From IMG/VR virus record IMGVR_UViG_3300042090_001067, positions 1 through 37,883 of that record: a stretch of 37,883 bases of DNA; one strand, written 5' to 3'. Source of the DNA: a virus. Both the position numbers and the translations under genes were made by a program. Below the pieces are notes generated by a model. It ran no database searches and had not been told where the DNA came from. It saw only the letters and a program-made list of their open reading frames with translations. Below are positions 1 to 37,883 of the stretch, piece by piece; the stretch's first letter is position 1, and each line of letters opens with the position of its first letter.

Positions 1-37
1 GAATTGCGAAACGACCACCGCGCTACGAATATAGGGC
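1..37. repeat. Terminal direct repeat, left copy
   Basis: These 37 bases are identical to positions 37847-37883. An exact repeat confined to the two ends is what a circular or circularly permuted molecule gives when it is written out linearly. A true short terminal repeat is also possible. The terminator at 9-52 continues from this repeat, so the junction is functionally continuous. Confidence 0.9.
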
Positions 38-52
38 TCGGTGGTTGTTTTT
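9..52 (+). terminator. Rho-independent terminator at the genome junction
   Basis: Bases 9-20 pair with 39-50 (12 pairs including one G-T wobble), the loop is 18 bases, and the 3' arm runs into a T-rich tract (48-52). On the circle it lies just after the stop codon of the gene ending at 37846, so it would end the short early transcript. The recombination gene at 94 begins 42 bases later and must depend on readthrough, antitermination or a promoter that I cannot place clearly in 53-93. Confidence 0.75.
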
Positions 53-93
53 ATCAATGATAAGAAAAGTATATATCTATCCACAGAGGCAAC

Positions 94-873
94 ATGACAA
101 AAATACAATTTTTACCAACTGACTATCAGGCTCCAAAAGCCTCGAATTTTTATATGAAATTCCAGGAAGGAGAGAACAAATTCAGGATATTATCTCAACC
201 TATTTTGGGATGGGAAGATTGGCAAGACAAAAAGCCTGTCCGTTTTAGGTTCGATGAAAAACCCGCACGGCCTATCGACCCCAAAAAGCCGATAAAACAT
301 TTCTGGGCCATGATCGTCTGGAATTACTTAGCAGAAGAAATTCAGATCCTACACATTACACAATCATCAATAAGAAAAAGTCTTCAAACTCTATGCATGG
401 ATAAAGATTGGGGCGAACCGTATTCCTATGACATAAAGATTGTCAAGACAGGAAAGGACCTTGAAACTGAATATGTGTTGAACCCATTGCCACATAAACC
501 GCTTCCTTCTCATGTCATAGATCTATTCAATGAAAGACGATGCAATCTAGAGGCATTATTCGATAACGAAGATCCGTTCTCGAAGGAAAATACAGTTTTC
601 ACACCTGGAATTTTCTCTGCAAATGTGGATAAAAAAATATCGATGGAGCAAGCCTATGATCTAGAAATGATCTTAGCAGAATGTGGCACAAGATACAGGG
701 ATTGGGTGTTTCATTCATTAGAGAAACAATATTCTATCAAAGAGTTATTGGATCTTCCTATCGAGCTGTATCAGAGAGTTAAAGATGCTGCGGAAAAAAC
801 CATGAATGAAACGCACGCCAAACAAAGAGCGAAAACCGCAGAAGATCAATTTCAAATTGCAGAGGGACAATGA
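94..873 (+). CDS. Single-stranded DNA-binding protein, phage gp32-like
   Basis: A 259-residue protein expected to coat single-stranded DNA during replication and recombination. The N-terminal half has the pattern I associate with phage OB-fold SSB proteins: a GENKFRILS segment near residue 27 and a strand pair around DIKIVKTGKDLETEYVLNP near residues 112-130. The C-terminal part (about 180-259) is helical and charged and could bind partners. The start has an AGAGG ribosome site. The stop overlaps the next start (ATGA), and the exonuclease follows at 1024, so this looks like an SSB/exonuclease recombination operon. A role as an annealing protein cannot be excluded. Confidence 0.65.
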   Translation: MTKIQFLPTDYQAPKASNFYMKFQEGENKFRILSQPILGWEDWQDKKPVRFRFDEKPARPIDPKKPIKHFWAMIVWNYLAEEIQILHITQSSIRKSLQTLCMDKDWGEPYSYDIKIVKTGKDLETEYVLNPLPHKPLPSHVIDLFNERRCNLEALFDNEDPFSKENTVFTPGIFSANVDKKISMEQAYDLEMILAECGTRYRDWVFHSLEKQYSIKELLDLPIELYQRVKDAAEKTMNETHAKQRAKTAEDQFQIAEGQ

Positions 874-1043
874 TTGCGGAAGATATTCTTAGAGAAGTCC
901 ACGAAAGCGCTTCTGAATGGTTAGAAATGTCTGATAATCCCGATGCCATGGTATCGGGAATTTTAGCTAATCGTATTGTGATGCTTGTAGATTACATAAA
1001 ATATTTAGAGAAGAGATTGGAATATGATACCTCTTCCCGTTGA
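870..1043 (+). CDS. Small hypothetical protein between SSB and exonuclease
   Basis: A 57-residue reading frame whose ATG overlaps the stop of the upstream gene (ATGA). It also runs 20 bases into the exonuclease gene, so all three look translationally coupled. It is acidic at the N-terminus (IAEDILREVHESASEWLEM) and probably all helical, with a Lys/Arg-rich end. I recognise no family. The support is its position, the tight overlaps and an otherwise unexplained 150-base gap in a compact operon. Confidence 0.6.
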   Translation: MIAEDILREVHESASEWLEMSDNPDAMVSGILANRIVMLVDYIKYLEKRLEYDTSSR

Positions 1044-1590
1044 ATTTGATGTCGCACAAGGATCTACTGAATGGCTAGAATTAAGAAGATCGAAGATCAC
1101 GGCGACGGATGCCGCCGTGATCCTTGGCCTAAATCCATGGAAAAATAAGAACCAACTATACAAAGAAAAAATCACGGGTGAAGCGCCCGTGATTTTGAAT
1201 GAAAGGATGAAGAGAGGCACAGAACTCGAGCCGATCGCTAGAGATCTGTTTTGCATTAAAACAATGAAAAATATGGTTCCTAAAGTTTTTGTTCGTGATT
1301 GGGCGATGGCTTCGTTGGACGGGATAAATGTTGAAAACGAGATACTTGAGATAAAATGTCCAGGGAAAAAAGTGAATGCCATGGCGATCAATGGCATCGT
1401 ACCTGACTATTACTATGCCCAAATGCAACACCAAATGTATGTGTGTAGCAGCCAATTGGTTTATTACTTTAGCTTTGATGGTGTGGACGGGATCATCATT
1501 GAGATTAGCAGAAATGATGATTTTATAGAGAATATGGTTGAACAGGAAAAAAAATTTTATGATTCCTTAGCCAATCACATGCCTGTGTGA
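1024..1590 (+). CDS. YqaJ/lambda-exonuclease family recombination nuclease
   Basis: A 188-residue 5'-3' exonuclease of the PD-(D/E)XK class, expected to resect double-stranded ends for annealing-type recombination. Motifs in order: GSTEWLELRRSKITATDAA (13-31), GTELEPIAR (65-73, with the conserved Glu), SLDG with Asp99, EILEIKCP (Glu109 and Lys111, the metal and catalytic pair) and YYAQMQHQMYV (130-140). The length suits a compact YqaJ domain with nothing missing. It works next to the SSB-like protein at 94. Confidence 0.88.
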   Translation: MIPLPVEFDVAQGSTEWLELRRSKITATDAAVILGLNPWKNKNQLYKEKITGEAPVILNERMKRGTELEPIARDLFCIKTMKNMVPKVFVRDWAMASLDGINVENEILEIKCPGKKVNAMAINGIVPDYYYAQMQHQMYVCSSQLVYYFSFDGVDGIIIEISRNDDFIENMVEQEKKFYDSLANHMPV

Positions 1591-1633
1591 CGGAAAGAAA
1601 ATTTGAGAAATCGTTTTTTTAAATAAAAATTCA

Positions 1634-1660
1634 TTGACCTTTCTTTCGATCTCGTATAAA
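1634..1660 (+). promoter_or_regulatory. Predicted sigma70-type promoter for the gene at 1688
   Basis: TTGACC at 1634-1639 and TATAAA at 1655-1660 are separated by 15 bases (16 if read as ATAAAT). They are followed by an AGGAG ribosome site (1674-1678) nine bases before the ATG at 1688. The gene has no upstream overlap, which fits a separate transcript start. Confidence 0.5.
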
Positions 1661-1687
1661 TACTTGCGGTGACAGGAGAAAAGCTAT

Positions 1688-1975
1688 ATGTTAATCCGCC
1701 AAGATTTTCAATCACTAGAGACGTTACCGCCAAAGCCATTTCTAATGCAAGTAATGGACCCGCTCACAAAAGAATACTGTTTCCTGTGGGATAAGAAGGA
1801 TTCGGAAAACCGGATCTCTATGTCGTGGAAAGATGTTTCCATTTTTTTCAACAAAAACACATTCCGTTCTGGGCTTAGGAAGCTGAACAATCAGGGATTA
1901 CTAAGTTACCAAGAAGACCTCGAAGGTATCACCATCGAATTGATAGGATGGGAAGATATCTCTGAAGAAGAATGA
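1688..1975 (+). CDS. Small protein with a possible winged-helix fold
   Basis: A 95-residue protein. The middle (about 28-75) alternates helix- and strand-like segments, ending in RKLNNQGLLSYQED and ITIELIGWE, as in winged helix-turn-helix domains where a recognition helix is followed by a beta wing. I infer a small DNA-binding protein but do not recognise the family. It has its own promoter and AGGAG site and is followed by a strong palindromic hairpin and then the candidate origin. A regulatory or replication-accessory role fits its place. Confidence 0.6.
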   Translation: MLIRQDFQSLETLPPKPFLMQVMDPLTKEYCFLWDKKDSENRISMSWKDVSIFFNKNTFRSGLRKLNNQGLLSYQEDLEGITIELIGWEDISEEE

Positions 1976-1978
1976 AAA

Positions 1979-2007
1979 TTGGGCCGACGAACCGTTCATC
2001 GGCCCAA
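1979..2007. terminator. Long near-perfect palindrome, likely terminator
   Basis: TTGGGCCGA at 1979-1987 pairs with TCGGCCCAA at 1999-2007. The inner GAA/TTC also pairs across a single C-A mismatch. No T-run follows on the plus strand, so it is an atypical terminator. It could instead protect the mRNA 3' end or be a protein-binding palindrome at the edge of the origin region. Confidence 0.5.
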
Positions 2008-2085
2008 AAGAAATGGAATGATACACAAACTAGCACAATAGGCCCTTAAAGAACCGAACGGCGAAGAACTGAACCTTAAAGCTGC

Positions 2086-2210
2086 TTATACACAGTAGCC
2101 TCGTACACAAGACACAGGAGCATCTTGCACAGCAGGGAGTCGCGTACTAGCAGGGGGCCGCCGCGAGTCGCGTACTAGCAGGGGGCCGCGCCGCTTCATA
2201 TGATAGCGGC
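2086..2210. other. Candidate replication origin
   Basis: The 298 bases between the genes at 1688 and 2274 hold no gene. They contain a consensus-type DnaA box (TTATACACA, 2086-2094), two identical 24-base GC-rich direct repeats (2137-2160 and 2165-2188, 28-base spacing) and a GC hairpin (2190-2195 with 2205-2210). An A-rich stretch follows (about 2234-2255), just before a helix-turn-helix replication gene. DnaA box, iteron-like repeats and an AT-rich tract beside a rep gene form a classic origin layout. The function is inferred. Confidence 0.5.
2137..2188. repeat. Two 24-base direct repeats (iteron-like)
   Basis: The copies are at 2137-2160 and 2165-2188, with a four-base CCGC spacer. Each reads GAGTCGCGTACTAGCAGGGG followed by GCCG. 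They are much richer in GC than the surrounding sequence. With only two copies and a short spacer they are not a CRISPR array. They could be binding sites for the replication protein encoded immediately downstream. Confidence 0.7.
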
Positions 2211-2220
2211 TTCCTTATTT
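2190..2220 (+). terminator. Hairpin with T-rich tail upstream of the replication gene
   Basis: GCCGCT (2190-2195) pairs with AGCGGC (2205-2210) around a 9-base loop and is followed by TTCCTTATTT. It looks like a weak intrinsic terminator or attenuator that would shield the replication gene from upstream transcription. It may also be part of the origin structure. Confidence 0.45.
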
Positions 2221-2273
2221 TGTAGACAGCATTTTGTAAAAAAAAGAAAAACTTTACATAGGAGCCGTACAAT

Positions 2274-3206
2274 ATGAATGAACCAATCTTCGAAAGATGC
2301 CCTCACGATAAACAAAATCCTTATGTCATGATTTCAAGAGAAATGGCACAGGACAAGACAATTTCCCCTAAAGCAAAAGGTGTTCTATTATATCTCTTTT
2401 CTCTCCCCTCTAATTGGAAAATCTACCATTCTCAACTTCAAAACGGGCTCGGCATCGGCGAAGAATATTTGAACTCAGCACTTGATGAATTGATAGCCGC
2501 GGGGTATGCCGAACGAACGCGCGAAAGAGTAAAGGGAATATTTCAACCATACAGATACAAGATTAGGGAATTCAAAAAATGCTTACCAAACGGGGAAAAC
2601 CGGCCCGGCTCTTCCGGCCCGGAAAACCCGGGCATACAAAATACAGATGGAGCTAATAAAGAAGAACAGCAGCAAGGGAGCCCCTCCGATTCCACGGATC
2701 TCGAGACCCCTGCTGCTGCTGCTGTTTTTTCTAATGAATCTTCTTCTTTAAAGCCAAACCCCCAGGTTGTACCTTGTCCAGATGGCAATAAATCTCGCAA
2801 GTGGCTACCCGATCTGGATGACATCGACATCCCTGACCAAGACAAAGTCGAGATCAGCAAGAGATACAAGCCAGAAGTCGTGAAAAATGCGATAGCTTGG
2901 GCAAGACATCCTGAGACGAAGATTAGCAAAGGGCTATCGCCCGCGATCAAATGGGCTTGCCAGAACAAGCCGGAAGTGCCAACAAATTCAGAAGATCGAT
3001 TTGAGGACAACAAGGCCTATGCAAAATTATACGATGGTCAGCAGAGTGAATATGCCACTATCGACGCATTGAGTAAACATGTAGAGATAATCATGAAAAG
3101 AGGTCAAATTTCGCCTATTTGTATTAAATATGAAGAGAAATCATTTAGAGAGCAATTTGAGAATGCATTGAAAAAAGTCAATATTTCCTTGAGAAAGTTA
3201 AAATGA
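2274..3206 (+). CDS. Phage replication protein with N-terminal helix-turn-helix
   Basis: A 310-residue protein. Residues 1-105 form a winged helix-turn-helix of the phage replication-initiator type (MISREMAQDKTISPKAKGV, then LLYLFSLPSNW, then a recognition region ending in GYAERTRERV). Residues 110-175 are a disordered linker rich in Pro, Ser, Gly, Gln and Ala. Residues 176-310 are a second, mostly helical domain containing KGLSPAIKWACQNKPEVP. The role is probably origin recognition and recruitment of host replication proteins; there is no helicase or polymerase motif. An AGGAG site lies 10 bases upstream of the ATG. The stop overlaps the RusA-like gene. Confidence 0.7.
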   Translation: MNEPIFERCPHDKQNPYVMISREMAQDKTISPKAKGVLLYLFSLPSNWKIYHSQLQNGLGIGEEYLNSALDELIAAGYAERTRERVKGIFQPYRYKIREFKKCLPNGENRPGSSGPENPGIQNTDGANKEEQQQGSPSDSTDLETPAAAAVFSNESSSLKPNPQVVPCPDGNKSRKWLPDLDDIDIPDQDKVEISKRYKPEVVKNAIAWARHPETKISKGLSPAIKWACQNKPEVPTNSEDRFEDNKAYAKLYDGQQSEYATIDALSKHVEIIMKRGQISPICIKYEEKSFREQFENALKKVNISLRKLK

Positions 3207-3634
3207 AGGTCACGTGGGAAGCCCCGATCAAGACTGTAAGCGAAGCTAATCGCTCGGAGCATTGGACTGTACGATCCAAAAGGCATAAAATTCAGCAGCA
3301 CTTCATAAGTCTGCTATTTAATGGTCTTAAAGGCCCCATTCCTTTGCCCTGCTGCGTTAAAATGACAAGGGTGGGGGGGAGGCGGCTTGATGATGATAAT
3401 TTGTGCGTAGCGCTAAAATACGTGCGCGATGAGATAAGCGCGTGCTTAATCCCAGAGAAACGAGCCTATTACGTTGATAGAAAGGGAAAAACTAGAGAAT
3501 TGAAAGGACGTGCAGATGATGATAACCGGATCAAATGGGAATATGGACAGAAGAAAGGTAAGATTTTAGGGCTCAAGATTGAAATCGAGACTCTAGACAT
3601 AGGCCAGCTTCAAGAATTTCAAGACGCATCCTGA
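3203..3634 (+). CDS. RusA-like Holliday junction resolvase
   Basis: A 143-residue endodeoxyribonuclease of the RusA family, which cuts four-way junctions left by recombination or replication. RLDDDNL (61-67) with the following ALKYVRDEI, and GRADDDNRIKWEYGQ (102-116), give the conserved acidic residues and the lysine expected of the active site. The length is usual for RusA (about 120-145). The ATG overlaps the stop of the replication gene by four bases. The 3' end overlaps the convergent gene at 3573-3788 by 62 bases. Confidence 0.8.
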   Translation: MKVTWEAPIKTVSEANRSEHWTVRSKRHKIQQHFISLLFNGLKGPIPLPCCVKMTRVGGRRLDDDNLCVALKYVRDEISACLIPEKRAYYVDRKGKTRELKGRADDDNRIKWEYGQKKGKILGLKIEIETLDIGQLQEFQDAS

Positions 3635-3788
3635 GTTCCATGATCTCTTTGGTTAGTTTGCCATTTTCGGCGAAAAGCTTTTTGCGAACTTTATCGTTGG
3701 AGGCTTTCACTTCATTGATTGCTAGCGAAAGGATTTCGATTTCTGATTCTTCTTCTGTTTTGAAGAAATCTAATTGTAAAGCGTTCAT
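3573..3788 (-). CDS. Conserved small phage protein, helical
   Basis: A 71-residue protein from the ATG at 3788, chosen because GAGGTG lies six bases upstream; a longer in-frame extension has no ribosome site. The N-terminus MNALQLDFFKTEEESEIE and the KVRKKLFAENGKLTKE segment resemble a small helical protein that I recall from many phages, without known function. It is the only minus-strand gene in the early arm. Its last 62 bases are antisense to the RusA-like gene, so the two transcripts could interfere. Confidence 0.72.
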   Translation of the reverse strand: MNALQLDFFKTEEESEIEILSLAINEVKASNDKVRKKLFAENGKLTKEIMELRMRLEILEAGLCLESRFQS

Positions 3789-3857
3789 TTTATCACCTCG
3801 ACCAAAATTTTGTGGAATAATCAAAAAAAAGTCAATTAAACAAAAAAATATGAGTAA

Positions 3858-4343
3858 ATGATGAACTTGGTATCACAAACAGTATGGACGTTGCAAACAA
3901 TTCCGATCAAAGAGTTGAAGCCATACCCAAAGAATCCTAGACAAATATCCAAAGATCAATTCGAGCACTTGACCTCGATGATTGCTAAATTTGGCATGAT
4001 AGATAAGCCGATCATCAATCTAGACAGACAGGTCATCGGCGGCCATCAACGCATTAAGATCTTAAAGAAAATGAAAGTTAAGGAAGTAGAATGTTGGGTG
4101 CCCGATCGCCAACTTGCAGAAGAGGAAATAGACCAGCTATGTATAGGCCTGAATCTCAATCAAGGAACATGGGATTGGGATATCTTAGCGAACCAGTGGG
4201 ATGAGCTCGATCTCTTGCGATGGGGGTTTACAGAAGAACAATTGATCGGCATTTCCAAAGAAATTGAAACCGAAGAAGTAGCTGCCGAAGAAGAAAAAAA
4301 GAAAAGCCTTAAGAAATGCCCTGAATGTGGTCATGAGTTTTAA
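3858..4343 (+). CDS. ParB/sulfiredoxin-fold nuclease-like protein
   Basis: A 161-residue protein. Residues 12-85 are a ParB-like N-terminal domain: IPIKELKPYPKNPRQI, then a helix, then VIGGHQRIKILKKMKVKEVE with the GGHQR signature at 61-65. Residues 86-135 (ending WGFTEEQL) match the extension seen in phage ParB-like proteins often linked to DNA methylases. The C-terminus carries half a zinc ribbon, CPECGHEF. There is no DNA-binding HTH, so partition is unlikely; a nucleotide- or DNA-processing role is more plausible. ATG at 3858 or 3861; no strong ribosome site is visible. Confidence 0.75.
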   Translation: MMNLVSQTVWTLQTIPIKELKPYPKNPRQISKDQFEHLTSMIAKFGMIDKPIINLDRQVIGGHQRIKILKKMKVKEVECWVPDRQLAEEEIDQLCIGLNLNQGTWDWDILANQWDELDLLRWGFTEEQLIGISKEIETEEVAAEEEKKKSLKKCPECGHEF

Positions 4344-4449
4344 TGAAAAGATAGCAGAGATTGATAAATGGTATGATTGCTTCATGGCTGGAGCTTTTAA
4401 ATTTCAATCGTGCGATGAAATCGTACAACTGAACAAGGGGGATCCATAG
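4333..4449 (+). CDS. Small hypothetical protein
   Basis: A 38-residue frame (start MSFNEKIAEIDKWYDCFMAG) that begins inside the last codons of the ParB-like gene and ends one base before the next gene. The overlap and spacing suggest translational coupling. The composition is protein-like with two cysteines, but there is no recognisable family and only a weak ribosome site. Confidence 0.4.
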   Translation: MSFNEKIAEIDKWYDCFMAGAFKFQSCDEIVQLNKGDP

Positions 4450-4450
4450 C

Positions 4451-4762
4451 ATGGAATGGATTAGCGTTGAAGACGAACTACCTCCGCAGAACTGGAAAGT
4501 CATAGTAAAAAATGGGAAAACGATAGTCGATAACGTGACTTACCATTATAAAAAATGGCATCACTGGAGCCGGAAGCTTCATCAAGTGACTCATTGGAAG
4601 TATGCGGCCGGTCGAAGACCCTCCATTCCTCCGAAAGAAATGCGAGCTTATTTGAGAAGAGCGGAAAAGTACAGGCATCAAATGAAAACACGAAATTTAA
4701 AAACTGGACCGATTATAGGTCTATATGGAAAGTCCCTTTTTGCCCATTACCTTATTGGATAA
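4451..4762 (+). CDS. DUF551-like phage protein
   Basis: A 103-residue protein. The N-terminus MEWISVEDELPPQNWKVIV and the VTHWKYAAGRRP segment near residues 47-58 match the usual DUF551 pattern (WISVxDxLP at the start, VTHW before the end), a small phage domain of unknown function. The remaining 45 residues are basic and extend past the normal DUF551 end. AGGGGG lies 10 bases before the ATG. Confidence 0.65.
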   Translation: MEWISVEDELPPQNWKVIVKNGKTIVDNVTYHYKKWHHWSRKLHQVTHWKYAAGRRPSIPPKEMRAYLRRAEKYRHQMKTRNLKTGPIIGLYGKSLFAHYLIG

Positions 4763-4936
4763 GATTTTGGATGCATAAGCCGAATGATCCAGTGTTAGAA
4801 TAGGGTACTCCCTAACGCACAATCTTTTAAAAAAAAGCTTTTTTTAATCCAATGTCTCAACAAAATCGTTCTTTTCCCACTTGACATAATGTAACAACAT
4901 GTCTTAGACTTATAAGCAACAACCAAGGGGGTTTTT
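4763..4936. other. Intergenic region: hairpin, A/T palindrome and promoter
   Basis: No gene is seen. TAGGG/CCCTA (4801-4805 with 4810-4814) forms a 5-base stem with a 4-base loop. A run of eight A, GC and seven T (4829-4845) follows and could give a T-tract for weak termination. The promoter at 4881-4910 then starts the next transcript. Confidence 0.5.
4881..4910 (+). promoter_or_regulatory. Predicted promoter for the membrane protein/methyltransferase operon
   Basis: There is a perfect -35 box, TTGACA (4881-4886). The best -10 at proper spacing is TAGACT (4905-4910, 18 bases). TATAAG at 4911-4916 is closer to consensus but 24 bases away. The AAGGGGG ribosome site and ATG at 4937 follow directly. 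Confidence 0.5.
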
Positions 4937-5128
4937 ATGGACTGGACACACGTTTTAGGAATTGTATTGGGTAACGTAGCTTTTGTCATACCTTTGTTTT
5001 TATGGAACCGAGCTGAGTCTCGCGCTGACATAAGACACATCATGACTATCATTGAAACTATTCAAAAAGAAATGAAAGACTTTCATGGCCGTCTTTGCGC
5101 TATTGAAGAACGAAATAAAGGAAAATAA
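4937..5128 (+). CDS. Small membrane protein with MKDFHGRLC tail (copy 1)
   Basis: A 63-residue protein with one N-terminal membrane segment (about 5-24, VLGIVLGNVAFVIPLFLW), a short charged helix, and the tail MKDFHGRLCAIEERNKGK (46-63). The tail is shared with the genes at 5142 and 16638 and the remnant at 16582. With the N-terminus in the membrane, the conserved tail would probably face the cytoplasm, given the positive charges just after the segment. Size and topology allow a holin-like or membrane-anchored regulatory role, but nothing proves it. Confidence 0.75.
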   Translation: MDWTHVLGIVLGNVAFVIPLFLWNRAESRADIRHIMTIIETIQKEMKDFHGRLCAIEERNKGK

Positions 5129-5141
5129 GAAGGAGTTTTTT

Positions 5142-5375
5142 ATGGATGCAGCAACATTATTAACAGCAGCAGGAACAGTGATCACAATCGTCGGGTCAAA
5201 CATTGCTTTAATCGGATGGCTACGTGCTGACATGAAATCTTTTGAAACAAAGATTGACGGTTGGAAAGAACAATTTAGCCGAGACATGGCTTCTTATAAA
5301 GAGGAAGTCAATAAAGAGATGAAAGACTTTCATGGTCGCCTTTGCTCTATTGAAGAACGAAATAAAGGAAAATAA
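5142..5375 (+). CDS. Small membrane protein with MKDFHGRLC tail (copy 2)
   Basis: A 77-residue protein from the ATG at 5142, which has AGGAG seven bases upstream; a longer in-frame start inside the previous gene lacks one. The membrane segment is at about 3-25 (LLTAAGTVITIVGSNIALIG), then a charged helix, then MKDFHGRLCSIEERNKGK (60-77). The last 57 bases are nearly identical to those of copy 1, while the N-terminal halves are unrelated, as if the tail had been duplicated or swapped onto new anchors. It is followed after two bases by the methyltransferase. Confidence 0.75.
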   Translation: MDAATLLTAAGTVITIVGSNIALIGWLRADMKSFETKIDGWKEQFSRDMASYKEEVNKEMKDFHGRLCSIEERNKGK

Positions 5376-5377
5376 GG

Positions 5378-6118
5378 ATGTTAAATGGCTTGGATCTTTT
5401 TTCAGGAACAGGAGCCGTGTCCCTCGCACTCAGGGAATGGGTTAGAACAATCGCCTATTGCGAAATCGACGCCTACTGTCAAGGAGTCTTGCTCAGTCGT
5501 ATGGGAACAAAAGAATTACGATACGCTCCAATTTGGGATGACATCAGAACTTTATCTCAATACGATTTACCAAGGTGCATTGATATTATCTATGGAGGAT
5601 TTCCATGCCAGGACATTAGCGTTGCAGGACATGGAAAAGGATTGGGTGGAGAGCGAAGCGGACTTTTTTTCGAGATCGCTCGCTTGGCCAAAGAAATCAA
5701 GCCCAAATTTCTATTCCTTGAAAATGTCAGTGCCATTTCAAGGAGAGGTGGATCTACCATTGCCAGAATCATTGCCGACATGGGGTATGATTGTCGATGG
5801 TGTACTATATCCGCTCAAGGACTTATGGCACCGCAAAAACGCAGTAGATGGTTTCTATTGGCCCACTCCAACAGCGAGCCAAGCTGGCAAACCTATAAGA
5901 GAACCATCTCCGACTCGAAAAAGCAAGAAACACGGATACGACCTTGCGGACAAAATTGGAGAGATGGATTCGGAGCTTATTGGAAAAAAAATAAACAGCC
6001 AGTTCTTGGAATGGATTATGGGAATTCCTTTGAAGTGGACAGAGCTAGAGCCTTGGGCAACTCAGTTTGTCCTCAGCAAGCAAGAGAAGCTTTTAAAATC
6101 CTAATGGGAATAAAATGA
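5378..6118 (+). CDS. DNA (cytosine-5) methyltransferase
   Basis: A 246-residue C5 methyltransferase, transferring a methyl group from S-adenosylmethionine to cytosine in a target site; probably shields phage DNA from restriction. Motif I is DLFSGTGAVSLAL (6-18), motif IV is GGFPCQDIS with nucleophile Cys77, motif VI is ENV (115-117), motif VIII is QKRSRWFLLAHS (153-164), and motif X is RARALGNSVCPQQA (222-235). All catalytic motifs are present, but the stretch between VIII and X is only about 58 residues, so the target-recognition domain is short. A second protein-like frame overlaps it (5385-6104). The stop overlaps the zinc-ribbon gene. Confidence 0.9.
   Translation: MLNGLDLFSGTGAVSLALREWVRTIAYCEIDAYCQGVLLSRMGTKELRYAPIWDDIRTLSQYDLPRCIDIIYGGFPCQDISVAGHGKGLGGERSGLFFEIARLAKEIKPKFLFLENVSAISRRGGSTIARIIADMGYDCRWCTISAQGLMAPQKRSRWFLLAHSNSEPSWQTYKRTISDSKKQETRIRPCGQNWRDGFGAYWKKNKQPVLGMDYGNSFEVDRARALGNSVCPQQAREAFKILMGIK
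5385..6104 (+). CDS. Overlapping +1-frame protein inside the methyltransferase gene
   Basis: A 239-codon open frame shifted +1 from the methyltransferase. Its second half reads like a phage protein family I recall beside or within C5 methyltransferases: SLPTWGMIVDGVLYPL (129-144), YWPTPTASQAGKP (158-170) and FLEWIMGIPLKWTELE (207-222). The motif pairs arise from the same bases as methyltransferase motifs VIII and X. It may be a true overlapping gene, the target of a frameshift, or a by-product of conserved motif codons. No ribosome site dedicated to its start is obvious. Confidence 0.35.
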   Translation: MAWIFFQEQEPCPSHSGNGLEQSPIAKSTPTVKESCSVVWEQKNYDTLQFGMTSELYLNTIYQGALILSMEDFHARTLALQDMEKDWVESEADFFSRSLAWPKKSSPNFYSLKMSVPFQGEVDLPLPESLPTWGMIVDGVLYPLKDLWHRKNAVDGFYWPTPTASQAGKPIREPSPTRKSKKHGYDLADKIGEMDSELIGKKINSQFLEWIMGIPLKWTELEPWATQFVLSKQEKLLKS

Positions 6119-6354
6119 ATTTTACATGCGAAAATTGTGGGTTTTATTTCAATAATAATAATCTTACAATAGATTATTGCCCTCAATGCGAAGAAAAAAA
6201 ACAATATATACTAAAATTTGTTAAAGAAGCGGAGGAGTTCAAAAAATGTCAAAAATATGCAGAAATGCCCTTAGACTTAAGAGAATTTTTTAATGAAGAA
6301 TTAGGAAGATTCAAGTTCGCATTAGGTGCATTTGATGGGAAAAAATATGAATAA
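6115..6354 (+). CDS. Small zinc-ribbon protein
   Basis: A 79-residue protein. CENCGF (5-10) and CPQC (22-25) form a four-cysteine zinc ribbon at the N-terminus. The rest is a charged helix ending in FKFALGAFDGKKYE. The ATG overlaps the methyltransferase stop (ATGA), so they are co-translated. The specific function is unknown; small zinc ribbons in phages often bind nucleic acid or host proteins. Confidence 0.65.
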   Translation: MNFTCENCGFYFNNNNLTIDYCPQCEEKKQYILKFVKEAEEFKKCQKYAEMPLDLREFFNEELGRFKFALGAFDGKKYE

Positions 6355-6369
6355 AGGAAAGCGAATCGG

Positions 6370-6636
6370 ATGAATACAAAGGATATTAATGAAATCTTTC
6401 GTAAGCCTTTACTTGAAAAGCTGCAAGACATGCAAAAGGGACTAGAGGGGAATATAGACTTTATTTATCAAAACTCCCTCGTATGCGCTGATAAATGCGA
6501 TATGGTTGAATATGCAAGGGCGAACGGACAAATATGGGGACTCCAATTTGCAAAGGGAATGCTCGACGCGATTCTAAGATTAGAAGATAGAAGGGTAATA
6601 TGGGACAAGGCAAAAGAGTCGGATACATCCGAGTAA
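6370..6636 (+). CDS. Hypothetical helical protein
   Basis: An 88-residue acidic, predominantly helical protein with two cysteines (VCADKCDMVEYARANGQIWG, about 38-57). A GGAAAG site lies before the ATG. The C-terminal 37 bases overlap the recombinase start in another frame. No family recognised; its size and place suggest a co-transcribed accessory gene. Confidence 0.6.
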   Translation: MNTKDINEIFRKPLLEKLQDMQKGLEGNIDFIYQNSLVCADKCDMVEYARANGQIWGLQFAKGMLDAILRLEDRRVIWDKAKESDTSE

Positions 6637-7220
6637 GCACAACAGACCAAAATCCAGACCGGCAGCTTTCAGGTGTCGAAGTGGATAAAAAGTTTATTGA
6701 ATATGCTTCGGGTAAAAATATAAAAAGGCCGCAACTTATTGCGCTACTGGACTACGTACGCGAAGACGACATTGTAGTAGTCCACAGCATGGACAGGCTA
6801 GCCAGGAACGTAAAAGAGCTGCTGGATTTAATCGACCAACTCAATGCTAAGAAAGTGGCAGTCCACTTCGTAAAAGAAAAAATGGAGTTCACCGGAGCAA
6901 AAGATCACATGTCCAGAATGATCTTAACGGTTATGGGGGCTATTGCAGAATTAGAAAGGCAGCAGATACTGGAAAGGCAACGCGAGGGGATTGCTGAGGC
7001 GCAAAAGAAAGGAAAGTATCGGGGAGGTAAAACAAAAATGACTCCCGATAAGATAAAGCAACTTGAAGAGATGCTAAAAACACGAGAACCTAAAAGTAAA
7101 ATTGCATTAGGACTTGGAATTTCTCGATTTACCCTGTATAGATATTTAGAAAAAATTCAACCAGGAGCAGCAGCAGATGAAAAACGAGAAGCGGAAAGAG
7201 TTATACAGCCGAGAGTTTAA
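6600..7220 (+). CDS. Serine recombinase, resolvase/invertase family
   Basis: A 206-residue small serine recombinase. The N-terminal catalytic domain has VGYIRVSTTDQNPDRQ with nucleophile Ser13 and the conserved MDRLARN (64-70). The long E-helix follows (110-135), then a helix-turn-helix near 160-185 (SKIALGLGISRFTLYRYL). The length and C-terminal HTH fit Hin/Tn3-type invertases and resolvases, not large phage integrases. Likely jobs are resolving genome multimers or flipping a segment; I could not identify paired crossover sites. AAGGG lies before the ATG. It overlaps both neighbours. Confidence 0.9.
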   Translation: MGQGKRVGYIRVSTTDQNPDRQLSGVEVDKKFIEYASGKNIKRPQLIALLDYVREDDIVVVHSMDRLARNVKELLDLIDQLNAKKVAVHFVKEKMEFTGAKDHMSRMILTVMGAIAELERQQILERQREGIAEAQKKGKYRGGKTKMTPDKIKQLEEMLKTREPKSKIALGLGISRFTLYRYLEKIQPGAAADEKREAERVIQPRV

Positions 7221-7695
7221 ACTCAAGTTTATGGGTTATGGAGAATGGTTGGATGAGCCCGACGAGGTTACCTTTGAATATAAAGGAATAAAGTGTCTAG
7301 TTTTTCGCGTAGTAAAACGCGAGATTTACTGCCCAACCGAGGCTTATTTCGGAGGACACCTTTGCGGTTATATACTCCTACCTCCTGAACATCCTATGTG
7401 TGGGAAAGAATGCTGGGATGAGTTTGAGTGTCATCAAGGCGTAACTTTTCACGATGGGACAGATGAAGTCTGGATTCTTGGGTTTGATTGCGGCCATTTA
7501 GGCGACTTAATCCCTACGATGGAACACATGCACCGGACAATTCCTGAGCTTATAGAAATAAATAAAGCTTTTTCCACACCGGAGGGTTTTGAAAAACACC
7601 CTTGGTTTCACCCCACATATAAAAACGTTGACTTTTGCATCAAGGAATGTAAGTCCCTAGCCAAACAAGCCGCAAAGATGATGGTGCCAGCATGA
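7177..7695 (+). CDS. Conserved phage protein, paralog 1 (GHLCGYI family)
   Basis: A 172-residue protein. Conserved features are GEWLDEPDEVTFEYKGIKC (23-41), GGHLCGYILLPPEHPMCGK, the GVTFHDG turn and FDCGHLGDLIP. These match a widespread phage and prophage family without known function, whose invariant His, Cys and Asp residues suggest a metal-binding fold. It begins inside the recombinase 3' end with AGGAG seven bases upstream. A diverged second copy lies at 8208, so the gene was duplicated and the copies are separated by two truncated genes. Confidence 0.75.
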   Translation: MKNEKRKELYSREFKLKFMGYGEWLDEPDEVTFEYKGIKCLVFRVVKREIYCPTEAYFGGHLCGYILLPPEHPMCGKECWDEFECHQGVTFHDGTDEVWILGFDCGHLGDLIPTMEHMHRTIPELIEINKAFSTPEGFEKHPWFHPTYKNVDFCIKECKSLAKQAAKMMVPA

Positions 7696-7847
7696 GCTGC
7701 TTCGACTGCAAAAAGATGCACCCAAAGTGCAAGGCTCAGTGTTGCGGTGTCGTTCCTATCCCTAAAGAAACTTACGCTAACAACAAACACAAAATAGTTA
7801 GGACACCCCATGATCTTGTCGATGCTGGTACGGACGTTAAAAGATGA
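7692..7847 (+). CDS. Truncated YkgJ-like cysteine-cluster protein
   Basis: A 51-residue protein with CFDCKKMHPKCKAQCCG at its start, the CxxC...CxxxCC pattern of YkgJ-type zinc/iron cluster proteins. YkgJ proteins are normally over 80 residues with further cysteines downstream; here the reading frame stops early, inside the next gene. It overlaps the previous stop and the next start (both ATGA). It is either a minimal functional cluster protein or the 5' remnant left by a deletion. Confidence 0.55.
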   Translation: MSCFDCKKMHPKCKAQCCGVVPIPKETYANNKHKIVRTPHDLVDAGTDVKR

Positions 7848-8218
7848 AGATTGATTGCGTAGCAGACTTGCACGGTTTCTATCCTGAAACTCCAGGGGGA
7901 GACGTTCTTATTGTAGGCGGCGACTTAACAAAGTCTAACAGGCAGTGGCAATACCTAGAATTTAGGAACTGGCTACGCGCCCAGGATTACAAGCACCGTA
8001 TTCTAGTCTGCAGAAAAGCCTTTGGAAAACATTTGATATTAGTTGCAAAGGCTTTACACGATATTGAATGGGTTGATAGCTGTGATTATGGAGAAGGAGA
8101 CGAGGTTAAAGCCATAATGAAAGTTGTAAATCCTAAAGATGTATTAAACTCATCGATTCATGACGCAAAATCTATAATAAAAACATTACAGGAGATAATT
8201 GCTCTTAATGAAAAATGA
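7844..8218 (+). CDS. Chimeric protein: phosphoesterase N-terminus fused to a second phage domain
   Basis: A 124-residue protein. Residues 1-55 match the start of calcineurin-like metallophosphoesterases (MKIDCVADLHGFYPETPGGD, then VGGDLT). The sequence departs just where the essential GNHD motif should follow HRILV. Residues 58-124 resemble another small phage family (HDIEWVDSCDYGEGDE). Without GNHD and later histidines it cannot be an active phosphoesterase. A deletion joining two genes in frame is the simplest origin. Translation is coupled to its neighbours. Confidence 0.65.
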   Translation: MKIDCVADLHGFYPETPGGDVLIVGGDLTKSNRQWQYLEFRNWLRAQDYKHRILVCRKAFGKHLILVAKALHDIEWVDSCDYGEGDEVKAIMKVVNPKDVLNSSIHDAKSIIKTLQEIIALNEK

Positions 8219-8717
8219 AACACGACAGACCTTATATGATCGACAATTCAAAATAAAACATCTTGGATACGGAGAATGGATTGACGAGCCAGATCGTATC
8301 GAATTCGAATACAAGGGCATAAAATGCTTGGTGATTAGGATTTGTAAGAGAGAACCATGTGCCCATGAAGAGGCCTGGTTTGGTGGTCATCTTTGCGGCT
8401 ATATTTTCCTTCCAAAAGAACATCCACTTTACGGAAAAGATATTGATGAAGTGGATTTACCTTGTCATTTTGGTGTGACTTTTGCAGAAAAAACTCAAGA
8501 AGGCCATATGATTGGTTTTGATTGTGCCCATTCAGAAGACTTAATTCCTTCTATGGTTCAATTGGGAAAACGCTTCTCGATTTCTGAAATTTTCCCTGTA
8601 CCCGAAAATCTCAAAGATCACCCTTTGTTTAAACCTATTTATCGAAATATGTCCTATTGCATTAAACAATGCAAAAGAATGGTAAGAGAGGCTCTGAAAA
8701 TGACAGAAACTGTATGA
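8208..8717 (+). CDS. Conserved phage protein, paralog 2 (GHLCGYI family)
   Basis: A 169-residue protein, clearly homologous along its length to the product at 7177: GEWIDEPDRIEFEYKGIKC, GGHLCGYIFLPKEHPLYGK, FGVTF and FDCAHSEDLIP. ATG 8208 was chosen; an in-frame TTG three codons earlier sits too close to the AGGAG (8190-8194). The first 11 bases overlap the chimeric gene. Last gene of the rightward arm, ending at the terminator at 8725-8746. Confidence 0.75.
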   Translation: MKNETRQTLYDRQFKIKHLGYGEWIDEPDRIEFEYKGIKCLVIRICKREPCAHEEAWFGGHLCGYIFLPKEHPLYGKDIDEVDLPCHFGVTFAEKTQEGHMIGFDCAHSEDLIPSMVQLGKRFSISEIFPVPENLKDHPLFKPIYRNMSYCIKQCKRMVREALKMTETV

Positions 8718-8724
8718 AAAGAAA

Positions 8725-8746
8725 GGATGGGATTTTAACCCCATCC
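8725..8746. terminator. Bidirectional hairpin between convergent operons
   Basis: GGATGGG (8725-8731) pairs with CCCATCC (8740-8746) across an 8-base loop. On the minus strand it is followed by TTTCTTTTC, a usable T-tract for the leftward arm. On the plus strand no T-run follows. It lies between the two convergent gene arms. Confidence 0.6.
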
Positions 8747-8821
8747 TCGCTCACTTCAACACGTACCCAAGGACATCACACAACTTTATTTTTTTCTCTT
8801 CTTTGCCAAAATCGCAGAAGG

Positions 8822-8959
8822 TTAACAGCCTTTCTTTTTCATGGCTTTTTTCATGCCCATTTTCTCATGCTTCTTATCATTTTTCTTGTCCATCTTTTCT
8901 AGCCTTTCCATGCCCTTATCGATGACTTTTTTTTCTTTTTTGATTAACTTGTCCATCAT
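8822..8959 (-). CDS. Small Lys/Met-rich protein
   Basis: A 45-residue very basic protein (start MMDKLIKKEKKVIDKGMERL, end KKKGC), almost all helix-forming residues. Its ATG overlaps the stop of the gene upstream on the minus strand (8956). Similar short Lys-rich helical proteins sit among phage structural genes and may associate with DNA in the capsid; function unknown. Last gene of the leftward arm. Confidence 0.55.
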   Translation of the reverse strand: MMDKLIKKEKKVIDKGMERLEKMDKKNDKKHEKMGMKKAMKKKGC

Positions 8960-9099
8960 TTTGCCTTTTTTCTTGGTATTTTTACGCCGGATTTTCTGGC
9001 CGTCTCCAATGCAATTGCTACAGCCTGTTTATAGGGATGAATTTTTTCTTCCGTTTTAATGTTTTTTCCAATATTTTTCTTGCCTGGCAACAATGGCAT
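8956..9099 (-). CDS. Small basic conserved phage protein
   Basis: A 47-residue protein with KNIKTEEKIHPYKQAVAIAL followed by ETARKSGVKIPRKKAK. This closely follows a short conserved phage protein pattern (KQAVAIALxxARKxGxKIPKKK) that I recall next to structural genes, without known function. Four-base overlap with the next gene, and nine bases after the lipoprotein gene. Confidence 0.7.
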   Translation of the reverse strand: MPLLPGKKNIGKNIKTEEKIHPYKQAVAIALETARKSGVKIPRKKAK

Positions 9100-9107
9100 A
9101 CAGATAC

Positions 9108-9302
9108 TCACTTCGGTAATGGTTGATTGTTTTTCACGTCTACAGAGATGTTTACATCTGTTTGTTTTTGGATAGACTCTTTGCTCACCGAGACCCTTAT
9201 GGCTTCATCGTCGGCAATATCTTCAGCTGCTTGATATAATTGTGGAAGTGTGTTGCAGGCCATCAGAGAGGTTAGCGCAGAAATATAAATAAGCTTATTC
9301 AC
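9108..9302 (-). CDS. Small lipoprotein, possible outer-membrane spanin-like protein
   Basis: A 64-residue protein from a GTG at 9302 with GGGGG five bases upstream (a TTG four codons earlier lacks a site). The N-terminus VNKLIYISALTSLMAC is a lipoprotein signal with lipobox LMAC, giving a mature peptide of about 48 acidic-to-neutral residues ending in VKNNQPLPK. This suggests export and anchoring, and hence a Gram-negative-type envelope. Phage-coded small lipoproteins are often Rz1-type o-spanins or exclusion proteins; no partner i-spanin is identified. Confidence 0.6.
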   Translation of the reverse strand: MNKLIYISALTSLMACNTLPQLYQAAEDIADDEAIRVSVSKESIQKQTDVNISVDVKNNQPLPK

Positions 9303-9317
9303 CCTTACCCCCAAGTA

Positions 9318-10109
9318 ATGTTTATGGTATTCGTGGCTTTTCTCATGTGTATCATTTCACGTCTTTCAGCGCAACAACATCACCTCTCTATATGCACGAT
9401 TTTTCGTGATGACGCCAAATATCTTCCTGAATGGATAGATTTCCATCGTAGCCAGGGTGTAGACCATTTTTACCTATATGACAATTTGAGTAATGATGAT
9501 CCTGAATACGTGCTAAAAGATTATATAAAAGACGGCTCCGTAACGCTAGTCAAATGGCCTTATGAATCTCTTAACCAAGCGGATTGGAATAAAATACAAT
9601 GTAGCGCATATATGCATTGTGTGAAAAAATACGGCCACAACAGTTTGTGGATGGCTTTTTTAGATACGGATGAATTTCTTTTTTGCCCAAACAAATCAGG
9701 CATTGGAAAATTTCTTTTTGGTCTCGACAAGAAGATAAAATCTATAAGCGCCTTTTGGCGTATGTATGGGACAGGTAATTTGAAAATACCCGATGGAGGG
9801 ATGCTTAGAAAGCATTTATTGTATAGAGCCGAAGATGATAATGGAGCACACGTACTCGCGAAGCCCATTGCACAGACAAAATATATCAAGGACATCATAA
9901 ATCCACATCATGTCATATTAAAAAAAGGCCGACACCTCAATATGAGCCCTGATGCCATAAGAATAAATCATTATTGGTCTAGAGACCTGGAATTCTTTCA
10001 TAACGTAAAGTTGTCTAGGCGACAAAAATGGTATCTGAACCGGCAAGAGGAAATTGATCGAGAATCATGGCTAAACGATGTTTACGATCCCATACTTAGA
10101 GACTTTTAG
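9318..10109 (+). CDS. Glycosyltransferase, GT92/DUF23-like, with N-terminal hydrophobic segment
   Basis: A 263-residue protein. Residues 1-18 are hydrophobic and end in LSAQQ, like a signal peptide or membrane anchor. The rest is a GT-A-type transferase: LSICTIFRDDAKYLPEWIDF (23-42), YLYDNLSNDDP, the metal-binding LDTDEF (115-120), then INHYWSRDLEFF near residue 216. It is a lone plus-strand gene beside the tail-fibre genes, with its stop overlapping the beta-helix fibre by four bases. It may alter host surface glycans or phage fibres. No good ribosome site is seen. Confidence 0.75.
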   Translation: MFMVFVAFLMCIISRLSAQQHHLSICTIFRDDAKYLPEWIDFHRSQGVDHFYLYDNLSNDDPEYVLKDYIKDGSVTLVKWPYESLNQADWNKIQCSAYMHCVKKYGHNSLWMAFLDTDEFLFCPNKSGIGKFLFGLDKKIKSISAFWRMYGTGNLKIPDGGMLRKHLLYRAEDDNGAHVLAKPIAQTKYIKDIINPHHVILKKGRHLNMSPDAIRINHYWSRDLEFFHNVKLSRRQKWYLNRQEEIDRESWLNDVYDPILRDF

Positions 10110-11416
10110 CCTACTCTTGTTCCCGAAATTCGACATGATACAGTCAATGACCCAGTTGTAAAAACACCCTCTCCAATAGCATACACTGTCGTTGTAGATG
10201 ATAACGTTATGCGGAAGGACGGGACTGCCAATGAAAACGCATAACCAGTTACACCAGCACTCTGTGCATAGGTTTTTTGGTCTCCATAATTTCCCGCGAA
10301 TGTATTATTTGTGGTGCTGATTCCCAAAATGGCATACGTACTGATTCCGGTATATGCAAAAACGGCCGCACATGTTACGTCCCAAATTCCTGGACTCAAT
10401 GATATGCTTATAATTGTTGCTGGGGTTCCAGTCGATGGGGTACCCGACCCTTGATATGCTGTAATGTATTCTCCAATATATCCTGCACTAGGGGCGGTGC
10501 CCTGTGTCAGGCCAGATGCGGCTCCCCCTGACTGCGTAGTTACATTGCTGAAATGTGAACTTCCCGTATAAAGAACGCCTTCACTTTGAAATGTGCCGCC
10601 ACCTGTTATGCAGTTCGTATTGGACGATGAAATCTCGCATAAAGTACAGCCAACGTTGGTTCCGCTACCTATTGAAAGCGCCGATGCCGTTCCAGAGGCT
10701 ATTGAACAGGTTGCAATTGAATTTGCCCCTGTTCCCGCAGTAGTAATGCAAGTGGTGTTTATTGCAGACGTGTTAAATTGACAAAAAGCGCCATTAATAA
10801 CGCCTGATGAAGAAGTGGATAAGGCACAGGTTAAGTTGGAAAATGATAGCGATACGATTCCAGCAGAATTGCTACTCGCCGTTGTGCTGGAGCCAGAATT
10901 GTCTAAATTACAATAACGAAATTTCAATGTTCCACCACTGGACATGGTGTAGACGGAGATCCCCGTGGTCCCCAGATTCATAGAGCATAAAGACAGTGTG
11001 ATCGATGATGACCCAGAAGAACTGCTATAGTTGATTCCGGTATTGTTTGAGAGATTGAGATAGCAGTTTGTGAGATTCACGACGCTAGCGGCGCTTCCAG
11101 TCACTGCTACAACGTATGTGCTATTCGTCTGCATGTTTAGATTTGATAAATTTACGGTATAGGCGCCCGTTACCGTGAATTCACCGTCTATCACTACCTG
11201 ACTAGTAGAATCCCCCACCTGTCCGCATATATTTATGTTCGAACCTACCGTATTGTTTTCGGTATAAGTTCCAGGCATGATGAAAATCGTGTCCCCACTT
11301 GAAGCGTCCGACAATGCGCCTGAAATACTTGTATGCGTTCCTTCTCCGGCAACAGTGCTGACAACCCATTTTGCAGGTGAAAAGTAATTGATAGCATTGG
11401 AATTTTTGCCCGCCAT
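10106..11416 (-). CDS. Tail fibre/appendage with right-handed beta-helix
   Basis: A 436-residue protein. After a head region, ALSDASSGDTIFIMPGTYTE (34-53) is the classic start of pectate-lyase-like beta-helices. Serial short strands follow with stacked Asn, Ser, Thr and Cys (about 55-290). The C-terminal domain (about 310-436: GIWDVTCAAVFAY, then TTTVYAIGEGVF) matches a common phage appendage tip. Expected to be a trimeric receptor-binding or capsule-degrading fibre; no catalytic residues are evident. Thirteen or more cysteines are unusual for a fibre. Confidence 0.7.
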   Translation of the reverse strand: MAGKNSNAINYFSPAKWVVSTVAGEGTHTSISGALSDASSGDTIFIMPGTYTENNTVGSNINICGQVGDSTSQVVIDGEFTVTGAYTVNLSNLNMQTNSTYVVAVTGSAASVVNLTNCYLNLSNNTGINYSSSSGSSSITLSLCSMNLGTTGISVYTMSSGGTLKFRYCNLDNSGSSTTASSNSAGIVSLSFSNLTCALSTSSSGVINGAFCQFNTSAINTTCITTAGTGANSIATCSIASGTASALSIGSGTNVGCTLCEISSSNTNCITGGGTFQSEGVLYTGSSHFSNVTTQSGGAASGLTQGTAPSAGYIGEYITAYQGSGTPSTGTPATIISISLSPGIWDVTCAAVFAYTGISTYAILGISTTNNTFAGNYGDQKTYAQSAGVTGYAFSLAVPSFRITLSSTTTVYAIGEGVFTTGSLTVSCRISGTRVG

Positions 11417-11436
11417 TATTTTTCTCTATTTTATGG

Positions 11437-11922
11437 TTACGTTACGGTAAAAGTACCGATCACTTGCGTTGCAATCCAATTCGTGTCAGTGCTTCTATAG
11501 ACAAGCGTCACTGAATCACCATTAAAATTACTTGCTGCTGTGCCAGCTGAGGCGCTTTTTGCTTTTCCTATTTGTATAGTCTGTCCCGTATTTGCTGTAA
11601 TCGTTAAAATTCCACTTGCTGAATCTACCGCGAACGCTATTGTATCGCCTTGTGCTGGAGATGCCGGCAATGTTGCTGTCGCTGTAGCGGTAACAAAATA
11701 ACCGTTGTTTTTAGCTGCGTTAAAGTTCGTCGCTTCATCTGTCCATGTACCGACTATTGAACCCGTAGTGGCAATAGTCGTATTGCCGGCTGTACCACTC
11801 GCATTCGTTAACGATATACCCGACCCAGCCTGAAAGGTTCGACCGGTAAAAGTTGCTGTTCCGTCAAAAACTACATAACCCGATGCCGTTATATTTAGGG
11901 CATTACCTGGTGTGGCGACCAT
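11437..11922 (-). CDS. Appendage protein, paralog A
   Basis: A 161-residue Gly/Ala/Thr-rich beta protein. Its C-terminal half (a GDTIAF segment, then ITANTGQTIQIGKAKSA, then GDSVTLVYRSTDTNW) parallels that of the next gene (11935-12450). It is probably a small appendage, head-fibre or tail-knob subunit carrying the same domain. AAAGGAG lies upstream of the ATG. It sits among tail-fibre genes. Confidence 0.6.
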   Translation of the reverse strand: MVATPGNALNITASGYVVFDGTATFTGRTFQAGSGISLTNASGTAGNTTIATTGSIVGTWTDEATNFNAAKNNGYFVTATATATLPASPAQGDTIAFAVDSASGILTITANTGQTIQIGKAKSASAGTAASNFNGDSVTLVYRSTDTNWIATQVIGTFTVT

Positions 11923-11934
11923 ATTGAAACTCCT

Positions 11935-12450
11935 TTAATTTAAGCTGAGAGTGCCTTGTGGGCTGAAACTCTGAAAAATATTTGAACCTACATAAACAAA
12001 TTCTACAAAATCACCTACTGTATTAGAGATCAAATACCCCGAGCCCGCAGTAGTAGAGGCCGATCCGACAATCATCTGTTGACCACCATTTTGATTAATC
12101 TGGAAACGGCTTGTCGTGGAAGCGATGATGAATGTATCCCCAAAATTTGGGGCAAGCGGCAAAATGAAAGTTACTAAGTTGGTCCCCTGACAGCTATATC
12201 CATTTTCTGCAATGATTTGTATTGGATTAGGTGGAGAAATACTCGTGACGAGATTCCAAGTGAACCCAGAAGATGTCACCCTTATAGTGATAACTTGTCC
12301 GGTCGTATCGACAGTCACCCCTCCTTCGCCTACAATGTCGATTATATGATTGACCGCAGAAGCTCCAGGGCCTGTATTCCCCTGGAAAATTATAGGCACA
12401 TTTCCTGGTATATTCCCATCGGCGATATTGATTATGCCGGCTTGGCTCAT
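11935..12450 (-). CDS. Appendage protein, paralog B
   Basis: A 171-residue beta-rich protein with a collagen-like turn near QGNTGPGASAVNHIIDIVGE and a C-terminal domain paralogous to the neighbour's (GDTFIIASTTSRFQINQNGG, then GDFVEFVYVGSN). Its start overlaps the stop of the coiled-coil gene by four bases. Probably a structural appendage; no enzymatic motif. Confidence 0.6.
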   Translation of the reverse strand: MSQAGIINIADGNIPGNVPIIFQGNTGPGASAVNHIIDIVGEGGVTVDTTGQVITIRVTSSGFTWNLVTSISPPNPIQIIAENGYSCQGTNLVTFILPLAPNFGDTFIIASTTSRFQINQNGGQQMIVGSASTTAGSGYLISNTVGDFVEFVYVGSNIFQSFSPQGTLSLN

Positions 12451-13376
12451 GATGAAGCCTTATCTAACTCCATTTTCTTGAAAAGCAACGATAGGTTTTC
12501 CATCTTCTTCTCCAAAATCGCAATCTGCTGGCTGCAATTATTGGATTTCAAAATCGCATTTTTGCTATCGAATTCCATGGCTTCCATCTTTTTATAGATC
12601 TCATTTTTTGCTAGATCTATCAGGGGGATTGGATTTTTAGCTTCATTCTTCGATTGCAAAATTTTCGAGTCCATCCATTCCGATAAATTATCGAAAGAGG
12701 TTCTTAATTCATTCTTTAACGAATCATGAGAAGACTGACATTTTTCTTCTATTGCGCTCATCTTCGAATTTTGAGAACCGATCATTCGGTTAGATTCGGA
12801 GATTTTATTTTCTACGGTTTCCAATGCCAGCTTTATATTTTCGGAAATTCTTTCCTGTTTTCCTGGTAGCGATTCGAGATATTTCAATCTTTGGAAGATA
12901 TTTTCATGTGCTTCTTTTGAATATTTCGCGTGAGTTTCCAGGTCGTGTTTTTTTACTACAAGATTTTCAATCTCACCGTGAGAATTCAAGATTTTCTCAA
13001 GTCTCTTTTCCACATCATCGAATTTTTTGATGAATTTAGATGACGAATCATGATGGGACAGTTCCCTTTCCACGGATTCGGACAGTTCTTTTTTTATTGC
13101 TTTACACTCTAATTGATTTTCCTTCATGTTTTCCTGAAGAAAACTTCTAAGAGATTTCAATTCTTGGCTAAATTGATCGAACTGCTTCTCACAATGTTCA
13201 ACGATTTCTTTCTTTAAAATTTGGATAAGTGGCTTGACGGAATTGAATTCAGAGATTACTTGTTCGTATTCCTGAACTTTTTTCCGTATAAATGGCCATA
13301 GGCGTTCCAATTCCGATATCCTATCTGAATCAGATTGCTGGGAATCTAGCAAATTGAAAAATTTTCCGTCGCTCAT
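12447..13376 (-). CDS. Long coiled-coil structural protein
   Basis: A 309-residue protein, nearly all helical with heptad-like spacing from about residue 15 to the end (ISELERLWPFIRKKVQEYEQ at the start). It is acidic and low in Gly and Pro. Placed between fibre genes and overlapping neighbours at both ends (four bases each), it is probably a fibre stalk, chaperone or connector. No family recognised. Confidence 0.55.
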   Translation of the reverse strand: MSDGKFFNLLDSQQSDSDRISELERLWPFIRKKVQEYEQVISEFNSVKPLIQILKKEIVEHCEKQFDQFSQELKSLRSFLQENMKENQLECKAIKKELSESVERELSHHDSSSKFIKKFDDVEKRLEKILNSHGEIENLVVKKHDLETHAKYSKEAHENIFQRLKYLESLPGKQERISENIKLALETVENKISESNRMIGSQNSKMSAIEEKCQSSHDSLKNELRTSFDNLSEWMDSKILQSKNEAKNPIPLIDLAKNEIYKKMEAMEFDSKNAILKSNNCSQQIAILEKKMENLSLLFKKMELDKASS

Positions 13377-13720
13377 GCGTCACCATTCCCGTATATGACT
13401 TCAACATACACAGCCCCTTTAGTCGGGGTGCTACTTTGTCTAACATAAATGATTGTGCCTACGGGAAGGGCAAAAATCCCATCACCTAGACCGCCGCTTT
13501 TATTAGTCGTTAGATCGAACAATTTGAATGAATTTGCCGCGATGAACAATTTGTCATTGACCCCATCATTGCTGATAAACATGTCGCCATCGGTGTTATT
13601 CGTAAAACAAACAAGCCTAGCAGCATGAGTAAAAGCCGTCCCAACAGCAGCATATGAAACTGATGTCGATCCATATGCTATAGAACGCAATGTATCAAGT
13701 TGAACAATCTGTGACCACAT
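13373..13720 (-). CDS. Small structural protein
   Basis: A 115-residue protein from the ATG at 13720, preferred because AGAGG lies eight bases upstream and the preceding gene stops at 13722; a start nine codons earlier lies inside that gene. Beta-rich: TSVSYAAVGTAFTHAARLVC, then NNTDGDMFISNDGVNDKLFI, ending GAVYVEVIYGNGDA. This pattern recurs in small phage head or tail decoration proteins. Exact role unknown. Confidence 0.6.
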   Translation of the reverse strand: MWSQIVQLDTLRSIAYGSTSVSYAAVGTAFTHAARLVCFTNNTDGDMFISNDGVNDKLFIAANSFKLFDLTTNKSGGLGDGIFALPVGTIIYVRQSSTPTKGAVYVEVIYGNGDA

Positions 13721-13721
13721 A

Positions 13722-13922
13722 TCATGCCTCTTTATCGTTTTCACCAACCGCCGTCGCTATTTGCGGCGACGGTTGATGTTGCGTTTTAATAAGGGCTAAA
13801 TACTGCAAAAATTCTAATAGCATTTTTTCGGCGACATCGATAGTGATGCCATTTTCTAAAATCCAATGGCTGCTTTTCCCATCGATTTTCGATAAGAACC
13901 TAGTGACGTTCTCCATTTCCAT
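13722..13922 (-). CDS. Small hypothetical protein
   Basis: A 66-residue helical protein (IDVAEKMLLEFLQYLALIK near 28-46). An AGGGGC site precedes the ATG, and its stop lies one base before the next ATG. It follows the long fibre gene; possibly a fibre chaperone or assembly factor by position only. Confidence 0.5.
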   Translation of the reverse strand: MEMENVTRFLSKIDGKSSHWILENGITIDVAEKMLLEFLQYLALIKTQHQPSPQIATAVGENDKEA

Positions 13923-13934
13923 TTTTTGCCCCTA

Positions 13935-16355
13935 TTAGATAGGTCTCACAATAATATATGAGAAGGTTGAGGTATCGCCAGTTTGAGTCGAACCAGGAGT
14001 TCCTAAAATCAAACTTGTTACCGTAAAGCTCGTACCATTTGAAATCGTATATGTCAATTCACCCAACGTGGTCGATGCATTAGACCCCGTTCTCGTGATC
14101 AAAATCACATCACCAGTCGCAATATTAGTATTATTTATAGTAGCCATTCCGCTAGCTAAGGTCCCTACGCCAATAAAGTTTGTGGCTGCAAAACTTGCGC
14201 CCTTAATCCCGATATATTGTGCTGCTGTTTCAAGTAAAAGAGGGCCTCCGACGACTTGAACACCGCCTGAGCCTGCATATAACGTGGTTGTGCTCGTAGA
14301 ATGATTCGATCCGACCTTGGTCGTTTGTGTAGCCGCGCCCGTTCCTGTCCCGATATTGATGGTATTAGCCGCAACGTCTGCACCGATATTTACGGTTCCT
14401 CCACCTCCAACAACAGCGAAGGTGTTACCCGAAGCAATTGTTTGGGTGATATTACCGCCAGAAGTTATCGCAATAGCTCCAGCAGCACTATTCCCTATAT
14501 TGACAACAGCAGGAGATGCTCCCGTGGCTAGATTTATTGTTTGCGTTCCACCTACTGATGTTCCTGTAAAGACATTGAACGTGGATGTGCCGGTTGTGAA
14601 CACGCCGCCTAGGGCGTTTATCACCCCGTTTGCTCCGGTAACAGTATTCGCAATATTAACAGTTGAGGCGCCGGCTCCAGAAGCAATTGCCACCGTAGAA
14701 GTAGTCGAAGAAGAACCTAATGTGATAAGCCCTGTTTGTGCTGCGGCTCCAATGGTGATAACTTGAGCAGCATTTCCACCTAGACCGATGCCTATAGTCC
14801 CACTAGAACCGGATTTTAGGGTAATATTACCACCGCTTGAGCTTCCGATATTCGTCACATGTGCGACAGCACCTGTCCCAATATTCACGGTTCCGGCGGT
14901 TGTTGCCGCGGTCGAACCAAAAATATTGGCCACTAACGTTCCACCGGAGGCATTTCCATTGAATAAGTTAAATGTACAGGTTCCAGATCCTATGGTGCCG
15001 CTAAATAAGCTAATTGTATCGGTGGCGCCGGCTATAGCACCATTGAAGACCTGGAAGTTTTGGCTTCCGGTGCTATTTGCTCCTCCAAGAAATTGAGCCG
15101 ATTGTGTGCCCGCTGAAGCGACGCTATTCATGACCGCAAGAGTCTGGTTAGCCCCTGGCGTAGCGCCGTTAAGGATGTTTACAGTCGCTGTTCCACTAGC
15201 CGATGCACCATTGGCGATACTAGTTACTTGTGCTGCTGTGTTGACACCATTTTGGATCAGAACGCTATTTGCAGCAGTGCTAGAACCTAGAGTGATCGTT
15301 CCTGTTTGCGCAGTTGCACCGATAAGAATCGTCGCTCCTACAGCGCCGGCAATGACAGTATTCCCGCCCGATCCTGATTGTAGCGTAAGTGATGCACTGG
15401 CGGTAACAGAGCCTACAGTGACCGCATTAGCCGCGGAATCTGTACCGATATTTATTTGATTTCCACCCCCAACTACAGAAAAATTACCCGATGGAACATC
15501 GAAAGTAATCGCACCTGATCCGGAAGAATTTCCGATTGTTGTATTCGCATTACCCGTATGATTGATTAGAGTAGTGCCTACGACAGTCAAGGCTCCCGTA
15601 GTGGCCGCTCCAACCATCGTAATGCCGCCTGAGCCTGCATTCAATGTAAGACTGGAAGTTCCGCTTGTAGAACCTACGACGACGGTGTTGCTGGCCGAAT
15701 CATTGGCAATGTCTACAGTGTTACCACCACCCGTTAAGGTGAAATTTCCTGCTCCTACAGCCACGGTGATGGCTCCAGAAGACCCACCAATTGTCGTGGC
15801 CGCTGTTCCAGAGGCGTTTATAGAAGCGGTTCCTACTGAAGTTAATGTTCCAAACGAAGCATTGAAAACTCCGTTAGCAATAGCATATGCAAGAGAACTG
15901 GGAACGATCGCATAGTTTGCAGAAACTACTCCCCCAGAGGCCTGTGCGTTTGTGGCGAGATAAGTGATTCCTTGATTGGTTGTGGTCGCCGGTGTGCCTC
16001 CTGAGCTTGCATACGTGCTGACAAACGTATAGACATCGTTAGCGTTAGCAACAACAGCAGCAGGATAAACAGGGGCCGCTCCAGTCGTCCAGGTGGCATA
16101 CGGGGATAATTTAACTGTTCCATATGTAGAGGCGGTGGCGGGTTCCCCACTGCCAGCGAGCCAGTTTCCAGCTCCTGTTGTCTCATAAATCTCCGGAGGG
16201 CTTACAGAATTGTCCTGCCATCTAGTGCCAGGATTATAAATATCTTGAGAAGTGGGTGGTCTTTGTGCATATCCTATAAACTGAGGATATACAAAAGCGT
16301 CTACGCCTGTTGCAAATGGGGTTCCCTGCGCGGTATTGCCTAATGAAGCTGTCAT
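13935..16355 (-). CDS. Long Gly/Ser/Thr/Ala-rich fibre protein
   Basis: An 806-residue protein from the ATG at 16355, chosen because GGAG lies five bases upstream (inside a hairpin, see 16361-16420); a start seven codons earlier lies upstream of that site. Residues 1-90 form a distinct head with YAQRPPTSQDIYNPGTRWQD. From about 165 to 690 it is built of short beta repeats of the type VxIGxxx and GNFTLxGGGNxVxI. The C-terminal 100 residues (ASTTLGELTYTISNGTSFTV) are a tip domain. Probably the main tail or head fibre. Almost no charged residues in the repeats. Confidence 0.7.
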   Translation of the reverse strand: MTASLGNTAQGTPFATGVDAFVYPQFIGYAQRPPTSQDIYNPGTRWQDNSVSPPEIYETTGAGNWLAGSGEPATASTYGTVKLSPYATWTTGAAPVYPAAVVANANDVYTFVSTYASSGGTPATTTNQGITYLATNAQASGGVVSANYAIVPSSLAYAIANGVFNASFGTLTSVGTASINASGTAATTIGGSSGAITVAVGAGNFTLTGGGNTVDIANDSASNTVVVGSTSGTSSLTLNAGSGGITMVGAATTGALTVVGTTLINHTGNANTTIGNSSGSGAITFDVPSGNFSVVGGGNQINIGTDSAANAVTVGSVTASASLTLQSGSGGNTVIAGAVGATILIGATAQTGTITLGSSTAANSVLIQNGVNTAAQVTSIANGASASGTATVNILNGATPGANQTLAVMNSVASAGTQSAQFLGGANSTGSQNFQVFNGAIAGATDTISLFSGTIGSGTCTFNLFNGNASGGTLVANIFGSTAATTAGTVNIGTGAVAHVTNIGSSSGGNITLKSGSSGTIGIGLGGNAAQVITIGAAAQTGLITLGSSSTTSTVAIASGAGASTVNIANTVTGANGVINALGGVFTTGTSTFNVFTGTSVGGTQTINLATGASPAVVNIGNSAAGAIAITSGGNITQTIASGNTFAVVGGGGTVNIGADVAANTINIGTGTGAATQTTKVGSNHSTSTTTLYAGSGGVQVVGGPLLLETAAQYIGIKGASFAATNFIGVGTLASGMATINNTNIATGDVILITRTGSNASTTLGELTYTISNGTSFTVTSLILGTPGSTQTGDTSTFSYIIVRPI

Positions 16356-16360
16356 ATTGT

Positions 16361-16420
16361 CTCCGAATGATTTCAATTAAAGTTTATTGTGAAAAATATG
16401 CTGTAACCATCATTACGGAG
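16361..16420 (-). promoter_or_regulatory. Leader hairpin sequestering the fibre gene ribosome site
   Basis: On the minus-strand RNA, the arm from 16409-16420 pairs with the arm from 16361-16371 (CTCCG, then AATGAT, with ATCATT, then CGGAG): 11 pairs with one bulged base and a 37-base loop. The 3' arm contains the GGAG ribosome site five bases before the ATG at 16355. Folding would block initiation. Confidence 0.5.
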
Positions 16421-16441
16421 GCGAATCGTACCTAGCAGCCC

Positions 16442-16535
16442 ATGGAGAGCGACTCCATTTACGCTGATCTAAATATGACCACTTATTTTTTTAAATGCAA
16501 AGAAATTTGTTGGATTTTGGGGATCGTCATATTAT
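16442..16535 (+). promoter_or_regulatory. Hairpin and predicted promoter of the small membrane-protein island
   Basis: ATGGAG/CTCCAT (16442-16447 with 16453-16458) forms a 6-base stem with a 5-base loop. TTGTTG (16507-16512) and TATTAT (16530-16535), 17 bases apart, form a plausible promoter pointing to the genes at 16582-17059, which oppose the surrounding late genes. Confidence 0.4.
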
Positions 16536-16581
16536 TTCCTTATCGTTGAATCGAATGCGGTGGAAAGAGTATCCTTAAGAA

Positions 16582-16638
16582 ATGAAAGATTTCCATAGGC
16601 GCTTATGTGCTATCGAAGAAAGAAATAAGGGCAAATAA
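16582..16638 (+). pseudogene. Truncated MKDFHGRLC-family remnant (copy 4)
   Basis: Eighteen codons reading MKDFHRRLCAIEERNKGK and a stop: the tail motif of the family with Gly changed to Arg. A TAA stop occurs two codons before the ATG, at the place where copy 1 has a lysine codon, so the anchor part is lost. The stop overlaps the ATG of copy 3 (TAATG). It could be translated as an 18-residue leader peptide coupled to copy 3, or be a decayed gene. Confidence 0.6.
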
Positions 16639-16850
16639 TGACTCAAGAAAAAATACAATGGCAACCTCTGGTAGAGATGGCAATCGTATTGGTGACAATA
16701 CTTGGTAGTACTATTCCCCTGTATCTTCATACAGATTCAAAGATGGAAGCTTCGTCAGCAAGAACACAGGCGGTGCTTGAGGGGATTCGTCAGGACATGA
16801 AAGACTTCCATGGACGTCTGTGTGCCATCGAAGAAAGGAATAAAAAATGA
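16638..16850 (+). CDS. Small membrane protein with MKDFHGRLC tail (copy 3)
   Basis: A 70-residue protein with a membrane segment near 12-30 (VEMAIVLVTILGSTIPLYL), a charged linker, and MKDFHGRLCAIEERNKK (54-70). Codons of the motif differ at many third positions from copies 1 and 2 while the residues are kept, so the motif is under selection. Its start overlaps the remnant's stop and its stop overlaps the next start. A membrane role, perhaps in lysis, is possible. Confidence 0.7.
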   Translation: MTQEKIQWQPLVEMAIVLVTILGSTIPLYLHTDSKMEASSARTQAVLEGIRQDMKDFHGRLCAIEERNKK

Positions 16851-17059
16851 TCATATTGATAGTAGCATTTATATTTATATCTTCCTTGATAAGCGTGTCT
16901 ACTGAAGCTAAATATGCGGCTGAGATCGCTAAAATTAATTACATATTGAAAATCGAAGAAGATCGTGAGTTGTTAAGGAAGCTTGGAAGTCTATCTCCGC
17001 AGCAGATGGATAAATTCATATTGGATTGTGAAAAATGGCTGGGCAAAAGTATCAACTGA
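16847..17059 (+). CDS. Small membrane or exported protein
   Basis: A 70-residue protein: residues 1-18 are strongly hydrophobic (MIILIVAFIFISSLISVS), then a charged helical part (IAKINYILKIEEDRELLRKL). Four-base overlap with copy 3 indicates joint translation. The layout, a short anchor with a periplasmic coiled segment, resembles phage spanin or holin partners, but there is no family match. Its end overlaps the KTSC gene on the other strand by eight bases. Confidence 0.6.
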   Translation: MIILIVAFIFISSLISVSTEAKYAAEIAKINYILKIEEDRELLRKLGSLSPQQMDKFILDCEKWLGKSIN

Positions 17060-17555
17060 GCCTTTGATAAGGATATCCTCCAGCCTTGATGAGATGATTC
17101 ATCGCGGCTCCCATGCTAGGATATTTTCCTTGCCACCACTTCCCCCATTTATTTTTGCCATTAGTCTTTGCGGGGATGGCTCCTTTTCTGAATATTTCGA
17201 ATATTTCAGGGGGGACGCCTTGATATCCATATATAGGGCCATTTCTATTTGGATGACCACCCAAGAATCGAACTAACAGCTTTCCTGTTTTGTCATCATA
17301 TGCAAACCCTTCAATATTGCTTGAGGGCATCGCTTCTGTCAAATTAGATGGTTGGCCTCCTGCCGGCGGAAGGCCCTCGACGGGTTCTTCTTCATTTTCT
17401 TGTTGCCTAAGTTGTTGAATTCTTGTGGCAACGTGCTCCATGGCCTGAACAAGCATAACTTCCAGTTCTTCTGTGACTGGTTCTCCACTATTCATAATGG
17501 CGTTAACCAACTCCTGAAGAGCCGACTTTAATTGCTGTATCTGTTGTTCGATCAT
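17052..17555 (-). CDS. KTSC-domain protein
   Basis: A 167-residue protein. Residues 1-60 are a Gln/Glu-rich helix. Residues 78-137 (SSNIEGFAYDDKTGKLLVRF, then the YGYQGVPPEIFEIFRKG segment) form a KTSC domain, a small fold common in phage and bacterial proteins, named after a Lys-tRNA synthetase-linked module. The tail WGKWWQGKYPSMGAA is aromatic and basic. It follows an internal-protein gene directly, so it is probably a virion or assembly protein. Confidence 0.65.
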   Translation of the reverse strand: MIEQQIQQLKSALQELVNAIMNSGEPVTEELEVMLVQAMEHVATRIQQLRQQENEEEPVEGLPPAGGQPSNLTEAMPSSNIEGFAYDDKTGKLLVRFLGGHPNRNGPIYGYQGVPPEIFEIFRKGAIPAKTNGKNKWGKWWQGKYPSMGAAMNHLIKAGGYPYQRLS

Positions 17556-18169
17556 TACAGACTCATGATTTTATCTAGTGCCGCTTCGATTTTGGGATTA
17601 AAGCCGCTATCTTTTTCTTGTCCCATCGTTTCAGGTTGTCTTGAAATTTGTGAAGGATTCCCCGAATTAGAAAGCGCACGTTCACCGGTACCAAAAATGC
17701 CTTGGATAATCTGTGACCAAGGAGTTTTATGTGCCTTCTCGAGTTTCTTGATGGCATTTATGAAGCGCTTATCACCTTGAGCTATTGCAGCTGCCTCGAT
17801 GGGATTCCTTCCCGCTCGTATTTGTTGATCTAAAAATTGATGTAATTCTGGCGATTCTTGTTCAATGATGTTCTTGTGTTGTTGTGCAGCGGGTTCTTCT
17901 TGTCCGGCTATTTTTTGTTTTGTGTAATCTGCTATATCATCAAAAGAATAGCCAGCCTCCTGTCCAAGATTTATAAATTTTCCAAGTCTGGGGTCAATCT
18001 TGGATAGGCCTTTTGCCGCAAGATCAGGAGGAATATATTTGTTGAGAAAACTCATTATGCGACCACCAATACCTACTTTTAACGCCGATCCGGCCAATGT
18101 TGAAGCTGCTTGAAATGGCCTGTAAGATTGTCTTGATGATTCTTCAGAAGCTTCTTGATATGGTTGCAT
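17555..18169 (-). CDS. Putative internal virion protein
   Basis: A 204-residue helical protein with an N-terminal small-residue stretch (STLAGSALKVGIGGRIMSFL, about 23-42) that could insert in a membrane, then ELHQFLDQQIRAGRNPIEAA and HKTPWSQIIQGIFG. Position in the ejection block and composition suggest a DNA-ejection or internal core protein. One-base junctions with both neighbours. No catalytic motif. Confidence 0.5.
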   Translation of the reverse strand: MQPYQEASEESSRQSYRPFQAASTLAGSALKVGIGGRIMSFLNKYIPPDLAAKGLSKIDPRLGKFINLGQEAGYSFDDIADYTKQKIAGQEEPAAQQHKNIIEQESPELHQFLDQQIRAGRNPIEAAAIAQGDKRFINAIKKLEKAHKTPWSQIIQGIFGTGERALSNSGNPSQISRQPETMGQEKDSGFNPKIEAALDKIMSL

Positions 18170-18170
18170 A

Positions 18171-19472
18171 TTATTCCTCTACGACTTTATCGTTCCCTTC
18201 TCCAATAAATAGCCAAAGATCATTTAAAGAAGGAAACCAGTTTCTTGTTTTGTTCAATTCTCTGTCTTGTCTTCCCGAAAGATCCAATTGTGTTTTATTT
18301 TTGACAAGGTAGTCTAAAAATGTATCTGGATCATAATTTTTCATTCTCAACTCTTCAGCGATAGATAATGGGCTAGCGCCAGACGATTTTATGAGAGGGG
18401 CTAACTTTTTGGCGACTTGCAATGTTTCTTTTTCGTTTTTAATAGGTTCAGCAAATCCCTTGGTAAAATCGATTCCACCTTTCAATTTAGGGATTGATTT
18501 TATCACCTCGTTAACTTTCGGATATTCATGCACGGGATAGGCTTTATAATATGCTTTGGAATAAGAAAGTCCGTTTCTTCCCACAAGGCTATCCGCGAAA
18601 TTTTCAAGGTCGTTTCTTTTCTTAAAATCAGATCTCAAAGAATCAATAGATCTCCTTGTCGCCTTAGGATCCTTAAATGGTAGCGTCCAATTTGAAATTG
18701 TATCAAATTCCTTATACTGCCTTGAGAGTTCATCCAATTTTTTCTGGCCATCTTTAGCCGCTTCCGTTTCGGGCTCCCCTTCCTTTATTTTATCCAAAAC
18801 ATCGTTTTCGACTTGTTGGTAAACATTATCTGGAATCTCGACACCTGCAGCCTTTCTCAATTTGGAAAGTTGTTCTCGGGCCCGATCTTCAACAGCTATT
18901 TGGCTGTTTCGTTGCCCTTGTTGAGCCTGATTGATTGCCTGATTTTGCGCATCTTCTTGAACGGCGGCCTGCATAGCCATTTCAGGATTAGGATATAGCT
19001 CTCGATTTTGGTCATATAAATCTGCGGCTCTGGACAGCAATTGATCCCTATTTTTCGGAATATAAGTGTCAATAGCCGCCTGGGTTGCTTTGGGTGAGAC
19101 TAAACCAGAGGGCCGCGGTTGCAATCCCGTTTCTGATTGTGGAGATGCGGGTATGTTTTGGTTTTTCACCGCCGATCTTAAAGGATTGGCTTCTTCCTGA
19201 TCTTTGATTTTCCTAAATCCCCGCGCTACACCTTCTTGTCTAGCCAAATTCTCCAAACTTTGTATTATTTGTGGGCTTTCAGCCACGCCAGGTACACCTA
19301 AAGCCCTTGTGAAATATTCTTGATTGGACAAGTCTTTTTGATTATTTAATTCTTCAAGTCCTTGGGCCATTCTAGCGCGTTGTATTTCCTTCGGCAATTG
19401 TTCGGCCAATCCTTGCCCTATTCCGGAGCCTATACGCCCAAAGATATTCCCTTGTTTTATATATTGAGCCAT
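18171..19472 (-). CDS. Putative internal/ejection protein, helical
   Basis: A 433-residue Gln/Lys/Glu-rich, mostly helical protein, starting MAQYIKQGNIFGRIGSGIGQ (a glycine-rich N-terminus common in ejection proteins). There is a Pro/Ser-rich break near 105-125 and a folded C-terminal half (250-433). It lies between two other candidate ejection proteins. AGGAG precedes the ATG. No transglycosylase or peptidase motif is visible. Confidence 0.5.
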   Translation of the reverse strand: MAQYIKQGNIFGRIGSGIGQGLAEQLPKEIQRARMAQGLEELNNQKDLSNQEYFTRALGVPGVAESPQIIQSLENLARQEGVARGFRKIKDQEEANPLRSAVKNQNIPASPQSETGLQPRPSGLVSPKATQAAIDTYIPKNRDQLLSRAADLYDQNRELYPNPEMAMQAAVQEDAQNQAINQAQQGQRNSQIAVEDRAREQLSKLRKAAGVEIPDNVYQQVENDVLDKIKEGEPETEAAKDGQKKLDELSRQYKEFDTISNWTLPFKDPKATRRSIDSLRSDFKKRNDLENFADSLVGRNGLSYSKAYYKAYPVHEYPKVNEVIKSIPKLKGGIDFTKGFAEPIKNEKETLQVAKKLAPLIKSSGASPLSIAEELRMKNYDPDTFLDYLVKNKTQLDLSGRQDRELNKTRNWFPSLNDLWLFIGEGNDKVVEE

Positions 19473-19475
19473 TTC

Positions 19476-20192
19476 CTATCTCCTAATCTGCGGGCTTGCA
19501 GAGGTGTTTTGCCAATCGGGAATTGTATTTTGCCCTATTTTATTTCCGCCGAAAGAGTTCTTGAATAAGTTGCCGGCTCCCCCGCCTATTCCCGCCCCTA
19601 TTGGGCCGCCTACAGCAGCACCGATGCCAGTGCCTATTGCGGGCGCTAAATTTGATAACAATCCAGGAGAGCCTTGTTGTGTCACCATATTCTGACTGTA
19701 GTTTTGCAAACCTAATTGGCCTACGTTTTGAAGGCCTCTGGCGGCGCTTTCCCTCAATCCGGCCCTAATAGCACCTAGGCGCTCCGATAGATCAGTGGCG
19801 CCCTGAATCTGTGCGTTTCTAAACCCCGAACTGGATAGTCCACCTGATCCCATTCCAGCGAACTGTTCCGAAATGCCAGGAACAATATCTTCATTATATT
19901 GTCTGAGCTGTGGTGCAGCGAATGCGTTAAAATCAGTGGGGTTGTCGCTTAGATTATTTCTGTAGTAATCAGCAGCCGAGCCGATTGCACCTCCGGCTCC
20001 AGGACCCAAGCCTGCGTTCACGGCTTGTTGGTAAAGAGGTTCTTGTTCTGGTCTTAATGTCGAAACGTTTTCTCGTTTTTCAGGCGTTCCTGTAAATAAA
20101 TCCATCGCGCCTTGTCTGAATGTTTTATTGGCTATTGGATTTATAAAACTTTTGCTTCCTATCGGGTTAATCCGATCCCAAAAACTTGCCAT
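19476..20192 (-). CDS. Putative DNA-ejection protein with glycine-rich membrane segment
   Basis: A 238-residue protein. The middle is helical (LSERLGAIRAGLRESAARGL). Residues 184-206 are a Gly/Ala/Pro/Ile segment (IGTGIGAAVGGPIGAGIGGG), the type seen in podovirus ejection proteins that enter the host envelope. AGGAG precedes the ATG. It is the first of three consecutive genes interpreted as internal proteins. Confidence 0.55.
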   Translation of the reverse strand: MASFWDRINPIGSKSFINPIANKTFRQGAMDLFTGTPEKRENVSTLRPEQEPLYQQAVNAGLGPGAGGAIGSAADYYRNNLSDNPTDFNAFAAPQLRQYNEDIVPGISEQFAGMGSGGLSSSGFRNAQIQGATDLSERLGAIRAGLRESAARGLQNVGQLGLQNYSQNMVTQQGSPGLLSNLAPAIGTGIGAAVGGPIGAGIGGGAGNLFKNSFGGNKIGQNTIPDWQNTSASPQIRR

Positions 20193-20201
20193 AAAGCTCT
20201 C

Positions 20202-20720
20202 CTATAATTCCTGCAAATATTCAATTACTACGAAACATCTCGTATAAGATGACCTATTCATCTGTGTAACGATATATACGTTGTCGGCATCCATATAAAG
20301 CGCTACCCCATCTGATGATCCTGCACTTGCATATGGAATAGGAAATGCAATGAGATTCACCGGATCAGTCGCTGCGGCGAACATCTGTATGAGCGTAAAA
20401 TTCGCGTCGAAGGTTATTCCGTGAGGTACCGATTTAGTAGATGCATTGGGCAACGCTCCAAATATTATCACCTTGCGAAGCATCGTCCTAAATTGCTGGG
20501 ATGATCCTCCATCAGAGGCGTTGTTAATCCCTGGTATAAACGCTTTACCACTTAAAAGCTCTTCATCTAGGAAATAGCCAATCTCTCTGGCATTTACAGC
20601 ATTGGCGAGTTTTTTCAACTGCTCTACGATGAATGGTAGTCCCTCTTCAAACGTCTTAGGCGCTGCATCATAGACGGGCACATAGGATTCTAGATTTTGG
20701 CTATCTAATGAAAGCGTCAT
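20202..20720 (-). CDS. Conserved phage structural protein
   Basis: A 172-residue protein: a helical N-terminus (FIVEQLKKLANAVNAREIGY), then a beta domain with FDANFTLIQMFAAATDPVNL, a PIPYAS turn, and DADNVYIVTQMNRSSYTRCF before a VVIEYLQEL end. I recall this module as a short tail or head-fibre protein in podoviruses. Located between a fibre and ejection proteins. Confidence 0.6.
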   Translation of the reverse strand: MTLSLDSQNLESYVPVYDAAPKTFEEGLPFIVEQLKKLANAVNAREIGYFLDEELLSGKAFIPGINNASDGGSSQQFRTMLRKVIIFGALPNASTKSVPHGITFDANFTLIQMFAAATDPVNLIAFPIPYASAGSSDGVALYMDADNVYIVTQMNRSSYTRCFVVIEYLQEL

Positions 20721-20723
20721 GGT

Positions 20724-21416
20724 TTAAATCCCTATCGCTATCCAGGTGAAGCCTGTGTATGCATTTGTCGAAGTAGTGCAGTTCCATTGAAATTGGGTTG
20801 CTGAAATAGTCGTAGATTGAACGGAAAACGTATCATTAACAGCGGTGCCTCCCGATTTACATATAGGAGTAATAATTATTTTAGAGCTACTGTTGGTGAA
20901 TTTCTGCGGAAGTTTCACTGTTCCTGTACTAGGTGATATCGAACCAGGTTCGAAAGAACCCCATTGAAATATAATTCCACCAGGAAGGAAGGTCGCACCT
21001 CCATTGTAAGCCGCTCCCACTGCACCCGAACCATCTGCCGCTGCGTAATTATTGGTAAGTGGGATCGGTGTAAAATTCCTTGTAAGTTGGGTTAATCGAT
21101 TCCCCCCACTCAAAAAATAGAACGCTTCGTCTGTATTCAAGCCATCATTAATTTGAGCATTAAAAACTTGTCCATAACCAGGTGTGGCCGTATATCCATT
21201 TATGGGTTGGTTATTTGGAGGATTACTAGATGTGGTAGATACCGGCACAAGATGAATGGCTTCATGATACCCATTAGGAGGATTTCCGGACGTGCTCGTA
21301 AGTGGAACATGATCTATTTGAAACTGTGTATTCAGCTGGGTGAAGTTGGCTTGAATATTTAGATAGTCCTGATTTAACGGAACACTTCCTGTGGGTATGC
21401 CAGGCTGATAGCTCAT
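20724..21416 (-). CDS. Tail fibre with gp53-like C-terminal domain
   Basis: A 230-residue protein. The N-terminus (PTGSVPLNQDYLNIQANFTQ) is an attachment segment. A Pro/Asn-rich shaft follows (40-80). The C-terminal 90 residues (GGIIFQWGSFEPGS, VKLPQKF, FQWNCTTST, then TGFTWIAIGI) match the tail-fibre gp53-like receptor-binding domain. AGGAG precedes the ATG. Expected at the tail tip, next to the stabilisation protein. Confidence 0.7.
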   Translation of the reverse strand: MSYQPGIPTGSVPLNQDYLNIQANFTQLNTQFQIDHVPLTSTSGNPPNGYHEAIHLVPVSTTSSNPPNNQPINGYTATPGYGQVFNAQINDGLNTDEAFYFLSGGNRLTQLTRNFTPIPLTNNYAAADGSGAVGAAYNGGATFLPGGIIFQWGSFEPGSISPSTGTVKLPQKFTNSSSKIIITPICKSGGTAVNDTFSVQSTTISATQFQWNCTTSTNAYTGFTWIAIGI

Positions 21417-21438
21417 AATTGATCTCCTATTTTTTTAA

Positions 21439-23814
21439 TCATCCTTGCCACATTCTCCCTGCTTTCCTGATCCATAATACCTGTGCATCAATCTGGACTT
21501 GCTGCTGTTGAAGTTCTGCAGACATTTGTAAATCGGAAAATGTATATTGCAACGTGAGAAAATTGGCTCTAGTGGGGCAATAGACACGTTGCCAAAATTT
21601 AGTTCCTTGAGGCGCAACGGCAAATGAAGACGGGGACATCGGGATTACGGTATTGAAAAAAGTATCCGGTTCTTCAGGCGAACTACCTGGAATTTGATTG
21701 TTTGAAAGCGTGTTGGAGGGCGTTTCATCGTCATAATTCAAATAGACATATAGAGATATTTCACCATTTTGGATGGCCTGCATCAGAATATCCAAATATC
21801 CCATCTGGATGTTCTGCCCTTCATCCATGAAGTTAAATTTCTTACTATTTACGTAAAAATTTTCACGGATGTTGATTACACCCATGCCGATATAGGTTCC
21901 TGCTGGCGATCCCACAACGGGAATGTCGAATTTATTTGTCGCTGAATTGAAGGATCGGAGCGTAAAGTTGTTAGCATCTATAACAACAATGGAATAGACG
22001 CCCGCATTCAGATCTGAGAATGGTGTCGACGCGGGTATCCCACTTATGCCTATCACAAAACCCGACTGCATATTGTGATTAGAACTAGTAACTTGAGCGA
22101 TTCCCGAGCCATTATTGACTATGTTTGATATGTAAAGACTAGGATCATTTACGGTATTTTGATCCAATATCTCTATGAAACCTTGCTGATTTCCTCCACA
22201 GATAAACGGGTCTTCCAAGTCATCGTCTAGCCAGGTCCCTTCATATTGAATCCAATTTTCCGGTATCTGAAGCCAAGTGATATTTCTTTGCTGTTGATAG
22301 TTTCCTAAGGCTGTTAATGAATCGTTAAAAATGGCCCACGAATCATTCTCGTAGTTGTATACCAGCCTTGCGGTGGGGAATATCCAATTGGTATTCACGA
22401 TATTTGGATAGAATGCCACTAAAGGGATTGTCCAGAAGGCGAGCTTATTTGGGAAATTTCTGATGCCTTGAATACGTGCGACGCCATTGTTCATCGAATT
22501 GAAGTTGAAAACAAAGTCCGGAATCTTGATGTCGATGCGCTCTGACTTATAACTATCACACTCTACGATGCCCTTATCGCCTATGCCTACGAGGCTTGTG
22601 TCGAATTGTACTGAAGAAAAGGTGCTCTCTATGCCCAACTCACTATTTACCTTTTCAACTTGAAACGGAGCGATTGCCCGCCCTGTATAACGAAGCTGCC
22701 AAGTAGAACGCTCGCAATAAATAACAAGATTATCGCGCACAAAGCCGACAGATATAATATCTTCGCTAGTTGGTATATTAAGGAATCCCCCCTGACCTCG
22801 TATATCATCTCTCCATGACCCCGTTGCAGGAGGCCCCGCCGAATATGGGATGAATGGATTGCCTATCGTCGACCAACGTATACGGTTGGAATAATTCTGA
22901 GCACTTCCTGCTCCCCCTGCAGTTAATCCTTCATAGGTATTGAAGACAACCATGCGACCGCGAAATGGGAGGTTACACAACCAGTTGTAAAGCGAATTTG
23001 TGGCGTCTATTCGATTCCATGTTCCAGATGTGAAATCCAACCATGTAAAGCCCCCTGTTATTCTAGGAGGGTCTCCACCGCCTGATTCGCCTCCACTTCC
23101 ATTTGTCACCCAAAAAAGTTTATTTCCAGCATCCGATGACATGGATGGAAAGGGAGGAATCGATCCCGTCCAGTAATTTGTAGTCCAAAAAAAATCTGTT
23201 CCGGAAATGTCCAAGCCCGCAGCGTTCCAAGTGGTGCCAGGAATAAATTCCTGAAATTCATCATTTGAGCTGTTAAAGATATAGGCGTATTTTTGATCGA
23301 AAAATACAGTCTGATCATTAGCGCTATTTTGCAATTCTCGCGTTCTGATCCCCATCACAGGAAGACCAGGATAATAATTCAACTGGCCTGTAACTGCTAT
23401 CCCCGTTCCTGCTGTATGAGTAAGAACAACAGCACCCGTTACATAATTTATCATGCCTGAATTTCCTGGAGTCGTACTCGAGAGGGTTCCATTGCCGTTA
23501 TCAGTAAATGTTATCCCCCCAAAAACAAAAGCCGCTGCTGATACTGTTGCAGTTGGTTCGGTGATAGCTGGTGATATTTGAGTAAAAACATTAAAAGACC
23601 ACGGAGAGGCTCCGGTAACGCCAAAATTTGCGTTCATTAAAAGCCGTTTAAGACGCCCTAGAAATTGATATCCTTGTTTCCGAAGTATCCTTTCGCGCCA
23701 CACATAGGCATTTTGCAATACCGGATAGGCATCATTAGGAAGCAGGAAATCCTCTCTGTTTTGGATTAGGCCGCTAGCCATTCCAGTAATCTTTAGCGGC
23801 TGATAGGGTGCCAT
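21439..23814 (-). CDS. Tail stabilisation protein, P22 gp10-like
   Basis: A 791-residue protein from the ATG at 23814, which overlaps the previous stop (TGATG) and has AGGGG upstream; a start 11 codons earlier lies inside that gene. The N-terminus MAPYQPLKITGMASGLIQNR and VLQNAYVWRERILRKQGYQF fit proteins that plug the portal after packaging. Beta-propeller-like segments follow. Residues about 580-660 contain a small beta module (HNMQSGFVIGISGIPAST) like those of the head proteins at 25401 and 25856. The C-terminus recruits further tail parts by inference. Confidence 0.65.
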   Translation of the reverse strand: MAPYQPLKITGMASGLIQNREDFLLPNDAYPVLQNAYVWRERILRKQGYQFLGRLKRLLMNANFGVTGASPWSFNVFTQISPAITEPTATVSAAAFVFGGITFTDNGNGTLSSTTPGNSGMINYVTGAVVLTHTAGTGIAVTGQLNYYPGLPVMGIRTRELQNSANDQTVFFDQKYAYIFNSSNDEFQEFIPGTTWNAAGLDISGTDFFWTTNYWTGSIPPFPSMSSDAGNKLFWVTNGSGGESGGGDPPRITGGFTWLDFTSGTWNRIDATNSLYNWLCNLPFRGRMVVFNTYEGLTAGGAGSAQNYSNRIRWSTIGNPFIPYSAGPPATGSWRDDIRGQGGFLNIPTSEDIISVGFVRDNLVIYCERSTWQLRYTGRAIAPFQVEKVNSELGIESTFSSVQFDTSLVGIGDKGIVECDSYKSERIDIKIPDFVFNFNSMNNGVARIQGIRNFPNKLAFWTIPLVAFYPNIVNTNWIFPTARLVYNYENDSWAIFNDSLTALGNYQQQRNITWLQIPENWIQYEGTWLDDDLEDPFICGGNQQGFIEILDQNTVNDPSLYISNIVNNGSGIAQVTSSNHNMQSGFVIGISGIPASTPFSDLNAGVYSIVVIDANNFTLRSFNSATNKFDIPVVGSPAGTYIGMGVINIRENFYVNSKKFNFMDEGQNIQMGYLDILMQAIQNGEISLYVYLNYDDETPSNTLSNNQIPGSSPEEPDTFFNTVIPMSPSSFAVAPQGTKFWQRVYCPTRANFLTLQYTFSDLQMSAELQQQQVQIDAQVLWIRKAGRMWQG

Positions 23815-24956
23815 CAGAACCCCTGACCGATTCCCCATCCCCCGCATGAACTATTTCCATAGTTGGTGCTGTTGAACAGAGTGATATTGGGTTGATTTAT
23901 TTCTTCCACAGCCTGTCTCTCCAAGACAAGACCTTCTTGTCTCATAAAGCCCTCTCGAAGATTTTCTACTCCTTCCATATCTTGTCGATCTCTTAATATC
24001 TCCATGGCCGCGCCGTAGGCTATATATTGCGCCCATTGATTCAACACGGGGCTGTCTGTGGTATTCATGAATTGAGCAGGCGTCTGATAAGTTTCCACTT
24101 CACAGAGGTAAACATTTTCTGGAACTGGACGTATCGTAAGTTCGTTATTCCAGAATAAGAGATTATAAGGACGGCCTACCTGATACTGTGCGGCCCATAC
24201 GTTAATCATCATTCCAGCCGCCGGAGCAACTGGAAACGTTATCGTTATTTCTGTCGTGACGTAATTAACCGTTCCACAATATTGCGGAGTAAGTGGACTT
24301 GGAGGCGAAGGGACTGGAAGAGGAGAAAGCGGTGGAATCGCCGGCTGCTGGGCATTGTTAGAGTCGAGATAAACGTTGTTACCAACATTGTTCTGGTTGA
24401 GAAATAGAAGCTGTCCGGTGGTGGTGTTGGAACCTATCCCATATGCATTTGTAACAGCGCCACCATCATCTATAATGCGGATGGGGTTGCCATTTTTATC
24501 GATGCCGCCAATCACAAGCTGAGTGCTTAATATCCCAAAATTGGGCTGCGGGAATGGGTTCTGATTATTGCCAAAAAGGACAAATGAAAATTGTGTTTTC
24601 ACACCATCGCCTGCTATAGGCTGATATTGCGTGGGATATCTAGGGTATAGATTATAAAGCTGGTCTCTATTCTTGAAAAAATTACCCTGAATGCCTTCAA
24701 AATAGACGGGAGCGCGAAAACCCTGTAGATTGTTTACGTCTACAGGATATCGGTCCACATTAGGAATGGTCAAAAACTTATATACAGATCGCTGTTGATC
24801 AATCTTGATCGCGTATGGGAAGTCATTATTGTAAAAATTATTGACATATTGCTGGATTAAAGCGCTCGTCAAGGATGCCTGACTTGCTGAAGCCGTTAGT
24901 CTTCTTACTTTGCTTTCTATGAATGCATAGGTGCTATTCGCCTGTGCTATCGTCAT
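23814..24956 (-). CDS. Head-tail connector/tail adaptor protein
   Basis: A 380-residue protein. The N-terminal helices IESKVRRLTASASQASLTSA and the following FYNNDFPYAIKI resemble adaptor proteins of metagenomic podoviruses that dock under the portal. The middle (100-250) is an inserted beta domain with a Pro-rich loop (PPLSPLPVPSPPSPLTPQ). The end (YGAAMEILRDRQDMEGVENL) is helical. Overlaps the next gene by one base. Confidence 0.6.
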   Translation of the reverse strand: MTIAQANSTYAFIESKVRRLTASASQASLTSALIQQYVNNFYNNDFPYAIKIDQQRSVYKFLTIPNVDRYPVDVNNLQGFRAPVYFEGIQGNFFKNRDQLYNLYPRYPTQYQPIAGDGVKTQFSFVLFGNNQNPFPQPNFGILSTQLVIGGIDKNGNPIRIIDDGGAVTNAYGIGSNTTTGQLLFLNQNNVGNNVYLDSNNAQQPAIPPLSPLPVPSPPSPLTPQYCGTVNYVTTEITITFPVAPAAGMMINVWAAQYQVGRPYNLLFWNNELTIRPVPENVYLCEVETYQTPAQFMNTTDSPVLNQWAQYIAYGAAMEILRDRQDMEGVENLREGFMRQEGLVLERQAVEEINQPNITLFNSTNYGNSSCGGWGIGQGF

Positions 24957-24958
24957 TT

Positions 24959-25399
24959 TTATGCCACTTGAAATGAAACGGGAACCATTTTATGAAGCCA
25001 TTCACCTTCTTCATCTCTGTCTAAAGGCGATTCGTCTTTTTTGATAGGACTGCCATCAATGCTTACAAGTCCACTTCTTTTTGGCATATGTCGCCTTCTA
25101 TCATTTACTTCATTGATGAGGCCCATTGGGACTTCATAGACCTTGCCTGGAATGAAATGCCATATTTGGATAGGCTCGCCAGAACCCGCACAATATGGTT
25201 TCGTTAATCTCTCATGTTTTCCACGAGCATTCATATATTCAGCTTTTACTAGCTTGGCTTCAGATTTTTTTCGAGCTTCCATTTCTTTTTTGTGTTCGGT
25301 TTTCATGTGTTTAAAATCATCCGCCGGAACACTATTCGTAAGCACATTTATCAATCCGTGCATTTCTCCAGACGTCGTTGCCATGGCTACATGTGACAT
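24959..25399 (-). CDS. Conserved phage protein in the head-tail block
   Basis: A 146-residue protein: a Lys/Glu-rich helix (30-60), then HERLTKPYCAGSGEPIQIW and PGKVYEVPMGLINEVND, a pattern I associate with a conserved structural protein near podovirus capsid genes. Probably a head completion or minor capsid protein. Weak ribosome site (AGGTAA). Confidence 0.55.
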   Translation of the reverse strand: MSHVAMATTSGEMHGLINVLTNSVPADDFKHMKTEHKKEMEARKKSEAKLVKAEYMNARGKHERLTKPYCAGSGEPIQIWHFIPGKVYEVPMGLINEVNDRRRHMPKRSGLVSIDGSPIKKDESPLDRDEEGEWLHKMVPVSFQVA

Positions 25400-25400
25400 G

Positions 25401-25796
25401 CTAGTTACCTATGTTGTTATATGATTGAAACGGGACAGACAAGCTGCTTCCGTTTGTGTATTGATAATTTCTACTTCCCGCAGGAGCTATTGTCGCGGGT
25501 TGTTCAGTGTTCCCAGATGGGACAACAAAAGCGTCAAACAAAGAAGAGTCAACGTTAACAGTAAAATTCGGGCCACTAATGGCCGTTATCGTTCCTATGA
25601 TGTTGTTGGCCTGATACATGCCATATGCATAAGGGACGAACAATCTCACAGACATTCCGACGATATAAGTGTTAGCTTCTGTCGAGGGATTCCCTATTTC
25701 CACCGTAATCACCATTGGCAACGATTGTGTGATTGCCGTTATCACCAATGCACTAGGAACGGTGATTACTGGCGGCAAGTAGTTGTTGGCCATCAT
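25401..25796 (-). CDS. Head decoration/fibre protein, short form
   Basis: A 131-residue beta protein. The segment from MSVRLFVPYAYGMYQANNII to FTVNVDSSLFDAFVVPSG is a module repeated in the product at 25856 (VEFTIPGSFGMVQLNNYYLP, FTINVNTSGFTAFAFPASAS). It resembles beta modules of the E1-FCCH type found in phage head proteins. Two ATGs in a row; AGGTA just upstream is part of a small hairpin (25801-25815). Confidence 0.6.
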   Translation of the reverse strand: MMANNYLPPVITVPSALVITAITQSLPMVITVEIGNPSTEANTYIVGMSVRLFVPYAYGMYQANNIIGTITAISGPNFTVNVDSSLFDAFVVPSGNTEQPATIAPAGSRNYQYTNGSSLSVPFQSYNNIGN

Positions 25797-25800
25797 GGTC

Positions 25801-25840
25801 TACCTGTTTTAGGTAAAGGAAGGGACGAGTTGCCCCTTCC
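25801..25840 (-). terminator. Terminator/attenuator with second hairpin over the ribosome site
   Basis: GGAAGGG (25818-25824) pairs with CCCTTCC (25834-25840) with a 9-base loop; on the minus strand it is followed by TTTACC. Next, TACCT (25801-25805) pairs with AGGTA (25811-25815), covering the AGGTA ribosome site of the gene at 25796. This probably lowers expression of downstream tail genes relative to the capsid genes. Confidence 0.5.
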
Positions 25841-25855
25841 CTATTACTTTTAATC

Positions 25856-26899
25856 CTAGCTAGGAACCGGTGAATTGATGGTCCCCGTTTCCATCTTATA
25901 GGCCTGCCATACAATCGTATCGCCAGCCGATCCACCAGGGCTTTGTGCTCCAGCGGAAACCATCATGTAAGGCACAAAAATACCCGTTCTAAAGGGCACA
26001 TACTGGAAGTTATAGCCAGTCTGAATGCCAGTGATAGGATTATATGTGGCTTGCTGACCGGCGGGAGCAACTGTCGCGAACAGTTGTGCTGTAGGCGAAG
26101 AGGCGCTTGCTGGGAAGGCAAATGCGGTAAATCCGCTTGTGTTCACGTTAATCGTAAAAGTGTAAGCGGTTACGGCCGTGATGATAGGGGGCTTGTTTTG
26201 TGGTAGGTAATAGTTATTGAGTTGGACCATGCCAAATGAGCCTGGGATGGTGAACTCAACAGCTTGCCCAACTTGATAGTTATGCTGTTGAGAAACAGTC
26301 ACAACACCTTGTGTAGCTTGGGAAATGCCTGTTACATAGAGGTAACTTGGCTCTACCGGAGTATAAAGAGCTACACGTCTTACCATAAAGCTGGTGGCCG
26401 CAGTAGCAAATCCCGAAGAGTTTAACCCCAGAAGAGTGAACCCAGAACCAGATACAGACGAAATGGTAAATGTCATGCCCGAGATTTGTTGCATCCCAAC
26501 GGCATTATAAATAACGACTTGATCGCCATTTGAATATGTATTTGTCACGCTAGCCACAGCATTGGTCGCCTGCGTGATGGTCGTGCCCGTCAAAGCGGCT
26601 TGTGGAGCGGGAAACGAGTTGACATATGTAAACCCGTTGACGCTTTGTTGAGCAAATGTAGACACGTTCATGGCGTTGGACGAGCTATTCGATTTAAAAT
26701 AGTCAATCCCATCGTTGACAGCTGTCAAGCCACCACCGAACCATTCTCCCATCACATTACGCCCCGTAGATTGGGTTGTAGCCAATTGAGTGAGGTTATA
26801 GGTCTTAAAATAATCACAACCGGACGGAAGTGGAACAATCAAATTGATTGCAGTCGCGGGCTGAATTTGGGTGCCCTGAGAAACAATTGTAAAAGGCAT
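25856..26899 (-). CDS. Head decoration/fibre protein, long form
   Basis: A 347-residue protein. The N-terminal domain includes VPLPSGCDYFKTYNLTQLAT and FGGGLTAVNDGIDYFKSNSS. Two beta modules follow (about 115-165 and 195-290), the second homologous to the short gene at 25401. Placed directly after the major capsid gene, with AAGGAG before the ATG, so likely abundant in the virion as a decoration or head-fibre protein. Confidence 0.6.
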   Translation of the reverse strand: MPFTIVSQGTQIQPATAINLIVPLPSGCDYFKTYNLTQLATTQSTGRNVMGEWFGGGLTAVNDGIDYFKSNSSSNAMNVSTFAQQSVNGFTYVNSFPAPQAALTGTTITQATNAVASVTNTYSNGDQVVIYNAVGMQQISGMTFTISSVSGSGFTLLGLNSSGFATAATSFMVRRVALYTPVEPSYLYVTGISQATQGVVTVSQQHNYQVGQAVEFTIPGSFGMVQLNNYYLPQNKPPIITAVTAYTFTINVNTSGFTAFAFPASASSPTAQLFATVAPAGQQATYNPITGIQTGYNFQYVPFRTGIFVPYMMVSAGAQSPGGSAGDTIVWQAYKMETGTINSPVPS

Positions 26900-26908
26900 A
26901 TTGGCTCC

Positions 26909-27877
26909 TTATGAAGGCATGAAGGTTGTTACGTTTAGACCACTGATCCAGTTTTGGTTCGTAATCGCGCGAGCGATTGCAAATTTCGCGTATAACTGGC
27001 TGTTTTGGGCTACGCTAGAAACAACCCAAGGCGGTCTATACCCAATAACGGCTGTGTAGTTGTTCTGTTCGATTTTTGCAGCGGCTTCTAAGCCGTACAT
27101 AGGAATGGTGTAGATGGTATTGCCCTTAAGAGAGATACCAGGAGTCTTGGCGGCTTTCGATGAAACAAAGAATCGGAAACGGCTAATAGAGCAATATTCT
27201 TCTGGCCTGATACCTTCCTGAGTGGGGTATGCTGATTTAAGCAATACGCCCTGCACTTTTTGAAGGTCGGATGATAAGTTGGTGTTGGCCAAAGCAATAA
27301 ACGCATCGCGAACACCGCCGGTTGCGAATTTCAGCGTGGCTTCCAAGTTGGTAAGCATCGAACGAGCATCGTTTCCAAGAAGGATGTTTTCGATGTTGTT
27401 GACGTCATTCAAGGAAATGTTACTAGGCTGATCGCCGTTTAAGCCCCCTGTGGCGTTTAGATATGACACCGAACTTGAAAAAAGATCGCGCATCAAAAGA
27501 TCTTCCTTCTCACGTAACCATTGTCCTAGCAGTGCTGTGAACTTAGTTAGAGTCTTGGAATTCTCCCAAAGGACGAGCTGCTCGTTAGTAACAATAGATT
27601 TGGCATAGATTTCCATGGTAGCATCAATATCAGTACGGACAGGCACTTCTGAAGCGGGATCGATACCCGAACCATCCAGTTGACCACCATCTGTGGAAAG
27701 ACGCTCAAAACGAGACATACGCGTGGTTTTACCGATATAGCTTTCGGCATGGTGAAGATCCACACCAAAACTGTGAATCAAGTTAAACATTGGAGTAGAC
27801 AGTAGGTCTTCCGAAGCCTGCACAGGCAATTCGGGAGCCATATTCTGAATGCCGGTAATTCCGGTTGAAAAGGACAT
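26909..27877 (-). CDS. Major capsid protein, N4-gp56-type
   Basis: A 322-residue shell protein with the HK97 fold expected from the family. Signature region: TRMSRFERLSTDGGQLDGSG, then the VPVRTDIDATMEIYAKSIV segment, then WLREKEDLLMRDLF (about 52-130), as in N4-gp56 family capsid proteins. The end is GYRPPWVVSSVAQNSQLYAK and INQNW-like residues before a short tail. The ATG has AGAGAGG six bases upstream, inside a 47-base hairpin (27884-27930). It is followed by decoration proteins, the usual order. Confidence 0.85.
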   Translation of the reverse strand: MSFSTGITGIQNMAPELPVQASEDLLSTPMFNLIHSFGVDLHHAESYIGKTTRMSRFERLSTDGGQLDGSGIDPASEVPVRTDIDATMEIYAKSIVTNEQLVLWENSKTLTKFTALLGQWLREKEDLLMRDLFSSSVSYLNATGGLNGDQPSNISLNDVNNIENILLGNDARSMLTNLEATLKFATGGVRDAFIALANTNLSSDLQKVQGVLLKSAYPTQEGIRPEEYCSISRFRFFVSSKAAKTPGISLKGNTIYTIPMYGLEAAAKIEQNNYTAVIGYRPPWVVSSVAQNSQLYAKFAIARAITNQNWISGLNVTTFMPS

Positions 27878-27883
27878 ATGAAA

Positions 27884-27930
27884 CCTCTCTAAAATAAGTT
27901 GAAAATTGATTTCTACTTACGTTAGAGAGG
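27884..27930 (-). promoter_or_regulatory. Symmetrical leader hairpin sequestering the capsid gene ribosome site
   Basis: On the minus-strand RNA, CCTCTCTAA (from 27930-27922) pairs with TTAGAGAGG (27892-27884). Then a 3x3 internal loop, AAGT/ACTT, an A-A mismatch, GAAA/TTTC and a 5-base loop follow: 17 pairs in a symmetrical 47-base structure. The outer 3' arm is the AGAGAGG ribosome site, six bases from the ATG at 27877. It could act as a translation switch, a protein-binding site or an RNA stabiliser. Confidence 0.6.
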
Positions 27931-28158
27931 CGTAGGCTCTTTGACGGGGCGCGATCCCACCTTTTGCGCTGCATTCAAGATGTCAAATATTTTATTTAAA
28001 GACAATCACAATAACATTTCCCTTCTCCACGATGCTTGTGGAGCGGTTTCATTGCTATAAACTACATAAAATAAACTTTCAGATGATCAACATTTTCGAA
28101 ATTGTTATAAGGATCATAGATAGCGTATAATCAAAACCATTAACCATCGCGGGGTATC
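27931..28158. promoter_or_regulatory. Divergent regulatory region with promoter for the gene at 28159
   Basis: No gene is seen in this stretch. A perfect -10 TATAAT (28126-28131) with TTGTTA (28102-28107) 18 bases upstream drives the plus-strand pair. CTCCAC/GTGGAG (28025-28030 with 28038-28043) is a 6-base hairpin. On the minus strand TTGACA (27986-27981) is a perfect -35 box, but no -10 follows at normal spacing, so the capsid leader's own promoter is uncertain. Confidence 0.55.
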
Positions 28159-29022
28159 ATGTCTTCTCCTGTTAAAGGATCTTTTTCTTCTAACTTTCCA
28201 TTGATAAATCAGAACACACAAGGTAAATCTTTTTCTCCAACTCAAGAAGAATCAAAAATTGATATTGATCCTTACCTATTTTTTTCCGCTTATGAAGAAG
28301 ACCCTGAGTTCAGACATTTTGTCAAACAACAAAGAGACAATGAATTCAAACCTACCGATCTCACTTCGCTCATGATGGAAATGAGAAAAGAAATGAAAAG
28401 CGAAAAAGAAGAAAGGCAAAATCTTTCTAGAAAATTCGCAGAGATGGAAAATAAAATGGTCGAATCGGCGAAAAAAATCGATGTGCTTATAGAAGAAAAG
28501 AAAATCCTATCCGACAAGCTGGAAGAACAACAAATAAAATTTCAGAGACAACTCGAAATAAACCAGCAGAACGAAGTGGTTATTCGTGAATTAAGACTTG
28601 GAAGATCTGAAAGAGAAAGAGAGCTCCAACAAGTCATCAACCGACAAGATGAAGTAATACAAAATTTAAGAGAAGAAGCTCAATTGTCTAGACAAAGAGA
28701 AGTTGTTCATAATCAATTGGTTCAGGAAGTAAGACAGATTCCCAATACAATTTTGACTTTGACAGACGCCACAGCATCCATCACGCAGCACCGCCGTCCA
28801 GATCATTGTTGTTGTGATGGCATTGATAATTTCATACAACGTTCTTTCGATCTAAACTCTTGGACTTTAAACGGCTTCACAGTCGCAGTTAGAGCAGCCT
28901 CCACAGTCGGTAGAGCTTGGTTATGTGAAGAGTGCAGAGAAGATACCGACGATTGTTTCATTGGGGCGGGTTTTAAAGCGCTCTGTGCCGAAAACTGGAA
29001 TAGAAACCAAAACAGAACATAG
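28159..29022 (+). CDS. Coiled-coil protein with cysteine-rich C-terminus (accessory gene)
   Basis: A 287-residue protein: Ser/Asn/Pro-rich disordered N-terminus (1-35), a long coiled coil (about 60-195, Glu/Lys/Gln/Arg heptads), then a compact C-terminal domain with seven or more cysteines (HCCCDGID, LCEECREDTDDC, then LCAEN). It has its own promoter and sits against the late genes, as morons do. Such a layout recalls secreted or effector-like proteins of intracellular bacteria, but there is no family match and no signal peptide. Confidence 0.6.
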   Translation: MSSPVKGSFSSNFPLINQNTQGKSFSPTQEESKIDIDPYLFFSAYEEDPEFRHFVKQQRDNEFKPTDLTSLMMEMRKEMKSEKEERQNLSRKFAEMENKMVESAKKIDVLIEEKKILSDKLEEQQIKFQRQLEINQQNEVVIRELRLGRSERERELQQVINRQDEVIQNLREEAQLSRQREVVHNQLVQEVRQIPNTILTLTDATASITQHRRPDHCCCDGIDNFIQRSFDLNSWTLNGFTVAVRAASTVGRAWLCEECREDTDDCFIGAGFKALCAENWNRNQNRT

Positions 29023-29028
29023 GATTAT

Positions 29029-29499
29029 ATGGTCAACACATTTGCGGTGGACGTTTCTCCACAAAATTTTTATCTTCATGAGGCCGCTTGTTATCTCGAG
29101 ATAGAACAATATAACCAAAAAAAAACTAATAGAAAAAATGAAGAGATAATACAATTGCTGAAAGAAAAGGTCGACGCACTAAAAAGTGAAAACGAAAAAT
29201 CAATCGCAATCCAGAACTTATTGCTGCAAAAGCTTCAAGCACAAAAAATAACTGAAATAACTGCGGAAAATGTTAATGACTATGATATGCCTAGAATGAT
29301 AGCCGTAGCTGTTTTAATCGCACCTCATTTCATCCTTCCAATTATCTTCGTATCACTTGCAGAAAATGCCTATCTCTATGGGTTTTCATTTGAATATTGG
29401 AATGATCAAAAGGGGACATGGACATGTTCCACTATCGATTCATCAGGTAAAATATTGAGTCATCTTGCAGGATGGAAAGGCGAATATCATTATAGATAG
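29029..29499 (+). CDS. Coiled-coil membrane protein (accessory gene)
   Basis: A 156-residue protein: a coiled coil at about 28-75 (IIQLLKEKVDALKSENEKSI), one membrane segment near 89-110 (MIAVAVLIAPHFILPIIFVS), and a C-terminal domain with aromatic residues (YLYGFSFEYWNDQKGTWTCS). It lies six bases after the gene at 28159 and ends at a hairpin, so the pair is one transcript. Possible roles are host modification or superinfection exclusion; unproven. Confidence 0.6.
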   Translation: MVNTFAVDVSPQNFYLHEAACYLEIEQYNQKKTNRKNEEIIQLLKEKVDALKSENEKSIAIQNLLLQKLQAQKITEITAENVNDYDMPRMIAVAVLIAPHFILPIIFVSLAENAYLYGFSFEYWNDQKGTWTCSTIDSSGKILSHLAGWKGEYHYR

Positions 29500-29505
29500 G
29501 ATGAT

Positions 29506-29540
29506 GGGGCCATTTGCTGTAAAAAGTCAAAAATAGCCCC
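29506..29540. terminator. Hairpin ending the accessory gene pair
   Basis: GGGGC-C-ATTT (29506-29515) pairs with AAAT-A-GCCCC (29531-29540) with one C-A mismatch and a 15-base loop. It lies between the convergent ends of the accessory gene (29499) and the scaffold gene (29550). There is no strong T-run on either side. Confidence 0.45.
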
Positions 29541-29549
29541 GTGAATGTC

Positions 29550-30317
29550 TTATACGCCGTTTATGATTCTTTTCATTTCGGCGTATCTAGCCGCCCTTTT
29601 AGCTTCTATGTCTTGCATATTGCTGAAAGATCTAGCCTCTCCAGGTTGTGTTATGCCATGAGAAGAAATAGACTTGGGTTTATTCATATTGATTTCAGCT
29701 TTTTGTGCTTCTTTTTTGGCCGTGGTGTTATTGGGAACGAATTTCTTAATGGCGTTATAAATATCCGACCACTTATCAAAATCATCATGGAGACGTTGCA
29801 GGGGCCGGCTAATTTCTGGATAATGGTAATCTAGATAATCCAGATTTTCTTGCGAAATCACCTGGTTCAAATCGGGATAAGTCTTCATCAACCTATTCGG
29901 ATATTCTTGTTTCTCACGTTCTATTCTAGCCTTTTCTGCTGCTGCCTCTCTAATGGATAAAGCCGCTTGCACCTTTTTTTCTATACGTTCATCTTCAGTC
30001 TCTTCTGGTCTATCATAACTCTGTTGTTCTACGTGATGGCTGCTTTTTGAAAATGCCGCCTCCATCGCCGCTTTCAATGCTTCCACTTCGGCTTGTTTTT
30101 CTAATGCTTTACGTTCCGCGGCTTCTCTATCTGCACGATCCTTTTTCCTTGCTTCTCTGAATGCTTTCCAATTGGGATCTTCTGGTGCTTCCCCTTTATT
30201 TTCTTGCTGTGATTTATTTTCTAATGGTGTCATTTCAGGCGATTTGTCATTTTTCGCCTCAACTTTTTCTTGTTGAAAAACGGCTTCTGATTTAATGTCT
30301 GGCGGACTTAATGTCAT
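29550..30317 (-). CDS. Capsid scaffolding protein
   Basis: A 255-residue highly charged, helical protein located between portal and capsid genes. Disordered acidic N-terminus (1-50), then DPNWKAFREARKKDRADREA and a Lys/Glu/Ala helix (about 50-95), a folded middle (PDLNQVISQENLDYLDYHYP), and a basic helical end (AKRAARYAEMKRIINGV) suited to bind the capsid shell. AAGGAGG ribosome site at 30331-30325, which abuts the ATG of the divergent gene at 30332. Confidence 0.75.
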   Translation of the reverse strand: MTLSPPDIKSEAVFQQEKVEAKNDKSPEMTPLENKSQQENKGEAPEDPNWKAFREARKKDRADREAAERKALEKQAEVEALKAAMEAAFSKSSHHVEQQSYDRPEETEDERIEKKVQAALSIREAAAEKARIEREKQEYPNRLMKTYPDLNQVISQENLDYLDYHYPEISRPLQRLHDDFDKWSDIYNAIKKFVPNNTTAKKEAQKAEINMNKPKSISSHGITQPGEARSFSNMQDIEAKRAARYAEMKRIINGV

Positions 30318-30331
30318 TGTGGAGCCTCCTT

Positions 30332-30646
30332 ATGGATATAAATAAGTTAGTTGAAAACTCAGAAGCTGTAAAGACCAATTTTGAAAAAGACGAAGATCTT
30401 CGTCGTATGCGCGAATTCGTTGCGAAAAAGCTAGAGGATTACAGAAAGACAATAAACTATATGGCGTGTGATGCCCCGTTACAAATATTAGGGCTGTCTT
30501 CTGCGATAGAAACCGCTTTATTACGCCACGGCTGCAATAGGGTCAACGACCTTTTTGATATGGATTTTACTGAAGTCAAAGGGCTCGGACCGATTAGAAT
30601 CAAGGAGCTTAGAGCCTGCCTGGACCAATTCTTTTTTATGCTTTGA
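30332..30646 (+). CDS. RNA polymerase alpha C-terminal-domain-like protein
   Basis: A 104-residue protein from the ATG at 30332 (GGAG eight bases upstream). Residues 1-42 are a charged helix. Residues 48-100 (PLQILGLSSAIETALLRHGC, NRVNDLFDMD, then FTEVKGLGPIRIKELRACLD) follow the alpha-CTD helix-hairpin-helix plan, including the KGLGPIRIKEL hairpin. It could bind DNA or contact host transcription factors to redirect RNA polymerase. A generic HhH DNA-binding protein is the alternative. The last 126 bases are antisense to the conserved gene at 30521-31153. Confidence 0.6.
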   Translation: MDINKLVENSEAVKTNFEKDEDLRRMREFVAKKLEDYRKTINYMACDAPLQILGLSSAIETALLRHGCNRVNDLFDMDFTEVKGLGPIRIKELRACLDQFFFML

Positions 30647-31153
30647 TATATATTCTTCTTGCGAAACCATGTCGATATCATGCTCGTGACGAATATATTC
30701 CCAGAAAGTACCACTAAAAAACGCTACAGACCATGCCTGCATTGTTTCATAACGTTTATGGACAATAATATTTGTTCCTGCTAATTCAGCCATCACAACA
30801 TCGCTAGGAAGAACCCAAAGCCTCTTAATTATCTTACCGGTGGCTTTTGTATATAAAAAGACTGCTTGATTAGGTCGTGGGCTGGGTAAAAATGGACAGC
30901 AATAAAACTTTCTTCTCTTTGCGTTCTTTATCAGTGGGTCTTCGGCCAATTGCATGACAACGCAAAATCTTTCCAATGCACGCCAAGGATAGCCACCTTC
31001 TTCGTCAATATGATTTAAGTGGTTTTCTACACATATATCGAACTGGGCATCTAGGCTGTCGGCCATCGCATGACCAACTTCTAATGCATCATATTTCGTG
31101 GTGTCTCTTAGCGCCTTATTAGACAATTCTCCGGCTGTTAGATTTTCTGACAT
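30521..31153 (-). CDS. Conserved phage protein of the portal-scaffold block
   Basis: A 210-residue protein. RALERFCVVMQLAEDPLIKN, RRKFYCCPFLPSPRPNQAVF, LWVLPSDVVMAELA and TMQAWSVAFFSGTFWEYIR form a pattern I recall as strongly conserved in podoviruses near portal genes, function unknown. The C-terminal about 40 residues are less conserved in style and are coded opposite the alpha-CTD-like gene. A weak GAAAGGG site precedes the ATG. Confidence 0.7.
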   Translation of the reverse strand: MSENLTAGELSNKALRDTTKYDALEVGHAMADSLDAQFDICVENHLNHIDEEGGYPWRALERFCVVMQLAEDPLIKNAKRRKFYCCPFLPSPRPNQAVFLYTKATGKIIKRLWVLPSDVVMAELAGTNIIVHKRYETMQAWSVAFFSGTFWEYIRHEHDIDMVSQEEYISKHKKELVQAGSKLLDSNRSEPFDFSKIHIKKVVDPIAAVA

Positions 31154-31203
31154 TTCAGACCAACCCTTTCATGTAGTTTTTTTTATAAACTCGCCATTGC
31201 TGC

Positions 31204-31404
31204 TTAGTCGGGCTTGCGAGAAACTTTTTTAGGCTTTCCCTTAACAGCTTTATTCGGACTTTTCTCATCGGATTTTATCTCTTTTGCATCGATTTGTTTT
31301 TCAGGCCCTACCCATGAAAGTGAATCACCATGTCTCTCTATGTAAATGTTCTTTTCTATGGGCGTAAAACTTTCCCGCAGGGGATCTTTAGTGTAACGGC
31401 TCAA
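31204..31404 (-). CDS. Small basic protein with TTG start
   Basis: A 66-residue protein: LRESFTPIEKNIYIERHGDS at the front and a Lys/Ser/Pro-rich tail (KAVKGKPKKVSRKPD). The only in-frame start is TTG at 31404, overlapping the upstream stop (TTGA), so translation probably depends on coupling. No family recognised; sits in a cluster of small structural-block genes. Confidence 0.5.
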   Translation of the reverse strand: MSRYTKDPLRESFTPIEKNIYIERHGDSLSWVGPEKQIDAKEIKSDEKSPNKAVKGKPKKVSRKPD

Positions 31405-31610
31405 TGGTCACACTCATTCGTTTTAACGTGAGTACATGGCCTATCTTTGCCTCTCATAGGCATAAAAGCCCCCGCTGCTGTAGGATGACCATCGGGGGTA
31501 AGATTCATATTCTTTTCCCATTGTTCATTTGGAACAGCTCTACCACTTCCTTTTTTGATCACGTCGGCCGTTTTGTCTTTTGCATAATCAGGATTGTGCT
31601 TTGTTTTCAT
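31401..31610 (-). CDS. Small hypothetical protein
   Basis: A 69-residue protein with KGSGRAVPNEQWEKNMNLTP and DGHPTAAGAFMPMRGKDRPC, ending in His/Cys residues (CTHVKTNECDH) that could bind a metal. Starts on the stop of the previous gene (TGATG) and overlaps the next by four bases. Function unknown. Confidence 0.55.
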   Translation of the reverse strand: MKTKHNPDYAKDKTADVIKKGSGRAVPNEQWEKNMNLTPDGHPTAAGAFMPMRGKDRPCTHVKTNECDH

Positions 31611-31768
31611 CAGATCGCCCCCAAATATCTAAATAATTCATCTATTAACTCTTCTCTTTTAAGCATGGTCATGAATTTTGGATCCGATTGCTTCATATTT
31701 GGATCTCGTTTCCTCGCATCTTTGAAGTCGCACCACTTCTTCACTTCTATGCCAATATTAAATTCCAT
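31610..31768 (-). CDS. Small hypothetical protein
   Basis: A 52-residue protein from the ATG at 31768, preferred over the one at 31783 because AGGA and GGAAG lie just upstream of it. It contains VKKWCDFKDARKRDPNMKQS and KFMTMLKREELIDELFRYLG; charged and helical. The stop overlaps the next ATG (TGATG). Unknown role within the small-gene cluster behind the portal. Confidence 0.55.
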   Translation of the reverse strand: MEFNIGIEVKKWCDFKDARKRDPNMKQSDPKFMTMLKREELIDELFRYLGAI

Positions 31769-31789
31769 CTTCCATCCTGACATGTGAGC

Positions 31790-31808
31790 CGCTTACAAGA
31801 TGTAAGCG
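31790..31808. other. Perfect 8-base stem with triloop
   Basis: CGCTTACA (31790-31797) and TGTAAGCG (31801-31808) pair perfectly around AGA. It lies in the short gap between two minus-strand genes. There is no T-run, so an RNA processing or mRNA-stabilising hairpin is more likely than a terminator. Confidence 0.5.
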
Positions 31809-31817
31809 ACCCGTGCA

Positions 31818-32012
31818 TTAATATTTCATCTTATGCCTTTTAGCATATGCCGCAAGTTGATCGGCCGATTTTTTATATTCTTCTGCCTGATTCATTTCAG
31901 ACGAGTATTTCCCGTCGGCTTGGTCAACCATCTCCATTTTCTTTTCCCAATGTCCTTCATTGAATTTCCCCATTGCATGCATCTTGCCGTGGGCTTCTTT
32001 ACTGTGTGCCAT
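31818..32012 (-). CDS. Small hypothetical protein downstream of portal
   Basis: A 64-residue His/Met/Lys-rich protein from the ATG at 32012, with AGGAG (over the portal stop) six bases upstream; a start five codons earlier overlaps the portal and lacks a site. Sequence includes HSKEAHGKMHAMGKFNEGHW and helical EYKKSADQLAAYAKRHKMKY. Possibly an internal or assembly protein. Confidence 0.55.
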   Translation of the reverse strand: MAHSKEAHGKMHAMGKFNEGHWEKKMEMVDQADGKYSSEMNQAEEYKKSADQLAAYAKRHKMKY

Positions 32013-32013
32013 A

Positions 32014-34044
32014 CTATACTCCTGCACCAGCCATTGCTGGCATTTGTTGTTCGCTATTTACTGTATTTTGACCTTTTATTGCCATCGCAATTTCATAAGA
32101 ACGATGAATCATTTCCAGGTCTAAAGACTCCAATTCGACCATCGATTTAACTAAATCTAGTTCGGTCTGTGTTCGCTTGTGATCGGCATCGGCACGTAGA
32201 TCATCCATTTTCGCATAGCTTTCTTGTTCTTTAGCTGTGTCCAATCGCGCCTTTGCCATCGTGGCCATAATCTTACTTTGATCTATTTGAGATTGTTGTT
32301 GGGCCTGTTGTTGGGCTTGCTGGGCCTGTTGTTGTTGCTGTTCTTCCATATCCTCGATAACCTTACGCTTGTCCGTGATAAAGGCCGCCCGAAGGATAGA
32401 CTTGTCAGCAATCGCCATTCCCAATTCTTTAAAATGGAGGAGTTGTTGCAATTCCATCTGTTTTTGCGTTGCACTATAATTGCCTTCTTCGACAGAGATG
32501 GCATATTTTTGACTATGGCTTGTCCAGAAACGAGGATCTGCATCATGACCAAGAATGTTACGGATTTTACCTTTGCTAAAGTTCTTTCGTATGGCTTGTA
32601 GCCTGATTTTCCCGTACAATCGTTGTGTGTAGTCAAGTTTATCAAATATCGTTTGCAGAGTGGTAAGGCCCGCTCCTTGCCGTAACATCGAGAGAATCCC
32701 AGATTTGTCGTCCGTCGCTGAGCCCAAAAGTTCTTCATTGACTCCCGAAATTTTTGTAATGTCTTCTGCGAGGCTATTCGAAAGCTCTAAAAGTGATTGT
32801 GGTATAGATACGGGCTCGATTCTTTGAATTTCATTGGGAAGGTGTCCTGCCTTCAATGGGATTAAGAACCCATCGCCACCACTGGATTGTCTAAAACATT
32901 TAGGGTCTGGAACCACATCTACAGGGTAAATCCAACCAGCATTAAGTGAGCTCTGAAGTATTTGTAGCTCGATAACTTTACGCATATTATATAGGAACTG
33001 GCTATCTCGTAAGTTCCTAATGATACCCTGTTTCCTCCACGCATATGCCTGAATATCTTGTTCTATATAACATTGTGTCGGGACAAATGGATATTCGTCA
33101 ATGCCAAGTAAATTTTTTCCATGATATACAATTTTACCTGAAAGACCTATGACTAATTTGACAGTGGGGATTTGAACTTCTTTGACCTTTAACCAAGGCT
33201 GTTGATAGAGCACCTTCTCCATCATGTCTTTTTCTTCATCTTCGTTCTCTTCCCATTCAACGGCTTCACCGGTCATTGGGTCTAAGATTATTTTACCAGG
33301 CCTAGTAGTTCGATAATAGAATTCATCGTAGGTGAATAGGTTATTAATGGCGACGTTCTGAAGCTCGGCTTGTAATGGGAAGCGGCCATCTTTCATGCCA
33401 CCTGGTTTCATTTTGTCGATTTCTTTGGCATAGCCTGGAAGCAATGTCTTTGCCATCTGCTTCGACGTCCATCTTCTTCGCCAAATACCGTTACAATCAC
33501 TTAGGTCTTGCTTTCTGGTGTATTGATCAATCAAGAAGTTGTTGTATTGCACGGAATCGGTGAAAAGATCTCCTGAAACGGGATCATAGGTATAATCAGG
33601 ATATAGGTGCAGTAATGTTTCACCTGTATCACAGGCCCCTTCGAAAGATTGAGAGAGATATTCTTGGAATCCATCTCTATCATCTACCCATCGCATGACC
33701 TTGTTATAGTCATCGGCTAGTGGGTCGTCGTTATCATGGACGGGAAGAGTGATGGTAGATTTTCTGTTTTTACGTTGGAATCCGCAGATCATATTTATAT
33801 GACGGCGGATCAAGTTAAAGAAAAACTTCTGAACGTTTTGAGAGTTGTTCCCATAAAATGCGTTGTACAACTGCTGATCACCGACTTTGAAGCGCTTGTC
33901 GATGGCACCTTGTAACCACAAGGTGGAGTTTGCGGTATAATTGGACTGGTAAAACCAGTCCTGCATTTGCTTGAGGTCTTTTGCTGACACATCACTAGGA
34001 TCTATATACCCCAATGAGTAATTGCCCGATTCGTACGAACCCAT
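32014..34044 (-). CDS. Portal protein, P22-like
   Basis: A 676-residue protein expected to form the twelve-part ring through which DNA enters and leaves the capsid. Key stretches: IRRHINMICGFQRKNRKSTI (79-98), a wing domain with CDTGETLLHLYPDY, YTRKQDLSDCNGIWRRRW, and ISGVNEELLGSATDDKSGIL in the clip/stem part. A Gln-rich barrel follows (about 575-600, QQQQQAQQAQQQAQQQ), then a long helix. Length and order match P22-type portals. No clear ribosome site. Confidence 0.8.
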   Translation of the reverse strand: MGSYESGNYSLGYIDPSDVSAKDLKQMQDWFYQSNYTANSTLWLQGAIDKRFKVGDQQLYNAFYGNNSQNVQKFFFNLIRRHINMICGFQRKNRKSTITLPVHDNDDPLADDYNKVMRWVDDRDGFQEYLSQSFEGACDTGETLLHLYPDYTYDPVSGDLFTDSVQYNNFLIDQYTRKQDLSDCNGIWRRRWTSKQMAKTLLPGYAKEIDKMKPGGMKDGRFPLQAELQNVAINNLFTYDEFYYRTTRPGKIILDPMTGEAVEWEENEDEEKDMMEKVLYQQPWLKVKEVQIPTVKLVIGLSGKIVYHGKNLLGIDEYPFVPTQCYIEQDIQAYAWRKQGIIRNLRDSQFLYNMRKVIELQILQSSLNAGWIYPVDVVPDPKCFRQSSGGDGFLIPLKAGHLPNEIQRIEPVSIPQSLLELSNSLAEDITKISGVNEELLGSATDDKSGILSMLRQGAGLTTLQTIFDKLDYTQRLYGKIRLQAIRKNFSKGKIRNILGHDADPRFWTSHSQKYAISVEEGNYSATQKQMELQQLLHFKELGMAIADKSILRAAFITDKRKVIEDMEEQQQQQAQQAQQQAQQQSQIDQSKIMATMAKARLDTAKEQESYAKMDDLRADADHKRTQTELDLVKSMVELESLDLEMIHRSYEIAMAIKGQNTVNSEQQMPAMAGAGV

Positions 34045-34099
34045 GAATGCCGTGTGTTAAGATTAAAATTTAATCTACCACAACGGCTATATTCGCGCA

Positions 34100-34832
34100 T
34101 TAGTCTTGCTCGATTTTTTCGCGTCTCATAAACATATACACTTTTTTATATAGCCTATCATAGATGTTACTCACGCATGACATCTTAAAAGATTCAATGA
34201 CTTCGTCTCTTCTGATGTTTAGTTTGGTCAACATGTTTTCATGGTCGTAAGATTCATCGGATACGATCTTATAAATAGCCAAAAAGTCATTTTTCTTCAA
34301 AACTTTAACCCCGCATATTTTTTTCACGAAACAAGTGATTTCGTCAATCTCATAAGCTTTACCCGTGATCCAATTTTTATTCTTAGTCACTTTAAACTTT
34401 CCAAGTCTAAATTGTCTTTCCTTGTTGTCTACACCGGTACATAAAGGCAATAAGAATGCGAGGGGCATTTGAGGATATGTTTTTAGCAAGTCGTCTACGA
34501 ATTGATAAGAATCCTTATACTCTGACACGGCCATATGATGTTTTAGATAGTCTTTCAGGGACCAGCATTTTTGAACCTGAAGTAATGATATGTCTATTTC
34601 CTCTATTTCATCATTGATGAATGTAATAAATAGGAACGCGTAATTGTTTTGCAGCAAGCAATCGATGTTGTCCATCTAGTACATATTTTTCTTTATTGCA
34701 TATGATAGGCTTTAAATCGAGCATGTTTTTTTGCTTGATGGATTCTAAAACAGCAGATGTTCTTGTCACGTTTCTTTGAGACTCAAGAAACTTGAATTGA
34801 TCGTAATCGGTGGTTTTGTGTATTGTGGTCAT
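34100..34832 (-). pseudogene. ParB-like gene split by a frameshift
   Basis: Codons from the ATG at 34832 give MTTIHKTTDYDQFKFLESQR and then YVLDGQHRLLAAKQLRVP, a ParB/sulfiredoxin-type domain, stopping at 34611 after 73 residues. The other frame (34675-34100) continues directly with NDEIEEIDISLLQVQKCWSL and 150 further residues, as expected for the family. Skipping one base near 34617-34619 joins them into one protein of about 240 residues reading PIYYIINDEIEEID. A real mutation, a sequencing error or programmed frameshifting are possible. Confidence 0.65.
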
Positions 34833-34838
34833 GCAGGA

Positions 34839-34877
34839 CTCCTTAAGTTTACGGTTAGCGCTTTAAAACTAAAGGAG
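34839..34877 (-). promoter_or_regulatory. Leader hairpin sequestering the ribosome site of the ParB-like gene
   Basis: On the minus-strand RNA, CTCCTT (34877-34872) pairs with AAGGAG (34844-34839). After one T-T mismatch, AGTTT (34870-34866) pairs with AAACT (34850-34846); the loop is 15 bases. The whole AAGGAG ribosome site is hidden, six bases from the ATG at 34832. Same design as at 27884 and 16361. Confidence 0.55.
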
Positions 34878-34943
34878 GCCTGTACTTTCTTTCAACAAGA
34901 AATTGACAAAAGCAATAATCTGCTCTTGTCCTGAATTTTTCCC

Positions 34944-35339
34944 TCACGCACAATTTTTCCCCGTGGCGTTTTCGAGGTTAAGCGTCTTTAATTCCTCCTG
35001 CAACTCCTCTATGATTTTCTTGTAACCCTGCGCTATTTCTTTTTGCTGATCATATAGGTATTCATAGTTCTGCGAGTTTTTTCTCCAATATTCTATTTCT
35101 TTAACATATTGCATATTAGACTTGTTGTTTTCAACACTATGTTTTCCCCAGGATTGATATTTGATTCCTGCAATCAACCGCTCAGCTTGGGCTAATTCGG
35201 ATTTTTCCCACATTTTTGATGTGTGGTGATAAGCTTCCGCATAATCTCCTTGCAATGTATCCGGATCGAGACCTAAAAAAGACATCATCTCCCTTTCATC
35301 TTCGAACTGATATATATTATCATCTATCAAATATCCCAT
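34944..35339 (-). CDS. Hypothetical protein following the terminase
   Basis: A 131-residue protein from the ATG at 35339, which overlaps the terminase stop (TAATG). Acidic N-terminus (GYLIDDNIYQFEDEREMMSF), then SELAQAERLIAGIKYQSWGK, then a coiled-coil end (QGYKKIIEELQEELKTLNLE). Probably a packaging accessory by position; no family recognised. Confidence 0.55.
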   Translation of the reverse strand: MGYLIDDNIYQFEDEREMMSFLGLDPDTLQGDYAEAYHHTSKMWEKSELAQAERLIAGIKYQSWGKHSVENNKSNMQYVKEIEYWRKNSQNYEYLYDQQKEIAQGYKKIIEELQEELKTLNLENATGKNCA

Positions 35340-36613
35340 TAGAAATACCCTCCAGGTGTTGGGCCTAAGGGACCCCAAGAGTCATCGGGACCAAGAATGT
35401 CTCTTCTATATCTTCCGTAATCCCCTATATCAGGGCTGTCAAATTCTCCTCTTGGGAATGCGCTACAGACGGCATATCGTAATGCATCGCATATATGATC
35501 ATCTTTTTTGACAGGCTTGTCTTCGCCGCGTTGTGCGGCTTTAGAATCCCATGCATAAGATTGAAGATGTTCGCGCAAAACCGTACATCCCTTTTGGATG
35601 ACTATGTTTTTTCCGCCAATAAATTTAGAACAGATCTTAATGCCAAGTAAGACATCGTTGTTGGCGTCAAGTACGGGTAGGTCGGCTTGTCGCAATGCAA
35701 TTTTAAGAGACGCTGCGGCAGGATCCACGTAAATTGAAGAGACGTTTTTATATCCAATAAAATCCTTGATATCTCGTGTGAGTTCTTGATCTGTCTTGGA
35801 TCGACCTTTTTTAGCTGAGTCATAGTAATATTCTGCTTCCACTCTAATTTGCGGCCACTTATTGGGGGTGACGGCACATAATACCGCAGCTGTTGCATTA
35901 GTGGTTCCATAGTCAACACCAACAATATAATAGTTGGGCGTAGGGAAAGGATTTTCATATTCGTTGTCTTTATCGTAGCAATCATAAATGGCTCCATGTG
36001 CTAGAGCCCACTCTCCGAGAATATATCTATTATACCACATCCCTGAGTAAGAAGCCTTAAGCTGCTGTTTATAGGCGTCATCAAGTGTAGGATTATCTTC
36101 TAGACAGAAATTCCAATACACCAAGTCAAGGCATGGCTTATCAATATAGTCTTTCTTAAGCCAGTGTGCAGGGCCTTCAGGGTTGCACGTTGCTAATAAT
36201 TTTGCACCTGGTACGCGAAGCCGACTTTCTAGCATTTTCCAGAAAGGTTCCGGAAGGTTCGTAGCTTCGTCGACATAAGCAAGAGCGAGAGTAGACCCCT
36301 GTATCGTCGCTACTGCGGAAACGTCCGGTGCCCCAACAAACCATACATCCCTGTTGTATAATCGGCTCATTTGTGCTTTCTCTGTCGGACATGGGAATCC
36401 TAATCGTCTATATAGATGAGTTAAAATGTTACGCTGTATAGATGTCCTGTTGACACCGATGATCATAGCATCGCCAGGAGAGCCGTTCTTAAGGTCGTAA
36501 ATGAAGCGTTCGATGCTGGAATAGGTTTTGCCACTAGAAACAGCGCCGACCCAAATGTTGAATCTGTGTGTAGCTTCAACAAATGACTTATTCTGTTTTG
36601 CGCTGGTCGGCAT
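35339..36613 (-). CDS. Terminase large subunit
   Basis: A 424-residue packaging ATPase-nuclease. Walker A GAVSSGKT (23-30), Walker B LALAYVDEA (109-117), coupling motif ATCNPEG (141-147). The RNase-H-fold nuclease has Asp234 in VDYGTTNA, Asp297 in YVDPAA and DDHICDALRY (371-380). All motifs of a complete protein are present. Pumps DNA into the prohead through the portal and cuts concatemers or headfuls. Overlaps the small subunit gene by 26 bases. Confidence 0.92.
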   Translation of the reverse strand: MPTSAKQNKSFVEATHRFNIWVGAVSSGKTYSSIERFIYDLKNGSPGDAMIIGVNRTSIQRNILTHLYRRLGFPCPTEKAQMSRLYNRDVWFVGAPDVSAVATIQGSTLALAYVDEATNLPEPFWKMLESRLRVPGAKLLATCNPEGPAHWLKKDYIDKPCLDLVYWNFCLEDNPTLDDAYKQQLKASYSGMWYNRYILGEWALAHGAIYDCYDKDNEYENPFPTPNYYIVGVDYGTTNATAAVLCAVTPNKWPQIRVEAEYYYDSAKKGRSKTDQELTRDIKDFIGYKNVSSIYVDPAAASLKIALRQADLPVLDANNDVLLGIKICSKFIGGKNIVIQKGCTVLREHLQSYAWDSKAAQRGEDKPVKKDDHICDALRYAVCSAFPRGEFDSPDIGDYGRYRRDILGPDDSWGPLGPTPGGYF

Positions 36614-36983
36614 TCGCCCTCAACTCTTCCAATTGATGTTCGAGTTCCATAATGCGATGCGATTGATCTATAGAGGACTGATTGGCCGCAAGGAATTGGC
36701 TATTTTCGGGCAACTTCTGCCCGCACCTTATTTGCAAATTCCAAAGTAATGCCGGCCAATATCCCTTTAATGCTTTTTGGAATGAAGCCGCCTCTAAAAG
36801 AGTACGTCCTTCACTGAGTAGCGCTGCCGAAAAGGCCGACCAAGACATTCCATATTTTTCTTTCACTCTACTGCGAAGAGTATCTTCATCAATACAATAG
36901 GTTTCACATATATCTACTTGTTTGCATCCAGATTTGACGCATAACTCGATCATGTCCCAATTGATCTCTTTTTTCACTCCCAT
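36588..36983 (-). CDS. Terminase small subunit
   Basis: A 131-residue protein. N-terminal DNA-binding HTH (INWDMIELCVKSGCKQVDIC, then the CIDEDTLRSRVKEKY segment, about 7-45), a central helical oligomerisation region, and a C-terminal coiled coil (HRIMELEHQLEELRANADQR). Recognises the packaging start and stimulates the large subunit, encoded immediately downstream. First gene of the leftward structural operon, with a promoter at 37013-37041. Confidence 0.8.
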   Translation of the reverse strand: MGVKKEINWDMIELCVKSGCKQVDICETYCIDEDTLRSRVKEKYGMSWSAFSAALLSEGRTLLEAASFQKALKGYWPALLWNLQIRCGQKLPENSQFLAANQSSIDQSHRIMELEHQLEELRANADQRKTE

Positions 36984-37012
36984 ACGACGCCATGGTATAG
37001 ATTTATTATTTA

Positions 37013-37041
37013 TCTATAATCGAATACGTAGCATGATTCAA
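37013..37041 (-). promoter_or_regulatory. Predicted late promoter upstream of the terminase genes
   Basis: On the minus strand TTGAAT (37041-37036) and TATAGA (37018-37013) are spaced 17 bases apart and followed by an AT-rich stretch, about 30 bases before the terminase small subunit ATG. It could drive the long structural operon. Confidence 0.45.
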
Positions 37042-37051
37042 GAAAAATCTA

Positions 37052-37267
37052 TCAAGAGGTTTTTTCTTTATGGCCCGTTTCTGCGTCATTATTATCAAAA
37101 AACTTTACCTGTCCTTCAGTTGCTTTTTCAATATTTCTAGCCATTTTTTTACCAGGTATTCTTCTGCCATTCATTATAGCAGAAATATAGCTTCTGTCGC
37201 AGTCAATGATTTTGCAGAATTCATAGGCTTTAAGATTTTTTGTGGCGAGGTATACGCGTAAGTTCAT
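37052..37267 (-). CDS. XRE-type transcriptional repressor (Cro/CI-like)
   Basis: A 71-residue protein consisting of a helix-turn-helix: LRVYLATKNLKAYEFCKIID, CDRSYISAIMNGRRIPG as turn and recognition helix, then MARNIEKATEG. No protease or dimerisation domain, so closer to Cro or to small repressors. AGGA lies eight bases before the ATG. It is divergent from the genes at 37485 across a region with four AAAATTC half-sites, as in a phage genetic switch. Confidence 0.8.
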   Translation of the reverse strand: MNLRVYLATKNLKAYEFCKIIDCDRSYISAIMNGRRIPGKKMARNIEKATEGQVKFFDNNDAETGHKEKTS

Positions 37268-37298
37268 GTTGGATCCTATTTTTAAGAGTTACCACACA

Positions 37299-37327
37299 TT
37301 TATATCACATGTTGAATTTTTCTTCAA
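37299..37327 (-). promoter_or_regulatory. Predicted repressor promoter
   Basis: On the minus strand TTGAAG (37327-37322) and TATAAA (37304-37299) are exactly 17 bases apart, 32 bases before the repressor ATG. A GAATTTT half-site (37314-37320) lies between the boxes, so the repressor could control its own synthesis. Confidence 0.55.
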
Positions 37328-37374
37328 GTTCGACAAAATTCACGTTTATGAATTTTTGGACTTGTGGAAAATTC
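37314..37374. promoter_or_regulatory. Operator region with four alternating half-sites
   Basis: GAATTTT at 37314-37320, AAAATTC at 37335-37341, GAATTTT at 37350-37356 and AAAATTC at 37368-37374 form alternating inverted pairs. The central pair is flanked by CAAGT (37325-37329) and ACTTG (37360-37364), extending the dyad. They are probably binding sites of the XRE protein. A plus-strand -10-like TATAAC lies at 37391-37396, with no good -35 at normal spacing. Confidence 0.55.
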
Positions 37375-37484
37375 CTAAAAAGTGTACATTTATAACATAA
37401 ACGAATAGCTCCTCGGTGACTGGTCCATCAAAACCAGCGAGTTGAGTAAATCGTTTGGACAGGAAAGATAACAAGAGAGGGAAA

Positions 37485-37652
37485 ATGGATAACTCAGAGC
37501 AAAAAACTAGGGATTGTTTTAACTCTAGGGTATTGATGACAAAACGTGTCTCATACTGGAAAGATTACAGATATCAGAATGATATAAAGGAATTTGACAA
37601 ATATATAAATGACCTGAAATTTAAGGAGCAGTTATGCTACTTAAGGAAATGA
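37485..37652 (+). CDS. Small early protein
   Basis: A 55-residue protein from the ATG at 37485, with AGAGAGG upstream; an in-frame start 10 codons earlier has none. Highly charged: MDNSEQKTRDCFNSRVLMTK, then YQNDIKEFDKYINDLKFKEQ. It is the first gene rightward of the switch, where phages often place antirepressors or host-takeover proteins. No family recognised. Confidence 0.55.
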   Translation: MDNSEQKTRDCFNSRVLMTKRVSYWKDYRYQNDIKEFDKYINDLKFKEQLCYLRK

Positions 37653-37846
37653 AAAAAGAAGTTAAGACCATGAAATCATATCTTAAAGATATGGAAGAAC
37701 ACTTGAAAAAAGCACGAGAAATTGCTTACTTTTTCGAAGAATCGATAATGGACATGGAGGAAAACGACTTAACATACACAGTAGAATATTTTGAAGATGC
37801 AGTGGCCAGGATGCACAAATTTATGTATAGTCCGCCAAGACTTTGA
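37634..37846 (+). CDS. Small early coiled-coil protein
   Basis: A 70-residue helical, acidic/basic mixed protein (KEVKTMKSYLKDMEEHLKKA, then EIAYFFEESIMDMEENDLTY). AAGGAG lies before the ATG at 37634, and the start overlaps the previous gene by 19 bases. Its stop is the last base before the terminal repeat and the terminator at 9-52. Function unknown. Confidence 0.6.
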   Translation: MLLKEMKKEVKTMKSYLKDMEEHLKKAREIAYFFEESIMDMEENDLTYTVEYFEDAVARMHKFMYSPPRL

Positions 37847-37883
37847 GAATTGCGAAACGACCACCGCGCTACGAATATAGGGC
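37847..37883. repeat. Terminal direct repeat, right copy
   Basis: Exact copy of positions 1-37, beginning right after the stop codon of the last gene. It contains the 5' arm of the terminator whose 3' arm lies at 39-50 on the left side of the junction. Confidence 0.9.

Follow-up and report, generated by a model that had tools for sequence, protein, structure and literature searches.

The window, which is the whole stretch of DNA analyzed here, is a 37,883-base IMG/VR phage record that carries four copies of a short peptide tail (IETIQKEMKDFHGRLCAIEERNKGK). The methionine codons of these tails were confirmed at positions 5072, 5319, 16582, and 16797, as the first-pass annotation had placed them, and the four copies gave the consensus [ED]MKDFH(G/R)RLC(A/S)IEERN. 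When copy 1 was used as the query against the window, exactly these four places were recovered (E = 6e-42, 4e-13, 8e-11, and 4e-8), so that a chance recurrence was excluded. Copies 1, 2, and 4 were verified as intact genes, each encoding a single membrane segment and carrying the tail at the 3′ end (Table 1). The start of copy 2 was assigned to the ATG at 5142, which follows an AAGGAG, and not to 5085. About two promoter-like sites of the quality of that listed in Table 1 are expected by chance in the stretch, so it was regarded as weak. In copy 3, an in-frame TAA GAA is located just upstream of the tail, in which R takes the place of the usual G. An ORF of 24 residues with a membrane segment precedes it, out of frame with the tail, and the two are probably the remains of a tandem copy with a broken anchor. 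The end of copy 3 overlaps the start and ribosome-binding site of copy 4, and the orphan tail may hence have been kept. For every intact gene of the window, a separate close relative exists in other phages; copy 1 is 85% identical to a relative in L005, the anchor of copy 2 recurs in L083, and that of copy 4 is of the type found in L035. Small membrane-protein genes often come after the family genes in relatives.

Table 1. Features of the two tail-bearing loci in the window.
Feature	Position	Strand	Basis or remark
Promoter-like site TTGACA-18-TAGACT before copies 1 and 2	4881–4910	+	Consensus scan, 10/12 matches; weak
Copy 1, 63 aa: anchor MDW..FLWNRAESRADIRH and tail EMKDFHGRLCAIEERNKGK	4937–5128	+	AlphaFold helix; relative
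Copy 2, 77 aa: anchor MDAATLLTAAGTVITIVGSNIALIGWLRADMKSFE and tail	5142–5375	+	Ribosome-binding site AAGGAG, 5130–5135
Probable anchor remnant of copy 3, MTTYFFKCKEICWILGIVILFPYR, then stop	16475–16549	+	Three-frame reading; suggestive only
Copy 3, orphan tail MKDFHRRLCAIEERNKGK	16582–16638	+	Stop overlaps start of copy 4 (TAATG)
Copy 4, 70 aa: anchor IQWQPLVEMAIVLVTILGSTIPLYLHTDSK and tail	16638–16850	+	Same anchor type in L035
Next gene, 70 aa, N-terminal membrane segment, without such a tail	16847–17059	+	Overlaps copy 4

Profile searches detected a P22-type portal (PF16510, E = 1.9e-68) and a terminase (phrog_2, E = 2.1e-47) in the window, which together identify it as a tailed phage. Further profile matches were obtained for a YqaJ exonuclease, a resolvase, a C5 DNA methylase, a ParB-type protein, and a GT92 glycosyltransferase. 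Structural genes occupy the minus strand and early genes the plus strand. Copies 1 and 2 are located in the early block, ahead of the methylase gene, and copies 3 and 4 form a plus-strand island, which has a tail-fibre-like gene on one side and virion-type genes on the other, all of them on the minus strand. No match to an endolysin profile was obtained for the window or for genes sampled from two relatives (loci L269, L279, and L280), which might reflect a host lacking a conventional cell wall. Another plus-strand gene amid the minus-strand late genes (9318–10109) corresponds by inspection to the GT92 match (PF01697, 7.7e-21). Two similar 172-aa proteins encoded near each other (7177–7695 and 8199–8717) are probably the two phrog_2164 matches.

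A single IMG/VR scan of viral contigs gave 110 relatives, and the motif is present in more than 110 uncultivated phage stretches besides the window. When KDFHGRLC alone was used as a DNA pattern, which holds no anchor information, at least 118 stretches were obtained. All of the 118 intact distinct ORFs among the matches listed for this pattern are 53–106 aa long, carry the motif 13–35 residues from the C-terminus, and possess a hydrophobic N-terminal segment, though a weak one in 14 of them. This indicates that the tail is confined to the architecture of small anchored proteins. Between one and eight copies were present in each of 49 near-complete phage records of 34–43 kb, all 49 having been picked because they hold the family. 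The genes fall into 165 blocks, of which 128 are single genes and 37 consist of two to six tandem members. Fifty of the blocks resemble copies 3 and 4 in being bordered by tail-fibre-like and virion-type genes of the opposite strand, early-type genes were detected within 2.5 kb of 50 of 219 family genes, and copies adjoin recombination and replication genes in many phages.

Profile searches of 55 members against Pfam, PHROGs, and NCBIfam gave no family match and no domain with an assigned function; the tail did not appear in these databases as part of a longer known domain. Many multi-copy relatives were found instead of the one non-modular gene that could have been encountered. A PADLOC scan of the same 55 members gave just two weak single-member matches and no family, and there was no match in the PDB by sequence or in cultured phages by tblastn. 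The tiny single-helix membrane proteins hence constitute a large, widespread, so far unnamed, and apparently undescribed family, which belongs with the already known small phage membrane proteins and is not a new class of system. In a plasmid search, the Bdr coiled coils of Borrelia were rejected as coil similarity, and genome matches in L219 and L216 were set aside as coil matches. The plasmid search otherwise gave only a weak anchor-type ORF on the Simkania negevensis plasmid pSn (L208, 2998–3354), whose product has an MDWIQALTIIG anchor and a long coil of repetitive sequence. An HTH gene directly precedes this ORF and a phage Bet gene lies nearby; the ORF is possibly a distant relative on a chlamydial plasmid.

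The swapping of anchors over a conserved tail, which had been suggested from the window alone, was supported more strongly by the relatives, where the same anchors also bear a second kind of tail. Anchor pairs with normalized similarities of 0.95, 0.87, and 0.82 bear different tails. Near-identical anchors in different phages end in either CAIEERN or CSLEERN on the one hand and ERQDAEFK...HLMxHH or similar on the other, the sequences parting directly after DFHGRL. Other tails observed on such anchors were CTLEERYLQMMQRILE and RxDxLYEMFIDLLKE. The N-termini had been described as unrelated, of which the divergence was borne out but the unrelatedness was not, as the normalized similarity between paralogous anchors within a locus (median 0.20) exceeds the 95% level of shuffled sequences (0.14). 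The anchor-to-tail distances take all values modulo 7, which indicates that no fixed phase is kept between anchor and tail. We are highly confident of this architecture and of its modularity.

The earlier reading that synonymous differences reflect selection on the motif agrees with the window tails, which differ pairwise by 3–7 synonymous and 1–2 non-synonymous codons of 16. For 194 members, pS and pN of the tail were 0.94 and 0.13, where conservation is inflated by members partly found via the motif, and synonymous saturation is independent of how the members were picked. From these codon comparisons, the conclusion that the tail is under protein-level selection, with its synonymous sites saturated and its protein fixed, holds. 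A different origin would be a selfish or recombination repeat, in which the tail is kept as DNA, either as a seam between tandem copies or as the ribosome-binding site of the next gene. Such a repeat would suit the tandem arrays with overlapping starts, the AAGGG that the orphan tail keeps together with the TAATG start of copy 4, and the switch directly after DFHGRL, but it conflicts with the saturation of synonymous positions over a fixed protein and with the predominance of single-gene blocks (128/165). Tail DNA identity was 0.77 within a locus and 0.73 between loci; the former is barely above the latter, so there is little homogenization of DNA. A DNA-level explanation was hence rejected on synonymous saturation, and we consider it highly improbable.

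AlphaFold (55 sequences) predicted one helix for copy 1 as a single chain, spanning residues 3–61 with a pLDDT of 95. Within 15 residues of the membrane segment, the mean number of K/R was 0.75 on the N side and 2.86 on the C side, the C side being higher in 163 of 191 proteins. According to the positive-inside rule, the flank of a membrane segment rich in K/R lies on the cytoplasmic side, and the tail was therefore placed in the cytoplasm. Hydrophobic residues occupy a/d positions at −6, −2, +1, +5, and +8 relative to the D of DFHGRLC, a 4-3-4-3 spacing. In this heptad pattern, R4-L5-x-x-I8-E9 of the tail matches R(g)-h(a)-x-x-h(d)-E(e), which is the trimerization motif R-hxxhE of short coiled coils (PMC3653964). 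In 196 members, R4 was conserved at 97% and L5, I/L8, and E9 each at 100%, partly by construction of the pattern, and the core positions −2 and +1 are hydrophobic. The ERQDAEFK tail lacks R-hxxhE. Parallel trimers formed through this motif by GCN4p-M3, coronin-1, and ccbeta (PMC3653964) share with the tail R, L/I at a/d, and E in that register; in contrast to them, the tail adds fixed D, H, G, and C residues as well as a membrane tether, and its oligomer is a predicted one. A cytoplasmic coiled-coil oligomer formed via the tail is thus a model that we find reasonably likely.

D0, H2, G3, and C6 hardly vary either, and they are among the conserved residues that occupy nearly every face of the tail helix. 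Trimerization does not account for these four, whose conservation calls for a different explanation, e.g., a partner or a metal. The tail had been taken for a docking peptide, which would bind one common cytoplasmic protein of phage or host, with the anchor serving only to keep it at the membrane. The partner could then be brought to different membrane sites by different paralogues, for instance, to organize phage DNA replication in the manner of phi29 p16.7. That protein is composed of an N-terminal membrane segment, a coiled coil, and a folded DNA-binding domain at the end. It organizes membrane-associated DNA replication of the phage (PMC11476376). The family resembles p16.7 in being phage-encoded, located in an early region, and built of an N-terminal membrane segment followed by a coiled coil, but it has only a short tail, many paralogues, and no sequence match to p16.7. 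No DNA-binding domain of the p16.7 type was present at the C-terminus, since the proteins end at the tail as a single helix without a PDB match. The conserved residues outside the coiled-coil core and the recombination or replication neighbors in many phages would fit docking, although no candidate partner emerged, copies also lie in late-gene islands without replication neighbors, and conserved anchors that bear a second tail indicate that this one is not indispensable. A common partner is conceivable, but since the tail is, at the least, predicted to form a coiled coil as well and bears a trimerization motif, self-association is the simpler reading; docking as the main function appears rather unlikely to us.

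The hosts were approached through the portal protein. Portal relatives with E values of 1e-62 to 1e-161 were detected in 9 of 234 Chlamydiota genomes. Among 296 Bacteroidota genomes there was one at 1e-46, in an already known contig, and one at 7e-8, and among 249 Pseudomonadota genomes there were four, the best at 3e-10. The Chlamydiota set was the phylum of a MAG labeled Chlamydiia and includes Simkania negevensis, whose plasmid ORF recurs at the same coordinates. The enrichment of the portal in Chlamydiota appears strong from these searches; several of the matches are whole phage-sized contigs of 35–40 kb in chlamydial bins, for each of which a binning error is possible. One Chlamydiota MAG contains solitary family genes beside ftsY-sucC-sucD and rpe-efp-accB-accC, and another contains a family gene in an 81-kb contig. 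The solitary copies are surrounded by housekeeping genes and look chromosomal. Two family contigs were binned elsewhere, namely in Bacteroidales and Alphaproteobacteria. Chlamydiota are probably the hosts of the family phages, with the link to MAGs made mostly via co-binned contigs, and the family would mark a tailed-phage lineage tied to this phylum by genome evidence. The well-known chlamydiaphages are microviruses, and our literature searches found no paper on tailed phages of Chlamydiota. The lineage in question, of tailed phages of 34–43 kb with P22-type portals, appears tied to Chlamydiota from several records (the window; G004:C19, G094:C388, G145:C2, G166:C1, and G227:C102).

The genes had also been proposed as holins. 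They might be holins, antiholins, or other lysis proteins, whose anchors form pores and whose cytoplasmic tails control assembly, with paralogues tuning the timing; if the host has no conventional wall, damage to the membrane could suffice for phage release. The size, the one membrane segment, and the tandem pairs are consistent with small holins, with which the family also shares the charged C-terminal end, and the only named PHROGs match of copy 1 is a holin (E = 0.21). Classical lysis genes may be absent, as neither the window nor the sampled genes of two relatives gave an endolysin profile; no family gene was found next to an endolysin in the same set. On the other hand, no holin profile of Pfam, PHROGs, or NCBIfam matched significantly, 0.21 being the best E value for the window genes and none appearing among the matches listed for the 55 members. 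In contrast to single-membrane-segment holins, the family occurs in up to eight copies per phage, lies at both early and late locations, and shares a conserved tail. Copies 1 and 2 lie in the early block beside the DNA methyltransferase gene, early-type genes neighbor 50 of 219 family genes as mentioned above, and solitary copies persist in chlamydial chromosomes, which is unlikely for a lethal protein. The holin assignment was hence left unsupported, and we judge a lysis function to be improbable.

The reading that we favor, with some confidence and leaving any exclusion role aside, is a modular family of single-pass membrane proteins with a coiled-coil tail in one tailed-phage lineage, probably infecting Chlamydiota. 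Each protein would be a continuous helix, in which an N-terminal anchor with its N-terminus outside is followed by a coil that varies in length and then by a C-terminal module in the cytoplasm. The most frequent of these modules, KDFHGRLCAIEERNKK, is predicted to have a short coiled-coil pattern with the trimerization motif. As judged from the sequences and the single-chain model, the proteins would probably assemble as membrane-anchored trimers or as oligomers mixed with paralogues, whose cytoplasmic coiled coils bring together anchors of different sequence. The anchor would set the membrane partner that is bound and the tail would join the oligomer, while the D, H, G, and C residues may dock one common partner. 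More speculatively, the phages of Chlamydiota might possess a combinatorial toolkit, in which anchors that evolve fast and a small set of fixed cytoplasmic tails are shuffled at the DFHGRL seam. During infection, several anchors, each for a different membrane partner, would thereby be brought into one common oligomer or docking site; we find this possible, though doubtful.

An alteration of the host membrane is the role that fits best with the accessory islands, the variation in copy number, the fast-changing membrane segments, and the lone copies kept by hosts. The genes could be accessory (moron-like) ones that alter the membrane of the infected cell, e.g., through superinfection exclusion or by blocking host membrane proteins. 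Like the superinfection-exclusion proteins of the Sie2009 type, HK97 gp15, and T4 Imm, they are separate, small, membrane-anchored accessory genes. Those proteins usually occur once per phage and have no shared swappable tail, whereas the present family is multicopy, shares such a tail, and matches no named PHROGs or Pfam family. Literature searches on small exclusion proteins gave nothing useful, and an exclusion-type role is offered as a tentative guess that is more likely wrong than right. Phages encode small membrane proteins in abundance, most of which are unexplained; the clear rule of a variable anchor and a shared swappable tail in hundreds of members makes this family a case whose function is testable with short peptides and chimeras.

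Two further groups of small proteins were observed around the family genes. The family genes are often adjoined by those of another family of small membrane proteins, which carry RxDxLYEMFIDLLKERK as their C-terminal tail (L043, L041, L005, L126, and others); forms with KHADTLAIIGVNLAI...MDTLHxMFYDLLKE were also seen, including in a Chlamydiota MAG (L223). Downstream of family genes in L047, L057, and L062, short proteins resemble the ends of SPFH/HflC proteins, with a membrane segment and AEVIRAKGVAEANKIIG.
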